Assembly (NCBI RefSeq): GCF_021044625.1
Contig: NZ_CP087999.1
Coordinates: forward strand, 1,753,001-1,817,000
Direction of reading: 5' to 3'
DNA length: 64,000 nucleotides
From: Geomonas sp. RF6
GTDB lineage: Bacteria > Desulfobacterota > Desulfuromonadia > Geobacterales > Geobacteraceae
The notes below the pieces were generated by a model, which was given only the letters and a program-made list of their open reading frames with translations, made no database searches and was not told the origin of the DNA. The translations under genes and the position numbers were made by a program. Of the stretch, positions 1 through 64,000 are shown in pieces. The number at the start of each line of letters is the position of its first letter. Position 1 is the first letter of the stretch.

Positions 1-1
1 C

Positions 2-361
2 GCCGAGTGCCGCCGCATCCCCTTCGATCTTCCGGAGGCGGAGGGGGAGCTCGTCGCCGGCTTCCACACCGAGTACTCCGGAATGCGCTTCGGCCTCTTC
101 TTCGTCGGGGAGTATATCAACATCATCGCGCTCGGCGCTCTCGCCTCCGTCTTCTTCCTCGGGGGGTGGCGCGGGCCCCTTCTCCCCCCCATCGTATGGT
201 TCTTCGTGAAGGTCTTTTTCTTCTGCTTTCTCTTCATCTGGCTCAGGGGAACCTTGCCGCGCCTGAGATACGACCAGCTGATGCACTTCGGGTGGAAGTT
301 CCTCACCCCCCTTGCCGTCGTTAACATCCTGGCCACCGGGTGGTGGCTGGCTCTTCGGTAG
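2..361 (+). CDS. nuoH: NADH-quinone oxidoreductase subunit H, C-terminal part
   Basis: This is the C-terminal 119 residues of the complex I membrane subunit that forms the quinone-binding interface; the start lies outside the window. The frame opens with [20 protein letters not shown], the conserved acidic NuoH loop, followed by hydrophobic membrane segments and a stop at 359-361. An ankyrin gene starts 34 bp downstream and nuoI-N follow on the same strand, so this belongs to one nuo operon. Family assignment is secure; only the N-terminus is missing. Confidence 0.95.
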
Positions 362-395
362 CTGTTGTTGCCATGCAATCGCAAAAGGAGGAACT

Positions 396-845
396 ATGAA
401 CACGACAGTTGTAACGGAATCGGGAGAGGCATTCGTGCAAACGGTGGATGAAGTGGATCGCTACGGGCACACCCAGCTCATGCTGGCGGCCCGCGACGGC
501 GATCTCCCCCTCACCAGGGACCTTCTGCAGAGCGGCGCGAACCTCGCGGCCCGCAGCGACAAGGGGAAGACTGCCCTGCACTATGCAGCCGCCAACGGCA
601 GGGCGGAAGTGGTGCAACTCCTTCTCGCCAACGGGGCCGATATCGACGCGCGCGACTGGCAGGGGCACACCCCGCTGATGCTCGCCGCCAACTACGGCTG
701 CACCCAGACCGTCGACGTCCTTATCAGTAATGGCGCCGATATCCTCGCGACGACTCCGGCCGGAAACACCGCCATGGTCTACGCCGAATGCAACCGCCAC
801 TCCCAGAGTCTCAGCCTCCTGATGCGGTCACTGCGCCCAAGCTAG
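396..845 (+). CDS. Ankyrin-repeat protein inside the nuo operon
   Basis: This encodes 149 residues with about three to four ankyrin repeats. Signatures such as GHTQLMLAARDGD, GKTALHYAAANG, GHTPLMLAANYG and GNTAMVYAE are spaced about 33 residues apart. No signal peptide is seen, so it is probably a cytoplasmic protein-interaction module. ATG 396 is chosen because AAAGGAGGA lies just upstream; an in-frame start at 312 would overlap nuoH. It sits 34 bp after nuoH and 16 bp before nuoI, co-oriented, which implies co-transcription. A role in complex I assembly or regulation is inference from position; ankyrin repeats by themselves do not define a function. Confidence 0.85.
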   Translation: MNTTVVTESGEAFVQTVDEVDRYGHTQLMLAARDGDLPLTRDLLQSGANLAARSDKGKTALHYAAANGRAEVVQLLLANGADIDARDWQGHTPLMLAANYGCTQTVDVLISNGADILATTPAGNTAMVYAECNRHSQSLSLLMRSLRPS

Positions 846-861
846 CGGCACCGGAGGAGCC

Positions 862-1392
862 ATGTCGGTCATCAAGGACATCCAGGAAATCCTTACTGGG
901 CTCTCCATCACCCTCGGGCACATGCTCAAGAAGCCTGTCACCGTCCAGTACCCGGAAGTGAAGCGTCCTCTCCCGGAGCGCTTCCGGGGGGGGATCGTGC
1001 TGACCCGGGACCCCGACGGGGGGGAGCGTTGCGTCGCGTGCTATTTGTGCTCCGGCGCATGTCCGGTAGACTGCATTTCAATGGCGGCGGCCGAAGGGGA
1101 AAACGGCCGCCGCTACGCAGCCTGGTTTCGCATCAACTTCGCCCGGTGCATCCTCTGCGGCATGTGCGCGGAGGCGTGCCCCACCCTCGCGATCCAGATG
1201 ACCCCGGGGCAGGTCCCGGTGCTGCGCGACGTCCTTGGGCTGGTGGCCGAGAAGGAAGATCTCCTCATCGACGGCACCGGGAAGGATCCGAACTACAATT
1301 TTTACGAGCACGCGGGGATAGGAGTGGTGAAGCCCCGCGGCGGCAACCCCGGCGAGATGCCGCCGGCCGATCCGCGCACCCTCCTCCCGTAA
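862..1392 (+). CDS. nuoI: NADH-quinone oxidoreductase subunit I
   Basis: This 176-residue peripheral-arm ferredoxin subunit of complex I carries clusters N6a/N6b, which pass electrons toward the quinone site. Two 4Fe-4S motifs are visible: CVACYLCSGACP with a following C around residues 57-72, and CILCGMCAEACP around residues 97-108. Length matches the family (about 180). The ATG follows GGAGCC closely. It lies between the ankyrin gene and nuoJ, in the usual H-I-J order apart from the ankyrin insertion. Confidence 0.95.
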   Translation: MSVIKDIQEILTGLSITLGHMLKKPVTVQYPEVKRPLPERFRGGIVLTRDPDGGERCVACYLCSGACPVDCISMAAAEGENGRRYAAWFRINFARCILCGMCAEACPTLAIQMTPGQVPVLRDVLGLVAEKEDLLIDGTGKDPNYNFYEHAGIGVVKPRGGNPGEMPPADPRTLLP

Positions 1393-1410
1393 CGGAATAT
1401 CAGGAGCACC

Positions 1411-1896
1411 ATGGAAGCGGTCATCTTCTACATACTCGCCGCAATGACGCTGCTCGGCACCTTCTGCGCCATCACGGAGAAGCACGCGGTGCACGCCATC
1501 ATCTACCTGGTGACCTCCTTCTTCGCACTGGCGATCATCTTCTACCTCCTCGGCGCGCCGACCGTCGCCGCCTTCGAGGTCATCATCTATGCCGGCGCCA
1601 TCATGGTCCTCTTCCTCTTTGTCATCATGATGCTCGACCTGAGCCACCCGGAGCGGATGAATATCCCCCGCCCGAGGGACTGCTGGCCGGCGCTCGTCAT
1701 CTTCGCCGTCATCTGCGGCTCGGTGCTCGTCCTTGCCGCCAGCCATACCCCCGCCATCGCCCCCCCCTTTCGCGGCGTGACGGTGCGGGAGTTCTCGCTG
1801 GGGCTCTTCCGCCGCTACGGCGTCGCGGTCGAGCTCATCTCCATGCAGCTTCTCTTCGCCCTGGTCGGGGCGCTCTACCTCGGGAGGCGGCGATGA
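1411..1896 (+). CDS. nuoJ: NADH-quinone oxidoreductase subunit J
   Basis: A 161-residue integral membrane subunit of complex I with about five hydrophobic helices. The conserved segment AFEVIIYAGAIMVLFLFVIM, carrying the pi-bulge helix typical of NuoJ, is near residues 51-70. The stop codon overlaps the nuoK start in an ATGA at 1893-1896, so translation is probably coupled. It is slightly shorter than E. coli NuoJ (184 aa) at the C-terminus, which is common outside gammaproteobacteria. Confidence 0.95.
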   Translation: MEAVIFYILAAMTLLGTFCAITEKHAVHAIIYLVTSFFALAIIFYLLGAPTVAAFEVIIYAGAIMVLFLFVIMMLDLSHPERMNIPRPRDCWPALVIFAVICGSVLVLAASHTPAIAPPFRGVTVREFSLGLFRRYGVAVELISMQLLFALVGALYLGRRR

Positions 1897-2201
1897 GCAT
1901 ACCCCTTTATCACGTCCTCGTTCTCGCCACCCTCATCTTCGCCATGGGACTCGGCTGCGTCGTCGTGTGGCGCGCCAACGTCATCATGATGCTCATCGGG
2001 ATAGAGATCATGCTGAACGCTGTGATGCTGACCTTCGTCGCCGGCTCCGCCCACTGGGGTGGCCCCGACGGGCAGATTTTCTCCCTCCTGATAATGGCGC
2101 TCACCTCGGCGGAGGTCTCTCTCGCCCTGGCCATGGTTGTGTACCTGCAGCGGCGCAAGTCGACGGTGAACGCGGATGAATTCAGCAGCATGAAAGGGTA
2201 G
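1893..2201 (+). CDS. nuoK: NADH-quinone oxidoreductase subunit K
   Basis: A 102-residue membrane subunit of the proton-pumping arm with three transmembrane helices. The helix IMMLIGIEIMLNAVML contains the buried glutamate typical of NuoK, and a second glutamate sits in LTSAEVSLALAMVV. ATG 1893 overlaps the nuoJ stop. Family length is about 100 aa. A 96-bp gap separates it from nuoL; I see no strong terminator there. Confidence 0.95.
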   Translation: MSIPLYHVLVLATLIFAMGLGCVVVWRANVIMMLIGIEIMLNAVMLTFVAGSAHWGGPDGQIFSLLIMALTSAEVSLALAMVVYLQRRKSTVNADEFSSMKG

Positions 2202-2297
2202 ACCTGGAATGTCCCCTCCCGCAACGGGAAGGGATGACGAGCTGGAGGGATTCCTTTTTCAAAAGTAGATACTCTGGCGGTACAGAGAGGGTGCTTC

Positions 2298-4175
2298 ATG
2301 GCGACGTATCTGACACTCATGCTCCTCTTCCCCCTGCTCGGGGCGCTCCTCAATGCGCTGGGGGGGCATTTGCTGCCGCGGCGGGTGGTGGAGGTGGTCG
2401 CCTGCGCCACCGTCTGGGGGAGTTTCGCTTGCGCCCTCCTTGCCGCCACCGATTACACCGCTCCGGCGACGGTACTGCTCGCCTCCTGGCTCGCCACTTT
2501 CGATCTCGCCGCCCCCTTCTCCCTCTACCTTGACCCGCTCTCCCTCTCCCTTTGCGTCATGATCACCTTCGTGTGCGGGCTGATCCACCTCTACTCGGTC
2601 TTCTACATGGCCGGCGATGAAGGGTATGCGCGCTTCTTCGCGCTCCTGAACCTTTTCGTCTTCGCCATGCTCACCCTCGTCCTCGCGGAGAACCTGGTTC
2701 TGCTCTACCTCGGCTGGGAAGGTGTCGGCTTCTGCTCGTACCTCCTCATCGGGTTCTGGTACCGGGAGAAAGCGAACGCTGACGCGGGGCGAAAGGCATT
2801 CGTCACCACGAGGATCGGCGACACAGCTCTTGTCATCGCCATCGCCTGGCTCTTCCGCCTCTCCGGAAGCCTCTCGATCTTGCAGGTAAACAGCTTGGCG
2901 GGAGCAATCCCCCCCGCCACAGTTACCGCTATCGGCATCCTTTTGCTGATCGGGGCGACGGGAAAATCGGCGCAGCTTCCTCTCATGGTGTGGCTCCCCG
3001 ATGCCATGGCCGGCCCGACCCCTGTCTCCGCACTCATCCATGCGGCCACCATGGTGACCGCCGGGGTGTACCTCCTGGCGCGTCTCTTCCCCCTGGCCGG
3101 ATCGTCCCCGACGGTCTGCGCCGCCATCGCCCTCACCGGATGCCTCACCGCCTTCTACGGCGCCACCTGCGCCCTCGCGCAGCGCGACCTGAAGAGGGTG
3201 CTGGCATACTCCACCATCAGCCAGATCGGATACATGACCCTCGGCGTGGGGGCAGGGGCGATCACCGCCGCCACCTTCCACCTCCTGGTCCACGCCTTCT
3301 TCAAGGCGCTCCTCTTCCTCGGCGCCGGGTGCATCATCACCTCATTTCATCACGAGCAGGACATCTTCAGGATGGGGGGGGCCCGCCGCTCCATCCCCCT
3401 CACCTTCTGGACCTTCCTGGCGGGAGCCGCGTGCCTGGCGGGGATCCCCCTCACCGGCGGGTTCTTCAGCAAGGACAGCATTCTCGGTGCGGTGTGGTCG
3501 CGGGGGGATCTCCTCTACCGCGGACTCTACGTCCTGGCACTCCTGACCGCCCTCATCACCGCTTTTTATTCCTTCAGGCTCTGCTATCTCGTCTTCGGCG
3601 GAGAAGAGAAGGGGCACCCGCACCGCACGACGCAGTTGCGCGCCATGGAGATCGTGCTCATCCCCCTCGCGCTTCTGGGGGTCTTCGGCGGCATGCTGAA
3701 CCTCCCCGGCTACCTGGGCGAAGGGTTCCTCGGCCACTTCCTCGCCTCCGTCCCCGGCGGCGCACCTGCGGAAGGGTCGCACGCCGAGGAGATCGCCCTG
3801 CAGGCGGTTGCCGGAGCTGTCGCCCTACTCGGCGTCGCCGCCGCGCACCTGCGCTACGGCGCGAAGAGAAGGGAGGACCGGATGAAAGAATCGGGGTCAC
3901 CCTCCGCCGCGACCCTTTTCCTGCTGAACGGCTGGTACTTCGACCGCCTTTACGACCTCATATTCATCCGCCCCTTCAGGACCCTTTCCGCCTTCCTCTG
4001 GGAGCGCGTCGACGAGGGGATCATCGACGACTCCCTCGATCGCCTCGGGCACTTCCTCGGCGGATGCGGCTCCGCGCTCGGGCAGTGGAGCAGCGGCAAG
4101 ATTTCCCTTTACCTCATCAGCTTCGCCGCGGGGTGCGCCTGCATTCTCGTCTACCTCGCCTGGGTCGCGCTATGA
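2298..4175 (+). CDS. nuoL: NADH-quinone oxidoreductase subunit L
   Basis: A 625-residue antiporter-like subunit at the distal end of the complex I membrane arm. The Proton_antipo core is clear: NLVLLYLGWEGVGFCSYLLI carries the helix-5 glutamate, and GATGKSAQLPLMVWLPDAM and TPVSALIHAATMVTAGVYLL carry the lysine and histidine of the channel. The C-terminus has the additional hydrophobic segment expected for the lateral helix. Its stop overlaps the nuoM ATG by 4 bp. Confidence 0.96.
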   Translation: MATYLTLMLLFPLLGALLNALGGHLLPRRVVEVVACATVWGSFACALLAATDYTAPATVLLASWLATFDLAAPFSLYLDPLSLSLCVMITFVCGLIHLYSVFYMAGDEGYARFFALLNLFVFAMLTLVLAENLVLLYLGWEGVGFCSYLLIGFWYREKANADAGRKAFVTTRIGDTALVIAIAWLFRLSGSLSILQVNSLAGAIPPATVTAIGILLLIGATGKSAQLPLMVWLPDAMAGPTPVSALIHAATMVTAGVYLLARLFPLAGSSPTVCAAIALTGCLTAFYGATCALAQRDLKRVLAYSTISQIGYMTLGVGAGAITAATFHLLVHAFFKALLFLGAGCIITSFHHEQDIFRMGGARRSIPLTFWTFLAGAACLAGIPLTGGFFSKDSILGAVWSRGDLLYRGLYVLALLTALITAFYSFRLCYLVFGGEEKGHPHRTTQLRAMEIVLIPLALLGVFGGMLNLPGYLGEGFLGHFLASVPGGAPAEGSHAEEIALQAVAGAVALLGVAAAHLRYGAKRREDRMKESGSPSAATLFLLNGWYFDRLYDLIFIRPFRTLSAFLWERVDEGIIDDSLDRLGHFLGGCGSALGQWSSGKISLYLISFAAGCACILVYLAWVAL

Positions 4176-5644
4176 ACATACTCTCCATCTTCATCTTCCT
4201 CCCTCTGGCCGGCGCCCTTCTGGCCTTCGCCCTGCACCGTAACCCCGACGGGGTGCGGACCGTGGCGCTGGGGACCGCCCTTGTCGAGCTGGCGCTCTCC
4301 GCCTACCTCTGGGCCGCCTCCGGCGTCTCCTCTCTCGGTGCGGGTGGCGGCTTTTTCCTCCTGGAGGACCTTCCCTGGGTGGAGCAGTTCGGCATGCGCT
4401 ACACGGTCGGGATGGACGGGATCAGCCTCGTCATGACTATTCTCACCGCCTTTATCACCGTGATCGCCGTCCTCGTGTCGTGGCGCGGGATCCAGCAGAG
4501 GGTCCCCCTCTACTACGCCCTCCTCCTGGTACTGGAGACGGGGATACTCGGCGTCTTCCTGGCGCTCGACCTCTTTCTCTTCTACCTCTTCTGGGAGGCG
4601 ATGCTGATCCCCATGCTCTTCCTCATCGGGATCTGGGGGCACGGGCGGCGGGTCTACTCCGCCGTGAAGTTCTTCCTCTACACCTTCTTCGGGTCGCTCC
4701 TGATGCTGGTGGCGATCATCTCCCTCTACCTCATGCATGGGACGCAAAGCGGCGCCTACAGCTTTGCCCTCACCGATCTCGCCCGCACGACGGTGCCGTA
4801 CGGGCTGAGCCTGTGGCTCTATGCCGCCTTCCTTTTCGCCTTCGCCATCAAGTTCCCGGTCTTCCCGCTGCACACCTGGCTCCCCGACGCCCACACGGAC
4901 GCACCGACCGCAGGGAGCGTCGTGCTGGCAAGCCTCCTTTTGAAGACAGGCGCCTACGCGCTGGTGCGCATCGGCTATCCCCTCTTCCCGGAGGCGGCAC
5001 GCGCGACGACCCCTCTTTTGTACGCGGCTGCCGTCATCGGCATCATCTACGGCTCCTGGGTCGCCTTTGCGCAGAAGGACATGAAGCGCCTCGTCGCCTA
5101 CTCCAGCGTCGGGCACATGGGCTTCGTGGCGCTGGGGATCGCGGCGTGGACGCCGGTGGCGCTCTCCGGCTCCCTCCTGCAGATGGTGAATCACGGCGTC
5201 ACCACCGGAGCGCTCTTCGCCATCGTGGGGATGCTGGACGAGCGGGCGCATACGCGGGAGATCGAGAGCTACGGCGGGCTGTGGGGGAAGGTCCCCATGC
5301 TGGCGTTCTTCTTCCTCTTCTTCTCCATGGCCTCCGCCGGCCTGCCGGGGTTGAATAACTTCACCGGCGAATTCCTCGTTCTCACCGGGACGTTCCGCGT
5401 TGCCCCTCTGGCTGCAACGGGAGCCTTTCTCGGCATGGTGCTGGCGCTTATCTACACGGTCCGCCTGGTGCAGGAGATCCTCTTCGTCACGGAAAAGAAG
5501 CCCCTTTCGCTCGGAGACCTGTCACTGCGCGAGGGGGCTGTCCTCTCGGTTCTCGCGGTGGCCGCGCTCTACCTCGGCGTCCATCCGGGGCCGGTACTTG
5601 AACTGATCAAAACGCCGGTGGCGCTTCTCACCGGCCATCCTTGA
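4172..5644 (+). CDS. nuoM: NADH-quinone oxidoreductase subunit M
   Basis: A 490-residue antiporter-like proton-pumping subunit. Diagnostic segments are [18 protein letters not shown] with the conserved glutamate, [19 protein letters not shown], and [22 protein letters not shown] 4172 overlaps the nuoL stop (ATGA); longer upstream reading only runs through nuoL in another frame. Family length is about 500 aa. NuoN begins 22 bp downstream. Confidence 0.96.
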
Positions 5645-5666
5645 AGAAAACGTCCGGAGTACCTGC

Positions 5667-7061
5667 ATGACGCAAGCAGACGCCATCGCCATGATGCCGA
5701 TCATCATCACCGCCGCCGCCGCGCTCCTCGTCCTCATTTGCGGACCGTTTCTCCCCCGCGGCATAGTCAGCGGCGCCAGCGTCGCTGCGGCCGTCGCTGC
5801 CGGCGTCTGGGCCGCCTGCACCCCGGCCTCCCCCTCCCTCTCCCTCCCGGGTGTCGGCTTCCCGGCGCTCGCCCGCTTCCTGATTCCTGTCGTCTGCTTC
5901 GGCGCCGCCATGACCATGCTTCTTTCCCACAGCTACAACACGCGGCGCGAGGTCCGGGGTGAGGAGTTTGCCGCGACGGTCCTCTTCTCCCTCTTTGCCA
6001 TGTGCGTCCTCCCCTGCGGGAACAACCTGCTGATCCTCTTCCTGGCGCTTGAGTCGATCACCTTTTCCTTCTATATCCTCGTTTCCATGGACCTGCACCG
6101 CCTGGAATCCGGCGAGGCGGGGCTCAAATACCTCCTCATCGGAGCGGTGGCCGCCGCCATCATCGCCTTCGGAATCGCCCTCTTCTATGTGGGAAGCGGC
6201 ACCCTGTCGCTGCAGGCGCTCCAACCCCGCCCCGAGAACCGCATTATCATCTCCGCCGGGTGGGGAATGGTCCTCCTGGGACTGGCCTTCAAGCTCTCCC
6301 TCGTACCCGCCCATCTGTGGACGCCGGACGTCTACCAAGGTGCCCCTGCGCCGGTCGCGGCCTTTCTCTCCACCGGGTCTAAGGTCACGGCCCTCGCCCT
6401 CTTCCTGCTCCTCCTCTCGCTCCTCCCACCGATTGAGGAGCTGCGCGCCCCCCTCTTTTTCCTCTCCCTTGCCTCCATGGTGCTCGGAAACCTGGCCGCC
6501 CTCCTGCAGCAGGACGTGAAGAGGATGCTTGCCTACTCCTCAATCGCTCAGATGGGATACCTGGCACTCGCCATCCTCACCGGCACCCGGGAGGGGTACG
6601 CCGCGGTCCTTCTGTATGCTGTCATCTACACCGCAATGAACCTCGCTGCGTTCGGCGCCATCTCGTCCCTCTCCGGCGCAAAGGAACGCTCCCTCATCGC
6701 CGAGTACTCCGGCGTCGGCTACTCTGCGCCATTTCGCGGAGGGGTCCTCGCCCTCTCCATGCTCGCTCTCGCCGGCATCCCCCCCACCGCCGGGTTCATG
6801 GGGAAGTTCTTCATCTTCTACTCCGCGGTGCGCGGCGGGGAGATGACGCTGGCGATCATAGGTATCTGCACGGCGGCAGCCTCCGCCTATTTCTACCTCC
6901 GTGTCGTGGTCTACCTGTACATGCGCACCGAACCTGCGCCGCAGCCAAGCCCCGTCACCGTCGGGGAAAGTGCCGCACTCTCCCTCTGCTCCCTCCTCAT
7001 TATTGTCATTGGCGTGTACCCTGCTCCTCTGCTGCGCCTCGTCGACGCTGCACTCAGGTAA
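5667..7061 (+). CDS. nuoN: NADH-quinone oxidoreductase subunit N
   Basis: A 464-residue antiporter-like subunit and the last gene of the nuo operon. Features include [20 protein letters not shown] with the helix-5 glutamate, [20 protein letters not shown] with the channel lysine and histidine, and [19 protein letters not shown]. The start follows a GGAGTACCTGC stretch. No further nuo gene follows; the next feature is a leader RNA for an unrelated signalling gene. Confidence 0.96.
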
Positions 7062-7106
7062 CTGCGTCAGGTGCTCTTAGACGGACCGTTTTCCTTTCAC
7101 TTGTTG

Positions 7107-7126
7107 AAGTGTATGCTTCCACTTTT
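7107..7126 (+). terminator. Weak candidate terminator after nuoN
   Basis: A short inverted repeat (AAGTG at 7107-7111, CACTT at 7120-7124) runs into a T-rich tail 46 bp after the nuoN stop. The stem is only five base pairs and an alternative hairpin overlaps it, so this is a weak call. Confidence 0.3.
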
Positions 7127-7210
7127 TACACTCACTGTGTCTTCTCTATTATGATGACACTTCCCATCCGCTACTCCGCTATATAACGTACTGCACTCAC
7201 TCATTTTGCC

Positions 7211-7239
7211 TTGACTTTTATCTCTCCTTCTACTAAGGT
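7211..7239 (+). promoter_or_regulatory. Candidate sigma70 promoter for the riboswitch leader
   Basis: TTGACT at 7211-7216 and TAAGGT at 7234-7239 are separated by 17 bp, about 25 bp upstream of the aptamer. The -35 box is near consensus and the -10 box is weak. The position fits an RNA whose 5' end starts just before the aptamer. Confidence 0.45.
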
Positions 7240-7263
7240 GCCGCTGTCTCACAGGCATTAAAG

Positions 7264-7351
7264 TCCGATATACGATAATACTAAACCACTCGCGAGGGTG
7301 GGACGGAAAGCCCAAGGGTCTCAAGTAGACAGCCGGGATGCCGAAATATCC
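7264..7351 (+). promoter_or_regulatory. GEMM-I riboswitch, cGAMP-type (GEMM-Ib) candidate
   Basis: The conserved GEMM core is present. The AAACC segment is followed by a hairpin with a GCGA tetraloop (7286-7302), then GGACGGAAAGCCC with the tetraloop-receptor side, a second arm, and AGCCGGGATGCCG at 7331-7343. GATAT/ATATC at 7267-7271 and 7346-7350 close P1. Aligned by eye to the Vibrio Vc2 c-di-GMP aptamer, the base equivalent to G20 is A, three nucleotides before the first A of AAACC. G20A is the known signature of Geobacter GEMM-Ib aptamers that prefer 3',3'-cGAMP. The fold is well supported; ligand choice is inference from that base. Confidence 0.88.
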
Positions 7352-7395
7352 GCAAGCTTTATGACTGCGTCTATTCTGGCACTCGGCTTTTTTTT
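7331..7395 (+). terminator. Riboswitch expression platform: competing terminator
   Basis: AGCCGGGATGCC (7331-7342) is part of the conserved 3' aptamer core, and it can instead pair with GGCACTCGGCT (7378-7388), followed directly by eight T residues (7388-7395). Aptamer folding and terminator folding are therefore mutually exclusive, so ligand binding should prevent termination (an ON switch). The start codon of the controlled gene lies 30 bp downstream. Confidence 0.82.
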
Positions 7396-7425
7396 GTGAC
7401 TGAGTGCAGCACAGGAGTCTACTCC

Positions 7426-8097
7426 ATGGAGAAGATCCTTCTTGTAAGCAGCGACCAGGCATTCCTGGAACGAAATAGAAACCTCTTCAGCAAATCCGGC
7501 TTCTCGGTTCATACTGCCACTACTGCGCAGGAAGGGCTCCTTATCCACCAGGAGCACCGGACCAATCTCATCATCGCCAATCTAAACCTCCCCGACCTGG
7601 AGATCGAGCGTCTGTGCTCCATCATCAGGAATGACACGACCCTTAGAAACGTCTCCATCATCGTGATCTGCTTCCCTACCGAGAAAGCTCTGCGCCGTGC
7701 GGCGGGTTCGGGGGCGAACGCCTGGCTGACGCGACCGGTCGATCCGAATGTGCTGCTTGAGTGCGCGACGCGCTTCCTCCGGATCGCCGAGCGCCGCGCC
7801 CACAGGGTTCCCTTCACGGGGCACCTCTATGGACGGCGGGGGAGCGAGATATTCTCCGGCACCTCATGCAACATAAGCGTATCCGGCCTTCTGTGCGAGA
7901 CGGAGGCCCTCCTTGAGGAGGACGACCTCGTCACCATCAGGTACAGGGTGGGAGCAGATTCGATCGAGACGAAAGGAAAGGTCGTCCGCTCGGTGCAGAC
8001 GCAGGAGGGGGGGTACAGCTACGGCGTGGAGTTCCTCGACCTGGCCGCGGACCAGCGCGAGGGGATCCAGAAGTTCGTGGAGGCAGCCGGCCAGTAG
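7426..8097 (+). CDS. Receiver-PilZ domain protein under riboswitch control
   Basis: A 223-residue protein. Residues 1-118 form a receiver-like domain (KILLVSSDQAFLERN at the start), but the acidic pocket and phospho-Asp region (LIIANLNLPDLE) look degenerate, with Asn where the phospho-accepting Asp is expected. Residues 120-223 form a PilZ domain with RRAHR (RxxxR) near 121 and NISVSG (NxSxxG) near 148, the two c-di-GMP-binding motifs. ATG 7426 is chosen for AGGAG eight bases upstream; the in-frame GTG at 7396 abuts the terminator. The gene is monocistronic and controlled by the upstream GEMM riboswitch, tying one cyclic dinucleotide sensor (RNA) to another (protein). Confidence 0.88.
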   Translation: MEKILLVSSDQAFLERNRNLFSKSGFSVHTATTAQEGLLIHQEHRTNLIIANLNLPDLEIERLCSIIRNDTTLRNVSIIVICFPTEKALRRAAGSGANAWLTRPVDPNVLLECATRFLRIAERRAHRVPFTGHLYGRRGSEIFSGTSCNISVSGLLCETEALLEEDDLVTIRYRVGADSIETKGKVVRSVQTQEGGYSYGVEFLDLAADQREGIQKFVEAAGQ

Positions 8098-8120
8098 ACG
8101 CCGGGATGGTAAGCGCTGAT

Positions 8121-8163
8121 AAAAAAGCGGCTCCGGAGGGATACCCGGAGCCGCTTTTTCTTT
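8121..8163. terminator. Bidirectional terminator
   Basis: A perfect 10-bp stem (GCGGCTCCGG at 8127-8136, CCGGAGCCGC at 8145-8154) is preceded by six A and followed by five T. It serves the PilZ gene on the plus strand and the convergent gene at 8180-8707 on the minus strand. Confidence 0.88.
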
Positions 8164-8179
8164 TGTCACTGCCGGGGTG

Positions 8180-8707
8180 CTAACCGACGCCGAGGAAGCG
8201 GGAGATCGCCCGTACCATCACCTCCGACGAGAGCGAGCCGAGGAATGCCTCCGGGTCGCTCACATTCCTCTTGAAGTACTCGATGATCATGGTCTCTCCG
8301 TCGGAGTGGCGATGGATCTGGGAGAACCCCCTGTGGGTCATCTGGTAGCTGTTCACCCCGATCTTCCTCATCAGTCCCTCCGTCACCAGGAAGTCGATGG
8401 TGTAGTCAAAGATCGTCTCGTACTTCTGCTTGTCGCACCCGTTCCCTGCAAGAGCAATCTCGCACTGCTTTGAAAGCTTCTCGCAGATGTGCTTCTGCTC
8501 GCTGCTGACGGTGGCGGCGTTGGCATTGAGGTACTCGCAGTAGTTCACATCTTCCATTATGTCGAAGAGATTTTCGGCGTTGATCACCTGATAAAACTTG
8601 GTCAGCACCTCATCCCTCTCCAGTTTTACCTCAATAGGGAACTGCTCGTACAATTTCGAGAAAACCAATGAAACGAAGTAGCTGAATATTTCCACATTCT
8701 CGGCCAT
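8180..8707 (-). CDS. Conserved hypothetical protein
   Basis: A 175-residue soluble protein that I do not recognise. It has no signal peptide or membrane segment. The middle is acidic and helical, with an Asn/Tyr-rich patch (MEDVNYCEYLNANA) and three cysteines; the C-terminal half has a winged-helix-like feel (LVTEGLMRKIG, YQMTHRGFSQIH) but no firm match. ATG 8707 is chosen because GGAG lies eight bases upstream; the frame is open to 8842 without a good ribosome-binding site. It is convergent with the PilZ gene, sharing its terminator. Confidence 0.75.
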   Translation of the reverse strand: MAENVEIFSYFVSLVFSKLYEQFPIEVKLERDEVLTKFYQVINAENLFDIMEDVNYCEYLNANAATVSSEQKHICEKLSKQCEIALAGNGCDKQKYETIFDYTIDFLVTEGLMRKIGVNSYQMTHRGFSQIHRHSDGETMIIEYFKRNVSDPEAFLGSLSSEVMVRAISRFLGVG

Positions 8708-8900
8708 GACGTTCTCCTTGTTTTCTTTCTTTTCCTGCTGTTTTGGCACCATCTTTCGAGGGGCAGGTGGGTGAAGGAGCGGAGGGAACAGGTAAGTAAG
8801 TACGTACTGTAACTCCGTATACGTGTCAAGTGAAGGGGGCAAAAATCGAGGCGTCTTACATGAGGCTCTTCCGGAAATAGTGGAGTGTCACAAGAACCCG

Positions 8901-9018
8901 GGTGCCCCCGCGCTGGAGCGTAGGCATCTTGCCTGCGATGGCGGCGCAGCCGCCACAGACCGCGCGGCTGGCGCCGCGGCTACAGGCTGGGAAGCCTGTG
9001 CTCCAGCGCGGCGCCACC
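8901..9018. repeat. Dispersed palindromic element, copy 1
   Basis: A 118-bp element with 19-bp imperfect terminal inverted repeats (17 of 19 match), starting GGTGCCCCCGCGCTGGAGC and ending with its near-complement. The interior is itself palindromic (GGCGGCGCAGCCGCC; GGCATCTTGCC). It is nearly identical to 18209-18325 and partly matched at 22157-22226. It fills most of the 464-bp gap between the gene at 8707 and obgE. No transposase is encoded, so it is a REP/MITE-like element. Confidence 0.85.
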
Positions 9019-9092
9019 AGCGTGCCATCCGTTAACGAAACGGGGTAGCCATGCACCGCTCCCCCCAGGAAGTCCCGGATGAACCTTAAACG

Positions 9093-9126
9093 AAGAGGGG
9101 GGAGCCATTGCCGGCTCCCCCCTCTT
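9093..9126 (-). terminator. Terminator downstream of obgE
   Basis: A 14-bp inverted repeat (AAGAGGGGGGAGCC at 9093-9106 and its complement at 9113-9126) lies 46 bp beyond the obgE stop. The minus-strand transcript ends in a modest T-rich tail (TTCGTTT). Confidence 0.7.
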
Positions 9127-9171
9127 TGTCGTCTCGGTATTAAATACAGGAGGGCTCTCCACCGCATCCGC

Positions 9172-10200
<1,029 letters not shown>

Positions 10201-10273
10201 TCAAAGGATCTCCGGCAGCAAATATACCCTCTCCCCGTGAGGCGGAGGGTGGTTTGGGAGATCCTCAAACGTG

Positions 10274-10305
10274 AAAAGCCCGGAAACTCGAGGCTCCGGG
10301 CTTTT
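10274..10305 (-). terminator. Terminator after rplU-rpmA
   Basis: Perfect 10-bp stem AAAAGCCCGG (10274-10283) with CCGGGCTTTT (10296-10305), 24 bp beyond the rpmA stop in the minus direction. It is symmetric, so it could work either way, but only the minus-strand operon reads into it. Confidence 0.85.
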
Positions 10306-10328
10306 GCACTCTTTTATGTCGGCTGCCG

Positions 10329-10586
10329 TTAGTTGGCCGGGTAGACCGAGACCTTCTTGCGGTCCTTACCCATACGCTCGAACTTCACCACGCCTTCGAT
10401 GAGGGCGAAGAGGGTGTAGTCCTTGCCGAGACCCACGTTGTTCCCCGGGTGGATCTTGGTGCCGTGCTGGCGGTACAGGATGTTCCCAGCCTTTACGGTC
10501 TCACCGCCGAACTTCTTGCAACCAAGCCTTTGGCCGTCAGAATCGCGGCCGTTCCTGGAACTGCCGACCCCTTTTTTGTGTGCCAT
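10329..10586 (-). CDS. rpmA: 50S ribosomal protein L27
   Basis: An 85-residue L27 with the typical N-terminus [17 protein letters not shown], then [10 protein letters not shown] and [15 protein letters not shown]. The N-terminal tail reaches the peptidyl transferase centre in ribosomes. No N-terminal extension needing the Prp protease is present. It follows rplU by 64 bp in the same transcript. Confidence 0.97.
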
Positions 10587-10650
10587 TTCATGACTCCTTG
10601 CGACCGCCGACCGGTGCTACCTGATGCCGACGCGTCTCGTAAAATATTTC

Positions 10651-10959
10651 CTAGGCGTTGATCTTCTCGATCCTCAGGATGGTTCTGAGTTGGCGGTGCC
10701 CGTTAAGTTTCCGGTGGTTTTTCCGGCGCTTGGACTTGAAGACGAGAATCTTCTTGTCTTTGCCCTGCTCGACGATTTTGCCGATGACAGAGGCGCTGGG
10801 CACTAAAGGTGTTCCGATAACAACCTTATCGCCGCCAACCATCAGGACTTCGGAGATCTCCACGGTGTCACCCACCGCGCCCTCCAATTTCTCGACTTTC
10901 AGAAAGTCGCCTTCGGAAACTTTGTACTGCTTCCCTCCGGTTTTCACTACTGCGTACAT
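10651..10959 (-). CDS. rplU: 50S ribosomal protein L21
   Basis: A 102-residue L21 starting MYAVVKTGGKQYKV, with the C-terminal FKSKRRKNHRKLNGHRQ that binds 23S rRNA. ATG 10959 fits the family start and has GGTGG upstream; the frame stays open 15 codons further upstream with no family support. First gene of the rplU-rpmA unit. Confidence 0.96.
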   Translation of the reverse strand: MYAVVKTGGKQYKVSEGDFLKVEKLEGAVGDTVEISEVLMVGGDKVVIGTPLVPSASVIGKIVEQGKDKKILVFKSKRRKNHRKLNGHRQLRTILRIEKINA

Positions 10960-11175
10960 GAACTTCACCACCTTTACCGTAAATTTGATCCGAGCGGAGT
11001 ACAATAGCTCGAAAGTTCGCCAGCGTCAACCACTTTTTAGCTCACCCTTCTCAGGATGGCTCTCTTCCGGCCCCTTTCAGGGCCTTTCCTCCCGATGCAC
11101 CCTCGTCACCCCTCCCGGAGGAGGCACGCCTACTAATGTACCGGGAGGTGCCGGAAAATCAACAGCGCGACGCGT

Positions 11176-12357
11176 TTACTGCTTTTTGACTATGCGCACG
11201 AGATGCGCTGCCTCTTCCGCTTTCGCGCGCGCCTCGTCCGTGTCGGCGCCGGTCATGAGCACGACGCCCATGCGGCGGTTTTTCCTGGCGTCGGGCTTTC
11301 CGAAGAGGCGCAGCTTCGCGCCGGGGACCAGGAGCGCCTCGCGCACGCCGTCAAACGCCACTTCCTCTGCCGGCTCCTCCGCGAGGATAACGTGGGAGGC
11401 GGACGGAGCGAGGTTCTCCACCGCCGGGACGGGGAGCCCGAGGATGGCGCGGACGTGCAGCTCGAACTGGGAGAGGTTCTGGGAGATCATGGTGACCATC
11501 CCGGTGTCGTGGGGGCGCGGCGAGACCTCGCTGAACCACACCTGGTCCCCCTTGATGAAGAGCTCGACGCCGAAGATGCCGCGCCCGCCGAGGGCATCGG
11601 TAACCGCCTTCGCCTGGCGCTGGGACTCCGCAAGGACCGTCTCGGTCATCCCCATCGGCTGCCACGACTCGTGGTAGTCGCCGTCAACCTGGCGATGCCC
11701 GATCGGGGGGCAGAAGGTCGTGCCGTCGACGGAGCGGACGGTGAGGAGGGTAATTTCGTAGTCAAAGGGGATGAACTCTTCCACGATGATCTTGTCGGAA
11801 GCGCCGCGGGCGCCCTCCATGGCGTACCTGAAGCACTTCTCCGCGTCGTCGGGGGTGCGCAGCACGCTCTGCCCCTTCCCGGAGGAGCTCATGATCGGCT
11901 TCACCACGCAGGGGATGCCGATCTGCGCCACCGCTTCCTGGAACTCCTCGAAGGTGGTGGCGAAACGGTACCCCGCGGTGGGGAGGCCGAGCTCCTCGGC
12001 GGCGAGGCGGCGGATCCCTTCACGGTTCATGGTGAGGTTCGTGGCACGGGCGGTCGGGATGACGGTGAACCCCTCCGCCTCCAGCTCGAGGAGGTACTCC
12101 GTCGCGATCGCCTCGATCTCGGGGACGATGTAGTCCGGCTTCTCCAGGCGCACCACGCGCTCCAGCTCAGCCTTGTCCTGCATGTTGATGACGTGGCTTC
12201 TGTGCGCTACCTGCATCGCCGGGGCGTCCGCGTAGCGGTCCACCGCGATCACCTCTACACCCATCCTCTGGGCCTCGATGGTGACTTCCTTGCCGAGCTC
12301 TCCCGAGCCGAGCAGCATGATCTTCGTTGCACCCTTCTTCAGCGGCGTTCCAAGCAT
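11176..12357 (-). CDS. purT: Formate-dependent phosphoribosylglycinamide formyltransferase
   Basis: A 393-residue ATP-grasp enzyme that formylates GAR to FGAR using formate and ATP in purine synthesis. The N-terminal Rossmann part is [20 protein letters not shown], and the ATP-grasp core includes [18 protein letters not shown] and [24 protein letters not shown]. Length equals E. coli PurT (392). It lies alone on the minus strand between rplU and rng. Confidence 0.95.
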
Positions 12358-12383
12358 AAATCTCCCTCTTCCATCCCTGTCAT

Positions 12384-12417
12384 AAAAATTGATTGCCGCC
12401 GGAGGTCCGGCGGCAAT
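12384..12417 (-). terminator. Terminator after the radical SAM-rng unit
   Basis: Perfect 12-bp stem ATTGCCGCCGGA (12392-12403) with TCCGGCGGCAAT (12406-12417) and, in the minus direction, a TTTTT tract at 12384-12389. It lies about 60 bp beyond the rng stop. Confidence 0.8.
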
Positions 12418-12475
12418 CGGCCAAATCTTAAACGAGCTCCACGTCCCGGCGTGGCAGCGGCCGAAGCTTCGCCCC

Positions 12476-13966
12476 CTAGCTCAGCGATATCTCGAACTGC
12501 TCCTGGTGGAATCCCGGTTTCGCGCGGACGGTGATCCGCTTCTTGAAGTTCTTCTCCAGCTCCTCCAGCCCGCGCCTCTCCTCGTCGTAGAGGAGATCGG
12601 CGACCTGCGGGTGCACCGTCAGCATGACCTTGCTCCCCCTCAGATCGAGCATCTCCCGGCGCAGCTCCCTGAAGATCTCGTGGCACACCGTTATCTTCGA
12701 CTTCAGATACCCTCTCCCCTCGCAGTAGGGGCACGGCTCGCACATCATGCGCCCGAGGCTCTCCCGCACCCTCTTGCGCGTCATCTCCACGAGGCCGAGC
12801 TCGGAAATCTTCAGGATGTTCGTCTTCGACTTGTCGCTCTTCAGCGCTTCCTCGAGGGCGGTGTACACCTTGTCGCGGTTCACCTCCTTCTCCATGTCGA
12901 TGAAGTCGATGATGATGATCCCGCCGAGGTTCCTCAGGCGCAGCTGGTAGGCGATCTCCTTCACCGCCTCCAGGTTCGTCTTCAGAATGGTGTCCTCGAG
13001 GTTGTGCTTCCCCACGAAACGCCCGGTGTTCACGTCGATCGCCGTCAGCGCCTCGGTCTGCTCGATGATGATGTAGCCGCCGCTCTTCAGCCACACCTTG
13101 CGCCCGAGCGCGCGGCTGATCTCCACCTCGAGGCCGAAGTGGTCAAAGATCGGCTCCTCCTCCTCGTACAGCTCGATGGAGTACTTCATCTTCGGCATGA
13201 AGGTGCTGATGAACTGCACGATCTTGTCGTGCTCCGGCTTCGAGTCGACAACGATCCTCTCCACCGTCTCGGTGAGGATATCCCGCACCACCTTCTGGGT
13301 CACGTCGAGGTCGGAGTGGATCAGGGTCGGCGCCCCCGCCTTCTCGTTTCTCTTGTAGATCTCGTCCCACAGCTTGGTGAGGTAATTGAGGTCCGCTACC
13401 AGGTCCTCCTCGGTCTTCCCTTCGGAGACGGTGCGCACGATGAACCCCCCGCCGGGAGGCTTTATGCGGTCCACGATCTCCTTCAGGCGCTCCCGCTCCG
13501 CCTCGTCCTCGATGCGCCGGGAGATGCCGACGTGGTCGACGGTCGGCATGTACACGAGGTGACGCCCGGGAAGGGAGATGTGCGCCGTGATGCGCGCCCC
13601 CTTCGTGCCGATAGGCTCCTTGGAGATCTGCACCAGGAGCTCCTGCCCCTCCTGGAGGAGTTCCTCGATCGGATGAAGCGGGTGCGGCACCTGCTCCTCC
13701 CCCTCCTCACCCTCGATAAAGGTCTCGTACTCCTCCATGGCGTCGAAGACATCCGCAACGTAGAGAAAGGCGGCTTTCTCGAGCCCTATATCGACAAAGG
13801 CGGCCTGCATGCCGGGCAAGACCCGGACCACCCTCCCCTTGTAGATATTCCCGATGATCCCCTTTACTCTGCTCCTCTCGACATACAGCTCGGCAATGGT
13901 GCCGTTTTCGATGAGCGCGATGCGGGTTTCGTGGGAGGTGGTGTTGATAACCAGTTCATTTCCCAT
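12476..13966 (-). CDS. rng: Ribonuclease G (RNase E/G family)
   Basis: A 496-residue endoribonuclease that matures 16S rRNA 5' ends and decays mRNA. The N-terminal S1 domain ([21 protein letters not shown]) is followed by the RNase H-like and DNase I-like catalytic region with [25 protein letters not shown] and the zinc-link CPYCEGRG. Its size matches E. coli RNase G, and it lacks the degradosome tail of RNase E. It lies 78 bp downstream of the radical SAM gene on the same strand. Confidence 0.95.
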
Positions 13967-14044
13967 GCTAACCCCTCTTCATTTATAGTAATTGAAACAG
14001 TAAAATCGTTCGCGCGCCACAGCGGTGCCGCTTCGGCGGTATCG

Positions 14045-16540
14045 CTACCAGGCGCCGGAGAAAAGAACCTCCACCTTCTGCACGCTCGCCTCCGCAAGCG
14101 CCTCCACCGGCACGTCGCAGACGGCTGCGGCAAACTCCAGCGGCTTGCCGCGCCCCACCACCATCTCCAGGACGTCTCCGTGCGCGGAGAGCTCCTTCAT
14201 CTCGTGGCGCAGGTCGAGCTCCAGGCTCTTCCCCTTCTTTTCCCTGACGTACGGCACGCTCTCCTTCTCCAGGAAGCGTGCCGCCTGCAGCTGCAGGTCG
14301 GCGCACAGCGGAGGAGGGATCCGCACCGTGTAGCGCACCAGCTCCATGATCGTGGAGAGAGACGCGGAGCGAAGGGGGATCTCCTTTGCTTCCAGGACCT
14401 CCACACCTTCCGGCAGCGCCCTGTTCAGCGCCTCCTTCAGGGTATCCGCGCCGTACCCTGCGTCAATCTCCATGTCGAGATATTCCGCGAATGACTCCAC
14501 ACCGACCGAAAGCGCGGTGGCGAAGGAGAACTTCGGATGGGGGTGAAATCCCTGCGAGAAGCGGATCGGAACCCCGGCGCGCCCCACGGCGCGGGTAAAG
14601 AGCGTCAGCATCTCCAGGTGGCTTAAGTAGCGCATGCGCCCCGTCTTGGAGAAGCGGATCCGCACCCGGCTGGCCTCCGCAGGCTCGGCATCGTGCTCCG
14701 GCGTCCAGCCGAAGGCGGTGAACTCCCGCTTCTCCTGGAGGCGCATCTTCACCTCATCGAAGTCGCAGACGCCGCACGCGGTGCACCCGGTCCTGCAATC
14801 CGAGGTCGGAACGTTGGCAAGCGCCCTCTGGCGCTCCTCCAGGAGATATTCGGTGGTGACGCCGCAGTCCAGGTGCTCCCAGGGGAGCGTCTCGTCCAAC
14901 TCGCGGCGGCGGTGGTAGAAGGAGGGGTCGACCCCTGTCGCGGCGAACGCCTCTTCCCACTTCAGCCTGTCGTAGTGCTCCCACCACCCGTCGAAGCGGC
15001 ACCCGAGCCGGTGCGCCTCGACAAGGACGCGGGACAGACGCCTGTCACCGCGGGCGAAGACCCCCTCCAGCATCGAGAGGGAGGAGTCCTGCCACTTCAT
15101 GTTCAGCTTTTTCTTCTTGAGCTCCTGGCGCAGCCAGCGCTGCTTCTCCACGATCTCCGTCTCCGTTATCTGGGGCTCCCACTGGAAGGGGGTGTGCGGC
15201 TTCGGCACGAAGGAGCTCACCGAAACGTTCACCTCGCCGCCGTTGCCGGAGAGTTTCCCCTGCCTTTTCACCTCGCGGGAGAGTTCCACGAGCCCCTCGA
15301 GGTCTGCCATCTCTTCTGTGGGGAGGCCGATCATGAAGTACAGCTTGATGAGGCGCCACCCCGCGCTGTAGGCGGCGCGGGCATTCTCCAGGAGCTCCGG
15401 CGCGCTGATCCCCTTGTTGATGACGCCGCGCAGCCTTTCGCTTCCCGCCTCCGGGGCGAGGGTAAAGCCGGTCTTTCTGACCCGGGCGATCTCCTGCACC
15501 ATCTCGTCGCTCAGGCTCCCGACCCGCAGCGACGGCAGCGACACCGCCTTTTTCTGCGTCGCGTAGCGGTCCATGAGCCCCTTCAGCAGAGGGGCGAGGC
15601 AGCTGTAGTCCCCGGTGGAAAGGGAGAGGAGGGAAATCTCGTCGTATCCGGTCCCCTTCAGCGCCTCCTCCACGATCTCCAGGATCCTCTCCGGCGAGCG
15701 CTCGCGCACAGGGCGGTAAATGTACCCGGCCTGGCAGAAACGGCAGCCGCGCGTGCAGCCGCGGGAGACCTCCACGCTCACCCTGTCGTGCACCGCCTTC
15801 AGGAAGGGGACGATCGGGGTGTCGGGGAAGAGGGCCTTGTCGAGATCCGCCACGAAACGGCGGCGCACCCGCGGGTGACCCTCGTCGAGAGGCTTTATTT
15901 CAGCAATCCGCCCGTCTTCCCGGTAGCTCACCTCGAAAAGGGAGGGGACGTACACCCCTTCTATGGCGGCGAGCTTCTTCAGGAGCTCCGCCTTTGGGAG
16001 GCGCGCATCCTTTGCGTCGCGCACGACCTGCGCAATCTCCAGGACCGCCTCCTCTCCGTCGCCGATGAGGAAGGCGTCAAAGAAGTCGGCGACCGGCTCC
16101 GGGTTGTAGGCGCCCGGCCCACCGCCGAGGATGAGGGGGTGCCCCTCGCCGCGCTGGCTCGCCAGGAGGGGGATCTCGGAGAGGTCGAGCATGTTCAGGA
16201 TGTTTGTGTAGGAGAGCTCGTACTGGAGGGTAAATCCGATGATGTCCGCCGCGCCGAGGGGAGCGCCGCTCTCCAGCGTGCACAGCGGCTGCCCGCTGTC
16301 GCGCAGCATCTTTTCCATGTCGGGCCACGGGGCGTACGCACGCTCCGGAGCGATCCAAGGGGCGGTCTTCAGAACGCCGTAGAGAATCTGGAACCCGAGA
16401 TGGCTCATCCCCACTTCATAGACGTCCGGAAAGGCGAGCACGAAGGCAAGGTCAGCCCCCGGCACCCGCACGCTCCCCATCTCTCCGCCCATATAGCGGG
16501 CCGGCTTATCCACGGACAAAAGGCTGTTATTGCTCAACAA
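14045..16540 (-). CDS. TIGR03960-type B12-binding radical SAM protein fused to DUF2344
   Basis: An 831-residue two-part protein. The N-terminal 600 residues form a B12-binding-like and radical SAM region with SRGCTRGCRFCQAG (CxxxCxxC) near residue 255, and an extra cysteine cluster TGCTACGVCDF near 595. The C-terminal 210 residues (RIRFSKTGRMRYLSHLEML; FSQGFHPHPKFSFA) match DUF2344 (TIGR03936). In many bacteria these occur as one fused gene beside rng, as here, and rplU/rpmA/obgE are often close by. The substrate is unknown; a role in rRNA or tRNA modification is only a guess from the neighbours. Confidence 0.9.
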   Translation of the reverse strand: MLSNNSLLSVDKPARYMGGEMGSVRVPGADLAFVLAFPDVYEVGMSHLGFQILYGVLKTAPWIAPERAYAPWPDMEKMLRDSGQPLCTLESGAPLGAADIIGFTLQYELSYTNILNMLDLSEIPLLASQRGEGHPLILGGGPGAYNPEPVADFFDAFLIGDGEEAVLEIAQVVRDAKDARLPKAELLKKLAAIEGVYVPSLFEVSYREDGRIAEIKPLDEGHPRVRRRFVADLDKALFPDTPIVPFLKAVHDRVSVEVSRGCTRGCRFCQAGYIYRPVRERSPERILEIVEEALKGTGYDEISLLSLSTGDYSCLAPLLKGLMDRYATQKKAVSLPSLRVGSLSDEMVQEIARVRKTGFTLAPEAGSERLRGVINKGISAPELLENARAAYSAGWRLIKLYFMIGLPTEEMADLEGLVELSREVKRQGKLSGNGGEVNVSVSSFVPKPHTPFQWEPQITETEIVEKQRWLRQELKKKKLNMKWQDSSLSMLEGVFARGDRRLSRVLVEAHRLGCRFDGWWEHYDRLKWEEAFAATGVDPSFYHRRRELDETLPWEHLDCGVTTEYLLEERQRALANVPTSDCRTGCTACGVCDFDEVKMRLQEKREFTAFGWTPEHDAEPAEASRVRIRFSKTGRMRYLSHLEMLTLFTRAVGRAGVPIRFSQGFHPHPKFSFATALSVGVESFAEYLDMEIDAGYGADTLKEALNRALPEGVEVLEAKEIPLRSASLSTIMELVRYTVRIPPPLCADLQLQAARFLEKESVPYVREKKGKSLELDLRHEMKELSAHGDVLEMVVGRGKPLEFAAAVCDVPVEALAEASVQKVEVLFSGAW

Positions 16541-16816
16541 AAACCCCCGACACCCTTCCTGTTAGCTACAATCGGCCATGATAACAATAATATAGGTGGG
16601 TGGCAAGGCATTTACCGGGGCGTTTCGACTGGCTGCGACAGCCGACGGAGATACCCCATATGGGGTAGCCGGTGGCGCTTTTGAGGTTCTCATGAGGAGG
16701 CAACCGCGGGGCCTCCGGAGCTGGCTCCTTAAAATACGGGGTATTAGACTTCAATGAATAGGTGGCACGTTTACTGCTAATGAACGCTGCATCTAAACCT
16801 TTAAAGGAGAAACACC
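16541..16816 (+). other. Structured leader region upstream of the Lys/Ala-rich peptide gene
   Basis: This 276-bp intergenic stretch is unusually rich in inverted repeats, including the perfect palindrome TACCCCATATGGGGTA (16652-16667) and GCGGGGCCTCCGGAG-type hairpins at about 16709-16723. AAAGGAGA at 16802 is a strong ribosome-binding site for the gene at 16817. The structure resembles a regulatory RNA leader, but I could not match it to a known riboswitch class. Confidence 0.4.
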
Positions 16817-17059
16817 ATGAAAAAAGTTCTGTCTTCTGTTGTTGCTGCTCTCGTTGCTGTTGCTTTCGCTGGCGTAGTTTTCGCTGCTGACGCTACCCCG
16901 GCTGCTCCGGCTGCTCCGGCTGCTGAGACCAAGAAAGAAGAAAAAGCTCCGGCTAAGAAAGCCACCAAGAAAGCAAAGAAAGCAAAGAAAGCAAAGAAAG
17001 CAGAGAAGAAAGAAGAAGCTCCGGCTGCTCCGGCTGAAGCTGCTCCGGCTGCGAAGTAA
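16817..17059 (+). CDS. Small secreted Lys/Ala/Pro-rich repetitive protein
   Basis: An 80-residue precursor. Residues 1-23 (MKKVLSSVVAALVAVAFAGVV) form a clear Sec signal peptide with cleavage after a predicted AxA-like site. The mature part is low-complexity: APAAPAAE blocks and a KKAKKAKKAKKAEKK run, flanked by further APAAP. It is strongly basic and probably disordered; binding to envelope polymers, nucleic acids or an exopolysaccharide is possible but unproven. A strong ribosome-binding site and terminator argue that it is a real, well-expressed gene. Codon use is repetitive (GCT, AAG/AAA), unlike its GC-rich neighbours. Confidence 0.85.
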   Translation: MKKVLSSVVAALVAVAFAGVVFAADATPAAPAAPAAETKKEEKAPAKKATKKAKKAKKAKKAEKKEEAPAAPAEAAPAAK

Positions 17060-17084
17060 TTTCGCCGCACAAGCAAGCATGAAA

Positions 17085-17115
17085 AAGGCCGCATCTTTCG
17101 ATGCGGCCTTTTTTT
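17085..17115 (+). terminator. Terminator after the Lys/Ala-rich peptide gene
   Basis: A perfect 10-bp stem (AAGGCCGCAT at 17085-17094, ATGCGGCCTT at 17101-17110) with a six-base CTTTCG loop and a run of T. Confidence 0.9.
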
Positions 17116-17157
17116 ATTCCCTTTCAGCGGAGGAAGGCGGGATATTTGCGCCGCGGC

Positions 17158-17538
17158 CTACTCCTTCTGCCAGACGTAGGCCGGCTCGATGTACGGCTCG
17201 TAGAACTCCGGCCAGGCGATGAAGAAGGTGAGCGCCTCCGCCACACCGGCTCCCGTCCTCACAAGCGCCATCCCTACCCCTTTCAGCGGGCCGACCGTCA
17301 GCCCCATCGCGACGCCATCTTCCTTCATGGTCATGGCAATCTGCTTCGGAACCTCCACCCACCCCGTCGCAACGTTCGCTACGCCGCGTGCCGCCTTGTT
17401 GGCCATGCCGTCCACCACTTCCTGGGGGGCGGAGTCCTCGATCGACTTCAAGGGATCCGCCTGCGCCTGCCGCGCCGTAAGCCCGGCCGCGAGGAGGACG
17501 GCGACGAGGACTATGCGGAGACTCCATTTGATCTGCAT
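17158..17538 (-). CDS. TIGR04073-family exosortase-associated protein (second of pair)
   Basis: A 126-residue exported protein with a signal peptide (IVLVAVLLAAGLTARQAQA) and a mature domain containing KAARGVANVATGWVEVPKQI and TVGPLKGVGMALVRTGAGVAE. This matches the TIGR04073 family, which co-occurs with exosortase/PEP-CTERM systems. ATG 17538 is preferred for AGGAG upstream. It begins one base after the stop of its paralogue at 17540-17947, so the two are translated as a pair. The molecular function is unknown. Confidence 0.8.
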   Translation of the reverse strand: MQIKWSLRIVLVAVLLAAGLTARQAQADPLKSIEDSAPQEVVDGMANKAARGVANVATGWVEVPKQIAMTMKEDGVAMGLTVGPLKGVGMALVRTGAGVAEALTFFIAWPEFYEPYIEPAYVWQKE

Positions 17539-17539
17539 G

Positions 17540-17947
17540 CTACTCTCCTTTTGCAGCGGTGTCCGACTCAGGGTGATTCCTGGGTTCCACCCGTTTTTCA
17601 TGCCACCCCTTCCAGACATACTCCGGCTCCACGATCGGGTCGTAATATCCCGGCTGCGGCACCGCAAAGAAAACCGTTTCGGTGACGCCGGCAAAGAGGC
17701 GATAGAAGGCCATTCCCATCCCCTTCAGGGGCCCTACCAAGTATCCCACGTTTCCACGATCGCGCACCGTGAGATACGACTGCTTCGGGATCTCCACCAC
17801 CGCGGTGGTGATATTGGCCACGCCGCGGATGAGCTTGAAAGCCATCTTCTCCGTTATCGCTTCCGGCTGCTGGGCTTCCTGGGCGAAGCTGGCAGTGGAG
17901 AGGACGGTGAGGAGGAGCAGGGAAAAAACCGTAGTCCTGACGCGCAT
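17540..17947 (-). CDS. TIGR04073-family exosortase-associated protein (first of pair)
   Basis: A 135-residue exported paralogue of the next gene: signal peptide TTVFSLLLLTVLSTASFAQ, then KLIRGVANITTAVVEIPKQS and LVGPLKGMGMAFYRLFAGVTE, and YYDPIVEPEYVWKGW, which parallels YEPYIEPAYVW in the partner. ATG 17947 is preferred to the GTG two codons upstream because GGAG lies five bases before it. No exosortase or PEP-CTERM substrate gene is visible nearby. Confidence 0.8.
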   Translation of the reverse strand: MRVRTTVFSLLLLTVLSTASFAQEAQQPEAITEKMAFKLIRGVANITTAVVEIPKQSYLTVRDRGNVGYLVGPLKGMGMAFYRLFAGVTETVFFAVPQPGYYDPIVEPEYVWKGWHEKRVEPRNHPESDTAAKGE

Positions 17948-18129
17948 TTGCACTCCTTTTTCGCAGCTCTGGCATTAAATGCTATTTCTTTTAACATAAA
18001 TACCCCACCTTGGCAACCTAACACCTGCCGCCGCGCCACTTTACCCCCCTCCCGGCGTCACCTCTCCCTTGCCGCGGCAACAAAAGGCTCATGCGAGAAT
18101 TCCACGGAAGCCGTAGTATGTTCCAATGA

Positions 18130-18410
18130 AGGGCCGCACGAGGCCTCGCGTCCCCCCCTTTGCAAAGGTTCTTCCGGGAATTCTGGGGAACGCGCTACAA
18201 AGAATCCGGGTGCCCCCACGCTGGAGCGTAGGCATCTTGCCTGCGATGGCGGCGCAGCCGCCACAGACCGCGCGGCTGGCGCCGCGGTACAGGCTGGGAA
18301 GCCTGTGCTCCAGCGCGGCGCCACTAGTGTCCCCTCACGTCAACGGAAGCGACCGGGCTCAATTCCCGGAATTCGGATGAACCTTTGCGAAGGGGGGACA
18401 CGGAGGATTT
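18130..18410. repeat. Dispersed palindromic element, copy 2, with outer inverted arms
   Basis: The inner 117 bp (18209-18325) nearly equals 8901-9018. Here a second, outer inverted repeat is also clear: GTCCCCCCCTTTGCAAAGG on the left and CCTTTGCGAAGGGGGGAC on the right, each followed inward by a TTCxTCCGxxAATTC motif. The whole unit is about 280 bp and nearly self-complementary. It occupies the 589-bp gap between 17947 and 18537; I see no gene there. Confidence 0.8.
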
Positions 18411-18475
18411 GCTCTTTGCGGCACACGCGGATTACCGCCGGAACCGCACTGCTTTGGGGATAACCCGGAGGCAGG

Positions 18476-18511
18476 ACAAAAAAAAGGCGCGACCACTGTC
18501 GTGGCCGCGCC
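18476..18511 (-). terminator. Terminator downstream of the peroxiredoxin gene
   Basis: An 11-bp stem with one mismatch (GGCGCGACCAC at 18486-18496, GTGGCCGCGCC at 18501-18511) and an A-run at 18478-18485 that becomes a U-tract on the minus strand. Confidence 0.85.
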
Positions 18512-18536
18512 GCTTGTTCCCTGTATGCCTGACGCC

Positions 18537-19133
18537 CTAGCCGTGCTTCGCGAGGTAGTCGGCGACCCCTTCGCTGGAAGCCTTCATCGCCTCATCCCCT
18601 TCCTGCCAGTTAGCCGGGCAGACCTCGCCGCCGTGGGTCTCCACGAACTGCAGCGCGTCGAGCATCCTCAGCGCCTCGTTCACGCTGCGGCCGAGGGGCA
18701 GGTCGTTGATGACCGTGTGCCGCACGATGCCGTTCGTATCGATCAGGAAGAGCCCGCGCAGCGCCACCGACTCGTTGTACAGGATCCCGTACCTCTTGGC
18801 GATCGCCTTGTCCAGATCCTGTACCATCGGGTACTGGATCTGCCCTATCCCGCCGTTTTCCAGGGAGGTGTTCTTCCACGCGAGGTGGGTGAACTTGGAG
18901 TCGACCGAGACACCGATCACCTCGCAGTTCTTCGACTTGAAGTCCGGGAGCCTTTTGTTGAATGCCAGGATCTCGGACGGGCAGACGAAGGTGAAGTCGA
19001 GCGGGTAGAAGAAGAGAATCACGTACTTGCCGCGATACTTGGAAAGGGTGATCTCTCCGAAACTGTTATCAGCCATAACCGCTTCCGCGGTGAAATCGGG
19101 CGCTTCCTGGGTTACAAGGGTGGTAAGGCTCAT
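18537..19133 (-). CDS. Typical 2-Cys peroxiredoxin (AhpC/Prx1 type)
   Basis: A 198-residue thiol peroxidase. The peroxidatic cysteine lies in FYPLDFTFVCPSE near residue 52 and the resolving cysteine in GGEVCPANWQEG near residue 173. Both are Cys codons; some related bacteria use Sec here, but this gene does not. AGGAG precedes the ATG. No dedicated AhpF reductase is adjacent, so reduction is presumably by thioredoxin. Confidence 0.93.
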   Translation of the reverse strand: MSLTTLVTQEAPDFTAEAVMADNSFGEITLSKYRGKYVILFFYPLDFTFVCPSEILAFNKRLPDFKSKNCEVIGVSVDSKFTHLAWKNTSLENGGIGQIQYPMVQDLDKAIAKRYGILYNESVALRGLFLIDTNGIVRHTVINDLPLGRSVNEALRMLDALQFVETHGGEVCPANWQEGDEAMKASSEGVADYLAKHG

Positions 19134-19272
19134 CTGCTCTCTCCTTTTCCTTCAATGTAAAATAGTGGACGGAGAAAACTCTAGCAGCGGTGTTTCACCT
19201 TGTCAACGACAAAAGAGATAAAAACAATCCTTTTTATCCGCTGAGAGCGAGAAGCCCTGAAACCGTGAACTT

Positions 19273-20019
19273 TTACCCGAGAATCTCGCCATTGATGCTG
19301 ACCCTCACTTCCTTGAAGGGGATCTCCTTTCCGCATGCGGCGAGCGCCTGCCGGGCGGCTGCCACGATCCCGCCGCAGCACGGCACCTCCATCCTCACGA
19401 CGGTGATCGACTTGATGGAGGAGACGCGGAAGAGCTCGGTGAGCTTCTTCGTGTAGAAATCGTTGTCGTCGAGCTTCGGGCAACCGATGACGACCGCCTT
19501 CCCCGCCAGAAGATCGCGATGGAAATCCGCGTAGGCGAACGGAACGCAGTCGGCGGCGATCAGCAGGTCCGCGTTCTGGAAGTACGGAGCAGTCGGCGGC
19601 ACGAGGTGCAGCTGCACCGGCCACTGTCCGAGCTGGCTCGGCTGCGGCGCGCCCTCCCCTGCGTCCGGAGCGGGAGCGGCAGGCTTCAGGGACATTGCCC
19701 TGGAGCCGGGGCACCCGCCGTGGTGCGCTTCGGCGTGGCTCTTGTGCGGCGCATGCGCCTCCGGAGCCGCGGCGTGTGCGTTGCCGGCAAGGTGCTGGTG
19801 CACGGCCTCCTCGTCGAATTCGTCCGCCTCGCGCTCTATTATAGTGATGGCGTCCTGCGGGCAGTCACCGAGGCAGGCCCCGAGACCGTCGCAGAGGTTG
19901 TCCGCGGCGAGCTCCGCCTTGCCGTCGACGATGCGGATCGCGCCCTCGGCGCAGGAGGGTACGCAAAGCCCGCAGCCGTCGCACTTCTCTTTGTCTATCT
20001 TCACGATTTTCCTGATCAT
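19273..20019 (-). CDS. 2x[4Fe-4S] ferredoxin-domain protein
   Basis: A 248-residue protein. Residues 1-60 hold two 4Fe-4S motifs (CDGCGLCVPSCAEG; CDGLGACLGDCP). A His/Ala-rich linker follows (AHAAAPEAHAPHKSHAEAHH), and residues 130-248 form a conserved domain with PCCGG near the C-terminus and an LLIAADCVPFAYADFH segment. Proteins of this layout are common in anaerobes as iron-sulfur cluster-binding proteins of unknown partner. A strong AGGAGA precedes the ATG; it appears monocistronic. The His-rich linker may bind metal, which is inference. Confidence 0.85.
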   Translation of the reverse strand: MIRKIVKIDKEKCDGCGLCVPSCAEGAIRIVDGKAELAADNLCDGLGACLGDCPQDAITIIEREADEFDEEAVHQHLAGNAHAAAPEAHAPHKSHAEAHHGGCPGSRAMSLKPAAPAPDAGEGAPQPSQLGQWPVQLHLVPPTAPYFQNADLLIAADCVPFAYADFHRDLLAGKAVVIGCPKLDDNDFYTKKLTELFRVSSIKSITVVRMEVPCCGGIVAAARQALAACGKEIPFKEVRVSINGEILG

Positions 20020-20113
20020 CCCGTTCTCCTTGTACCGGCTCGAAGCCGGCTGCGGTGTTTATCTTTAATTATGGTATGGTGCCAGCGCCTTCAGGCACCC
20101 GTAAAAAGTCGTA

Positions 20114-20419
20114 TCAGAAGAAGTAATGCCAGAGGAGATCGAGCCTCCCGCGCAGCAGGAGCCGCTTCCCCGAGTACGCCATCACCTCTTTTATCCGGGC
20201 CCTCTGGTTCTTCGCGTAGCAATGCACCTTGCAGTGCTTGCAGGACGGCTTCGGATCGAGGGGACATTTCCTCCGCTTTGCCTGTGCGTACTCGAGAAGC
20301 TCCGAGCACTCCGTGCAGAGCTCCCCTTTCCGCGAGCCGTGCTTCCCGCGGCAGTAGGTGCGGATGAAATGTGCCAGCAATTCCAGATCGTTCTTTTCTT
20401 TCTTCGCTGTCTCGTTCAT
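20114..20419 (-). CDS. YgbA-type (nitrous oxide-stimulated promoter) family protein
   Basis: A 101-residue cysteine-rich protein: YCRGKHGSRKGELCTECSELLEYA, CPLDPKPSCKHCKVHCY and KEVMAYSGKRLLLRGRLDLLWHY. These are hallmarks of the YgbA_NO (PF11756) family, in E. coli an NsrR-controlled protein linked to nitrosative stress. The cysteine spacing suggests metal or cluster binding. ATG 20419 agrees with family starts; its ribosome-binding site is weak. Confidence 0.82.
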   Translation of the reverse strand: MNETAKKEKNDLELLAHFIRTYCRGKHGSRKGELCTECSELLEYAQAKRRKCPLDPKPSCKHCKVHCYAKNQRARIKEVMAYSGKRLLLRGRLDLLWHYFF

Positions 20420-20598
20420 GGCCCCATAGTAGCAAAAGGCGCAACAAAACGTATGATGAAAGTCAAGAAAGGCGATCTGGCCGAATCGTGATACGAACCG
20501 CTTCGTGAGGCCGTTTCGCTCCCCCCTTGCAAGATCGCTTCTGCGGTGTAGAATCACACCCTTTGCCTTTGCCGGGCACTTATGCTATTTTGAGGGCG

Positions 20599-21987
20599 AT
20601 GAGTACTATAATGAACAAAAACACCACGATTATTCCCCGCCCGCAGCACTGTATCTCACGATCCCTGTTAAGTCCCAACGGCCTGAAGGTTTTATACAAG
20701 CTCAAGGAAAACGGCTACACCGCCTATCTTGTGGGTGGAGGGGTGCGCGATCTGCTCCTCGGGCGCGAGCCGAAAGACTTCGACATCGCCACCAACGCCA
20801 CACCGGGGGAATTGAAGAAGCTCTTCAGGAACTGCCGGCTGATCGGGCGCCGTTTCCGGCTCGCCCACCTGCACTTTCAGGACGAGATCATCGAGGTTGC
20901 CACCTTCAGGTCTGCCGCAGAGCCCGCCCCCGAGGAAGAACCGGAGCCCCAGCACGAACCGGAGCACGTGGAGCGGGAAGGGAGACGCCACCATCACCAC
21001 GGGCCGCGCATGCTGAAGAGCGACGAGGGGGTGGTGCTGCGCGACAACGTCTTCGGCACACCGGAGGAAGACGCCTTCAGGCGCGATTTCACCGTCAACG
21101 CCCTCTTCTACAACATCGCCGACTTCTCCATCATCGATCATGTGGGGGGTATGGAGGATCTGAAGGCAGGGGTGATCCGGACGATAGGAGATCCCGCGAC
21201 CCGTTTCACAGAGGACCCGGTGCGCATGATCCGTGCCGTCCGCTTCGCGGCGATGCTCGGATTCACCATCGAGGAGGAGACCCGGAAGGCGATCGTGGAG
21301 ATGGCCCCGGCCATCAACCGCGCGACGCCGCCGCGCCTCTTCGAGGAAGTGCTGAAGCTCCTCCTGCTCGGCGCCGGCGAAAGCACCTACCAGCTGCTTC
21401 GACACATCGGCCTATTCGAGCCGCTCTTTCCGCACTTCGATGCGTGGCTCACCCGGGAGTCGGAAGGATTCCCCCACGCGCGGGTCGGCAAGGCACTGGA
21501 GTGGATCGACGCCAGGATAGACGAAGGAGAGGTCGTCTCCCCCGCCCTTCTTATAGCGCTGATGTTCGGGGAGTATCTGGAGGAAAGGAATCAGTACTTC
21601 CGCGACGAGGGAGCCCCTCCGCAGCAGGCGACGGAGATGGCCGTAGCCCAGTTCGCGGGGGAGCTCGCGACGACCGTGCTGATCCCCAACAGGGTGCTGG
21701 TGGCGGTGCGGGAGATTCTGGGGTCGCAGTACAGGTTTCAGAAGACCCCGGGGCGCAACGCTCCAGGATTCGTGGGAAGGCGCGTCTTTCCCGATGCCCT
21801 TCGCTACCTCGGATTCATGGAGGAACTCAACCCGCCGAAGCGCTCGCTGCACGAGTACTGGAAGAGCTATGCTTCAGGGGTGATAATGAAGGCGCCGCAC
21901 GACGCCGAAGAAGGGGCAGCGCCGCAGAAGAAGAAGCGCAGGCGGCGCCGCAGAAGAAAACCGACGCGGATGCCGGAAGGACCGTAA
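20599..21987 (+). CDS. pcnB: Poly(A) polymerase / CCA-type nucleotidyltransferase
   Basis: A 462-residue class II nucleotidyltransferase that adds 3' poly(A) tails or CCA ends. The catalytic region has YLVGGGVRDLLLGREPKDFDIAT (the DxD pair) and RRDFTVNALFYN; RNA-binding helices follow (DPVRMIRAVRFAAMLGF). An insertion with a His/Glu-rich stretch near residues 105-125 and a basic C-terminal tail (KKKRRRRRRRK) favour poly(A) polymerase I over CCA-adding enzyme. ATG 20599 has GAGGG upstream; ATG 20611 is an alternative. Confidence 0.88.
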   Translation: MSTIMNKNTTIIPRPQHCISRSLLSPNGLKVLYKLKENGYTAYLVGGGVRDLLLGREPKDFDIATNATPGELKKLFRNCRLIGRRFRLAHLHFQDEIIEVATFRSAAEPAPEEEPEPQHEPEHVEREGRRHHHHGPRMLKSDEGVVLRDNVFGTPEEDAFRRDFTVNALFYNIADFSIIDHVGGMEDLKAGVIRTIGDPATRFTEDPVRMIRAVRFAAMLGFTIEEETRKAIVEMAPAINRATPPRLFEEVLKLLLLGAGESTYQLLRHIGLFEPLFPHFDAWLTRESEGFPHARVGKALEWIDARIDEGEVVSPALLIALMFGEYLEERNQYFRDEGAPPQQATEMAVAQFAGELATTVLIPNRVLVAVREILGSQYRFQKTPGRNAPGFVGRRVFPDALRYLGFMEELNPPKRSLHEYWKSYASGVIMKAPHDAEEGAAPQKKKRRRRRRRKPTRMPEGP

Positions 21988-22094
21988 GGGGCGCTACAAC
22001 TCTCGGTATGTACTGTAGGCCGGGATAAGCCGCCAGGCGTTCCCGGCGGTCCACCCGCTGCCGCAGCACTTAAAAACCCCATCCCCACCCTGTC

Positions 22095-22230
22095 CCTCCC
22101 CTTGAAAGGGAGGGGACGCTCGGCCAACGTGATCACCTGGTAGAAATGCCAGGCCGTGACGCTGGAGGACAGGCATCTTGCCTGTCCTAACGGCGCAGGC
22201 GCCACACCCGCAAACCGCCTGTGTTCCCCC
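22095..22230. repeat. Partial dispersed palindromic element, copy 3
   Basis: GACGCTGGAGGACAGGCATC onward (22157-22226) matches the left half of the elements at 8901 and 18209, and a G/C-rich inverted repeat (CCCTCCCCTT with AAGGGAGGGG, 22094-22117) stands before it. The right inverted end is missing. The 332-bp gap between pcnB and uvrB holds this and no gene; it may also terminate both convergent genes. Confidence 0.65.
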
Positions 22231-22319
22231 CGCTTCGCAGCCACCATTTTCCCCACCGCCTGCCGGAAACGCTGCGCTTATTCCGGCCAACATGGCGTAG
22301 CTGGACAACAAGCCGGGGT

Positions 22320-24371
22320 TTACCGCGCCCGCCGCCTCATCCGCCCCGGCGCCGGGGCTGGCGCCGCCGGCGCTGCGTGGCCCCCTGCCGTAAGCGTCAG
22401 CTCCGATTCCTCCAGCCGCTTTATCCGGTCCCTCAGCTGCGCCGCGAGCTCGAATTCCTGCTTCTTCGCCGCCGCCAGCATCTCCTTGCGCAGCTTCTTC
22501 ACCGTCTTCGCAACGTCCTTCACCTCTTCCACTTCCGTCTTTTGCGACGGCACCGTGAACCAGTCGCGCTCCTCCTGCGCCTCCAGTACATTCCCGATCG
22601 TCTTCTTCACCGTTTCAGGCGTTATGCCGTGCTCCCGGTTGTACTCCATCTGCAGCGCCCGGCGGCGGGAGGTCTCGTCGATGCACTCCTGCATGGAGCC
22701 GGTGACATGGTCGGCGTACATGATGACCCTCCCCGCGACGTTTCGCGCCGCGCGGCCGCAGGTCTGGATCAGCGAACGGGTGGAGCGCAGAAACCCTTCC
22801 TTGTCCGCATCCATGATGGCGACCAGAGAAACCTCCGGTAGGTCGAGCCCCTCGCGCAGCAGGTTTATCCCCACCAGCACGTCGAACTCGCCGAGCCGCA
22901 GGTCGCGCAGTATCTGCATCCTCTGCAGCGTGTCGATGTCGGCGTGCAGGTAGCGCACCCGGATCCCCAGCTCGCGGTAGTACTCGGTGAGCTCCTCCGC
23001 CATCCTCTTCGTCAGCGTGGTCACGAGGACTCGCTCGCCCTTCTCGATGGTGAGCCGCGCCTCGTGCAGGAGGTCGTCCACCTGCCCCGCCGCGGGACGA
23101 ACGTCGATGAGCGGGTCGATGAGACCGGTGGGGCGGATCACCTGCTCCACCACCACGCCCCCTGACTGCTTCAGCTCGTAATCGGCCGGGGTCGCAGAGA
23201 CGTAGATGACCTGGTTCAGCTTGCGGCTGAACTCCTGGAAGGTCAGCGGCCGGTTGTCGAGCGCAGAGGGGAGCCGGAAGCCGAAGTCCACGAGTGTCTC
23301 CTTCCGGCTGCGGTCGCCGCGGAACATCCCCCCTACCTGGGAGACGGCGATATGCGACTCGTCCACCATGAGGAGGAAGTCGCGCGGGAAGTAGTCGATG
23401 AGGGTGTAGGGGGGCTCGCCGGCGAGGCGCCCGTCGAAGTGGCGCGAATAGTTCTCGATCCCCTGGCAGAACCCCATCTCCTCCATCATCTCGATGTCGA
23501 AATAGGTCCGCTGCTCGATGCGCTGCGACTCCACGAGCCGGTTCGCCTCGTTGAAGTAGCGGATCCTCTCCTCCAGCTCGACCCGGATGTCTTCCACCGC
23601 GCGGTTCAGCGTCTCGCGCGTCGCCACGTAGTGGGAGGCGGGATAGATGGCGCAGCGGGCGATCTTTTGCAGCTGCACCCCGCGCAGCGGGTCGATCTCC
23701 CCGAGGGAGTCGATGGTGTCGCCGAAGAACTCAACCCTGACGGCGCGCTCATCGTCGTGAGCCGGGAAAATCTCCACCACGTCGCCGCGCACCCGAAAGG
23801 TGCCGCGATGGAAGTCGATGTCGTTCCGCTCGTACTGTATGGCGACCAGCCGGCGCAGGAGCTCGTCCCGGTCGATCTCCTCCCCCTGGCGCAGCCGTAT
23901 GTGCATCTGCTGGTACGATTCCGGGGAGCCGATGCCGTAGATGCACGAGACCGAGGCGACGATGATGACGTCGCGGCGGGTGAGGAGGCTGCGGGTGGCG
24001 GAGTGGCGAAACTTGTCGATCTCGTCGTTGATCGACGAGTCCTTCTCGATGAAGGTGTCGGAGGTGGGGAGGTAGGCCTCGGGCTGGTAGTAGTCGTAGT
24101 AGGAGACGAAATACTCCACGGCGTTGTGCGGAAAGAGCTCCTTGAACTCGCCGTACAGCTGGGCCGCGAGAGTCTTGTTGGGGGCGAGCACCAGGGTCGG
24201 GCGGTTTATCCGCGCGATGACGTTCGCCATGGTGAAGGTCTTGCCGGAGCCGGTGACACCCAGGAGGACCTGGTGCCGGTCGCCGCGCAGCACCCCCTCG
24301 GTAAGTTCTGCTATCGCCGCGGGCTGGTCACCCCGCGCCTCGTAGTTGCTGACAAGCTCGAATTGATCCAT
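22320..24371 (-). CDS. uvrB: Excinuclease ABC subunit B
   Basis: A 683-residue damage-verifying helicase of nucleotide excision repair. Walker A is [13 protein letters not shown] near residue 39, and the beta-hairpin [12 protein letters not shown] follows. DESH appears in [11 protein letters not shown], motif VI in [10 protein letters not shown], and the C-terminal UvrC-binding UVR domain is [22 protein letters not shown]. An additional Ala/Pro/Arg-rich tail ends the protein. Length matches E. coli (673). No uvrA or uvrC is present in the window. Confidence 0.97.
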
Positions 24372-24414
24372 GGCGAAGATAATAGCACGGGTGGACGCCG
24401 GCTGGCGAGGGGGA

Positions 24415-24864
24415 TCAGGACGCGGCGCAGCTCCGCTGGGGGGGGAGCTGGTTCAGCGAGAGCCAGTAGTGGCTCACCTGCTTCAGGTCGTCGCAGAACT
24501 TGGCGTAGTCCACCGGTTTCCTGACGTAGCTGTTCGCCCCGAGGGTATAGCTGTCCAGGATGTCCTGCTCCTCGGTGGAAGAGGTGAAGACCACCACAGG
24601 GATGGCGCGCGTCCTCGTGTCCCCCCGCATGACCCGCAGGACCTCGAGCCCGTTCACCTTCGGAAGCTTCAGGTCGAGGAGTACGAGAAGCGGCTTTACC
24701 GACGTGTCGCGCCCCTCGTGGCTGCCTGTGCCGAAAAGGAAGTCGAGGGCCTCCGCTCCGTCGCGCGCCACGGCAATCCCGTGCGCCATCTGCTTTTTCA
24801 GGGCGCGCAGGGTGAGCACCTCGTCGTCGGGGTTGTCTTCCACCAAAAGGATCATCTTGTGCAC
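24415..24864 (-). CDS. Single-domain response regulator (Rcp1-like)
   Basis: A 149-residue receiver-only protein: [17 protein letters not shown] (acidic pair), [17 protein letters not shown] (phospho-Asp), [12 protein letters not shown] (Thr/Ser switch) and YVRKPVDY (Lys). The long beta4-alpha4 region and NPDDE type resemble the Rcp1 family, often paired with hybrid kinases. GTG 24864 is chosen because GGAG lies eight bases upstream. No kinase is adjacent; uvrB is downstream by 43 bp. Confidence 0.88.
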
Positions 24865-25127
24865 GGCACAATCTCCTTCCCTTCTCCCCCCGCTAGCGGA
24901 TGGATGGGCAACAGGGACCGTTTTCTTCATCCCCAACGATTCATTAGGGGTGAAGGGGCAACGGAGGATTTTGGAGGATACTTCGAAGAACACTTTATAC
25001 CGGCTTTCCCTATCCATGGCAATCGATTAATAATTAAAAACTCGCCCTTCCGCTCCCGCAACTGCTTGATTTTTTATTCCCACTTTGCGATACTTTGGCA
25101 GTTCGAAATACCCTAAGGAGGGATGAC

Positions 25128-25316
25128 ATGTTCGGATTCGGCCTGCCGGAGCTAATTGTTGTACTCGTCATCGTACTGGTTGTCTTCGGCGCGGGACGGC
25201 TGCCGGAGATCGGCGGCGCGTTGGGGAAGAGCATCAGGAATTTCAAGAACGCCTCGAGCGGCAAGGAAGAGATTGAAATAAACCCGAGGCGGGAGGATGA
25301 CAACAAGACGCACTAG
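25128..25316 (+). CDS. tatA: Twin-arginine translocase TatA/TatE-type subunit
   Basis: A 62-residue protein with a short N-terminal transmembrane helix ([20 protein letters not shown]), an FGAGRLPE hinge and an amphipathic helix ([14 protein letters not shown]), then a charged tail. This is the pore-forming component of the Tat protein-export pathway. Strong AAGGAGGG lies before ATG 25128. The gene is monocistronic, with a terminator after it; no tatC is nearby, as is usual in these genomes. Confidence 0.92.
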
Positions 25317-25349
25317 CGCCACATCCTCGTCATACCTGGACTCGGAGAG

Positions 25350-25378
25350 AGGCCCCGGCAGCAATGCGGGGCCTTTTT
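25350..25378 (+). terminator. Terminator after tatA
   Basis: AGGCCCCG (25350-25357) pairs with CGGGGCCT (25367-25374), followed by five T residues. Confidence 0.85.
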
Positions 25379-25465
25379 CTGTGCCCGCACCACTCCCGCC
25401 CCTCCCTTGTCCTCTTTTTTCATTTGTTATATAATCCGGCGAAACTAATGCGGCAAGCGGGGATT

Positions 25466-27349
25466 ATGGAAAAAAAAGGAGCAGCAAACCCTTCAGGGAC
25501 GATGATAGCAAACCTTCTGGTCCAGGAAGGGGTCATCAGCGAGGAACAGCTGCAGTACGCCCACCGGGTACGCTCGAAGCTGCACACCGGGAAGACCCTC
25601 ATCGACGTCCTCCACGACCTCGGGAGCGTGACCAGGGACCAGGTCGCCGCCACGCTGCGAAAAAACAGCCTATCGCTGAGGATCGGGGATTTCCTCGTCG
25701 AGCTCGGCTACCTGCGCGAGGCGGATCTCGCCGCGGCGCTCAGCCTGCAGAACCAGGGGAAAGAGCGCAAGATGCTCGGCGACATCATCATCGAGAAGGG
25801 GTTCATCGACGAGCGGAAGTTCATCGAGGTCCTCTCCTACCAGCTCGGCTTCCCCATGGCGGAACTGGAGTTCCGCAAGGTGGACCGGAAGCTCGTCGCC
25901 AAGGCCCCGATCCAGACATACCGCGACTTTCTCTTTCTCCCCATCGCCTTCGACGGCGAGCGCGTCACGGTCGTCTTTGCCAACCCCATGGACAAGCGCT
26001 GCCGCGACGAGGCTGCGCGTCTCTTCGGCTCCGACCTCCAGCCCGCCATCGCCAGCAAGAACTCGGTCATCGCCGCGATCGCCGCGGCTGAAAAGAACGC
26101 CGTCTCCGGCGAGGGGGGGTCGGCGGACGAGAGCACGGTGGTGGGGATCATCAACAAGCTCTTCAACGACGCCATCTCGGAGAAGGCTTCAGATATCCAC
26201 ATCGAGCCGCTGAAGGACAGGCTGCGCATCCGCTTTCGCCGCGACGGGATGATGATGCCGCACCTGGAGCTCCCGCTCGAGCTCGCCCCCCAGCTTTCCT
26301 CCCGCATAAAGGTCATGGCCCAGGCCGACATAGCGGAGAAGCGCCGACACCAGGACGGCCGCCTCCTCTTCGAGAGCAGCGTGCACGGCTTCAACCTGGA
26401 CATGCGCGTCTCCTTCTTCATCACCATCTTCGGGGAAAAGATCGTGCTGCGCCTCCTGAACAAGAAGGAGGCGATCCTCGACATCCAGAGCATCGGGATG
26501 GCGCCGCGCATGCTGGAGCAGTTCATCAGCGACGCGCTCGACACCCCCTCCGGCGTCATGATCATCACCGGCCCGACCGGGAGCGGGAAGACCTCCACCC
26601 TGTACAGCTGCGTCAATCACCTCAACAACATAAATACGAGCATCGTGACGGCGGAGGACCCGGTCGAGTTCGTGATCGAGGGGGTGGCGCAGTGCTCCAT
26701 CAACACGAAGATCGGGGTCAGTTTCGAGGAGACGCTGCGCCACATCGTGCGCCAGGATCCGGACATCATCGTGCTCGGCGAGATCCGGGACAACTTCTCC
26801 GCCGAGACCGCGATCCAGGCTGCCCTCACCGGGCACAAGGTCCTTACCACCTTCCACACCGAGGACAGCATCGGCGGCCTGCTGCGCCTCATGAACATGC
26901 AGATCGAGTCGTTCCTGATCTCCTCCACCATCGTGTGCGTGGTGGCCCAGCGACTCCTGCGACTGGTCTGTAACTCCTGCGCCGAGGCGTACATTCCCAC
27001 CCCCACCGAGTACAATAGACTCGGGTACGCCACGAAGGACCTCGCGGGGGCGACCTTCCGGATCGGGCGCGGCTGCAAGGACTGCCGTTTCACCGGTTTC
27101 CACGGGAGGCTCGGCGCCTTCGAGCTCCTGATCCTCAACGAGGCGGTGAAGGAGGCGATCCTTTTAAACCGCTCATCCTCCGAGATCCGCCGCATCAGCA
27201 TGGAGACCTCCGGCATGGTCTCCCTCTTTGAGGACGGACTGGTGAAGGCGGCACGCGGCCTCGTCTCCATACAGGAAGTCCTGCGCGACCTGCCGCGCAT
27301 CAGCCCCCCCCGACCGCTTCACGAGCTGAAGCGCATCCTCGGCACCTAA
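25466..27349 (+). CDS. GspE/PilB-family assembly ATPase with MshEN modules
   Basis: A 627-residue secretion/pilus ATPase. The N-terminal 200 residues hold MshEN-type repeats (RIGDFLVELGYLREADLAAAL, continuing to MLGDIIIEKGFIDERKF), which match the spaced Leu/Gly motif known to bind c-di-GMP. The core has Walker A GPTGSGKTSTL near residue 370, an Asp box and a Walker B/His box (DIIVLGEIRD; TFHTED). A C-terminal zinc site follows (CNSC and CKDC). ATG 25466 is chosen; 25448 is an alternative. It is followed 18 bp later by an HDOD gene. No pilC or pilM-Q is adjacent, so it is an orphan ATPase, perhaps of a c-di-GMP-regulated pilus. Confidence 0.9.
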   Translation: MEKKGAANPSGTMIANLLVQEGVISEEQLQYAHRVRSKLHTGKTLIDVLHDLGSVTRDQVAATLRKNSLSLRIGDFLVELGYLREADLAAALSLQNQGKERKMLGDIIIEKGFIDERKFIEVLSYQLGFPMAELEFRKVDRKLVAKAPIQTYRDFLFLPIAFDGERVTVVFANPMDKRCRDEAARLFGSDLQPAIASKNSVIAAIAAAEKNAVSGEGGSADESTVVGIINKLFNDAISEKASDIHIEPLKDRLRIRFRRDGMMMPHLELPLELAPQLSSRIKVMAQADIAEKRRHQDGRLLFESSVHGFNLDMRVSFFITIFGEKIVLRLLNKKEAILDIQSIGMAPRMLEQFISDALDTPSGVMIITGPTGSGKTSTLYSCVNHLNNINTSIVTAEDPVEFVIEGVAQCSINTKIGVSFEETLRHIVRQDPDIIVLGEIRDNFSAETAIQAALTGHKVLTTFHTEDSIGGLLRLMNMQIESFLISSTIVCVVAQRLLRLVCNSCAEAYIPTPTEYNRLGYATKDLAGATFRIGRGCKDCRFTGFHGRLGAFELLILNEAVKEAILLNRSSSEIRRISMETSGMVSLFEDGLVKAARGLVSIQEVLRDLPRISPPRPLHELKRILGT

Positions 27350-27367
27350 GGCGACAGGGAAACCGAA

Positions 27368-28219
27368 ATGTCCAATCGATCGATCGTAGAGGTAATAAAG
27401 AGCTACCTGGCAGGTGACACCATCAGCGTGCCGGTCTTCAACGCCGTCGCGGTGCGGCTGCAGAAGGAGCTGGCGTCGCCGGAGTTCAAGATGGACATGG
27501 TGCACCAGCTGATCAGCGCCGATCCGGGACTGGCGAGCCAGGTGCTGCGTGTGGCGAACTCCGCGTTTTACTCAGGGCTCACCCAGGTCGCCACCGTGCA
27601 GGACGCGGTCGTGCGCCTCGGCTCCCGCGAGGTGGCCAACATAGCGATGCTGACGACGCAGCAGGAGCTGTACCGCTGCAAGACGCCGGCTTTCAAGGGG
27701 GTCATGCAGAAGCTGTGGCTGCATTCCTACTGCTGCGCGGTGGGGAGCAAGTGGCTTGCCGGGCGCTCAGGGCTTGAGGAGATCGCCCAGGAGGCCTTTC
27801 TGGCGGGGCTGCTGCACGACATCGGGAAGCTTTTCCTCCTGAAGGTGATGGAGGAGATATCGCTGAAGGAAGATCTGGGGAAGGCTCTGACCCCCGCCAT
27901 CATGCGGGAGGTGCTGAGTTCGCTCCACGTGGAGCAGGGGTATCAGCTCATGCTGAAGTGGCACATGCCGGACATCTACTGCGACGTGGTGCGCTTGCAC
28001 CAGGCGGACCAGTGGCCGCAGGGAAATCCGCTCCTGGCGGTGGTGAGGCTTGCGAACCTTGCCTGCCGGCGGCTGGGGATCGGCATCGACAGCGACCCGT
28101 CCCTCCTCCTCTTTACCGCGGCGGAGTCTCACGTCCTGGGGCTTAAGGACGTCGTCCTCGCGGAGTTGGAGATCCTTCTGGAGGATACCCTGGAGCGGGC
28201 TATGCCGAACCCGTCCTGA
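27368..28219 (+). CDS. HDOD-domain signalling protein
   Basis: A 283-residue protein with an HDOD domain: ISVPVFNAVAVRLQKEL, LISADPGLASQVLRVANSAFYS, VATVQDAVVRLGSREVANIA and FLAGLLHDIGKLFLL. HDOD proteins resemble HD phosphodiesterases but mostly lack catalytic residues and act as adaptors in motility, competence and stress pathways. It is coupled to the PilB-like ATPase, suggesting a shared motility function (inference). Its 3' end overlaps the convergent response-regulator gene by 20 bp. Confidence 0.9.
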   Translation: MSNRSIVEVIKSYLAGDTISVPVFNAVAVRLQKELASPEFKMDMVHQLISADPGLASQVLRVANSAFYSGLTQVATVQDAVVRLGSREVANIAMLTTQQELYRCKTPAFKGVMQKLWLHSYCCAVGSKWLAGRSGLEEIAQEAFLAGLLHDIGKLFLLKVMEEISLKEDLGKALTPAIMREVLSSLHVEQGYQLMLKWHMPDIYCDVVRLHQADQWPQGNPLLAVVRLANLACRRLGIGIDSDPSLLLFTAAESHVLGLKDVVLAELEILLEDTLERAMPNPS

Positions 28220-28628
28220 CGGCAGGGAGGGGGGGGCCGCTCTTCTCGTCGAGAAAGGTCTTCAGGAATTCGGCATCGAGAGGCTTCGGAAGAACGGCGA
28301 CGACGCCGAGCTGCACGCAGCCGTCGATTTCTGTGGGATCCTCCGAGGAGGAGAGAGCGAATACCGGAAGCTTGCTGGTGCGCTGGTCGGCGCGGAGCCT
28401 TTTGAGGACGTCGATCCCGTCCAGCTTCGGGAGCCGCAGGTCCAAAAGGACGACCTCGGCGACAGGGTTCTCCCACCCTCGATCCGTCTCCCCGAGGAGA
28501 ACGTTTATCGCCTCCGCACCGTCCCGTGCCACCGAAATGGTTGTAAAGCCTGCCTTCTTCAGAGCCCTGACAGCCAGCGTCTCACAGTCGCGGTTGTCTT
28601 CCACAAGCAAAATCGATGTCTGCAGCAT
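28200..28628 (-). CDS. Single-domain response regulator
   Basis: A 142-residue receiver protein: LLVEDNRDCETLAVRAL, VVLLDLRLPKLDGIDVL (phospho-Asp), VFALSSSEDP (Ser switch) and AVLPKPLD (Lys). GGGGGGAG lies just upstream of ATG 28628. It has no output domain and no adjacent kinase. It resembles the regulator at 24415 in length and style, so the two may be paralogues of the Rcp1 type. Confidence 0.88.
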   Translation of the reverse strand: MLQTSILLVEDNRDCETLAVRALKKAGFTTISVARDGAEAINVLLGETDRGWENPVAEVVLLDLRLPKLDGIDVLKRLRADQRTSKLPVFALSSSEDPTEIDGCVQLGVVAVLPKPLDAEFLKTFLDEKSGPPLPAVRTGSA

Positions 28629-28945
28629 GGCTCCCCCCTCTATCGAATCATGAACCGACGTAAGTACGTCCCCTGTCACCGATGAGCCATCTGAAGCAGT
28701 AGCAAGAGCCTCCACAACTCTCTGAAGATTTATATTAATATTTCATGTGTAACTTATCATTTAAATCTAAGAAAATCAACCTGCTTCTGTCAATAATTTT
28801 ACCACTGCACGTTGTTGTGTCATAGCAGATTCAGGTTATGAGTCCTGAAACTTCTGTGCACTCATAGGGCTTTTGGGTGAAGGTACGAAAGGTCTTTTGT
28901 GACAGTGGATACCGATTCTGGTATCAGCGACCCACCTTTTTTCCT

Positions 28946-28974
28946 TTGCCACGAAGGCTCTTTTAAGCTAGATT
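28946..28974 (+). promoter_or_regulatory. Candidate sigma70 promoter of selA
   Basis: TTGCCA (28946-28951) and TAGATT (28969-28974) with exactly 17 bp spacing, 35 bp before the TTG start of selA. The 380-bp gap before selA is AT-rich and otherwise shows no gene. Confidence 0.5.
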
Positions 28975-29008
28975 TCATCACCAATGAGTTTGTTAAAGGA
29001 GGCACACC

Positions 29009-30412
29009 TTGGAGCAGCTAAGGAAGATTCCGAAAGTGGATAGAGTACTGGAATCTGAAGAGGTGAAAGGTCTTCTGGCCGAGTATCCGCGGACGGTCGT
29101 GCTGCGTGCTGCCCGGCTGGTACTGGAGCAGCTTCGAAAGGGAGTGCTCGCCGGGGAGGCCTCCGAGGATGCATTTTCTGCGGGCGCCATCGGCAGTGAA
29201 ATCGGCGCCGAGATCGCCCGGCTGATCGCGCCGAGCCTCAGGAAAGTTGTGAACGGCACCGGCGTCGTCGTGCACACGAACCTCGGGCGCTCCATCCTCC
29301 CGGAGCGGGCGCGCCAGGCGCTCAACGAAGTCGCATTTTCCTACTCGAATCTCGAGTTCGATCTGGAGAAGAACAGGCGAGGCAGCCGGTACGACCACGT
29401 GGAGCGGCTTATCTGCGAGCTGACCGGCGCCGAGGCCGCGCTGGTCGTCAACAACAACGCCGCCGCCGTCCTCCTTGCGCTCGGCTCGGCCGCAGCAGGG
29501 CGGGAAGCGATCGTGTCGCGCGGGGAGCTGGTGGAGATCGGCGGCTCCTTCCGCATACCCGACGTCATGCGACTTTCCGGCGTCACCCTCACCGAGGTCG
29601 GCACCACCAACAGGACGCACGCGAAAGACTACCGCGCCGCCGTCACCACCGAGACCGCACTCTTCCTGAAGGTGCACACCAGCAACTTCGCCGTAGTCGG
29701 CTTCACCGCCGAAGTGGGGATAGAGGAGATGGTCCGACTCGGGAAGGAGACGGGGGTCCCCGTGATGGCGGACATGGGGAGCGGCTCCCTCATCGACCTG
29801 AGGAAACATCTCCCGTGCGACGAGCCGAACGTGCAGGAATTTGTCCAGGCCGGCGTCGACATCATCACCTTCAGCGGCGACAAGCTTCTGGGAGGGCCGC
29901 AGGCGGGGATCATCGTGGGGAAGAAGGCATTCATCGAGCCGATGAAGAAGCACCCCCTGCTGCGCGCAGTGCGGATCGACAAGCTGACCCTTGCGAGCCT
30001 GGAGGCGACGCTCGGGCTTTATCGCGACGAGCGGGTGGCGCTGAAGGAAGTCCCGACCCTGGCGATGCTCACCGCGCCGCTGGAGGAAGTGACGCGGCGG
30101 GCAAAAGGGATCGTCCGGCAGCTGCGCCGCGCCCTCCCCGCGAGCGTGCATCTCTCGCTCATCCACGGAGAATCGCAGGGGGGAGGAGGAACCCTGCCGC
30201 TGCTGAACCTCCCCACTCTCCTGATCGAAGTGGCAGTCGACGGGCTGTCCCCGAACGAACTGGAGGCGGCGCTGAGGACGAGCGAGATTCCGGTGATCGG
30301 CAGGATCTGGAAGGGGTCATACGTGCTCGACCCCCGCACGTTGCTGGAAGAGGACGTAGCCTACCTTGCCGCAGCTCTCGGAGCGACCGCGCGGGCGGGA
30401 TCGCGAGAGTAG
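29009..30412 (+). CDS. selA: L-seryl-tRNA(Sec) selenium transferase
   Basis: A 467-residue PLP enzyme converting Ser-tRNA(Sec) to Sec-tRNA(Sec) with selenophosphate. Features: VNGTGVVVHTNLGRS, SRYDHVERLICELTGAE, VVNNNAAAVLLAL, MADMGSGSLIDL, and the PLP-lysine motif FSGDKLLGGPQAG. Length matches E. coli SelA (463). The start is TTG 29009, placed six bases after AAAGGAGG; no in-frame ATG fits the family N-terminus. tRNA-Sec lies 60 bp downstream, so a Sec synthesis locus is present. selB and selD are not in the window. Confidence 0.97.
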   Translation: MEQLRKIPKVDRVLESEEVKGLLAEYPRTVVLRAARLVLEQLRKGVLAGEASEDAFSAGAIGSEIGAEIARLIAPSLRKVVNGTGVVVHTNLGRSILPERARQALNEVAFSYSNLEFDLEKNRRGSRYDHVERLICELTGAEAALVVNNNAAAVLLALGSAAAGREAIVSRGELVEIGGSFRIPDVMRLSGVTLTEVGTTNRTHAKDYRAAVTTETALFLKVHTSNFAVVGFTAEVGIEEMVRLGKETGVPVMADMGSGSLIDLRKHLPCDEPNVQEFVQAGVDIITFSGDKLLGGPQAGIIVGKKAFIEPMKKHPLLRAVRIDKLTLASLEATLGLYRDERVALKEVPTLAMLTAPLEEVTRRAKGIVRQLRRALPASVHLSLIHGESQGGGGTLPLLNLPTLLIEVAVDGLSPNELEAALRTSEIPVIGRIWKGSYVLDPRTLLEEDVAYLAAALGATARAGSRE

Positions 30413-30435
30413 CGGGAGAATGCGTGAGATAGTAA

Positions 30436-30464
30436 TTGACAGGAGAGCATGAAGTAAATTAAGA
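30436..30464 (+). promoter_or_regulatory. Candidate promoter of tRNA-Sec
   Basis: A consensus TTGACA (30436-30441) and TTAAGA (30459-30464) with 17 bp spacing, ending nine bases before the tRNA. The tRNA could thus be made apart from the selA transcript. Confidence 0.5.
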
Positions 30465-30472
30465 AAGACAAC

Positions 30473-30570
30473 GGAAGCACGACCGTCGCTGGTGGGCGGC
30501 CCGGTCTTCAAAACCGGTGTGGGGGGTGAGAAGCCTCCCAGGTGGGTTCGATTCCCATGTGCTTCCGCCA
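30473..30570 (+). tRNA. selC: tRNA-Sec (anticodon TCA)
   Basis: A 98-nt tRNA with encoded CCA end. The acceptor stem is eight bp (GGAAGCAC at 30473-30480 with GTGCTTCC at 30559-30566), the Sec hallmark. The anticodon loop CTTCAAA carries TCA at 30508-30510. A long variable arm (GGGGGGTGAGAAGCCTCCC) and a T-arm with GGTTCGATTCC follow. It reads UGA as selenocysteine with SelB. It is downstream of selA. The last 24 bases are repeated (one base missing) at 44369-44391, marking it as an integration target. Confidence 0.98.
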
Positions 30571-30581
30571 TTTACTAGCAG

Positions 30582-30612
30582 AAAAAGCCGTCTCCTCGGA
30601 GGCGGCTTTTTG
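30582..30612 (+). terminator. Terminator after tRNA-Sec
   Basis: AAAAAGCCGTCTCC pairs with GGAGGCGGCTTTTT (one mismatch). A near-identical hairpin recurs after the tRNA fragment at 44399-44430, and diverged copies occur at 45745 and 52970. Confidence 0.88.
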
Positions 30613-30652
30613 CGTTTGACCTATGCGTAGTCGAGCCACCCTGATGGAGACG

Positions 30653-30688
30653 AAAGGGGACTGGCTCCGCAGGTGCCAGTCCCCCTTT
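30653..30688. terminator. Terminator of the minus-strand lipoprotein gene
   Basis: AAAGGGGACTGGC (30653-30665) pairs with GCCAGTCCCCCTTTT (30674-30688), between tRNA-Sec and the gene at 30725-31141; it is symmetric enough for both directions. Confidence 0.8.
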
Positions 30689-30724
30689 TCACGACGTTGC
30701 CTTTACAGACACCGCTGGGTGCGC

Positions 30725-31141
30725 TCATTTCCAGCCGATGGGCTGGTACCCGCGATCTTGAAGACATTGATTCACGAAGTTCTCAAAGACAGGACTGCGT
30801 TTCGGCTTGCTGAACATCCATGACAATAGTCCAGCGGTCGCGCCACTAGCGGCTCCAATCGCTGATCCTGAACCCGCCGAGCCCACCACCGCACCTCCTA
30901 CGGCGCCTGATGCCGCGCCAATGGCAGCACCCCCAGCGGTCGAGGTTGCCGCCTGTCCAGCGTCGCTGCCTTTGGAATTGGCACCGGAAGACTCAGCGAG
31001 ATCCATGCAACTCTTGATATCACGTTCCGCAGCCTCTGACCCAACGGATTTAAAATGTTCGTTGGGATAAAGAACAGGCTTGGTCGATGCGCAGCCCTCC
31101 ATTAACAGGGCTATAACTAGAGTCAAAACAATCTTGAACAT
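30725..31141 (-). CDS. Glycine-zipper lipoprotein
   Basis: A 138-residue putative outer-membrane lipoprotein. The signal peptide ends in LLMEGCAST, a plausible though imperfect lipobox with Cys17. The centre is a glycine-zipper run (GGAAIGAASGAVGGAVVGSA, then GSAIGAASGATAGLLS), often membrane-inserting, and the end has FVNQCLQDRGYQPIGWK, typical of such lipoproteins. GGGAG precedes the ATG. It is the first gene inside the island, transcribed toward tRNA-Sec. Confidence 0.8.
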   Translation of the reverse strand: MFKIVLTLVIALLMEGCASTKPVLYPNEHFKSVGSEAAERDIKSCMDLAESSGANSKGSDAGQAATSTAGGAAIGAASGAVGGAVVGSAGSGSAIGAASGATAGLLSWMFSKPKRSPVFENFVNQCLQDRGYQPIGWK

Positions 31142-31484
31142 TTGAATCTCCCATTAAGCTGCACTGGCCGAGCAGGCTCCCCAGCGCGGACGGGTGTGGC
31201 CATTACTCCTGAACAGAATCATTATATACCGTGCCGAGAGTTGACCGGACTGCTTTCGCCCAGATCCCTTTTCCTGTTTGGGATCGTCACTTTTATAGGA
31301 CCAACGTCCACGGTCCAGTAGAATTTACAGACACGATCCTCGCCCGCCCGCGCGTCCATGTGTTGCGAAGTTATCGGTATTGTGTCCACGGAATCTCTCG
31401 AATCTTCCGCTCTCCCTTCTGCCGCAGTCAGCAAAACAGCACTGACTCACTAATGCCACCGCAAATTTCCATAGGATATTTACA

Positions 31485-31514
31485 TTGAAACCCGTTAAGA
31501 GCACATGGTAGACT
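31485..31514 (+). promoter_or_regulatory. Candidate promoter upstream of the cupin gene
   Basis: TTGAAA (31485-31490) and TAGACT (31509-31514) with 18 bp spacing. About 40 bp here closely match 40957-40997, upstream of the STAND gene. The rest of the 517-bp gap (31142-31658) shows no gene I can support. Confidence 0.5.
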
Positions 31515-31658
31515 GCGGCGCGTTTGGGACTCAGGGGACGTTGCGTCGAGTACCCTCCAACCCAAATGTGAACATATCAACCACGTCCCCCGACCATTCC
31601 GACTCAGAGCATAAAAATGACGAAATCAAGAGGCATGGCTGCGAGAGAGGAGAAAACT

Positions 31659-31991
31659 ATGTTCGAGAAACAGAGTCATGAGGGGTACCGATTTCCCTTG
31701 GACGGAGTCGCACAGAAGACGTTGGTACACGGTGAGAAGTCGTTGATGGTGGAGTTTGTACTACAAAAGAATACGGTGTTGCCGCTCCATTCGCATCCGC
31801 ACGAACAGACGGGGTATCTTGTAAAGGGAAAGATCCGGCTGACGATCGACTCCGACTGCCACACCGTCATGCCGGGGGATAGCTGGTGCATTCCGGGAAG
31901 CGTTGTTCATTCTGCAGAGGCTATCGAGGATTCAGTGGCTATAGAGGTGTTCTCGCCAGTGAGGGAGGATTACCTGCCGAAGGGTGCCTGA
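31659..31991 (+). CDS. Cupin-domain protein
   Basis: A 110-residue single-cupin protein. The metal-binding motif is LPLHSHPHEQTGYLVKG, and the second motif is the MPGDSWCIPGSVVHSA segment. ATG 31659 has AGGAG upstream; an upstream ATG at 31617 lacks one. Small cupins of this sort bind Fe/Mn/Zn and serve as dioxygenases, isomerases or sensors; the substrate is unknown. It starts a short unit with the carboxymuconolactone decarboxylase-like gene 55 bp downstream. Confidence 0.85.
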   Translation: MFEKQSHEGYRFPLDGVAQKTLVHGEKSLMVEFVLQKNTVLPLHSHPHEQTGYLVKGKIRLTIDSDCHTVMPGDSWCIPGSVVHSAEAIEDSVAIEVFSPVREDYLPKGA

Positions 31992-32045
31992 TTGAGGGAA
32001 ACAGCTAGGTCCCTACCTGGACTCCTCCATTTGGAAGCGCGACAT

Positions 32046-32411
32046 ATGGCGAAGGAAATTATGGATAAGCTTGCTGAAATCACACGCAAAAGGAAGAAGG
32101 CTCACCAGAAGCTTGTTTCATTGAAGTCGCAGGTTTACGACGCTTTTCTTCAGATGGAACAAGTCGCCTTTGCGGACGGTGCTCTTTCCAAGAAGGCAAA
32201 GGAGTTGATTGCAATAGGCATTTCGGTGCAAATGGACTGCGAGTCATGTATGCAGTGGCATATTGACCAAGCAGCAGCATGCGGCGCTACGTACCGTGAG
32301 ATTCTTGAAGCCATCGAAGTCGGCATTGAGATGGGTGCAGGTCGAGTAACGGTTTCGGCCCGATTCGCTCTTGATGCCATGGAGCAGGCCTTTCCAAATG
32401 AGGAGGCTTGA
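32046..32411 (+). CDS. Carboxymuconolactone decarboxylase/AhpD-family protein
   Basis: A 121-residue AhpD-like protein with the catalytic CESCMQWHIDQA motif (CxxC-x3-H) near residue 74, ALSKKAKELIAIGISVQMD before it and GATYREILEAIEVGIEMGAG after. Such proteins are peroxidases or redox partners. The start ATG 32046 has only a weak ribosome-binding site; TTG 31992 is possible. Co-oriented with the cupin gene; a redox or detoxification role is likely but not specific. Confidence 0.85.
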   Translation: MAKEIMDKLAEITRKRKKAHQKLVSLKSQVYDAFLQMEQVAFADGALSKKAKELIAIGISVQMDCESCMQWHIDQAAACGATYREILEAIEVGIEMGAGRVTVSARFALDAMEQAFPNEEA

Positions 32412-32583
32412 TTCAATGAACCGGGTGCCCGAAAAGAGAGTGACGTAAGGGTGAGGGCTCCACTTTTCACAGAAGTGGAATGTGGAGCCTTGACCCCGCT
32501 TCTTGTCGCACACAAGATGAAGGCGCTGAAGATAGAGGGAGACTAGACAGAGCATGACTTCGAAGGATGGGACTTTGATATGC

Positions 32584-33393
32584 TCATTCTACAGAATGTA
32601 ACTGCTCTAGGCGATCCTGCATGGTCTTCTTCAGACATTCCTCATCGCTTCCACACCTGTCACGCCGTGAAATCCAGGCCTTCTGCTCTGCCTGAAGTGT
32701 AGAGTTCCCTTTCACAGCTGAAAGTCGCGCTGCTGCCGCAGCAAATGCCCGCGCTACACTCTCATCAAAGGAAGATAGGCTGAAGGAAGAACAGATCGCT
32801 TTTTCGGCGGCGCTTTTCGCACGAACACAGGGGAAGGAAGGGTGGGGTTCCTTGTCACGCACCCTCGTGAGCAACAGGATGACATTGTCATACCAGCGCA
32901 TTGCAAGGCGGTCCTTCGACAGCGCCGCCACCCAGTTCGCCCCCTCCGGCCCGAAGGGGGTATCGGGTCCAATATCCCCCTTTTCACACCTGATCCACCA
33001 CACCTGAAGGTCTCTCCCCCCCTCCACCGGCAGTTCAAAGCGGTCTGACTCTTTAGTCACCTTTCTGCCTTTGGGCCTACCCATCGATTCTTCGATCAAT
33101 TCATCCATCGTGGTGAGAGCCTTCTCAGCCTTAGGTGCTTGGCAGCTTGAACTTTCGGGCATATCGGTAGTGATTTCTTCGGATGCAATAGTAACCAGAC
33201 GGCCCGTGAGTCGAACGTCATCATATCCGTAATTCGGCGTTCGCAGTAATGTTGTATCCAGACGGACACCGCAGACCTGCCAAGTACCGAGCAAAGTGGT
33301 AGGAGTGGAGGTCTCTCCTTTTACTTCGGAAGACAATAGCATAATGAAGCAAAGGGCAAATGCGGGTAAGGGAAACAGAATTGCTCTATTCAT
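32584..33393 (-). CDS. Secreted protein with C-terminal LprI-like (DUF1311) domain
   Basis: A 269-residue exported protein. Signal peptide: AILFPLPAFALCFIMLLSS. The C-terminal 80 residues (CVRAKSAAEKAICSSFSLSSFD ... AWISRRDRCGSDEECLKK, in pieces) show the Cys pattern of the LprI/DUF1311 domain, known from lysozyme-inhibitor lipoprotein LprI. The N-terminal 180 residues, with a TWQVCGV and VWWIRCEKGD part, are unrecognised. Its ATG lies inside the stop region of a small upstream ORF (33386-33499), so translation may be coupled. Confidence 0.78.
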   Translation of the reverse strand: MNRAILFPLPAFALCFIMLLSSEVKGETSTPTTLLGTWQVCGVRLDTTLLRTPNYGYDDVRLTGRLVTIASEEITTDMPESSSCQAPKAEKALTTMDELIEESMGRPKGRKVTKESDRFELPVEGGRDLQVWWIRCEKGDIGPDTPFGPEGANWVAALSKDRLAMRWYDNVILLLTRVRDKEPHPSFPCVRAKSAAEKAICSSFSLSSFDESVARAFAAAAARLSAVKGNSTLQAEQKAWISRRDRCGSDEECLKKTMQDRLEQLHSVE

Positions 33394-33499
33394 AGGAGTA
33401 TCTACGCTCGATATAGAGATTCACCTCATGCTCACGACTCCTCACAAACCCTTTCAGAACTTTTCCACCAGAGGTATTGGCAGCCTTTATCTCATTCAT
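33386..33499 (-). CDS. Possible short leader ORF overlapping the DUF1311 gene
   Basis: A 37-codon frame starting MNEIKAANTSGGKVLKGFV and ending at TAG 33386-33388, just after the ATG of the next gene at 33393. Diverged versions of the same DNA occur at about 48090-48150 and 59680-59735, which shows that the segment has been copied around the region; no function is known. The 339-bp gap to the HIT gene has nothing else I recognise. Confidence 0.3.
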   Translation of the reverse strand: MNEIKAANTSGGKVLKGFVRSREHEVNLYIERRYSYE

Positions 33500-33732
33500 G
33501 ACATCGCCTACCGGCCATACCTAAAGCTTCCCCAGAGTATCTTCCTTCACGTTATTGTCAATGTCGTGCCTAGCAACCTTTCTCGCCCCATGAAGGCCGC
33601 AGTGCGAACGGCCATTCTGACATTCACAGTGCCTGTCTTGCATACTCATCGACAGTCCGGCAAATCTCTTTGACTTTTCCCTTTGACTGTCCTAATCTGC
33701 CCACCATCCCCTATCTCCGGAATACTGCCGCT

Positions 33733-34146
33733 ATGGATATAGAAAAAAGCTCCCACCTCTCCGCCTGTCCGTTCTGCAGTCCGAGCCCTTCTATTGTCGC
33801 CGCTAACGAATATGCCATCGCCATCCGCGACGGGTTCCCGCTGTCTCCTGGCCATACGCTGATCATACCGAAGCGACACCTGGCATCCTTCTTCGAGGCG
33901 ACGGCGGATGAGCGCACCGCTCTTTTCGCGCTCCTCGAAGAGGTGCGGGAGTTGCTTCTCCAGGAGCGGAGCCCCGACGGCTTCAACATCGGCATCAATG
34001 ACGGGCCAGCGGCCGGCCAGACGGTGATGCATCTTCACATCCATCTCATTCCTCGGTACGCAGGCGACATGGAGGATCCACGCGGAGGGGTGCGCTGGAT
34101 CTTTCCTGACAAGGCAGCGTACTGGAAGGATGGGGAGAAGCCGTGA
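33733..34146 (+). CDS. HIT-family hydrolase
   Basis: A 137-residue HIT (histidine triad) nucleotide-binding protein: CPFCSPSPSIVAANEYAIAI at the start, SPGHTLIIPKRH, and the triad QTVMHLHIHLIPR near residue 101. HIT enzymes hydrolyse nucleoside phosphoramidates, Ap4A or similar. Its stop overlaps the GTG start of the large helicase fusion (34143), which is strong evidence for joint action, perhaps cleaning or sensing nucleotides made or bound by that system. Confidence 0.92.
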   Translation: MDIEKSSHLSACPFCSPSPSIVAANEYAIAIRDGFPLSPGHTLIIPKRHLASFFEATADERTALFALLEEVRELLLQERSPDGFNIGINDGPAAGQTVMHLHIHLIPRYAGDMEDPRGGVRWIFPDKAAYWKDGEKP

Positions 34147-37100
34147 CAGACCGGCCGCTCATCTACAACAAGCTGGTCCGGGACTTCATTCCGCAGATAA
34201 TCGAGGAATCGGGAAAATGCTGTTCTGTCAGCGTCCTCGATGACGCCGGCTTCGCGCAGGCCCTGCGCGTCAAGGTTCTCGAAGAGGCCCATGAGCTCTT
34301 CCACGCGTCGTCCCGCGAAGAGATCATCAATGAGGCCGCCGACCTCTTCGAGCTTATGGAGGCAATCCTCAAGCGGCACGGAATCGGCTGGGAGGACGTG
34401 TACTCGAGACGCGCTGCGAAGCGGGAGACAGCAGGAGGCTTTGAAAAGCGGCTCATGCTGCACGCGACCGCACCGACACACGAACAGGCACAGTCGGCGG
34501 CCACCACACCCAGCCTGCCACAACTTCTCACCTTCAACTCCCTCATCGGCCTCGTCGATGTCATTAAGCGCGAGCTGGCCGAGGCCGAGGCGCTGCACAT
34601 AGCATCGGCATTTTACTCGCGCGGGATGCTGAACCTGCTCCTCGACCCCTTCCGGGACTTCCTGGAACGTGGCGGGCGACTGCGCCTATTGACTTCGGTG
34701 ATGGGCAACTTCAACAACCCGCTCGACCTGCAGCACCTCGCCACGCAACTGCCCAGGATCGACATAAGGATCTTCTATCCTCTTGGCGAAGCGGGCGCCG
34801 CAGATTTTAACCAGGAGCCCCCACCCTTCCACATAAAGAGCTTCCTGTTCGAAAAGCCCCACGGAACGCATTCCATCATCGTCGGCTCCTCCAATCTCAC
34901 CGGGTCCGGACTCGGGGGAAACGGAGGCCGCGGGAATCATGAGTGGAACTACTTTTCCAACAGTGAGACGAATCTTCTCTTCCAGAACAACCTCTCGGCC
35001 TTCGATGAGGCACTGAAGGAGTATGAGGACTACTGGCAGCGATCGTCGGTACCGATCGACCAGACGTTCCTTGACGCCTACATGCCGCGCTGGCAGAAGG
35101 CTCGGGAACTGCGTAGAACGGTTGCCACAGAGATGCGACAGACCTTCCCTATCCCCCTGGCTCCGCGGCCGGCGCAGGTTACTGCGCTGCAGGCCCTTGC
35201 GGAGCGGCGCGGTCGGGGGATCCGTAAGACCACGGTCATCGCCGCCACAGGACTAGGAAAAACGTATCTCGCCGCCTTCGACTTCCAGCAGAGCGGAATG
35301 CGAACGGTCCTGTTCATCGCCCACCGGGAAAACATCGTCCTCCAGGCGATGGGGACCTACCGCACGGTAATAGGGACCTCCTTCTTCGGCGAAGTCCTCT
35401 CCGGCAACTCCAAGCCGAGCGGCAGAGGCGGGAGCCTCTTCGCCACGGTGCAGACCCTGTCTCAGCCGGACACCCTTGCTCGCTTTACTGCCGATGCATT
35501 CGACTACATAGTCGTTGACGAGTTTCACCACGCGGACTGCGATTCTTACCAGCGAGTGTTGGGGAAGTTCCGGCCCAAGTTCCTACTCGGGCTGACCGCG
35601 ACACCGGAGCGGATGGACGGCCGCGATGTCCTAAAGATCTGCGATTATGACGTCGCCTTCGAGACCCGCCTCTTCGACGCCATCGAAAATCGCTGGCTGG
35701 TACCGTTCCACTACTTTGCAATCCACGACAAGACCGACTATTCCGCACTGCACTGGACCAGCCGCGGCTACATCGAGAGCGAACTGGATGCCGTGCTCAT
35801 CAACGACACCCGCGCCGCGCTCGTGTTCAATACTCTGCGCAAGTTCCTCCCGGCAACCGGAAAGACGAAAGCTCTTGCCTTCTGCTCGTCGAAAAGCCAT
35901 GCCACGTACATGAGCCGCAAGTTCAACGAATTGGGACACAGTTGCGGCATGACGTCTATGTGCCTCCTCGGTGAGAACTCTATGTCCGAGCGGGAAGATG
36001 CGATGCGGAGGCTGCAGGATGAAAGAGATCCCCTCCAGATCATCTGCTCGGTCGACATCTTCGGCGAAGGGGTAGACATCCCGGCCGTCTCCCACATTCT
36101 GTTCCTGCGGCCGACGCAGTCCTTCACCGTTTTCCTCCAGCAACTCGGCAGAGGACTGCGGCAGTTTCCAGAAAAGGATTACCTCGTCGCCCTCGACTTC
36201 GTCGGGAACTTCCGCCAGTCCTATGTGGCGCCGTTGGCAATGCGGGGCTACACGAGCCTGGAGCAGTACAGGAGCCAGAGGAGGAAGGAGGAGGATTTTG
36301 TACCTCCCGCGGCGTGCTACGTGAGCGTCGAGACGGAAGTGCAGCGGATATGGGATGCCGAGATCAGGAAGCTGGTAGATCGCCCGGACCCAATTCAGCG
36401 GCTCAAAGACCTTTACCTGCAGTTGCGTTCCAGTCTCGGTCGCTCCCCCGGGATCATGGACTTTTTCGCCAACCCCGCGGCCCACGACCCGTATCTCTTC
36501 CTCAAGGCGAAGAAGCCGAACCTGGGGGAGAACTGGCTGCGGGTAAAAGAATCGATGGAGGATCTGACGGAGTACGAAGCGACGCTTCTGGGCACGCCAG
36601 CAGAAGAGCTTCTGCAGCACCTGGAAACCGAGCTAAGCCCAGTGCGTTCCTACAAAATGGTCGTGCTGAGATCGCTTCTGGAGTTGGGTGGTCACGAATG
36701 GTCCGTGGATGACGTCGCCCCGCTCTTTCTGAGGTACTACCTGGAAAACCGGGAGCGCCTTTCGGACTACGACGATCTCGCCAAACACGAGACGCCTCCC
36801 CTCTACCCCCTGTCGAAAGTCGCGGCGCACCTTATGCGGATGCCGCTGGAGAAGTTGGAGAACACCGGCAGAAAGTTCTTCGAGCTCGACAAGAAGGGGA
36901 AGGTCTTCCGGATCCGAGAGGACTACCGAGGATGGTGGAGCGCCCCGCCCTTCCGGGATCTCATCGCCGACCGTGTAGACTTCGCTTTGGCACGGTACTT
37001 CTACCGTCTGGAAGGTGGACCACTTCCCTCCGCGGACGCCAGAGGCATTGCAGTAAAGGTAGGCTATGCTGCCAAGAAGGACAGCGGATACACCGGGATG

Positions 37101-37358
37101 CTGCGCGGCATCATCTCAGGCAGCAAGGATGAGAACACATGGGAGTTCAGCTTCGAGGGCGGCGGGTATCCCGCGAAGATGGACATCGAGGTGCACAAGG
37201 GCGACTACTTCGTCGCTTGGACGCCGATGCGCTTCGACGACGTCACCCGCTTCCCTGCCAGGATAAAGGCTGCAGCCACAGCGCTATGCGAGGAAGGTTT
37301 GCACGGCGACTTTCAAGTCGTGGCAGAAAACGATTCGCTGAGGATCGTGCGCAAGTAG
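34143..37358 (+). CDS. MazG-like / PLD nuclease / SF2 helicase / DUF3427 fusion
   Basis: A 1071-residue multidomain protein. Residues 1-105 resemble COG4997 MazG-like NTP pyrophosphatases (YNKLVRDFIPQIIEESG; VLEEAHELFHA; EAADLFELMEAIL). Residues 125-320 form a phospholipase-D-type nuclease (FHIKSFLFEK, HSIIVGSSNLTGSG). Residues 345-700 form an SF2 helicase with AATGLGKT near 373, VVDEFHHA near 458, GLTATPERMDG and QLGRGLRQ near 666. The remainder, ending near 915-1071 with DYRGWWSAPPFRDLIADRV, is DUF3427. Start GTG 34143 overlaps the HIT stop. The architecture suggests anti-invader nuclease activity coupled to nucleotide processing (inference). Confidence 0.9.
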   Translation: MTDRPLIYNKLVRDFIPQIIEESGKCCSVSVLDDAGFAQALRVKVLEEAHELFHASSREEIINEAADLFELMEAILKRHGIGWEDVYSRRAAKRETAGGFEKRLMLHATAPTHEQAQSAATTPSLPQLLTFNSLIGLVDVIKRELAEAEALHIASAFYSRGMLNLLLDPFRDFLERGGRLRLLTSVMGNFNNPLDLQHLATQLPRIDIRIFYPLGEAGAADFNQEPPPFHIKSFLFEKPHGTHSIIVGSSNLTGSGLGGNGGRGNHEWNYFSNSETNLLFQNNLSAFDEALKEYEDYWQRSSVPIDQTFLDAYMPRWQKARELRRTVATEMRQTFPIPLAPRPAQVTALQALAERRGRGIRKTTVIAATGLGKTYLAAFDFQQSGMRTVLFIAHRENIVLQAMGTYRTVIGTSFFGEVLSGNSKPSGRGGSLFATVQTLSQPDTLARFTADAFDYIVVDEFHHADCDSYQRVLGKFRPKFLLGLTATPERMDGRDVLKICDYDVAFETRLFDAIENRWLVPFHYFAIHDKTDYSALHWTSRGYIESELDAVLINDTRAALVFNTLRKFLPATGKTKALAFCSSKSHATYMSRKFNELGHSCGMTSMCLLGENSMSEREDAMRRLQDERDPLQIICSVDIFGEGVDIPAVSHILFLRPTQSFTVFLQQLGRGLRQFPEKDYLVALDFVGNFRQSYVAPLAMRGYTSLEQYRSQRRKEEDFVPPAACYVSVETEVQRIWDAEIRKLVDRPDPIQRLKDLYLQLRSSLGRSPGIMDFFANPAAHDPYLFLKAKKPNLGENWLRVKESMEDLTEYEATLLGTPAEELLQHLETELSPVRSYKMVVLRSLLELGGHEWSVDDVAPLFLRYYLENRERLSDYDDLAKHETPPLYPLSKVAAHLMRMPLEKLENTGRKFFELDKKGKVFRIREDYRGWWSAPPFRDLIADRVDFALARYFYRLEGGPLPSADARGIAVKVGYAAKKDSGYTGMLRGIISGSKDENTWEFSFEGGGYPAKMDIEVHKGDYFVAWTPMRFDDVTRFPARIKAAATALCEEGLHGDFQVVAENDSLRIVRK

Positions 37359-37449
37359 AAGGGATGGAAGAGACAAAGAGGGATGTCGCTGGAGGGTGCG
37401 CTGCCGACGGCATCTGTAAATGTACAGACGCGACCCTCAGTCACCTTCC

Positions 37450-37920
37450 GACAAGAAGGGGAAGGTCTTCAGGATCCGGGAAGACTACCGAGGATGGTGG
37501 AGCACCCCGCTGTTCCGGGACCTCATCGCCGACCGTGTCGACTTTGCATTGGCGCGGTACTTCTACCGGAAGGATGGCGAGCCGCTTGCCGCCGCGGACG
37601 TAAGAGGAATCGCAGTGAAGGTCGGATATGCGGCCAAGAAGGAGAGCGGATATACCGGGATGCTGCGCGGCATAATCTCGGGGAGCAAAGATGGAAGCGC
37701 ATGGGAGTGCAGCTTCGAGGGCGGCGGGTATCCGGCCAAGATGGACATCGAGGTGCACAAAGGCGACCACTTCGTTGCCTGGACCGCCAAGCGCTTCGAC
37801 GACGTCACCCGCTTTCCTGCCAGGATAAAGGCTGCAGCCACCGCGCTATGCGAGGAAGGCCTACACGGCGAATTTCAGGTCGTAGCAGAGAAGGATTCGC
37901 TGAGGATCGTGCGGAAGTAG
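37450..37920 (+). pseudogene. Duplicated DUF3427 C-terminal fragment
   Basis: This 471-bp segment repeats the last 471 bp of the helicase gene (36888-37358) without net indels. The protein matches closely (GKVFRIREDYRGWWS shared; YFYRKDGEPL against YFYRLEGGPL), with scattered substitutions. The frame opens at ATG 37420 and could make a 166-aa DUF3427-only protein, but that start has no family support. It may be a remnant of tandem duplication or a recombination reservoir for the C-terminal sequence. A third, more decayed relative lies near 48150. Confidence 0.75.
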
Positions 37921-38114
37921 AAGGCACGTGCTTCCTAAGCGGCAAAAAGAGAACGCCCCACACACTAGACGGTGCCTGACCCCCTCGAAGCCTCCCAGCC
38001 TGCCACCTTGCGCCGTGACTAAAGATCGTGTATAAACCAGTCAACAACACCTCCCAAGCCTCTCTGGCGGCCGCCGCCATGATGCTCAAACCGGGAGGTT
38101 TATTTTTTCGGGGG

Positions 38115-39077
38115 ATGGTGCACGTGCGATACGAAAAGGCCTCTCTATCCGTCGCCGAACAAGCGGCCCTCATAATGGGAAGGGGCCTCGCATGCGACGA
38201 CGTGCCGCGTCTCGAAAAGTACCTCTCCACCATCGGATATTACCGCCTCAGCGCGTACTGGCTGCCGTTCGAATACCCCCCCGAATCTCCCCATACCCGC
38301 AGCCATAGGCTCATACCTGGCACCACCTTTGAGCAGGTCCTCGCGCTCTACGTCTTCGACCGGAAACTCCGGATGATGGTAATGGAGGCGATGGAGCGCA
38401 TCGAGGTGGCGATTCGCACCCGCTGGGCAAATGCCCTTGCCGTTAGGCATGGCAGCCACGCGTATATGCAGTCGGACCTGTTCAAAAACCCATGGCAGCA
38501 CTCAAGCGACTTGGGAAAAATCGCGGCAAACCTGGAGGAGAGCAAGGAACCTTTCGTCGCTCACTACCGGAGGCAGTACAAGCAGCCTTTCCTGCCGCCG
38601 ATCTGGGCGGTGGTGGAAACGATGACCTTGGGTGCCCTCTCCAGGTGGTTCAAGAACACCAATGACACCGCAGCAAAAAAAGAGGTCGCTCAAGCCTTCA
38701 GCATGCCCACCATCGAGATCCTTGAACAGGTCCTGCACGCACTCACCCCCGTGCGCAACATCTGTGCTCACCACAGCCGCCTCTGGAATCGTCGCTTCGC
38801 CATGTCCCTTCCGAAGATCAAAAGGATCGAGGACCGCCTGGTTGCGCCGGAGGCCCCAAACGGTCAAGCACATTACCTGTTCAACTTCCTGGTGGTCCTG
38901 GATTTGCTGATGACGGCGACCAGCCCCGGAAGTTCCTGGACGAGAAGGTTATTGGCGCTGGTCGACACGCTGGATCACGGTCCGGCTGCAATGGGTTTTC
39001 CGTCTGACTGGCGCGAGAGAAATCCTTGGAAATACTGCCTGACTCACATGGTGATCGCTCCTACAGGTGCCCAGTGA
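38115..39077 (+). CDS. Abi_2 family (AbiD/AbiF-like) protein
   Basis: A 320-residue Abi_2 (PF07751) protein. Family marks: SVAEQAALIMGRGL, LEKYLSTIGYYRLSAYWLPFE, FDRKLRMMVMEAMERIEVAIRTRW, and LTPVRNICAHHSRLWNRRF, whose RN-x3-H is the HEPN RNase motif. Abi_2 proteins cause abortive infection or act as RNA-cleaving toxins. The start is uncertain: ATG 38115 or the GTGs at 38118 and 38124 fit the family N-terminus better than the first in-frame start at 38028. The stop overlaps an HTH gene (GTGA at 39074), so the pair looks like a toxin-antitoxin or defence module. Confidence 0.88.
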   Translation: MVHVRYEKASLSVAEQAALIMGRGLACDDVPRLEKYLSTIGYYRLSAYWLPFEYPPESPHTRSHRLIPGTTFEQVLALYVFDRKLRMMVMEAMERIEVAIRTRWANALAVRHGSHAYMQSDLFKNPWQHSSDLGKIAANLEESKEPFVAHYRRQYKQPFLPPIWAVVETMTLGALSRWFKNTNDTAAKKEVAQAFSMPTIEILEQVLHALTPVRNICAHHSRLWNRRFAMSLPKIKRIEDRLVAPEAPNGQAHYLFNFLVVLDLLMTATSPGSSWTRRLLALVDTLDHGPAAMGFPSDWRERNPWKYCLTHMVIAPTGAQ

Positions 39078-39394
39078 CTAGAACAACGCTGAAAAGACGC
39101 ATCTTGGAGGCAGTCCACGAGACAGCTCAGGACCTGCACGAACTCGGCTTCATAGACAAGAGAGCGATGCAGAAGTACGACGGTCTTTGTATTGCTCCGG
39201 TTCCCGATTACACCCCAGAGCAGATCCGCAGCATCCGAACCCGGTATCACATAAGCCAGGCCGTTCTCGCCTCCTTGCTCAACACCAGCGTTTCGTCGGT
39301 TCGCAAATGGGAGGTTGGCGAAAAGCATCCTGGCGGCCTCGCCCTGAAACTTCTCAACATTCTTGACCGGAAGGGCCTGGAGGTACTGGTCTAG
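39074..39394 (+). CDS. XRE/HigA-like HTH protein, probable antitoxin
   Basis: A 106-residue DNA-binding protein. The C-terminal helix-turn-helix is YTPEQIRSIRTRYHISQAVL then LLNTSVSSVRKWEVGEKHP, resembling HigA-type antitoxins. The GTG start at 39074 overlaps the abi stop. The likely role is autorepression and neutralisation of the Abi_2 protein; this is inferred from the coupling. Confidence 0.82.
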   Translation: MTRTTLKRRILEAVHETAQDLHELGFIDKRAMQKYDGLCIAPVPDYTPEQIRSIRTRYHISQAVLASLLNTSVSSVRKWEVGEKHPGGLALKLLNILDRKGLEVLV

Positions 39395-39426
39395 TGGCGA
39401 CGCACTTGTCGACGCAGGATCATCCT

Positions 39427-40212
39427 TCAGCGTGCCCTGCCTCTGACGACAATGTCCTTACCAGAAGGCGCACCAGCCACCCCGTATATCCACGCCCAGA
39501 CCTTCTCCTTGTCCTTCGGGGGGTCCTGATTGAACCTCGCCTCCACGGTGCGCCCGAGGAGTTCGTAGCGCCTAGCCTCAGCACCCGCTTCACTTCTGGC
39601 GAGACCTAGTGTTCCCATAACGATCAAAGCGGAAACAACTCCCGCCACCACAGCTCCCAGATGGATGCGCCACTTCCACGTCAAAGACTTTAGCCGCTTC
39701 GTAAGTCCGTCGATTTCTACATCCGCTCTTCTGACACCTTGATGCAGTGGCTGCAGCCCTTCCTGGACCGCGCGCAGCACCATTTGATCAAGCATTACCC
39801 CTGCGTTACCCGGCAAGGCTTCGGCACAAAACCTCCGCATCTCCCGGTGCATTTCCTCCACCGAAGCCTGGATCTTCTGTGCCGAGACGATGGCATTTTC
39901 GGAGTTACTATTGCCCCCTGCGCCCCCTGTTCCCGCCTCCAAAAGGGCTGCGATTTGCGATAGGAATGTGACGGTATCGTCTGCTTTCTGATCAAGGTTT
40001 CCAACCATTTTCGCCAGCTCGTAAACACCGTCTTGCACCAGCAAGACAGAAGAATAGTGCTCCTCGATGCGGGCCGCGCTACGACTTTCGCGCTCGCTTT
40101 TCTCAAAGAGGCACGCTCGTACCAGCTGCGAAACGGTAAGCCCGCTGCGCGTCACCCTCTCCTCCAAAATCGCCTCCTCCTCGTCCGAAAGTCGCACCTG
40201 AATGGTCTTCAT
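39427..40212 (-). CDS. Ribbon-helix-helix protein with C-terminal membrane segment
   Basis: A 261-residue protein. Residues 1-40 (IQVRLSDEEEAILEERVTRSG then LTVSQLVRACLF) form a ribbon-helix-helix domain like MobC/relaxosome accessory proteins. Residues 50-180 are helical and Gln/Glu-rich; residues 188-210 (IHLGAVVAGVVSALIVMGTLGL) form a transmembrane helix, followed by a short domain. Strong GGAGG precedes the ATG. With the iteron-like repeats 240 bp upstream it could be a remnant of plasmid mobilisation or partition. I do not recognise the full-length family. Confidence 0.72.
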   Translation of the reverse strand: MKTIQVRLSDEEEAILEERVTRSGLTVSQLVRACLFEKSERESRSAARIEEHYSSVLLVQDGVYELAKMVGNLDQKADDTVTFLSQIAALLEAGTGGAGGNSNSENAIVSAQKIQASVEEMHREMRRFCAEALPGNAGVMLDQMVLRAVQEGLQPLHQGVRRADVEIDGLTKRLKSLTWKWRIHLGAVVAGVVSALIVMGTLGLARSEAGAEARRYELLGRTVEARFNQDPPKDKEKVWAWIYGVAGAPSGKDIVVRGRAR

Positions 40213-40350
40213 GTGGGGCCTCCTGCGGCAGGAAAAGCTGTGTTACAGCGCGTAGTACGTCATTGGCAGTTGTAGCAGGTAAAGGAACTGTGATTTCGAG
40301 GACATGAGAAACTCCGGGATTAGACCGGTCGAGACCTGTACTACACATCA

Positions 40351-40362
40351 TACCATGTGGTA
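40351..40362. promoter_or_regulatory. Candidate operator of the ribbon-helix-helix gene
   Basis: The near-palindrome TACCATGTGGTA, flanked by a second GGTACC-like half-site, lies 139 bp upstream of the RHH start. Ribbon-helix-helix proteins often autorepress at such short inverted sites. Confidence 0.35.
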
Positions 40363-40451
40363 CCAGCTAACCCCCTGCTATCACAAATACTCTCTACCTT
40401 ACCCGTCTTACATGTAGCCGCAAGGGCTGCGTCTGGTGTGGAAGAAATTAC

Positions 40452-40584
40452 CAGGTTTAAGTTGCAGGTTTAAGTTGCAGGTTTAAGTTGCAGGTTTAAG
40501 TTGCAGGTTTAAGTTGCAGGTTTAAGTTGCAGGTTTAAGTTGCAGGTTTAAGTTGCAGGTTTAGGTTGCAGGTTTAGGTTGCAG
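40452..40584 (+). repeat. Ten tandem 13-bp repeats (iteron-like)
   Basis: Ten head-to-tail copies of CAGGTTTAAGTTG, the last two reading CAGGTTTAGGTTG, followed by a partial CAG. There are no gaps. The array lies between divergently placed genes (RHH minus, STAND plus) in an 855-bp gap with no supportable gene. Iterons of plasmid origins look like this, but no Rep gene or DnaA box is evident; an expandable satellite is the alternative. Confidence 0.95.
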
Positions 40585-40962
40585 TTTTGGGGGCGGCTCT
40601 ACGCCCGCACTCACGCATGGGCTTCCGCATCGCGGGCGAGCTGGACGCGCAGCTCGCTAGCTTTCAAAAAAGCTCCTAGGCTCTCCGCTAACTTTCCCCA
40701 GACTCTGGCCGACCTCCGGCTCAAGCTATCTGCTCGACCGGGAGCAGCAGGGCATCCCCTTTGGATCCGAGAAACATTGAACCTGCGCTACGCCGGTTCT
40801 GGCCAACGAAGACCTAGATAGTTAGATTATGCTATTTCCCTTGGATGTTTAAGCTAGACAGGCAATTAGCTCGGCTATTCAAAAAAATGCATTCGAATTG
40901 CGCAACGATTCGACCTATCCCGGCGATTTGGTCTTGCGTTCTATTCCCGAAAAACATTTACA

Positions 40963-40992
40963 TTGAAACACATTAACTGCGCATGATAGAAT
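40963..40992 (+). promoter_or_regulatory. Candidate promoter of the STAND gene
   Basis: TTGAAA (40963-40968) and TAGAAT (40987-40992), 18 bp apart, 76 bp before the ATG at 41069. The surrounding 40 bp are shared with the promoter before the cupin gene at 31485. Confidence 0.55.
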
Positions 40993-41068
40993 GCGGTCCG
41001 CTGACAGATGGAGCATAACGCATGGGCGTCCCACTCGGTTCCCATATATTCCTTGGTGTGGAGGTATT

Positions 41069-43456
41069 ATGAAGATTTCTGAAGCTAGGCTTACACTGTA
41101 TGCATTCATTTCTGCCATCGAAACTGACCTCAAAAACTTAATTATAACACAAATCATTCCTCTCCATAACAGTACCTATTTTATACCAGATTCAGGTTTA
41201 AGAGATACATCTATAAAAAGGTTCACGAAGGATCACCCAGGTCTGGACCCAGAATCAAACCTGAATGACATCGTACATTACGTTGACTTTCAAGATACCT
41301 ACAAGATTTTATTGCAAAACTCCCAGCTAAAACCTGACTGTGTCGATAAAGTAAAGCCCCTTGTAGAAAAACTTGATCACATAGTTCCAATTCGCAATAG
41401 AGTGATGCACAACAGGCCGCTATTGCACGGAGATTTAGGATTTGTTTACGGCTTCTTGCAGGACGTATCTGTGGAAGATGTTTTTTCCACATCTAGACTC
41501 ACTCTTCAACAGATAGAGACAGATCCCAATTATATTTTATCTATAGACCTACCTCGCTTTACTGCTGAGGACGAGATTGTGTATCATAATCTCCCAGTGC
41601 CTGATTTCGATGAAACTGGGTTTATCGGGCGCAAAAAGGATGCCCTAGAGATAACTAAGCTATTACTTGGCTCCACTCGGGTAGTTAGTGTGATTGGTGA
41701 GGGCGGCATGGGAAAGTCAGCCCTTATGCTTAAAGTTGCATACGATATTGCAGATATGGGGGAGAGATGTCCATTTGACATGATCCTATGGACTACGGCT
41801 AAGACTACAATGTTAACACCTGCAGGAATAGTCGAGATCAAAGATGCAATAGATAACTTTCCTGGCTTGGTCCGAAATTTAGCTGGGCACATCGAAGATA
41901 CAAACAAATCACTAACAGAAAATATTGACCTCGTTTTAGAGGTTTTTAAAACGTTCAAAACCTTGCTAATAATTGACAATTTAGAGACTATTATAAATGA
42001 AGATATTAAAGCTTTTATACGTGAGGCTCAGCTTCACTCAAAGATTGCAATCACGTCTCGTGTCGGATTAGGAGAGTTGGAGTACCCTCGACACCTAGAT
42101 GGATTATCTGAAGCAGAGTCAGTTACACTCATAAGAGAAGCTGCTAAAATGAGAAATGAAGAGATGTTGGTCCGGTTGAACAACAGCAGACTTTCAGAAA
42201 TTGCGAAACACCTCCACTACAATCCCTTGGCCTTGAAGTGGTTTGTAAATTCAGTCGTCGCAGGTAAAAACCCAGACGAAGTCGTAATGAACAAAGATTC
42301 CTTATTGGAGTTTTGCCTGTCCAATGTCTATGACAAGATGAGCAACAGCGCAAAGCTGATCTTAAACACCATTTTAGCTGCAAGGACACCGTTAACGGAA
42401 GCTGAACTGGCTTTTTATACAGAAAAATCAGCAGTTGAGCTAAAAAAAGCTATCATCAGTCTTATAGCAACTTCATTTGTAAAAAGAACAGTTACAAAGA
42501 ATTCTGCTGGTGATGAACTTTCATATTCAATAACTGATTTTGCTAGAGAATACTTACTAAAACACAACAAGCTCGGTAAGGTTTTTATAGCAGCAATAAC
42601 CGATAAAAAAAATAAGTTGATCGGCTCATCTGAGCAACGCAAGATTGCAAAAAAACATTCTGAATTTAGCGTAATAGCTATAGAAGCAAGGACTTCTACT
42701 GAAATAATAGCGTCCAGATACTTACAACAAGCTCTTCAACTTTCTAGGCAGCAGGAGTATGAACCTGCTTTGGATAAGGTAGGTGAAGCAAAGAATCTTG
42801 CTCCTAATTATTTTGAGGTTTACAGAGTTTCAGGATTTATTAAGTCGCTTTCTGACGATCTGCTTGGCGCCGAGGAGGATTTCCAAATAGCACTTGAGAT
42901 ACAACCTGACAATGCAAGGCTAAATTTTTATTATTCAGGATTTTTGCTCAAATCCCTAGGAGATTCAGCCAAGGCTTTTGAATATATATCAAAAGCCTAT
43001 AGAGACCGTCCCGATGCCAATGAAGTGGTCATAGAATACGCCAGAAATCTTGTTTATCAAGGTACATATGATGATGGGATTTCTGCACTCGAAAAACTAA
43101 TTAGATCAAATCCTGATTTGTCGGTGAAAACGTCTCAAATCGTCGGCACGCTGCTGATTAATGCCTACCGCCGCTATGCTGAGAAGGAGTATGTAATTAA
43201 AAAGGATACAGGCGAGGCGTTTAAAAAACTATTAAAGGCTAATGACGTATTCACCTTATGTACCGACATGCGAGTCGTTGATGAGAGGATGATTGATGAA
43301 TTTGGAAACGCATTGTTTTACATGCTTACAATTATAGACGAACAGGGACTTTCCCATTTACTAACCTATGCTCAACAAATATATGATAAATGCAAAGTTT
43401 TGATTACCAAATCGAGCTATCATAAAGCAATTGCAAAGGCTTTGGAATCCTTATAG
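41069..43456 (+). CDS. HEPN-NB-ARC(STAND)-TPR protein, putative defence NTPase
   Basis: A 795-residue protein. The N-terminal 160 residues look like a HEPN-type domain, with RNRVMH (Rx4H) at about 108-113. The NB-ARC/STAND NTPase follows: FIGRKKDALEI, Walker A GEGGMGKSAL near 210, Walker B LLIIDNLE near 300, ITSRVGLGE (sensor) near 328 and YNPLALKWF (GxP-like). Residues 545-795 form TPR-like helices (YEPALDKVGEAKNLAPNYFEV; AEEDFQIALEIQPDNARLNF). GGAGG precedes the ATG. The gene is strikingly AT-rich against its surroundings, a sign of recent transfer. HEPN is the likely RNase effector, STAND the switch and TPR the sensor (inference). Confidence 0.88.
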   Translation: MKISEARLTLYAFISAIETDLKNLIITQIIPLHNSTYFIPDSGLRDTSIKRFTKDHPGLDPESNLNDIVHYVDFQDTYKILLQNSQLKPDCVDKVKPLVEKLDHIVPIRNRVMHNRPLLHGDLGFVYGFLQDVSVEDVFSTSRLTLQQIETDPNYILSIDLPRFTAEDEIVYHNLPVPDFDETGFIGRKKDALEITKLLLGSTRVVSVIGEGGMGKSALMLKVAYDIADMGERCPFDMILWTTAKTTMLTPAGIVEIKDAIDNFPGLVRNLAGHIEDTNKSLTENIDLVLEVFKTFKTLLIIDNLETIINEDIKAFIREAQLHSKIAITSRVGLGELEYPRHLDGLSEAESVTLIREAAKMRNEEMLVRLNNSRLSEIAKHLHYNPLALKWFVNSVVAGKNPDEVVMNKDSLLEFCLSNVYDKMSNSAKLILNTILAARTPLTEAELAFYTEKSAVELKKAIISLIATSFVKRTVTKNSAGDELSYSITDFAREYLLKHNKLGKVFIAAITDKKNKLIGSSEQRKIAKKHSEFSVIAIEARTSTEIIASRYLQQALQLSRQQEYEPALDKVGEAKNLAPNYFEVYRVSGFIKSLSDDLLGAEEDFQIALEIQPDNARLNFYYSGFLLKSLGDSAKAFEYISKAYRDRPDANEVVIEYARNLVYQGTYDDGISALEKLIRSNPDLSVKTSQIVGTLLINAYRRYAEKEYVIKKDTGEAFKKLLKANDVFTLCTDMRVVDERMIDEFGNALFYMLTIIDEQGLSHLLTYAQQIYDKCKVLITKSSYHKAIAKALESL

Positions 43457-43477
43457 CGTCTGTCGAATCAGACCTTT

Positions 43478-44190
43478 TCAATGGTGCCCCCCAGAGCGGT
43501 GCTGCCTCGAAGTCATAGCACCGGGCGGCAGGAAATTCCGGCGGTACTTCGCAGTCCGGAATAATGCCTCCACATAGGCGTTAACGTCCAATGACGCTGA
43601 CGCGAATACGGGGGTGATGCAAGTGGCAACGGCACCGAGCCAATAGAGCATCGCGAGCACAGTGGCCTTACGTAGAACCGTTGTCACCTTGCAAATACAG
43701 GTCTCATATTTCGCGCGAATGTCCTTTGCCAGCGCGGTGCGATGTACCCGATGCACGGCATGATCGGAGCTATCAGTGTCGTGGACGGGTCTTGATATTG
43801 TACCGATCAAGGATGAGGTACAGGTCCCGTCGGTAGAACCAGCATCCAACAAAGACTGTCGGCAGGAAGGTCACATACGACACCTCACCTGGTTCGGGGC
43901 CGCGGCACCATGAGTTGCCGGCGGATTCAATGGAAGCTCGATTCTCTGGCGATGTAGATGCTTTCGTCGGCAAGAATCTGAAAGATGCCGGCCGGGGGCC
44001 GCCTCGGCAAAACGCGGCTCGTTGGCCAATCTACGGGGAGTGTGGCCTCGCCCGCCGTAACCTGATTGTCCTGCCGCGCGCCACACTTCACAATTGTCTC
44101 TCTTCATCCGACTGATGAAGGACGCGGATGCACGGCAGTCGACCGCTTGTCCCCCACCACGAGGCCGTTGCCGGCCGTCCACCTTTGCAG
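43478..44190 (-). pseudogene. Decayed IS3-family-type transposase
   Basis: Fragments in shifting minus-strand frames match the rve integrase of IS3-type transposases: QILADESIYIARESSFH near 43950, WFYRRDLYLILDRYNIKT near 43820, and YVEALFRTAKYRRNFLPPG near 43530. Frameshifts and substitutions break the frame, so it is inactive. No terminal repeats or target duplication can be made out. It borders the right end of the tRNA-Sec island. Confidence 0.75.
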
Positions 44191-44368
44191 GGTCTTCGCA
44201 TCTAGAGGGGGGGGACTGGAGGCTCGCATCTGTACTCCTGCGTATCCGGCCAGCCTTTTAGATAGGCGGCTGAAGCAACCTGTCACAAAAAGGATGGGTA
44301 ATATTCTGGGTAGCAGCCCGAAAATCCAACATTCATTACCCCTTTATTACAGTTAGTTAAACCCTTTA

Positions 44369-44391
44369 TTCGATTCCCATGTGCTCCGCCA
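44369..44391 (+). repeat. Right-end copy of the tRNA-Sec 3' end (attR-like)
   Basis: TTCGATTCCCATGTGC followed by TCCGCCA repeats the T-arm/acceptor end of tRNA-Sec (30547-30570) with one base deleted. It lies immediately before a copy of the tRNA terminator. The deletion disrupts the acceptor, so no second tRNA exists here. Confidence 0.85.
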
Positions 44392-44398
44392 AAAAACA

Positions 44399-44430
44399 GC
44401 AAAAAGCCGTCTCCAAGGAGGCGGCTTTTC
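44399..44430 (+). terminator. Terminator copy after the tRNA fragment
   Basis: AAAAAGCCGTCTCC with GGAGGCGGCTTTT, two-base loop. It begins a roughly 50-bp segment (44396-44450) that recurs at 45741-45792. Confidence 0.8.
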
Positions 44431-44627
44431 TTATCACGACGAGAGCAAGAATGTAGAGCGCCTGCCTTCGCTGAAAGAAGATCCCCTCGCTACTGTCCGA
44501 ATACCAGAATTGCAATCCCTCTCCCGGACGCTACCATGAACGATGATTACTGAGCGACCGATGTCGCGCATAAGGGAAACGCGGGAAGGGGGGAGTGTCC
44601 AGCTAACCGGCAAAACGCGGGGGATCG

Positions 44628-45570
44628 ATGCAAAAAGACTCGGTGACGCAGGCGGCGTTGGAAGATGGCCGGAACCAGGCGCAGAAGGTCCTGATGGCGC
44701 GGAGCGCAGCCCTGAAGAGGCGTGAGAAGACGCTGAAGGCGCATGCGCGCAAGATGAAGGCGTTGAAGATAGAGCCTATCGTCACAACTGCCCCCGCCAC
44801 GGTGGCCGGGTTTACAAGTGCGGGGGTGCTGGTGGCGGAGGGGGATTCGTGGTTCGATTACCCCCTGCACGATGTGCTGAAGCTTCTGGAGGATGATCAG
44901 GCCTACGAGGTGGAGTCCGTGGCACACAAGGGGGATGCCATCGAGATCATGGCCTATGGTGAGCATCAACTGGACGATTTTACCCGCTCCCTCGAGAAGG
45001 TGATCAGGAGGGGCACCAAGCCCAAGGCGGTCCTTCTCTCCGGCGGGGGGAACGACATCACCGGCGCGGCATTCGGACTGCTGATCAATCATGCTGGCTC
45101 GGCCATCGCCGGGCTGAACGACAAGGTGATCGAGGGCGTTGTAAATGACCGCATTCACCGCGTACGTCTTCATCCTGAGTGCCGTCACGGTGGTGTGCGA
45201 ACCCTTCACCGCTGGGGCGATTCCGATCCTGATACACGGGTACGACTATCCGGTCCCCGACGGGCGGGGGTACATGGGAGGGTGGGGACCGCTCCCCGGG
45301 CCGTGGCTGGAGCCCGGATTTCGCGAGAAGGGATATGGCGACCTGACGCAGCGAGTGGAGATGACCAGGGTGCTGATCGACCGGTTCAACGACATGCTGG
45401 CGGAGGTGGCGAAGATTCGCGCCTTCGCGCACGTGCGGTACGTCGACCTGCGCAACACCCTTTCATGCGGTGCGGACTACAAGAAATGGTGGGCAAACGA
45501 GATGCATCCCACCGAGGGCGGGTTCGGCAAGGTCACCGGCAGGTTCGCAGCGGTTCTTGGCGAACTGTAA
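44628..45570 (+). pseudogene. SGNH/GDSL-type hydrolase with a frameshift
   Basis: The first part (44628 to about 45165) has LVAEGDSWFDYP (block I with Ser) and LLSGGGNDITG (GxND). The rest (about 45160-45570) continues in the +1 frame with IPILIHGYDYPVPDGRGY and NEMHPTEGGFGKV, which supplies the Asp/His block. Joined by skipping one base near 45160, they give one protein of about 313 residues. So the gene is disrupted by a one-base insertion, or read by +1 frameshifting, or the base is a sequence error. It lies between two near-identical terminator-containing direct repeats. Confidence 0.75.
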
Positions 45571-45589
45571 AGCTCACAGAAGAGGTCCC

Positions 45590-45654
45590 GGGGTCAGGCT
45601 TTGCATTCGGGGAATTTCGAACTGGCAAATTCGAAAATGCGAGGACTGACCCCG
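45590..45654. repeat. Palindromic GGGGTCAG element
   Basis: GGGGTCAGGCTTTGCAT on the left and ATGCGAGGACTGACCCC on the right, with inner inverted AATTTCGAA/AATTCGAA parts. A related copy is at 57990-58050 and fragments occur near 54427 and 32495. It is a REP-like element; no coding. Confidence 0.7.
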
Positions 45655-45740
45655 CCTATGTTCACGCTCAGCGGTTGCGGACTGCGGAGGGGGACAGGCA
45701 CCATTTAACACAATGAGAACTTTGAGCCGCGCGTAATGTG

Positions 45741-45792
45741 CAGCAAAAAGCAGTCTCCTACGCGGCGGCTTTTCTTATTACGGGCAGAAGCA
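45741..45792 (+). repeat. Second copy of the tRNA-Sec terminator segment
   Basis: CAGCAAAAAGCAGTCTCC and GGCGGCTTTTCTTATTACG match 44396-44450 in the same order and spacing. The hairpin is weaker here. With that copy it brackets the SGNH pseudogene. Confidence 0.6.
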
Positions 45793-45842
45793 ATGTATAT
45801 ATTCAAGCGGTCCCCTCCTTCCCTCAGGGCGGCCCCCTTCTC

Positions 45843-46460
45843 CTAAGCACTCGAAGGAAGATGCGCCCTATCCTCTTCCCCTTTTAAGTACGGCTTCATG
45901 ATCATCATCAGCACTTCGTTCCCCCGCGCCAAGGTCGCGTCGGTAACCTCCTCCCCGCCGATCTCGAGGTAATTCACCCAGAACAGCGCGAGGGTCCAGA
46001 CCGCATCCACAAATATGTCTATCTCCGGTTCCGTCAGCGATTTCACCTGCCCGGCCGCGAGCGCCCGTTCGATGGCGTCGTGGATCATGCAACGCATCAG
46101 GGCGTTAGTTGCGCGAAACTGTTCCCCCAGCAGCGGGTCGGCCATCACCAGGGCAGTCAACTCGCGCTTGAAGAAGCGGTAGCGCCAGTTGAACTGCTGG
46201 ATGAAGGCAAAGGTGCCGGCGATACCCTCCACGGTCCCCAGGTCATGGCGGTGGGCGATGGCACCGTAATCCTGCACGCTCACCTGGGTCATCTGCTCGA
46301 AGATGGCACGGATGATCGCCTCCTTGTTCCGGAAGTGGTAGTAGAGGTTCCCGGGGCTCATTCCGCATTCCGCAGCTATGTGGTTCGTGGTGACAGGTTT
46401 GGTCCCCTTGTCGTTGAACAGACGAATGGCCGTCTCGATGATCCTGTCGCGGGTGCTCAT
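45843..46460 (-). CDS. TetR-family transcriptional regulator
   Basis: A 205-residue regulator. The N-terminal HTH reads TRDRIIETAIRLFNDKG, then TTNHIAAECGMSPGNLYYHF and RNKEAIIRAIF, the TetR signature. The C-terminal ligand domain is not assigned. ATG 46460 fits the family; GTG 46484 is possible. It lies 24 bp downstream of the radical SAM gene and is probably co-transcribed, with a palindromic operator at 47858-47873 in front of the operon, implying autoregulation. Confidence 0.92.
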   Translation of the reverse strand: MSTRDRIIETAIRLFNDKGTKPVTTNHIAAECGMSPGNLYYHFRNKEAIIRAIFEQMTQVSVQDYGAIAHRHDLGTVEGIAGTFAFIQQFNWRYRFFKRELTALVMADPLLGEQFRATNALMRCMIHDAIERALAAGQVKSLTEPEIDIFVDAVWTLALFWVNYLEIGGEEVTDATLARGNEVLMMIMKPYLKGEEDRAHLPSSA

Positions 46461-46484
46461 GGCGACACTCTGCCACAGATGCAC

Positions 46485-47843
46485 CTAATAGTCGAGATGG
46501 GCGCGGCGCATTTTCTCCACGAATTGGCCGAAGAGCCTTGCCCGCAGCCACATACCGTGCAGGCCGAAGCGCATCAGCGCCGGCAGCGCGCGGTACAACG
46601 GTACCGCCGAGGTGTACAGTGTTGTCACCTCCGCATAAAACTCCTGCGGCGTCAGCCGGGTGGGCAGAAGCGTGTGGAGCATGTCGAACAGCTCCGGCCT
46701 ATGGGAAAGCATCCGGCCCTTGTTCCTTTCGTACAGCTCCGTTCCCGGGAGCGGCGTCATGATCGTGAAGGTGGCGTAGTTGTGCTTCATATCCCGCACG
46801 TGCCGTTTGAGGGCTGCAAAGTCCTCCGCGCCGTACTCTGGATCGACCATGTACGACGCGTACATCATCACCCCCAACTCCCGTAGAATGCGCACCGCGT
46901 CCCTCTGCTGGCCGGTGGTGGTTCCCTTGTTCATGGCGGCAAGGCGGGCGTCGGAGAAATCCTCCATCCCCACGAATACCTGAACGAGTCCGATCTTTGC
47001 CCATTTGGCGAAGAGCTGCGGATGGTTGACGATGGTGTCCACCCGGCCGTACAGAAAATAGTTCTTCCGGATACCTGCCGCGGCGATGAGGTCGGCCAGA
47101 CGGTCCATCCGCGTGGTGTCGCACATCGACTCGTCGTCGCAGAAAAAGACGTTCGGTTCCTCGACCGTCAGAAGTTCGGCCACCACCCGCTCCGGGTCAC
47201 GGCGCAGGTACCTGCCGCCAGTGATTTTCCACAAGGCGCAGAAGGTGCAGCGGGCCGTGCAGCCGAGCGAGGTGCGCACCGAGGCGAGTGGTTTGAACCA
47301 TTCGCTGAAGTAGCGTCCTCGGTACTGTCTGGTGAGGGAGCGATCCGGCATGGGGAGGAGGTTCAGGTCGGTGTAGGGGCGCGGCGGGGTAAAGAGCATC
47401 CCCTCCGGGCGGGGGATGCCGAGCCCGGGGATGGCGTCCAGGGCGCTCTTCTCGGCGAGTGCCCTCAGCACTTCCCGCAGGGTGAAGACCCCCTCGCCAA
47501 TGACCACAACGTCAATCTCCGCACTGTTGAAATCCTCCGGGGCCACCGTGGCGTGGTGGCCACCGACGATCACCCAGGCATCGGGAAGAAGTTGCTTTAC
47601 CCGCCCGGCCATGGTCTGCATGACTGTGCGGTGACAGGTATAGCCGGTGAGGCCGACCACATCGGGGCGCATCTCGCGCAGCACGGTCTCGTAATCCGGC
47701 TCGAGCCGGCAGTCGAGCAGGCGCACCGTGTACCCATTCTGCCTAAGGCCGGCGCCCACGTATTCGAGGGCTAGCGGCTCGAACAGATAGACCTGATCCA
47801 TGAGCGGATCGTTGCTGGGGGGCTGGATGAGCAACATTTTCAT
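46485..47843 (-). CDS. B12-binding radical SAM protein
   Basis: A 452-residue enzyme. Residues 1-140 are a cobalamin-binding domain (LLIQPPSNDPLMDQVYLFEPL; VGGHHATVAPEDF). The radical SAM core has TSLGCTARCTFCALWK (CxxxCxxC) near residue 195. The layout and the PPRPYTDLNLLP segment resemble the methylase/HpnR-like class, but I cannot name the substrate; hopanoid or lipid methylation is one possibility. ATG 47843 has GGAGG six bases upstream. Regulated with the TetR gene. Confidence 0.88.
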   Translation of the reverse strand: MKMLLIQPPSNDPLMDQVYLFEPLALEYVGAGLRQNGYTVRLLDCRLEPDYETVLREMRPDVVGLTGYTCHRTVMQTMAGRVKQLLPDAWVIVGGHHATVAPEDFNSAEIDVVVIGEGVFTLREVLRALAEKSALDAIPGLGIPRPEGMLFTPPRPYTDLNLLPMPDRSLTRQYRGRYFSEWFKPLASVRTSLGCTARCTFCALWKITGGRYLRRDPERVVAELLTVEEPNVFFCDDESMCDTTRMDRLADLIAAAGIRKNYFLYGRVDTIVNHPQLFAKWAKIGLVQVFVGMEDFSDARLAAMNKGTTTGQQRDAVRILRELGVMMYASYMVDPEYGAEDFAALKRHVRDMKHNYATFTIMTPLPGTELYERNKGRMLSHRPELFDMLHTLLPTRLTPQEFYAEVTTLYTSAVPLYRALPALMRFGLHGMWLRARLFGQFVEKMRRAHLDY

Positions 47844-47857
47844 GGGCGCCTCCAATG

Positions 47858-47873
47858 TAGAGTAATTACTCTA
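47858..47873. promoter_or_regulatory. Candidate TetR operator
   Basis: Perfect 16-bp palindrome TAGAGTAATTACTCTA, 15 bp before the radical SAM start codon, just upstream of its ribosome-binding site. Its size and symmetry suit a TetR dimer. The same 853-bp gap (47844-48696) also holds a decayed DUF3427 fragment. Confidence 0.65.
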
Positions 47874-48089
47874 AGAAGTAGTGCATATAGACGCTCATGT
47901 CAAGTTTCTCGACGGCGGGGGCGTTACGAACCTTCCTGCCAGCCTTACGCCGACGGCTTCCCTGTCCGCGGTTGCGGCGTGCAAAATAGTCCTGCTACTG
48001 GAAGGCCCTACAAGGGGCCCCCAAGGGGGTACCGCGTTCTTGCGATGAGTTGATACTGTGGGTGCGCATCTCCGCGGTAGAGCCAACGT

Positions 48090-48300
48090 CATGCTCACGA
48101 CGCCTCATAAACCGTTCAGGACCTTTCCACAGAGGTACCTGTAAGGTCGGATGCGGGCAGGAAAGGCAGCGGATACCCAGGGACGTCACGGAGCACCGTT
48201 TCCGGCGATCCAGAGGGAAAGGCGTGGGAATGCAGCTGCCAGGGCAGCGGGTATGCGGCGAAAGGGCAGCGCGGCGGGTTGCGCCTCGCTGCAGAGAGGG
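48090..48300 (+). pseudogene. Decayed DUF3427-type fragment with leader-like repeat
   Basis: From about 48150 the plus strand reads GSGYPG, GDPEGKAWECSCQGSGYAAK, a relict of the DUF3427 end (ESGYTGMLRG, DGSAWECSFEGGGYPAK at 37640-37740). Just before it, 48090-48150 (CATGCTCACGACGCCTCATA) matches 33428-33480. Neither is open. They show that pieces of the island have been copied outside its boundary. Confidence 0.6.
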
Positions 48301-48696
48301 ATTCGTCGAGCCGGCGGGTGGCGGGCTTGAGGATGAGGTACAGCGCGTTAGAGACGTTGACTTCACTCCTTCGAGCTGCCAGGGCAGTTCTCCATTTTTC
48401 GTCTGTACTTTGTTTTATCTGCAGCAGAACTCGCTGCACCACCCCGGGGGCACCGGCGCCCCCGGGTGTGCCGCCACGTTACTGTCCCCTGCGCAGGCGG
48501 CCGGCCTCGGGGATTGCCGGCTTCCATGAACTGAAGCTCGACTCCCTGAAGGAGTTCCAGCATTCCAGGTTCTTTGCCCATTCCGAAATTATCTTCCCCT
48601 GTGCCGTCTTGTGCAGAACCGTGTTCACGGGTGCAGCACCGGAGGGTGCGGGCAATCGACCCTTCTCCGCTCTCGGATCGTCAAAAACACACGTGA

Positions 48697-49521
48697 CTAG
48701 ATCTCCATGATCTTGCCGTTTTCCACAAGCCACCGCTCCTGGAACAGCCGCCGTGCCGCCCACCCAACGTCGTTTATGTATGAGCCGTTCACCGCCGCAC
48801 CGATGCCGCCACCGAGCACCGGGATGGCCTGGAGCGCCTTGCGTTTGGTGAGATTTATCCCGAGCTGCTTGGCGAGGTTACGGATCGCAATGATGGCGCC
48901 TTCTTTGGAGAGCTGCTGCCCTGCGGCCTTTTCTGCCATCTTCTTCCAAGTCTGCTTGAGGACCATCTCCTGGATCGTCCGCAGGGTAAGAAGTGCTTCG
49001 ATCTTGTCCTTCATGGTGTTGGCCCCCGAGGCGGAGAGCACCCCCAGTACATACTGCCTGTCCTCTTCGGTGCGGCACTCAAACCCATAACAGAGCCCGA
49101 TCTTGTGCACCGTGCGCAGGGCGAGGGTGATGATGGCCGGGATGTCGACCGCCATCCCCGGTAGACCGGTCGCCCCGGTCGCCGCCCCTTCCGCCGTCCC
49201 CATTCCGATCGCCCAGTTGTGGACCGTGTCGGCGAGCCTGTCGGAGAGCTCGAGGCTCTTGCAGCGCAACTCCGCGATGTCGCTCACCTCTCCGTCACGC
49301 AGTATGTCTCCGGTGTCGGCGAGTTGCCCCCCCGCCCAGTTTGCCGCCTCCAGTACCCCCTGAATCGCCTTTTCCGGGACGACCTTTTGAACGAGCCACG
49401 ATAGCGGCGCCGCCACCATGCCGAGAGCCTGCCCCACCACCCCCGGTTCCAGCTCTTTCCATTCCCTTATGGAGGCGACTTCCTTTGCTTCGTAAACTGT
49501 GATTTCATTCGCGGAGTACAT
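48697..49521 (-). CDS. EcsC-family protein
   Basis: A 274-residue protein of the EcsC (PF12787) family: GATGLPGMAVDIPAIITLAL with hydrophobic helices and IPVLGGGIGAAVNGSYINDVGWAARRLF at the end (given in parts). EcsC-like proteins are of unclear function, often membrane-associated and found in accessory regions. GGGAGA precedes the ATG. No partner ecsAB transporter is nearby. Confidence 0.82.
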   Translation of the reverse strand: MYSANEITVYEAKEVASIREWKELEPGVVGQALGMVAAPLSWLVQKVVPEKAIQGVLEAANWAGGQLADTGDILRDGEVSDIAELRCKSLELSDRLADTVHNWAIGMGTAEGAATGATGLPGMAVDIPAIITLALRTVHKIGLCYGFECRTEEDRQYVLGVLSASGANTMKDKIEALLTLRTIQEMVLKQTWKKMAEKAAGQQLSKEGAIIAIRNLAKQLGINLTKRKALQAIPVLGGGIGAAVNGSYINDVGWAARRLFQERWLVENGKIMEI

Positions 49522-50168
49522 GGGTCTGTCTCCCTTCCCTCTGTGAAGTGACGGCTGCCGCGGCGCGTTCGCTGTATCCGTTATCGCCTGTGGTGAGGAT
49601 ACCTTTAACGAAATCTTCGGCAGTAAGGGTGATCCTTAATGCGGGGGTTGGTCCAGTTGATCGCGATGCCGGCCACCACGCTCCCCGCCACTTTCGTCAG
49701 GACCGGAACTTCCGCATGCACCCGTTCCGCCGCTAGCGCCGCCTTAACCTCTCGCAGAGTTTCACAAGAACAAAGTGCTATGACTTTGTTCCCAACGGAG
49801 CTTTGGGAGCAGAAGAACCGTCTCCCGCGTCACAACAATACCATCGCCAGACTTACCAGGGTGCCGTCCTGATACCGGAGGGGCTTTGGTTGTAATAGGA
49901 AGCTGCTTGAAGGTTTCGAGACGGGAGTTTCGGCTTAGGCGAGCGGGCTTATCTGTCACCGGAGGGGCTTTGGCCGGCACCGGAAGGGGCTTGTGTGCTA
50001 CTTGAGCGCGTTGTCTCGTTGAGGCAATGGGTTTGAGTTACGACAAAGCGCCTTGCCGGGACATAGCAGAGGGATTTGGAGCCGACGAAGGGGCTTGCGG
50101 TGAGAACTGGAGGGCCTTTGTACGCGTCAAAGCTCCCTTCGTTGTTACCTTCGGAGCTTATGAAAAAA
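49522..50168. other. Intergenic stretch with remnants
   Basis: No gene can be supported. On the minus strand, 49620-49750 can be read as a hydrophobic fragment (VLTKVAGSVVAGIAINWTNP), perhaps a remnant of an exported or membrane protein. A hairpin AACAAAGT/ACTTTGTT lies at 49774-49795, and degenerate GGGGCTTTG motifs recur from 49870. Confidence 0.4.
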
Positions 50169-50208
50169 AACTGCCGACGCTTTGACTGAAGTCTCCACGC
50201 CGGCAGTT
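50169..50208 (-). terminator. Terminator of the 50237-50671 gene
   Basis: AACTGCCG (50169-50176) and CGGCAGTT (50201-50208) with extended pairing and an A-run at 50163-50170 giving a U-tract on the minus strand, 28 bp beyond the stop. Confidence 0.82.
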
Positions 50209-50236
50209 GCCGCTCCGTTACATGGGGCGTCCCCGA

Positions 50237-50671
50237 TCAAGCTGCTCCGCCCTGGTACTGAGCGTCGGTCTCCGCCGGCCGCTCGAGTGGTGCATCTTCA
50301 CTTACTGCCTTGGTGGGAGAGGATGAGGCTGCTTTCCCACGCTGCCGCCTCAACTCGAATCCCGAGCTTCGTAACGCCTCCATGTTGTCTCCTGCAACGA
50401 TCTCGCAGTAGTGGCAGAGTTTCTCCATCATTGCTTTGACGCGAATGTACGTCTCGTTCCTTTTGGCGATGTTGTCGCGGTCTCCCCTGCTCGCCGCGAG
50501 AATATCGGCACCGTAGAGATCAAGTGCCTCAGTGGCAATGGCTGCGGAAAGCCCGGTTCCGTGCCAAGGCTCCGGGAAGAATCGACTGGTGCTCATCCGA
50601 GTGATGATCTCCCGGCACTTCGCCTCCCGGACCTGATGAGAGTTGCCATCTAAGCTGAATTTTAGCTTCAC
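50237..50671 (-). CDS. Hypothetical protein
   Basis: A 144-residue soluble helical protein. KLKFSLDGNSHQV starts it, followed by ATEALDLYGADILAASRGD, MMEKLCHYCEIVAGDNMEAL and SSGFELRRQRGK, then a Ser/Glu-rich tail. The organisation resembles the N-terminal helical segment seen in many short proteins that carry fibronectin-III domains, but no FN3 is present. GTG 50671 is chosen as GGGAGGT lies directly upstream. Function unknown. Confidence 0.72.
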   Translation of the reverse strand: MKLKFSLDGNSHQVREAKCREIITRMSTSRFFPEPWHGTGLSAAIATEALDLYGADILAASRGDRDNIAKRNETYIRVKAMMEKLCHYCEIVAGDNMEALRSSGFELRRQRGKAASSSPTKAVSEDAPLERPAETDAQYQGGAA

Positions 50672-51310
50672 ATGGTACCTCCCTGTCTTGGATTTTGTGC
50701 TTCTTCTCTTTTGTAACATTGAGCAAGGAGAACAAAACCTTCATGTAACGGGCAACCTTTAAAGATTTCCACATTTTTCTGCATTGGCAACTGCGCTACA
50801 GAAAATAATCCCTTTGCACCATTTGTATAAATGTTGAACTGCAGCAAGTCTAGCGTCTGCTTTAATAAGTCATTAATCCAGTCGTTGCACTACTCTGAAC
50901 AGCAAATCCTGTTGCAAATAGAAAAGGTTCACCACAATGGTCAGATATCACTCCGTAGAGTACCTGGTATGCATGCGACCTGCAGCGGTGATATGAATGG
51001 CCAAAGGCGATACAGTGACGTTGCACATCGGCTGCGTGAGGGATCCGTAGATCACAGCAGCATGTAAAGTTGTAGAGGGGTCTTTCCCGCCTGCAAAGCT
51101 GTTGTGCATTTCCAGAGGACAGTTACAGTTAAACCCATTGACGACCAAGCCCGTCAGCCTGGATGCGGAGGAAGCAAGGTCATTGTGCAGGATGAGTGAA
51201 GTTTCCCTGGCCGCCCCCACATTAAAGTCGAGCATCTAGCCCGGCAAGACTGCAGCGCCCCCGAAGATCGAACCGCGCAACAGGTCGTATATGAAAGCAA
51301 GGAGGGCAAG
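50672..51310. other. Intergenic stretch with a possible decayed ORF
   Basis: The minus strand at 50948-51235 is open for 95 codons (MLDFNVGAARETSLILHND onward) and reads upstream as GSIFGGAAVLPG after a TAG, so it may be a broken gene. It has a Cys- and Asn-rich middle (GFNCNCPLEMHN). I see no ribosome-binding site and no family match. The plus strand offers the ribosome-binding site AAGGAGGG for the gene at 51311. Confidence 0.3.
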
Positions 51311-51970
51311 ATGAACGACTTCGAACGCCACGTCCGAGCATACGTCATTCAGACGCTGCGCGACACCTCTGTTGCCCCTTCTGCCGCAACCATTGCTTCT
51401 GCTCTTGGGTCATCAGAAGGTGATGTCTGCCTGGCATTGCAGCGCCTGGCTGACGAGCACCGGCTTGTTCTACTTCCAGGCACAGAATCAGTGTGGATGG
51501 CGCATCCCTTCTCGGCCATACCGACTGATTTCCTTGTTCGCATTGGGGATAGGAGCTGGTACGCGAACTGCGTTTGGGACGGGCTTTCCATTCTTGCACT
51601 GATGGGGGACGGGGTACTGGAAACGCATTCTCCGGCAACAGGCGAGCCTATGCGATTCTCCGTCACGGAGGGCCGCGTGGAGGGAGAGGGTCTCGTTCAC
51701 TTTCTCGTACCCGCAAAGGCGTTCTGGGAGGATATCGCCTTTACCTGAGCGAACATTGCAGCCTTCCGGTCGGAAGGAGAACTGGAAGAATGGCTGAAGT
51801 CCAGAAGCTATCAGAAAGGAGCGGTGGTAGCCCCCGAAACTCTCTATAATCTTGGGGTAGATTGGTATGCAAGACGCCTCGATTTCAGCTGGGAGCCTGC
51901 CAGCGCCATGCAGGCTACGGAGCTGTTCGCAAAGCATGGGCTCACGAGCGCGTTCTGGTCCCTCTTGTAG
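51311..51970 (+). CDS. merB: MerB/alkylmercury-lyase-like selenoprotein (Sec at TGA 51746)
   Basis: Read through TGA 51746-51748, this frame gives 219 residues to TAG 51968, close to MerB (212). WYANCVWDGL holds the first catalytic Cys and Asp (C87, D90; C96 and D99 in plasmid R831b MerB). After the TGA, ANIAAFRSEGELEEWLKS aligns with the segment following MerB Cys159 (HHVHFFAS and a later EDW), placing Sec146 exactly at that cysteine. A hairpin CCTTCC/GGAAGG with loop GGTC sits 13 nt after the TGA. selA and tRNA-Sec are 21 kb away. GGAGG precedes the ATG. Family role: cleaving C-Hg bonds; here the substrate is unproven. Without Sec the product is 145 residues, lacking the active site. Confidence 0.85.
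51746..51777 (+). promoter_or_regulatory. Bacterial SECIS candidate for the MerB-like gene
   Basis: The TGA (51746-51748) is followed after 13 nt by a perfect 6-bp stem, CCTTCC (51762-51767) and GGAAGG (51772-51777), with a tetraloop GGTC (51768-51771). The loop is 20-23 nt past the TGA; in E. coli fdhF the AGGUCU loop is 18-23 nt past. The shared GGUC is the SelB contact region. Confidence 0.85.
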
Positions 51971-52101
51971 CTGCGAGGCAAGCAGTGCAGCCGGAGAGGG
52001 GGCTGTGGATCATCATTGCTACCGTGCAGACTAAAGAATGGGGCGGGCGCGGGATGATGCCACGGCAACCCGCCAGCTTGAGTCGGCAACCAGGAGACAG
52101 A

Positions 52102-52536
52102 ATGGACTACCTTAAGGAGGCGGTCGCAGAAGCCCGAAAGGGGCTTGCAGAGGGTGGCGTCCCCATAGGCTCCGTCCTTGTCCATAAGGGGAGGCTCATC
52201 GGTCGTGGACACAACCGGCGGGTGCAGAACGGGAGCGCCATCCTCCATGCGGAGATGGATGCACTGGAAAACGCCGGGCGCTTGCCGGCTGCCACATACC
52301 GGGAATGCCGACTCTACACGACCCTTTCCCCCTGTTCCATGTGCAGCGGCGCCATCCTGCTCTATGGAATCCCGCATGTTGTAATCGGCGAGAACACGAC
52401 TTTTATGGGCGAAGAGGAATTGCTCAGATCCCGAGGAGTTACCGTCGAAGTGATTAATGACAGGGAATGCATGGAGTTGATGGAGCATTTTGTACGAGAG
52501 AGGCCCGAACTCTGGAATGAGGATATCGGCGTTTAG
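52102..52536 (+). CDS. Yeast-type cytosine deaminase (FCY1-like)
   Basis: A 144-residue zinc deaminase: LHAEMDALENAGR (HAE) and YTTLSPCSMCSGAILLYGIP (PCxxC) bind zinc. The C-terminal half (VIGENTTF, then MEHFVRERPELWNEDIG) follows yeast Fcy1 closely and distinguishes it from tRNA or guanine deaminases. It converts cytosine to uracil for salvage. ATG 52102 has AGGAG upstream. It is 131 bp after the MerB-like gene; the gap has no clear regulatory RNA. Confidence 0.88.
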   Translation: MDYLKEAVAEARKGLAEGGVPIGSVLVHKGRLIGRGHNRRVQNGSAILHAEMDALENAGRLPAATYRECRLYTTLSPCSMCSGAILLYGIPHVVIGENTTFMGEEELLRSRGVTVEVINDRECMELMEHFVRERPELWNEDIGV

Positions 52537-52584
52537 CGCTCGTCCTTCCCGAATTGTTAACTATTGAAAACAGGAGTGATATCG

Positions 52585-52941
52585 ATGAAGAGGCTGATAA
52601 GGCTGACCGTGGTTGTGATTGTGGCTCTCATTGCGTTTCCGATGCTGGCCGTCGCAGGCAGCACCGCAGCGGCTAAGTCGCTGGTGATAGATGTGCGCAG
52701 CGAGGCGGAATGGAAGGATGGGCATCTTGAGGGGGCCGTCCTCATCCCCTATCAGAGAATTGCAGACGATATTGTCCGTGTTGCGCCGGACAAGGGAACG
52801 AAGATCGGTCTATACTGCCGCAGCGGCAGGAGAAGCGATATCGCACTTCAAACTCTAAAGACGCTCGGTTACAGGGATGTCGTCAACTACGGCGGCCTCA
52901 ATGATGCGGCACGTAAGCTCAACATTCCGATCGTGAAATGA
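52585..52941 (+). CDS. Periplasmic rhodanese-like protein
   Basis: A 118-residue exported single-domain rhodanese. The signal peptide is LTVVVIVALIAFPMLAVAG; the domain has LVIDVRSEAEWKDGHLEGA and the active loop YCRSGRRS with catalytic Cys near residue 86, like PspE. Start ATG 52585 follows AGGAGT. It may transfer sulfur, or selenium, from thiosulfate-like donors in the periplasm; given the nearby selenoprotein this is worth noting, but it is a guess. Confidence 0.88.
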   Translation: MKRLIRLTVVVIVALIAFPMLAVAGSTAAAKSLVIDVRSEAEWKDGHLEGAVLIPYQRIADDIVRVAPDKGTKIGLYCRSGRRSDIALQTLKTLGYRDVVNYGGLNDAARKLNIPIVK

Positions 52942-52969
52942 AGGGCAGGAATAAATCCCAGCGTACCTT

Positions 52970-52998
52970 AGCCGTCTCACTGGAGGCGGCTTTCTATT
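52970..52998 (+). terminator. Terminator after the rhodanese gene
   Basis: AGCCGTCTC (52970-52978) with GAGGCGGCT (52983-52991) and a T-rich tail; same type of hairpin as after tRNA-Sec. The rest of the 319-bp gap holds only the promoter at 53169. Confidence 0.75.
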
Positions 52999-53168
52999 TT
53001 CATCCAATCACCATCCTCACCTAAAACCCATTTCAGGTGTCCACACCCTCCAGATAACGATATTCAATTGGAGCCGTCTCTCGAACACTACCCCTCCAAT
53101 TTCCGCGCGCTCCCTCCTGCCCGCTACCCGCCCCGTCACCAGCCGGTACGGACGGCGACGCAGAAATG

Positions 53169-53197
53169 TATACGTAATTAACGGTCTCTCGTATAAT
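53169..53197 (+). promoter_or_regulatory. Candidate promoter for the 53261 gene pair
   Basis: A perfect -10 TATAAT (53192-53197) with TATACG at -35 (53169-53174), 17-bp spacer, 63 bp before the ATG. The -35 box is weak. Confidence 0.5.
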
Positions 53198-53260
53198 CTT
53201 GATTGATGGCTGAGCATCGCCTACATATGTGGATTCAAGCCTACCAAGAGGAGGTGGGGT

Positions 53261-53863
53261 ATGGATAATCAGACACTCTACATCATCATTGCGGTCCTTG
53301 CTGTCGCCTTGATCGCCGTCGTCGGCTTCCTGATCTATCAGAGACGGCGCAGTCAGCAATTGCAGGATCGCTTTGGCCCTGAATACGAACGTACTCTCAG
53401 GGAAACCGGCGATAAGGCGCGCGCCGAAGCTGAACTCGAGCAGCGCAGAAAACGAGTGGACCGGCTGACGATCCGGCCGCTGACCCGGGAGGATGCCATC
53501 CGGTACAACGATGCCTGGAAGGCCGTGCAGACGCGATTCGTCGATGACCCGAAGGGGGCGGTGACAGAAGCCGACCAGTTACTGGGCGAGGTCATGTCGA
53601 AGCGCGGCTATCCGGTCGGGGATTTTGAACAGCGCGCGGACGATATTTCCGTGAGCCATCCGAGGGTAGTCGAGCATTACCGTGCGGGGCACTCCATTGC
53701 GCTTCGTCACGCGAGAGGAGAAGCGAGTACCGAAGACTTACGTCAAGCGATGATCCATTATAGAGAACTCTTTGCTGCTCTCACCGGCAGGCCTGAGATG
53801 ACCACGGCGAAGGAGAAGAAGCCCGAGGCAACCTTCGAAGAAAAGCATCAGAAGGTCTTGTAG
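53261..53863 (+). CDS. Membrane-anchored hypothetical protein, first of a related pair
   Basis: A 200-residue protein: one N-terminal transmembrane helix (LYIIIAVLAVALIAVVGFLI), a basic linker, and a cytoplasmic domain with WKAVQTRFVDDPKGAVTEAD and YRAGHSIALRHARGEASTED. The motif W-x3-Q-x2-FVD-x-P-x3-V-x2-AD is repeated in its neighbour (53899), which lacks the membrane helix. AGGAGG precedes the ATG. Family unknown to me; frequent in soil bacteria next to such a partner, possibly a stress-related pair. Confidence 0.8.
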   Translation: MDNQTLYIIIAVLAVALIAVVGFLIYQRRRSQQLQDRFGPEYERTLRETGDKARAEAELEQRRKRVDRLTIRPLTREDAIRYNDAWKAVQTRFVDDPKGAVTEADQLLGEVMSKRGYPVGDFEQRADDISVSHPRVVEHYRAGHSIALRHARGEASTEDLRQAMIHYRELFAALTGRPEMTTAKEKKPEATFEEKHQKVL

Positions 53864-53898
53864 CTGTGCGAAAGGATACGGAATGAGGAGATCATGTC

Positions 53899-54297
53899 AT
53901 GAATGATAAATTTGATGAAAGAGAAGACAGAGGATTGACCACTTCAGCATTGGCTGACGTCGGCAAGGGAGAGGCGATGGAGCCTGCCCCCGTTGCTGCT
54001 ACGCCGACTGCAGTAGCAGATGAGGAGAGTACGCCCCTCTTCTCACCCGATGCGACCAGGACGCTGCGCTCCAGGTGGGACGAAGTCCAGGTCGGCTTTG
54101 TCGATGAGCCGCGGCGATGCGTGGAACAGGCCGACAATCTGGTGGCGATGGCCATAAAACAGCTGGCGGAGAGTTTTGCCGAAGAGCGGGCGAAACTCGA
54201 AGCTCAGTGGGACCGCGGTGACGACGTCTCCACTGAAGAGCTCCGGCTTGCGTTGCGCCGCTACCGCTCGTTCTTCAACCGCCTCCTTACCATGTAA
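53899..54297 (+). CDS. Hypothetical protein, second of a related pair
   Basis: A 132-residue soluble protein sharing WDEVQVGFVDEPRRCVEQAD and a helical C-terminus ending in LRRYRSFFNRLL with the preceding gene. The N-terminal 50 residues are Pro/Ala/Glu-rich and probably disordered. It is 35 bp downstream, so it is co-expressed. The pattern suggests a membrane and a soluble partner arising by duplication. Confidence 0.75.
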   Translation: MNDKFDEREDRGLTTSALADVGKGEAMEPAPVAATPTAVADEESTPLFSPDATRTLRSRWDEVQVGFVDEPRRCVEQADNLVAMAIKQLAESFAEERAKLEAQWDRGDDVSTEELRLALRRYRSFFNRLLTM

Positions 54298-54373
54298 CCA
54301 TCACTCGAGGTCACGGGCGCTTTCGGGCCCGTTACCCCGTCACATGTACCGTTCGTTCTGAAGAAATAATCGA

Positions 54374-54401
54374 GGGGGCTAGAAGTGAGCCCCCTTTTTT
54401 T
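54374..54401 (+). terminator. Terminator after the 53261-54297 operon
   Basis: GGGGGCT (54374-54380) with AGCCCCC (54388-54394) and seven T residues. The 395-bp gap that follows also holds a fragment of the GGTCAG palindrome (54427) and a weak TTGACT/AATATG promoter (54588-54616). Confidence 0.85.
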
Positions 54402-54692
54402 GCGCCACGAGCAGGTGGAAGTTCAAATATGCAAAGTCTGACTCCGCCCCCCACTTCCGCCCCTCCTCCCCCGCCGTAGCCGCTTTCAAGAGACGATAAT
54501 CCACTGTCGACGAAAGACTAGCGACACGGCGGCAGTCGCCCGCCCCGTTCCCTGCTTTTGGCGATAACCCGCCTCACACAATTAGCATTGACTAATTTTC
54601 TTTTGATGGCAATATGCTGTGGATTTCACACTCCTGAGCGCGGAGTCCATTCCGCCAGCTCGATGCGCCCCCACGAACAATGGTGATATGAA

Positions 54693-55016
54693 ATGGATAT
54701 AAGCCCTGAGCAAATGGAGATTCTAGGTCGCGCCCGATTCGTTCAACGTGTCGCAGAGATGCTGGTTGCGAGTGGGGCCGTCGCTCCCGATAACGACCCG
54801 AAAGTCCTGTGCACTCACGTCGCCAACGCGCTCGATGAAGCGGAAGCCCGTGGCATAAAGTCGGAACGGCTAATGGGCATGTACGCCATTCTGCGGCTCG
54901 GGGACGGTGTCGATCCGTATGCCATCAAGGAGTATGCAGCTGTACTCCAAGACCCCTCCATCGCTGAAGATGACAAGGCTCATCTCCTACAGATGATCCG
55001 GATCGGCGAACTATGA
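54693..55016 (+). CDS. Small hypothetical protein coupled to the lipase-like gene
   Basis: A 107-residue acidic helical protein (ISPEQMEILGRARFVQRVAE, LRLGDGVDPYAIKEYAAVLQ). Its TGA overlaps the lipase ATG by 4 bp. I do not recognise the family. From its small size and tight coupling it could be a chaperone or adaptor for loading the effector; this is inference. Confidence 0.75.
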   Translation: MDISPEQMEILGRARFVQRVAEMLVASGAVAPDNDPKVLCTHVANALDEAEARGIKSERLMGMYAILRLGDGVDPYAIKEYAAVLQDPSIAEDDKAHLLQMIRIGEL

Positions 55017-56191
55017 CCTTCGGACTTTCCGCCGTTGCTGCAGGACTAGCTGGAAAGCTGGGCGAAATGAAAACGCCTGAACGCACGGGTTCGCCCGAGT
55101 TCAAGAAGAGGCAGGCGATCCGCGAGTACAATGCTCTGCTCGACCGGACAGATCCAACCCAGCCGGCTGGGGCGCCGAACATGCCGTGTCTGCGCAGTGA
55201 AAAGGCGTCGCGGAGGAAGAAAAGGCACGACCTGATAAGGAAAGCACAGAATAATGCAGCTATTGAAGCAGACCCTGCGAAGAAAACAGCTATTCTGGCA
55301 TCGGCGGATCGGCTTGCTAAGGACATGGATCGAGTCGAGGATGCGAGACTGGCACTTCATACCTACACAGCGAACGAAGTAGAGGCTGAGCAGGAGGCGT
55401 TCCTGAAGCCATTGCGAAATGAAGCGCCCCCTGGGTTCAAGATGGCGTCCCTTGATGAGATGGCGGAAGATTTTGGAGTCGACAAGGCGAAGCTCACGGA
55501 CCTCCTGAATCCTGAAAAGAACCCCAGCCAGAGGATAATGGTGTATGAGCGCGATGTTGAGTTACTTGGTCCTGGCCCCAAATACACAATAGCCTTCCGT
55601 GGGTCGACGCTTGATGAGGCAGACTGGAACAATAACGGTCAAAATGAAGCTGGCTTCGAGGCACCGCATCAGGCCAATGCTGCGGCGCTTGGGATCTTTC
55701 TCGCAAAAGGTGCGGAAAAAAAATCGCTCGATATAGACACTTTAGTTAGTGCAACGGGGCACTCAAAAGGGGGATCTGAAGCACAGGCGTTTGCCGCAGC
55801 TTCAGGGAGTTCTGCTCGCATATATAATCCCGCAGGCTTTGATCCCGCTCAATACTCATTGACGCATAATGTAAGGCCGAGTCAGATGAGAATCGATCGT
55901 ACCACGGTCATTGATCGTGACGCCGATGGTGAAATGATTGAGTCTACACCTCTTGAACCCCACACCGACCCCCTATATTTCGCCCAACATTGCGGCATCA
56001 CTCAGTTCATAATGAAAAAGCCAGTGACAACCGGCCCACCCCGAGAGCTGGCACCCATTGATCCAGATCTCAGCGTGCCAAGCACAGAGGAGTCGAATAC
56101 CGAAGCGCATTCCATGCTTCAGGTTATAGAGGCACTTGAACGAGACAAAAGAAGGGATCAAGGAGGATTGAACAGCTATGTTGGAGGGTAA
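55013..56191 (+). CDS. Lipase-like alpha/beta-hydrolase, possible secreted effector
   Basis: A 392-residue protein. Residues 1-120 are charged and helical (KKRQAIREYNALLDRTDPTQ, KRHDLIRKAQNNAAIEAD) with no signal peptide; residues 170-280 resemble a lipase_3/Tle fold with YTIAFRGSTLDEADW and the nucleophile elbow GHSKGGSEAQAFAAASG; HTDPLYFAQHCGI may supply later residues. The absence of a signal peptide, an adaptor-like gene in front and two immunity-like lipoproteins after fit a type VI or contact-dependent phospholipase effector. No T6SS genes are in the window. Confidence 0.8.
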   Translation: MTFGLSAVAAGLAGKLGEMKTPERTGSPEFKKRQAIREYNALLDRTDPTQPAGAPNMPCLRSEKASRRKKRHDLIRKAQNNAAIEADPAKKTAILASADRLAKDMDRVEDARLALHTYTANEVEAEQEAFLKPLRNEAPPGFKMASLDEMAEDFGVDKAKLTDLLNPEKNPSQRIMVYERDVELLGPGPKYTIAFRGSTLDEADWNNNGQNEAGFEAPHQANAAALGIFLAKGAEKKSLDIDTLVSATGHSKGGSEAQAFAAASGSSARIYNPAGFDPAQYSLTHNVRPSQMRIDRTTVIDRDADGEMIESTPLEPHTDPLYFAQHCGITQFIMKKPVTTGPPRELAPIDPDLSVPSTEESNTEAHSMLQVIEALERDKRRDQGGLNSYVGG

Positions 56192-56192
56192 C

Positions 56193-57026
56193 GTGCGACC
56201 TGCCGCAAACACTGCCCCGGCAGCTGAGATCAGGAGGCTTTTGAGGCAACTCATTTCATCCAGTCTTTTGCTTCTGTTGACTGGAAGCTGCAGCGAGACA
56301 AAGGGAGTCACAATGAATCCAGAGACATATTTTTCCGGCCAGCAACTTGCCGCTTACAATCTAGCGCGACGCGGCGAGACAGAGCGGTTGCTCAAGGCTG
56401 TAAAGGAAGGGGTCGACCTAAACTGTCCTGGGCAGCAGAGACTTACTATGCTGGGGTTTGCTGTACTTACAGCTGACCACGACGCCATTGTTAACCTTGT
56501 GCGGGCTGGAGCCAATCCAAATCAAGTGATTCCCAGAGCAGGATCCCCGGCCATCCTTGCAATAACAAAACACTTCAATCCACCCCGAACTGAAGCGGTT
56601 GCAGCACTGCTAGATGCTGGGTATGACCCCAACCAGATTCTCGGCGAAGGGACACCCTACTTGTTTTACTTTGTCGACTACAGCCACTGGCTAGGCCTGA
56701 GGCTTGCCCTGCAGCGGGGCGGCAATATCAATGTGAGAAGGTCAAACGGCGAATCGCTTCTTGCGTATGTCGTAGAAAGGGGAGAGCTATCTCAGGCACG
56801 CGACCTGATTGCAGCAGGCGCAGATGTCACGCTACGTAGCGCACAAGACGATACCGCCCTACTTGCCATTGAGTACCATATCCGTCGAGGTGACCCTTCA
56901 TTGCGGGAGGTGTGGAGGGAGATGCTCGAGTTCCGGGAGTTCCTCCTCAGCAAGCTGACCGATCCAAAAGACCGCCGCACTGTTTTTACCGATCTGGTAG
57001 AGGAGAAGATCCGCCAGAATCCTTGA
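56193..57026 (+). CDS. Ankyrin-repeat lipoprotein, putative immunity protein 1
   Basis: A 277-residue lipoprotein: signal peptide SSSLLLLLTGSC with lipobox Cys, then ankyrin-like repeats (LGFAVLTADHDAIVNLVRAG, AVAALLDAGYDPNQIL, YVVERGELSQARDLIAAGAD). GTG 56193 is chosen: GGAGGGTAAC precedes it, and the paralogue at 57051 starts in the same way (GTGCGA), giving identical lengths. The upstream ATG at 56178 overlaps the lipase end. Anchored in the outer membrane or periplasm it could block the lipase; this is inferred from position. Confidence 0.8.
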   Translation: MRPAANTAPAAEIRRLLRQLISSSLLLLLTGSCSETKGVTMNPETYFSGQQLAAYNLARRGETERLLKAVKEGVDLNCPGQQRLTMLGFAVLTADHDAIVNLVRAGANPNQVIPRAGSPAILAITKHFNPPRTEAVAALLDAGYDPNQILGEGTPYLFYFVDYSHWLGLRLALQRGGNINVRRSNGESLLAYVVERGELSQARDLIAAGADVTLRSAQDDTALLAIEYHIRRGDPSLREVWREMLEFREFLLSKLTDPKDRRTVFTDLVEEKIRQNP

Positions 57027-57050
57027 AGTGACGCTGTCTTGGAGGATATC

Positions 57051-57884
57051 GTGCGACTTAAGGCGAATCGAGGCTCCTCAAGGGCTGAAAATATTCTGAA
57101 ACGGCTATTTCCAGCCGGCCTTCTGCTTGTTCTGCTTGGGAGCTGTAGTAGCGAAACAAGCGGGAGCACGCTGAATCCTGAGAGGTATTTTTCAGGCCAG
57201 CAACTCGCCGCTTACCATCTGGCGCAACGCGGCGAGACAGAGCGGTTGATGAAGTCGGTACGGGATGGGGTTGATTTAAACAGCCCGGGTTATCAAGAAA
57301 TCACTATGCTTGGGTTTGCAGTTGTTACAGCTGATCACAAAGCCATTGTTAGCCTGATGCGTGCCGGAGCGAATCCAAATCAGATAATTCCCAGAGCAGG
57401 ATCCCCGGCGGTGCTTGCGATAACACAACACTTCAATCCACCCCGAACCGAAGCGGTTGCAGCACTGCTGGATGCTGGCTATGACCCCAACCAGATCCTC
57501 GGCGCAGGCAGACCCTATTTGTTCTACTTTGTGGATTACTTTCACTGGGCAGGCTTAAGGCTGGCACTGCACCGGGGCGGCGACATCAATGTAAGAAGGA
57601 CCAATGGCAAGTCCCTTCTTACCTATGTTGTGGAACGGGGTGATCTATCCCACGCACGTGACTTAATTGCTGCAGGCGCAGATGTCACCCTCCGCAGCAC
57701 ACGAGACGACACCGCGCTACTTGCCATTGAGAGTCACATCCGCCGAGGGGACCCTTCGATACGGGAGGTGTGGAGGGAGATGCTTGATTTCCGGGAGTTG
57801 CTCCTCAGCAAACTGACCGATCCAAAGGATCGCCGCACCGTTTTCACCGATCTGGTAGAGGAGAAGATCCGCCAGAATCCTTGA
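57051..57884 (+). CDS. Ankyrin-repeat lipoprotein, putative immunity protein 2
   Basis: A 277-residue paralogue of the previous gene, with near-identical stretches (AGSPAVLAITQHFNPPRTEA; LTDPKDRRTVFTDLVEEKI) and lipobox LLVLLGSCSSE. It begins 24 bp after it with GTG 57051 preceded by GGAGG. Duplicated immunity genes with diverged spacer segments are typical of polymorphic toxin loci, where they protect against variant effectors. Confidence 0.8.
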   Translation: MRLKANRGSSRAENILKRLFPAGLLLVLLGSCSSETSGSTLNPERYFSGQQLAAYHLAQRGETERLMKSVRDGVDLNSPGYQEITMLGFAVVTADHKAIVSLMRAGANPNQIIPRAGSPAVLAITQHFNPPRTEAVAALLDAGYDPNQILGAGRPYLFYFVDYFHWAGLRLALHRGGDINVRRTNGKSLLTYVVERGDLSHARDLIAAGADVTLRSTRDDTALLAIESHIRRGDPSIREVWREMLDFRELLLSKLTDPKDRRTVFTDLVEEKIRQNP

Positions 57885-57989
57885 GACCGTGGGACTTCCG
57901 CTGAAGCCATCGCGGATGCTTCCATGGAGGCATCGCCGTCAGCTGACGAGTCAAAAACCGCTACAATGGAAGTCGCGGACTCAGTCGCC

Positions 57990-58050
57990 GGGTCAGGCTT
58001 TGCAACTGGGAATTGAGTCAGGGCAAATGCCAATATGCAAAGCCTGACCC
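57990..58050. repeat. Palindromic GGGTCAGGCTTTGCA element
   Basis: A perfect 15-bp inverted repeat (57990-58004 and 58036-58050) with a 31-bp loop, 28 bp before the left end of the IS30 element. Related to 45590-45654. Confidence 0.8.
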
Positions 58051-58077
58051 CACAGCTATGACCCCACAGCGGTGAAT

Positions 58078-59073
58078 TCAAGTTGTAAATGCACCACCGA
58101 ATGATGCACGCAGAACTTCCGCAGGAGTCCGGTAGCCGAGGCACTTTCGTGGTCGATCGTTGACCTGTTTCACGACCTGCTGAATTTCTTCCTCTGATAG
58201 GGTCCTGAAGTCGAACCCCTTCGGAAAGTAGTGCCGCAAGATGCCGTTTGTGTTCTCATTGGTGCCACGCTGCCAAGACGCATAAGGATCCGCGAAATAC
58301 ACGGTAAGCCCTGTCTTAGTTTCCAGATCTTTGAATTCCGCAAACTCACTACCGTTATCAACGGTTACTGTCTGGCAGAGGATCTCGGGCAGAGGGCTGA
58401 AGCACCTCGCGCTATGATCCGTCATGGTTGCGGCCCTTCTGTCTGCGAGTCTTGCGGCAAGTAAAAAGCGGCTCTTGCGCTCAACGTACGTGGCAAGGTT
58501 TCCTGCGCCTTTCGCACCGTGCAGCGTGTCGCCTTCCCAGTCCCCAAATCGTTCTCTGGTACCAACTACTGCCGGCCTCTCCTTAATTGAGACTCGACCC
58601 GGAATGAACCGCCGTCCTGCGCAGTAGCGCGTTTGCCTACGGCGATTCCGCCTCCGACGGCGAAGATGCTTGTGAAGCTCGCCACCTTCTCTGGCGTCTA
58701 GGTAAATCCAGCGGTAGATGGTTTCATGACTGATGCGCATCGCCCGGTCCATTGGGAAATCCATTTTGAGCCTGGCGGCAATGGCTTCAGGTGGCCAATC
58801 CAGCATCAATTTCTCTTCAACGTAAGCGACCAGATCGGCGTTGTCCTGCCGCCGGAAAGACCTGGGCTGGTGACGACGTTTAAGCGCAGTGCCATGCGTG
58901 AAGGTGTACCAGTAAACTCCATCGGGGTATGTCGGGCCGTTGCGCGCAATCTCGCGCATGATGCTTGTGTGATGGCGTCCAAGCCTACGGCCGATTTCGC
59001 GAAGGCTAAATTTCGCCACCTTCAAATGGCTGATGACATATCGCTCATTTTCTGTAAGATGCGTGTGGGACAT
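58078..59073 (-). CDS. IS30-family transposase
   Basis: A 331-residue transposase. The N-terminal HTH (ISHLKVAKFSLREIGRRLGR, HHTSIMREIARNG) and the DDE core (GDWEGDTLHG, TVDNGSEFAEFKDLE, WQRGTNENTNGILRHYFPKG) are intact, as is YRTPAEVL at the end. ATG 59073 fits the family; the frame is open to 59112. The gene seems functional. Confidence 0.94.
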   Translation of the reverse strand: MSHTHLTENERYVISHLKVAKFSLREIGRRLGRHHTSIMREIARNGPTYPDGVYWYTFTHGTALKRRHQPRSFRRQDNADLVAYVEEKLMLDWPPEAIAARLKMDFPMDRAMRISHETIYRWIYLDAREGGELHKHLRRRRRNRRRQTRYCAGRRFIPGRVSIKERPAVVGTRERFGDWEGDTLHGAKGAGNLATYVERKSRFLLAARLADRRAATMTDHSARCFSPLPEILCQTVTVDNGSEFAEFKDLETKTGLTVYFADPYASWQRGTNENTNGILRHYFPKGFDFRTLSEEEIQQVVKQVNDRPRKCLGYRTPAEVLRASFGGAFTT

Positions 59074-59170
59074 GGCGGGCTCCTCCTGGGGTATGTGTTG
59101 GTCGCGCTTCACACACTACCAGATTTGCCTGTCATGTCCTGCTTTTACATCAACTGGTGCAATTAAGAAT
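58078..59170 (-). mobile_element. IS30-family insertion sequence
   Basis: The element comprises the transposase gene 58078-59073 plus flanks. Imperfect terminal repeats are visible: GTTGTAAATGCACCA on the left (58083-58097) and TTCTTAATTGCACCA on the right (complement of 59155-59170). No target duplication is certain. It lies between the palindrome at 57990 and the selW-like gene. Confidence 0.7.
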
Positions 59171-59283
59171 AGAATCCACCAGCTACTGACTCTGCCCCGG
59201 CACCAGAACCCAAACGGCAGGCTGCCGTCTTCTAAGAGATATGTGGCGCCTGTGCATCATAGACAAGTGACAAGGGAGGTTAT

Positions 59284-59508
59284 ATGGACGTCGTTATCAC
59301 CTACTGCGGAAGTTGAAACTATCTTCCTCATGCTTCCAGGGTGGAAGCGGAACTGAAGGCGCAGTTTCCGAATGTGAAAGTCACGCTGGTAGAAGGGAGT
59401 GGTGGTGTTTTCGATGTGGTGTGTGACGGGAAGCTCATATTTTCCAAACAGAAGATGGAAGAACCGCGCTTTCCCGAAGATGGTGAAGTTTCCAACCTGA
59501 TAGCGTGA
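59284..59508 (+). CDS. selW: SelW-like (Rdx family) selenoprotein, Sec at TGA 59314
   Basis: Reading through TGA 59314-59316 gives 74 residues: VVITYCGSU at the start (CxxU), NYLPHASRVEAELKAQFP, LVEGSGGVFDVVCDGKLIFS and EPRFPEDGEVSNLIA. This is a complete Rdx/SelW thioredoxin-like redox protein; other members have CxxC at that place. GGGAGG lies four to five bases before the ATG. A hairpin GCTTCC/GGAAGC follows the TGA. An ordinary gene call misses it, as the frame stops after ten codons. It is 29 kb from tRNA-Sec. Confidence 0.92.
59314..59348 (+). promoter_or_regulatory. Bacterial SECIS candidate for the selW-like gene
   Basis: After TGA 59314-59316, 15 nt precede a perfect 6-bp stem, GCTTCC (59332-59337) with GGAAGC (59343-59348), closed by loop AGGGT (59338-59342) 22-26 nt past the TGA. 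Position and G-rich loop fit SelB recognition. Confidence 0.82.
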
Positions 59509-59751
59509 TCAGGTGAAAGAGTGGGACGCCTTCAATCAAGAATTTCTCCAACGCATATTTCACGTGCGTCCCCTTCTCCATTATTGACCGAAAAGATGCT
59601 CGCCGCTCAAAGCGGCTACTCCCGGCGGCACTGGTTGGCTGACTGTGTGGTGGGGAGTAAATTCCCAAGAGATGTCGCGCTTTCCACCAGAGGTCTTGGC
59701 AGCCTATCTCGCTCATGACAGCGTCTACCGGCCCTTCGTATATCGGAGTCC

Positions 59752-60861
59752 TTACGAGGGATAACTCTCCACGTCGATCTTGAACTCTGCCCCCAGGCCG
59801 ATGTTACGGACTGTGAAGTTGCCGGCCATGTGCTTCTCGATTATCAATTTGCCGATGAAGAGCCCGAGGCCGGTGCCTTTGTCCGGGCCCTTCGTTGTGA
59901 CATATTGATCGAAGATCTGTTCTATGATGTGCTGGGCGATGCCACCAGCATTATCTGCGACGGTGATGATGGTCCTGCCATTCTCGCAGTAGGTCCGTAT
60001 CTGTATTCTGCGCACCTCGCAGTCCTTTAGCTCCAGGAAGGCGTCCCGAGAGTTAAGGAGAATGTTTAGTAGCACCTGCGATAGCTCATTGGCCTGCCCA
60101 TAGAGTGCAGGCGCCCCTATCACCTCAACCTCAACCACAATCTGGTCTTCCATCAGGCTGTCTTGAACTAGATTCAATGCCATTGCTATTAAGTCGGCCG
60201 TCTTCAGAGACTCTCTTCTCACGGTACTGCAAAAGAAGTACCTGAAAGCGTTTATGGTATCTGAGATATGCTGGATCAGATCGGTCGCTTTTTCAAGTTT
60301 CTGTGACAGGTATTGTTCGGTTAGTTCCCTCCGTTCGTTCAGCATCGCGACATCCTCAAAGATCACGCCGAGGATGTTCAGCGGCTGACGCCACTGATGG
60401 GCAATGTTGTCAATCATCTCTCCCATCGTCGCAAGCCGGCTTTGGTGAATCAGCAGTTCCTCCCTCTCCCGGAGCGCAGCCAGTGTTTGCATGCGCTCCT
60501 CCGTTTCAAATTTCAGGGAATCAAGCGCCGATTTCAGCTCAACCGTCCGCTCCTGCACTCGTTTTTCCAACTGGTCGTACGAGTCTTGCAGCTCTTGCTG
60601 CATCGTGTTGTGCCTACTGTCGATCAAAGCGGCGATTGCCCCGCTGACTTCACCATTTTCATCATACAACGCGACAGCGTCCCCAGCGATGTCACAAGAA
60701 GTGCCGTCCTCATATGTGAGAGTGATTCTCACCGCTCTCATGCCGACCTCCGGGGTACTACCAGGATGCTCATGCGTCCGTCCCCGTCCCAAAAGCCAAA
60801 GTTCTTTGCCGTCTGTCTTCTGGACTTTTGGCTCCTCGCACAAATTTTCCTCCAGTCTCAT
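59752..60861 (-). CDS. PAS-containing sensor histidine kinase
   Basis: A 369-residue soluble kinase. Residues 1-95 form a partial PAS domain with its PAC end (EDGTSCDIAGDAVALYDENG, EVSGAIAALIDS). A coiled coil follows (QDSYDQLEKRVQERTVELKS), then the H box IAHQWRQPLN near residue 173, N box NILLNSRDAF, G1 DNAGGI and G2 GTGLGLFI. GGAG precedes ATG 60861. The N-terminal part of the PAS is short, so it may be truncated. The AraC-like gene at 61032 is upstream on the same strand but no partner response regulator is obvious. Confidence 0.9.
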   Translation of the reverse strand: MRLEENLCEEPKVQKTDGKELWLLGRGRTHEHPGSTPEVGMRAVRITLTYEDGTSCDIAGDAVALYDENGEVSGAIAALIDSRHNTMQQELQDSYDQLEKRVQERTVELKSALDSLKFETEERMQTLAALREREELLIHQSRLATMGEMIDNIAHQWRQPLNILGVIFEDVAMLNERRELTEQYLSQKLEKATDLIQHISDTINAFRYFFCSTVRRESLKTADLIAMALNLVQDSLMEDQIVVEVEVIGAPALYGQANELSQVLLNILLNSRDAFLELKDCEVRRIQIRTYCENGRTIITVADNAGGIAQHIIEQIFDQYVTTKGPDKGTGLGLFIGKLIIEKHMAGNFTVRNIGLGAEFKIDVESYPS

Positions 60862-61031
60862 ATGCGCTCCATATCTGTTGTCAGCCTGTAAGTCCAGCAC
60901 ATGACGGGGCTGTAAGGATCAGCGGACGGGGTTGCCATAAGCGGCTGCTCGTGGCGGCTAGACTATAAGGGAGCCAGAAATTGGTCGTCTTGTGTTATTT
61001 TGCTGAATGAATGCAAACTATGGGTGGAACT

Positions 61032-61565
61032 TTACCCTTTGGGGTTCCATGAGGAAGGAGGTGAGCCTGTGATACGTTGAAACCATTTGGTGAATTCGCT
61101 CTGGTCACTGAATCCGCAATGGACGGCTACATGCGCAAGAGGGGACATACCTTGGGCCATGAGGTCCAAAGCTAGATTGATGCGACTGTTGATCATGAAC
61201 TGGATGGGACTGACGGAGAAGTATCTCTTGAACTCCCGGCTGAAGTGGAACTTGCTAAGGCATGCCTCGCTGGCGATCCTCTCGAGGTATAACGGCTCGG
61301 AGCAGTGATCCTGGATGTACTGCGCGGCCCTGATGAGTCGCTCCGGCACAAGACTTTCCGGGGCAGCGCGCAAGTCAGGGCGGTCTGCGACTATGATGGT
61401 AACTTCGGGATACGAGGATCTGAGGTTGGCCAGCAGATTGAGCCGGGAAGGGCCGAGCATTTCGGCATCGAGAACGACAGCAACTACGCCGGAGGAGGCC
61501 AGGAACTCCATATCCTCCGTGTGGTTCTGAAAAACTATGACAGAAGATCTATTCGACGTTGTCAT
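61032..61565 (-). CDS. AraC-family regulator with a degenerate receiver-like N-terminus
   Basis: A 177-residue protein. The C-terminal 100 residues hold two HTH motifs (YLERIASEACLSKFHFSREF; PLAHVAVHCGFSDQSEFTKW). The first 70 residues (VIVFQNHTEDMEFLASSGV, VVLDAEMLG) look like the remains of a receiver without a proper phosphorylation site. ATG 61565 is chosen as GGGGGG lies upstream. It lies 170 bp upstream of the kinase gene on the same strand. Confidence 0.85.
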   Translation of the reverse strand: MTTSNRSSVIVFQNHTEDMEFLASSGVVAVVLDAEMLGPSRLNLLANLRSSYPEVTIIVADRPDLRAAPESLVPERLIRAAQYIQDHCSEPLYLERIASEACLSKFHFSREFKRYFSVSPIQFMINSRINLALDLMAQGMSPLAHVAVHCGFSDQSEFTKWFQRITGSPPSSWNPKG

Positions 61566-61649
61566 GTGCAGCCCCCCTTGATAAGGGACCTTTGCTACAT
61601 GCACCTCAAAAAGCCTATCTGGATATTGTATGTGACCGGAGGTCATAGT

Positions 61650-61800
61650 GTCTGTGAGTACCTTTTAGGTAATTATGTTTACCGAGATCTTGAATGTCAA
61701 TATCTTCTGCTTTGAGGACGATTGACCTCTGTTCCCTCCGTGGGGCCTCACGCAGGGCCCGTTCCTGCCTGGCTTGTTCGGTGACGTCCCGAAGTTCACC
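61650..61800 (-). pseudogene. Remnant of a PAS/PAC sensor protein
   Basis: On the minus strand 61650-61800 reads GELRDVTEQARQERALREA, the PAC-linker pattern of PAS sensor proteins, then runs to a stop. No start or rest of the protein is present. It takes up part of the 414-bp gap (61566-61979), which otherwise shows nothing. Confidence 0.5.
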
Positions 61801-61979
61801 ACCTTCTCCACGGCTTACCTACAATGCGCTGGGGTTGCAGCAGCGCTCAAACGCTCAGAATAGCTACACCGGGTGGCAAGAGGGGGTTGATCCGTGCGCA
61901 ACAAGGGGTTGATGTTCCGCGGCAAACCAGCTATCTTCCTCTTTTCACGAACAGACAGTTCCAAAAGGACCACTCTACT

Positions 61980-62714
61980 GTGACCAAAAAGACAGATTCA
62001 ATCTATGCTGCGCCCTTGCAGGAAATGATCGACTTTAAATTCGATGAACGGGTCGTTGCGGTTTTTCCCGATATGATACAACGCTCCGTTCCCGGGTACG
62101 GCATGATCATATCCAATATCGGCATCCTCGCCGGGAAGTACGCCCAGCCCGGGAGCCACTGCTATGATCTCGGCTGTTCGCTCGGAGCGGCCACCCTCGC
62201 GATGCGCCAGCGCATCAAGCAGCCGGAGTGCGACATAATCGCTGTTGATAACTCCCCCGCAATGATCGAGCGCGGGCGGGAGCTCCTCGCGCGCGATTCC
62301 GTGCCAACCGTTCCGGTGACGATGATCTGTGCCGATATCCAGGAGGTGGCTATCGAGAACGCCTCGGTAGTCGTCCTCAACTTTACCCTGCAGTTCATCC
62401 CGCCGGCGCAGCGTCTGGCGCTGATTCAGCGGATCCATGCGGGGCTGAGACCAGGCGGCATCCTCATCCTCTCAGAAAAGATCGCCTTCAGCGAGCCGGT
62501 GCGACAGCACTTTCATGAAGAGTTGCATCACGACTTCAAACGGGCCAACGGCTACAGCGACCTCGAGATCAGCCAAAAGCGCTCGGCGCTGGAAAAGGTG
62601 ATGATCCCGGAGACCCTCTCCTGTCACCAGGAGCGGCTGGAGGCCGCGGGATTCTCTTCCTCAGATCTGTGGTTCCAGTGCTTCAACTTTGCCTCTCTGG
62701 TTGCGATAAAATGA
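61980..62714 (+). CDS. cmoA: Carboxy-S-adenosyl-L-methionine synthase CmoA
   Basis: A 244-residue SAM-dependent enzyme that makes carboxy-SAM from SAM and prephenate. [47 protein letters not shown] and [10 protein letters not shown] all fit CmoA. GTG 61980 is the only start that agrees with the family (E. coli 247 aa), preceded by AAGGA at some distance. Its TGA overlaps the cmoB ATG. Function: first step of cmo5U34 formation in tRNA. Confidence 0.94.
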
Positions 62715-63682
62715 AATTTTACGACACCCTCTATCCGCAACTCGCCGCCATGGGGCAGGAGCGCTGGGCAGAGCAACTGCAAGCGACCCTACCGGAAAGA
62801 CTGGACCTCGACGGGCACGGCAAGATGGCGGCGTGGCTAAGCGCCCTCCAGTCGCTGCCGGAGATACGTCCCTCCCGAATCGAGCTGAAAGACAATGTCA
62901 CCATCGGCTGCAGCAGCGATCTTGGTGACATCGACAGGGAGGAGCTGATCGCTCAACTCCAGGCATTTCACCCGTGGAGAAAAGGGCCCTACAACTTCTT
63001 CGGCATCAAGATCGATACCGAGTGGCGGTCGGACTGGAAGTGGGATCGCGTTTTTCCGCACATCCAGCCGCTGGCGGGACGCAGGGTCCTCGACGTCGGC
63101 TGCGGCAACGGCTATCACGGCTGGCGCATGCGCGGCGCCGGCGCCGATTTCGTGCTCGGGATCGAGCCGTTTCTCCTCTCGGTGCAGCAGTTCCAGGTGA
63201 TGCAGCGCTACATACGCGATCCGCAGCATCATGGCATCCCCATCGGCATCGAGGATGTCCCCCCCGATCTCGCCTGCTTCGACAGCGTCTTCTCCATGGG
63301 CGTCCTGTACCATCGTCGTTCCCCCCTGGACCATCTTTTCGAGCTGAAGGGGTGCCTGCGCCGGGGGGGACAACTGATTCTGGAGACGCTGATTGTGGAA
63401 GGGGATCAGCAGACGATCTTCATGCCGGAGGGACGCTACGCGAAGATGCGCAATGTGTGGTTTCTGCCGTCGATTGCGGCGATGATGTTGTGGCTGCAGC
63501 GGTGCGGATTCACCGAGATTGCCTGCGTCGACACCAACCGCACCAGCCGCGAGGAGCAGCGCTCGACGGAGTGGATGCACTTTGAGTCGCTGGCGGATTT
63601 TCTTGATCCGGATGACCCGGAGAAGACGATCGAAGGGCACCCGGCACCGCTGAGGGCGGTTTTCACTGCGACGAGGCCATAG
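62711..63682 (+). CDS. cmoB: tRNA carboxymethyluridine synthase CmoB
   Basis: A 323-residue enzyme that transfers the carboxymethyl group from carboxy-SAM to ho5U34. [39 protein letters not shown] and [19 protein letters not shown] mark CmoB, length identical to E. coli. ATG overlaps the cmoA stop (ATGA), so translation is coupled. Confidence 0.95.
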
Positions 63683-63827
63683 GTTTGCAGGGATTTATTA
63701 GTTTTCTGAATCTTTCTGCCCCGGTCCGCACGATCGACCGGGTTCTACACCCCACTCTCCCCTAGCTTAACGCCACCCTCCTGCGAATTTATTCCCTTCT
63801 GCACCTCTAATGACTTGCTAGTGCCTT

Positions 63828-63851
63828 TTAAGGCCAGTATACTGGCCTTAA
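63828..63851. promoter_or_regulatory. 24-bp perfect palindrome before the last gene
   Basis: TTAAGGCCAGTATACTGGCC plus TTAA is fully self-complementary and lies 24 bp before the GTG start at 63876. The centre GTATAC overlaps a possible -10 region, so a dimeric repressor there would block transcription. The stretch 63683-63827 has a weak hairpin (CCGGTC/GACCGG at 63721-63741) and nothing else. Confidence 0.6.
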
Positions 63852-63875
63852 TCCCGTTCTTTAGGAGGTAGTCCT

Positions 63876-64000
63876 GTGATTGCATCTAGTGCTGAGCTCA
63901 TCGCCGTGTTGAGGCAATACAATCCATGGTGGTCGGGGGCTCGTTTTCCGGATCTGCCTGCTTGGCGACGCGCAGCCTTTCGGGAAGTAAATGATTGGCT
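63876..64000 (+). CDS. Start of a DUF4143-type AAA ATPase (partial)
   Basis: 41 codons are present: IASSAELIAVLRQYNPWWSG then FPDLPAWRRAAFREVNDWL. This N-terminus (LRQxNPWW) is typical of a family of AAA+ ATPases with a C-terminal DUF4143 domain in these bacteria. AGGAGG lies five to six bases before the GTG. The rest lies beyond the window. Confidence 0.7.
   Translation, partial: MIASSAELIAVLRQYNPWWSGARFPDLPAWRRAAFREVNDW

Follow-up and report, generated by a model that had tools for sequence, protein, structure and literature searches.

An in-frame UGA in a MerB-like gene of Geomonas sp. RF6 is, judging from the sequence and its relatives, almost certainly read as selenocysteine (Sec), at the position held by the catalytic Cys159 in the alkylmercury lyase MerB. 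The full explanation favored here, with a probability of roughly two in three, is that the gene encodes a MerB-superfamily enzyme with a Cys87-Asp90-Sec146 active site, decoded through a SECIS element and acting on a soft organometal outside any mer operon. The protein belongs to an apparently undescribed clade, distinct from the known MerB-like selenoprotein SaoL. Coordinates refer to the window, by which we mean the whole stretch of 64,000 nucleotides that was analyzed (Table 1).

Table 1. Features of the window that bear on the selenoprotein gene and its decoding
Feature	Position	Strand	Evidence
selA, L-seryl-tRNA(Sec) selenium transferase	29009..30412	+	PF03841, 505 bits
selC, tRNA-Sec with UCA anticodon, just 3' of selA	30473..30566	+	ARAGORN (end given as 30570); Rfam RF01852, 77.4 bits
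AGGAGG ribosome-binding site	51300..51305	+	read from sequence
MerB-like selenoprotein gene, 219 codons + TAG, internal UGA as probable Sec146	51311..51970	+	PF03243 match; orthologues L003 and L004
Cys87 codon, equivalent to MerB Cys96	51569..51571	+	alignments
Asp90 codon, equivalent to MerB Asp99	51578..51580	+	alignments
UGA codon 146, probable selenocysteine, equivalent to MerB Cys159	51746..51748	+	UGA kept in L003 and L004; column identity in 107 proteins
Putative bacterial SECIS hairpin, CCUUCC-GGUC-GGAAGG	51762..51777	+	13 nt after the UGA; loop conservation and covariation

The ATG start of the reading frame has its AGGAGG five bases upstream, and the single internal stop is the TGA at codon 146. 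Translated through this codon, the protein matches PF03243 over residues 67-186 (81.9 bits, E 4.8e-23, above the gathering score of 27 bits), and the match crosses the TGA, extending from profile position 1 to position 125 of 126. In phmmer alignments with MerB sequences from the PDB, residue 146 falls on Cys159, C87 on Cys96, and D90 on Asp99. The wild-type entry has a gap beside its Cys159-Cys160 pair; assignment of residue 146 to position 159 rests on the C160S entry 3f2g, where it is clearest, and on an alignment of 107 relatives. The same phmmer alignment places a Ser at the equivalent of MerB Cys117, and the residue before the predicted Sec is Thr145, giving a Thr-Sec (TU) pair. A preliminary description of this DNA had proposed an in-frame TGA at the Cys159 position of a 219-codon MerB-like gene, with Cys87 and Asp90 as the C96/D99 pair and a C-terminal part that continues the family pattern; the open reading frame, the Pfam match, and both sets of alignments bear this out. 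That description had also located selA and tRNA-Sec in the same window, as profile searches and ARAGORN confirm, and SelB is encoded in the genome outside the window (373.6 bits).

Three relatives of the protein (L003, L004, and L005) were found by scanning genomes, one for each species; the viral contigs searched contained none. In an Acidobacteria metagenome-assembled genome (MAG) (L003, 58% identical) and a Promineifilum MAG of the Chloroflexota (L004, 60% identical), a TGA stands at the identical codon, followed by in-frame continuation, and the motif FTUANIxAFRSE is common to both. Amino-acid identity is 0.59-0.61 over the 145 codons before the TGA and 0.56-0.59 over the 73 after it, and differences at codon positions 1/2/3 amount to ~0.29/0.23/0.64 before and 0.25-0.33/0.25-0.29/0.64 after. 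Such equal identity and substitution pattern on both sides indicates that the sequence beyond the UGA is under the same coding constraint as that ahead of it. The third relative, from an Actinobacteria MAG (L005), was considered as a fourth orthologue and set aside as uninformative, possibly a broken copy, since it goes out of frame ten codons ahead of position 146. Both tRNA-Sec and SelB score above cut-off in the genomes of L003 and L005; the L004 genome has tRNA-Sec, and SelB was not found there above cut-off. Presence of tRNA-Sec was tried as a way to tell Sec-type from Cys-type genomes and discarded, at 44/53 versus 23/27 genomes under strict filters, with many of the MAGs incomplete.

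The hairpin downstream of the UGA was surveyed across 59 UGA genes that carry the motif U-x5-F-x-S. Its distance from the TGA, its GGUC loop, and its likeness to the fdhF SECIS were given correctly in the preliminary description, and the loop recurs in 58 of the 59 genes. The six base pairs on the loop side form in 58, 59, 59, 59, 58, and 57 of the 59. Arg encoded within the loop uses CGG in all 49 of 49 cases, versus a CGG share of 25.5% in the rest of these genes. Nine genes have Trp (UGG) in place of this Arg, with Ser encoded by UCA, so that the closing C-G pair becomes U-A and the loop is kept. Among 26 representative sequences, the covariation score reaches 0.299, versus 0.139 after shuffling (none of 500 shuffles as high), and in four of the pairs both partners vary. 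Sliding the partner strand by 1-3 columns, a control that removes the effect of relatedness as shuffling does not, lowers the fraction of paired cells from 96% to 50-62%. Taken alone, the folding z-score of the single window sequence is weak (-1.6 to -2.1). An Rfam search over 51700-51860 with E up to 10 matched no SECIS family; the library need not contain such an element. The Cys-type relatives inspected form anywhere from 0 to 6 of the 6 pairs, which stem from the shared protein motif, and have no stem with a GGUC loop; one of them (L009) has the CGG TCT codons and lacks the stem. Only one of the 59 UGA genes, L067 (Cys-Glu-UGA), lacks the loop; its protein is nearly identical to that of L047, with UGA versus UGC at the Cys159 column. 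Its UGA may be a point mutation, a sequencing error, or a nascent Sec codon, and given the missing loop and the near-identical Cys homologue it is not counted as support.

These observations bear directly on whether the UGA is instead a true stop, with a 145-residue truncated MerB-like protein as the product and the remainder a decayed remnant. Translation table 11 reads UGA as a stop, and UGA terminates the rhodanese, HDOD, and IS30 genes of the window, an ordinary usage that also excludes an altered genetic code as the explanation; broken copies do occur, as L005 illustrates. Against termination at this codon stand the equal purifying selection before and after it, the retention of UGA across phyla, the covarying hairpin, and the Cys found at this position in relatives, which together make a true stop exceedingly improbable. 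Cys occupies the column of Sec146 in L009, L010, L127, L128, and canonical MerB, and the placement of Sec at the Cys159 position claimed in the preliminary description is thus upheld by the conserved UGA, the distant Cys relatives, and the hairpin. Homologues with a genuine stop at position 146, looked for among the relatives as possible counterevidence, were not found, and relatives do have Cys or Sec there. A further possibility is regulated read-through, in which short and long proteins would both be functional and their ratio would be set by selenium supply. Decoding of UGA by SelB competes with release factor in general, but the short form would be without one of the two metal-binding residues and nothing specific speaks in favor of such regulation, which we regard as improbable. 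Decoding of the UGA as Sec146 is the reading carried forward here.

To examine the wider family, PF03243 was searched with read-through of stops in three sets of genomes: 395 from the window's own phylum, 350 from that of L004, and 347 from that of L003. The window's phylum gave 61 matches, of which 36 have two in-frame TGA codons, 8 have one, 16 have none, and one has TAA; the window-type gene is the only member of its clade among those 395 genomes. Single-TGA genes are numerous in the other two phyla, with the motif NC(V/I/A)WD ... DIxxTUxxMLLFRSEE. Across 107 proteins, the Cys96/Asp99/Cys159 columns read CDC in 27, CDU in 25, UEU in 24, UDU in 13, CEC in 8, CCC in 3, and CEU in 1, with six others. 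Within the MerB domain, every UGA of the 63 UGA-containing genes lies at the Cys96 or the Cys159 column; other UGAs occur only 3' of the domain, where the printed frame is beyond the likely gene end. A maximum-likelihood tree (quick search) unites the window protein with L003 and L004 (SH-aLRT 100) inside a wider clade of 25 proteins from at least three phyla (support 96; 21 CDU, with UGA, 3 CCC, and 1 SDW). The fewest changes on this tree are at least eight for Sec at the 159 column and two for Sec at the 96 column, gains and losses being undistinguished. Two further genes, L098 (G133, YTUPLINFF) and L099 (G397, SLURKMVF), have a single UGA at Cys159 and fall outside both the SaoL and the window clades.

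Both catalytic positions are UGA in 37 of the 63 genes, and one of these is in the window's own genome: a second MerB-family gene (G000:C1:786472-786831, minus strand; the full gene is seen in L031/L002). Its two UGAs fall in the columns of Cys96 and Cys159 (WYGQ-U-GME ... GGA-U-SRMNLFRSEE); Glu takes the place of Asp99, and the second UGA is followed by a GGUC hairpin. The 24 genes of this UEU type form a single clade, as do those of UDU type (L074, L077, L078, L079, L081-L085, L147-L149, and L152; YAA-U-AVD ... DAF-U-xxSVFFWSEEHAR), each with support of 100. Asp99 is kept in the UDU clade, and in three of its members a gene for a MarR-type regulator directly precedes the MerB-like one. These double-Sec proteins share with the window protein the PF03243 domain, Sec at Cys159, and the GGUC hairpin after that UGA; they differ in having Sec also at Cys96 and, in the UEU clade, Glu at Asp99. 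Literature searches, as far as they reached, found no description of either double-Sec clade.

Likeness to MerB itself (PF03243, NF009710, NF033555; PDB 1s6l, 3f0o) extends to the predicted fold, with its N-terminal winged-helix-like region, and to equivalents of Cys96, Asp99, and the catalytic residue 159. Differences lie in the replacement of Cys159 by Sec, conservative in kind, in the Ser for Cys at 117, and in the lack of a mer operon. Scores against the MerB equivalog models stay far below their cut-offs (NF009710, 33.2 of 193 bits; NF033555, 23.4 of 200 bits). The structure model, computed from four sequences, is of moderate quality (mean pLDDT 66.5, with residues 136-151 around Sec146 below 50); a Foldseek search of the PDB with it gave MerB entries for all of the top eleven matches (E 4e-8 to 1e-5, TM 0.40-0.47), and a MerB fold is predicted on this basis. 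The MerB-like 99Ser/117alt variants (PMC8261052) also depart from the signature residues, and the window protein would be of the 117alt type; those variants keep Cys159, and the survey that reported them makes no mention of selenocysteine.

In MerB, the metal can bind either catalytic Cys and Asp99 supplies the proton that goes to carbon (PMC4525700), after which thiols take off the Hg; selones that mimic organomercurial lyase react faster than thiones do (PMC11639659). From this chemistry we infer that the window protein is probably a C-metal lyase with a selenolate ligand. After charging by SelA, tRNA-Sec would be brought to the UGA by SelB, guided by the GGUC-loop hairpin, to yield an active site in which Cys87-Asp90-Sec146 would stand in place of Cys96-Asp99-Cys159. 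By analogy with MerB, a low-pKa selenolate at 146, Cys87, or both would bind the soft metal of an organometallic substrate, and the proton of the other residue would pass to Asp90, which would then protonate the carbon leaving group. The metal would stay between Cys87 and Sec146 until removed by cellular thiols. Its substrates most likely belong to the organomercurials or to other soft organometal(loid)s, and mercury is suggested tentatively as the main one.

Neighbors of the window gene with Pfam matches are EcsC, a deaminase, a rhodanese, TetR, and a B12-radical SAM protein; neither this gene nor L003 or L004 adjoins merA, merR, merP, or merT, and neighborhood clustering gave no conserved neighbor for the window clade. 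A MerA homologue is present in the genome (G000:C1:1180609-1181997, 491 bits against the TIGR02053 cut-off of 454), the only one above cut-off, in a 642-codon open frame distant from both MerB-like genes. Elsewhere in the window, there are a c-di-GMP-I riboswitch (7270-7345, RF01051), an Rfam match to abiF RNA just over its gathering score (38050-38099, RF03085), and, at 56178-57884, two adjacent, very similar open reading frames with ankyrin-like repeats and signal-peptide-like N-termini (judged by eye), apparently a tandem duplication.

What kind of protein this is may be framed in other ways. Sec-containing MerB-like proteins are named SaoL or "alkylmercury lyase MerB-like protein" in PMC13188914 and PMC9312934, the first of which cites Haft and Gwadz 2023 for SaoL as a MerB-like organometallic lyase (NCBIfam NF040728). 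The preliminary description, which named no earlier Sec-containing MerB, needs correction in this respect: SaoL has Sec in the same column, and a Sec-containing MerB-like protein is thus known as a kind. Identity of the window protein with SaoL would fit the common PF03243 superfamily, the shared column, and the retained Cys96 and Asp99, and two genes that pass the NF040728 cut-off (L036 and L041, 175 and 149 bits) have a "CU" motif with UGA in the Cys159 column. It is nevertheless very improbable. The window protein reaches 24.1 bits where the cut-off is 140, has Thr-Sec where SaoL has Cys-Sec, and sits in a separate clade; a joint clade is rejected with modest strength (p-AU 0.03), for a grouping chosen post hoc, after the tree, and under a constraint that also expels the CCC and SDW rows. 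The NF040728 model ends about at the Sec position. No Sao partner genes (SaoA/B/C/P/T/X) were seen among the neighbors with Pfam matches, no NCBIfam model scores above cut-off for the window clade, and literature searches found no description of it, the SaoL literature being known via a 2026 review. A second alternative accepts the MerB fold and the Sec and assigns the protein a role other than with mercury, on another organometal(loid) or, instead of C-metal cleavage, in sequestering metal or selenium or in redox chemistry; this is a serious contender, at somewhat below even odds. Five Cys-type genes adjoin mercuric-reductase-like genes and others MerR-type regulators, whereas the same surveys (flanks of ~1.5-5 kb) found no gene of either kind beside any Sec-type gene. 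Some relatives replace Asp99 with Glu (UEU, CEC) or Cys (CCC), a hint that their chemistry has diverged; Cu(II) binding is reported for D99S MerB-like variants (PMC8261052), and SaoL is named simply an "organometallic lyase." Tight Se-Hg binding could also slow product release, a point against the favored explanation. In the other direction, a full C-D-C/U catalytic set together with the MerB fold points to some form of C-metal chemistry. Of the mercury-carbon lyase envisaged in the preliminary description, the lyase part is likely; action on mercury is unproven, as mer genes are missing from the neighborhood, whereas ordinary Cys-type merB genes in these surveys often have merA or merR next to them.

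For the Cys-Asp-Sec enzyme preferred here, the wider meaning can be put only tentatively. The MerB superfamily in anaerobic and environmental bacteria might consist largely of selenoproteins, and at least three undescribed Sec clades (Cys-Asp-Sec, Sec-Glu-Sec, and Sec-Asp-Sec) might constitute a solitary, mer-independent route that cleaves or captures methylmercury or another soft organometal. Because mercury is bound far more tightly by selenium than by sulfur, a C-Hg lyase with a selenol would directly test the reason for nature's use of Sec, and the occurrence of natural C/C, C/U, and U/U active sites within a single fold offers a ready series for comparing selenium with sulfur. The finding bears as well on possible methylmercury degradation by bacteria without mer operons. 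Sec-type MerB-like genes are invisible to standard annotation, since the UGA truncates them at the catalytic residue or ahead of it, and they would be missed by surveys that demand Cys96, Asp99, and Cys159; demethylation potential estimated from merB may as a result be understated.
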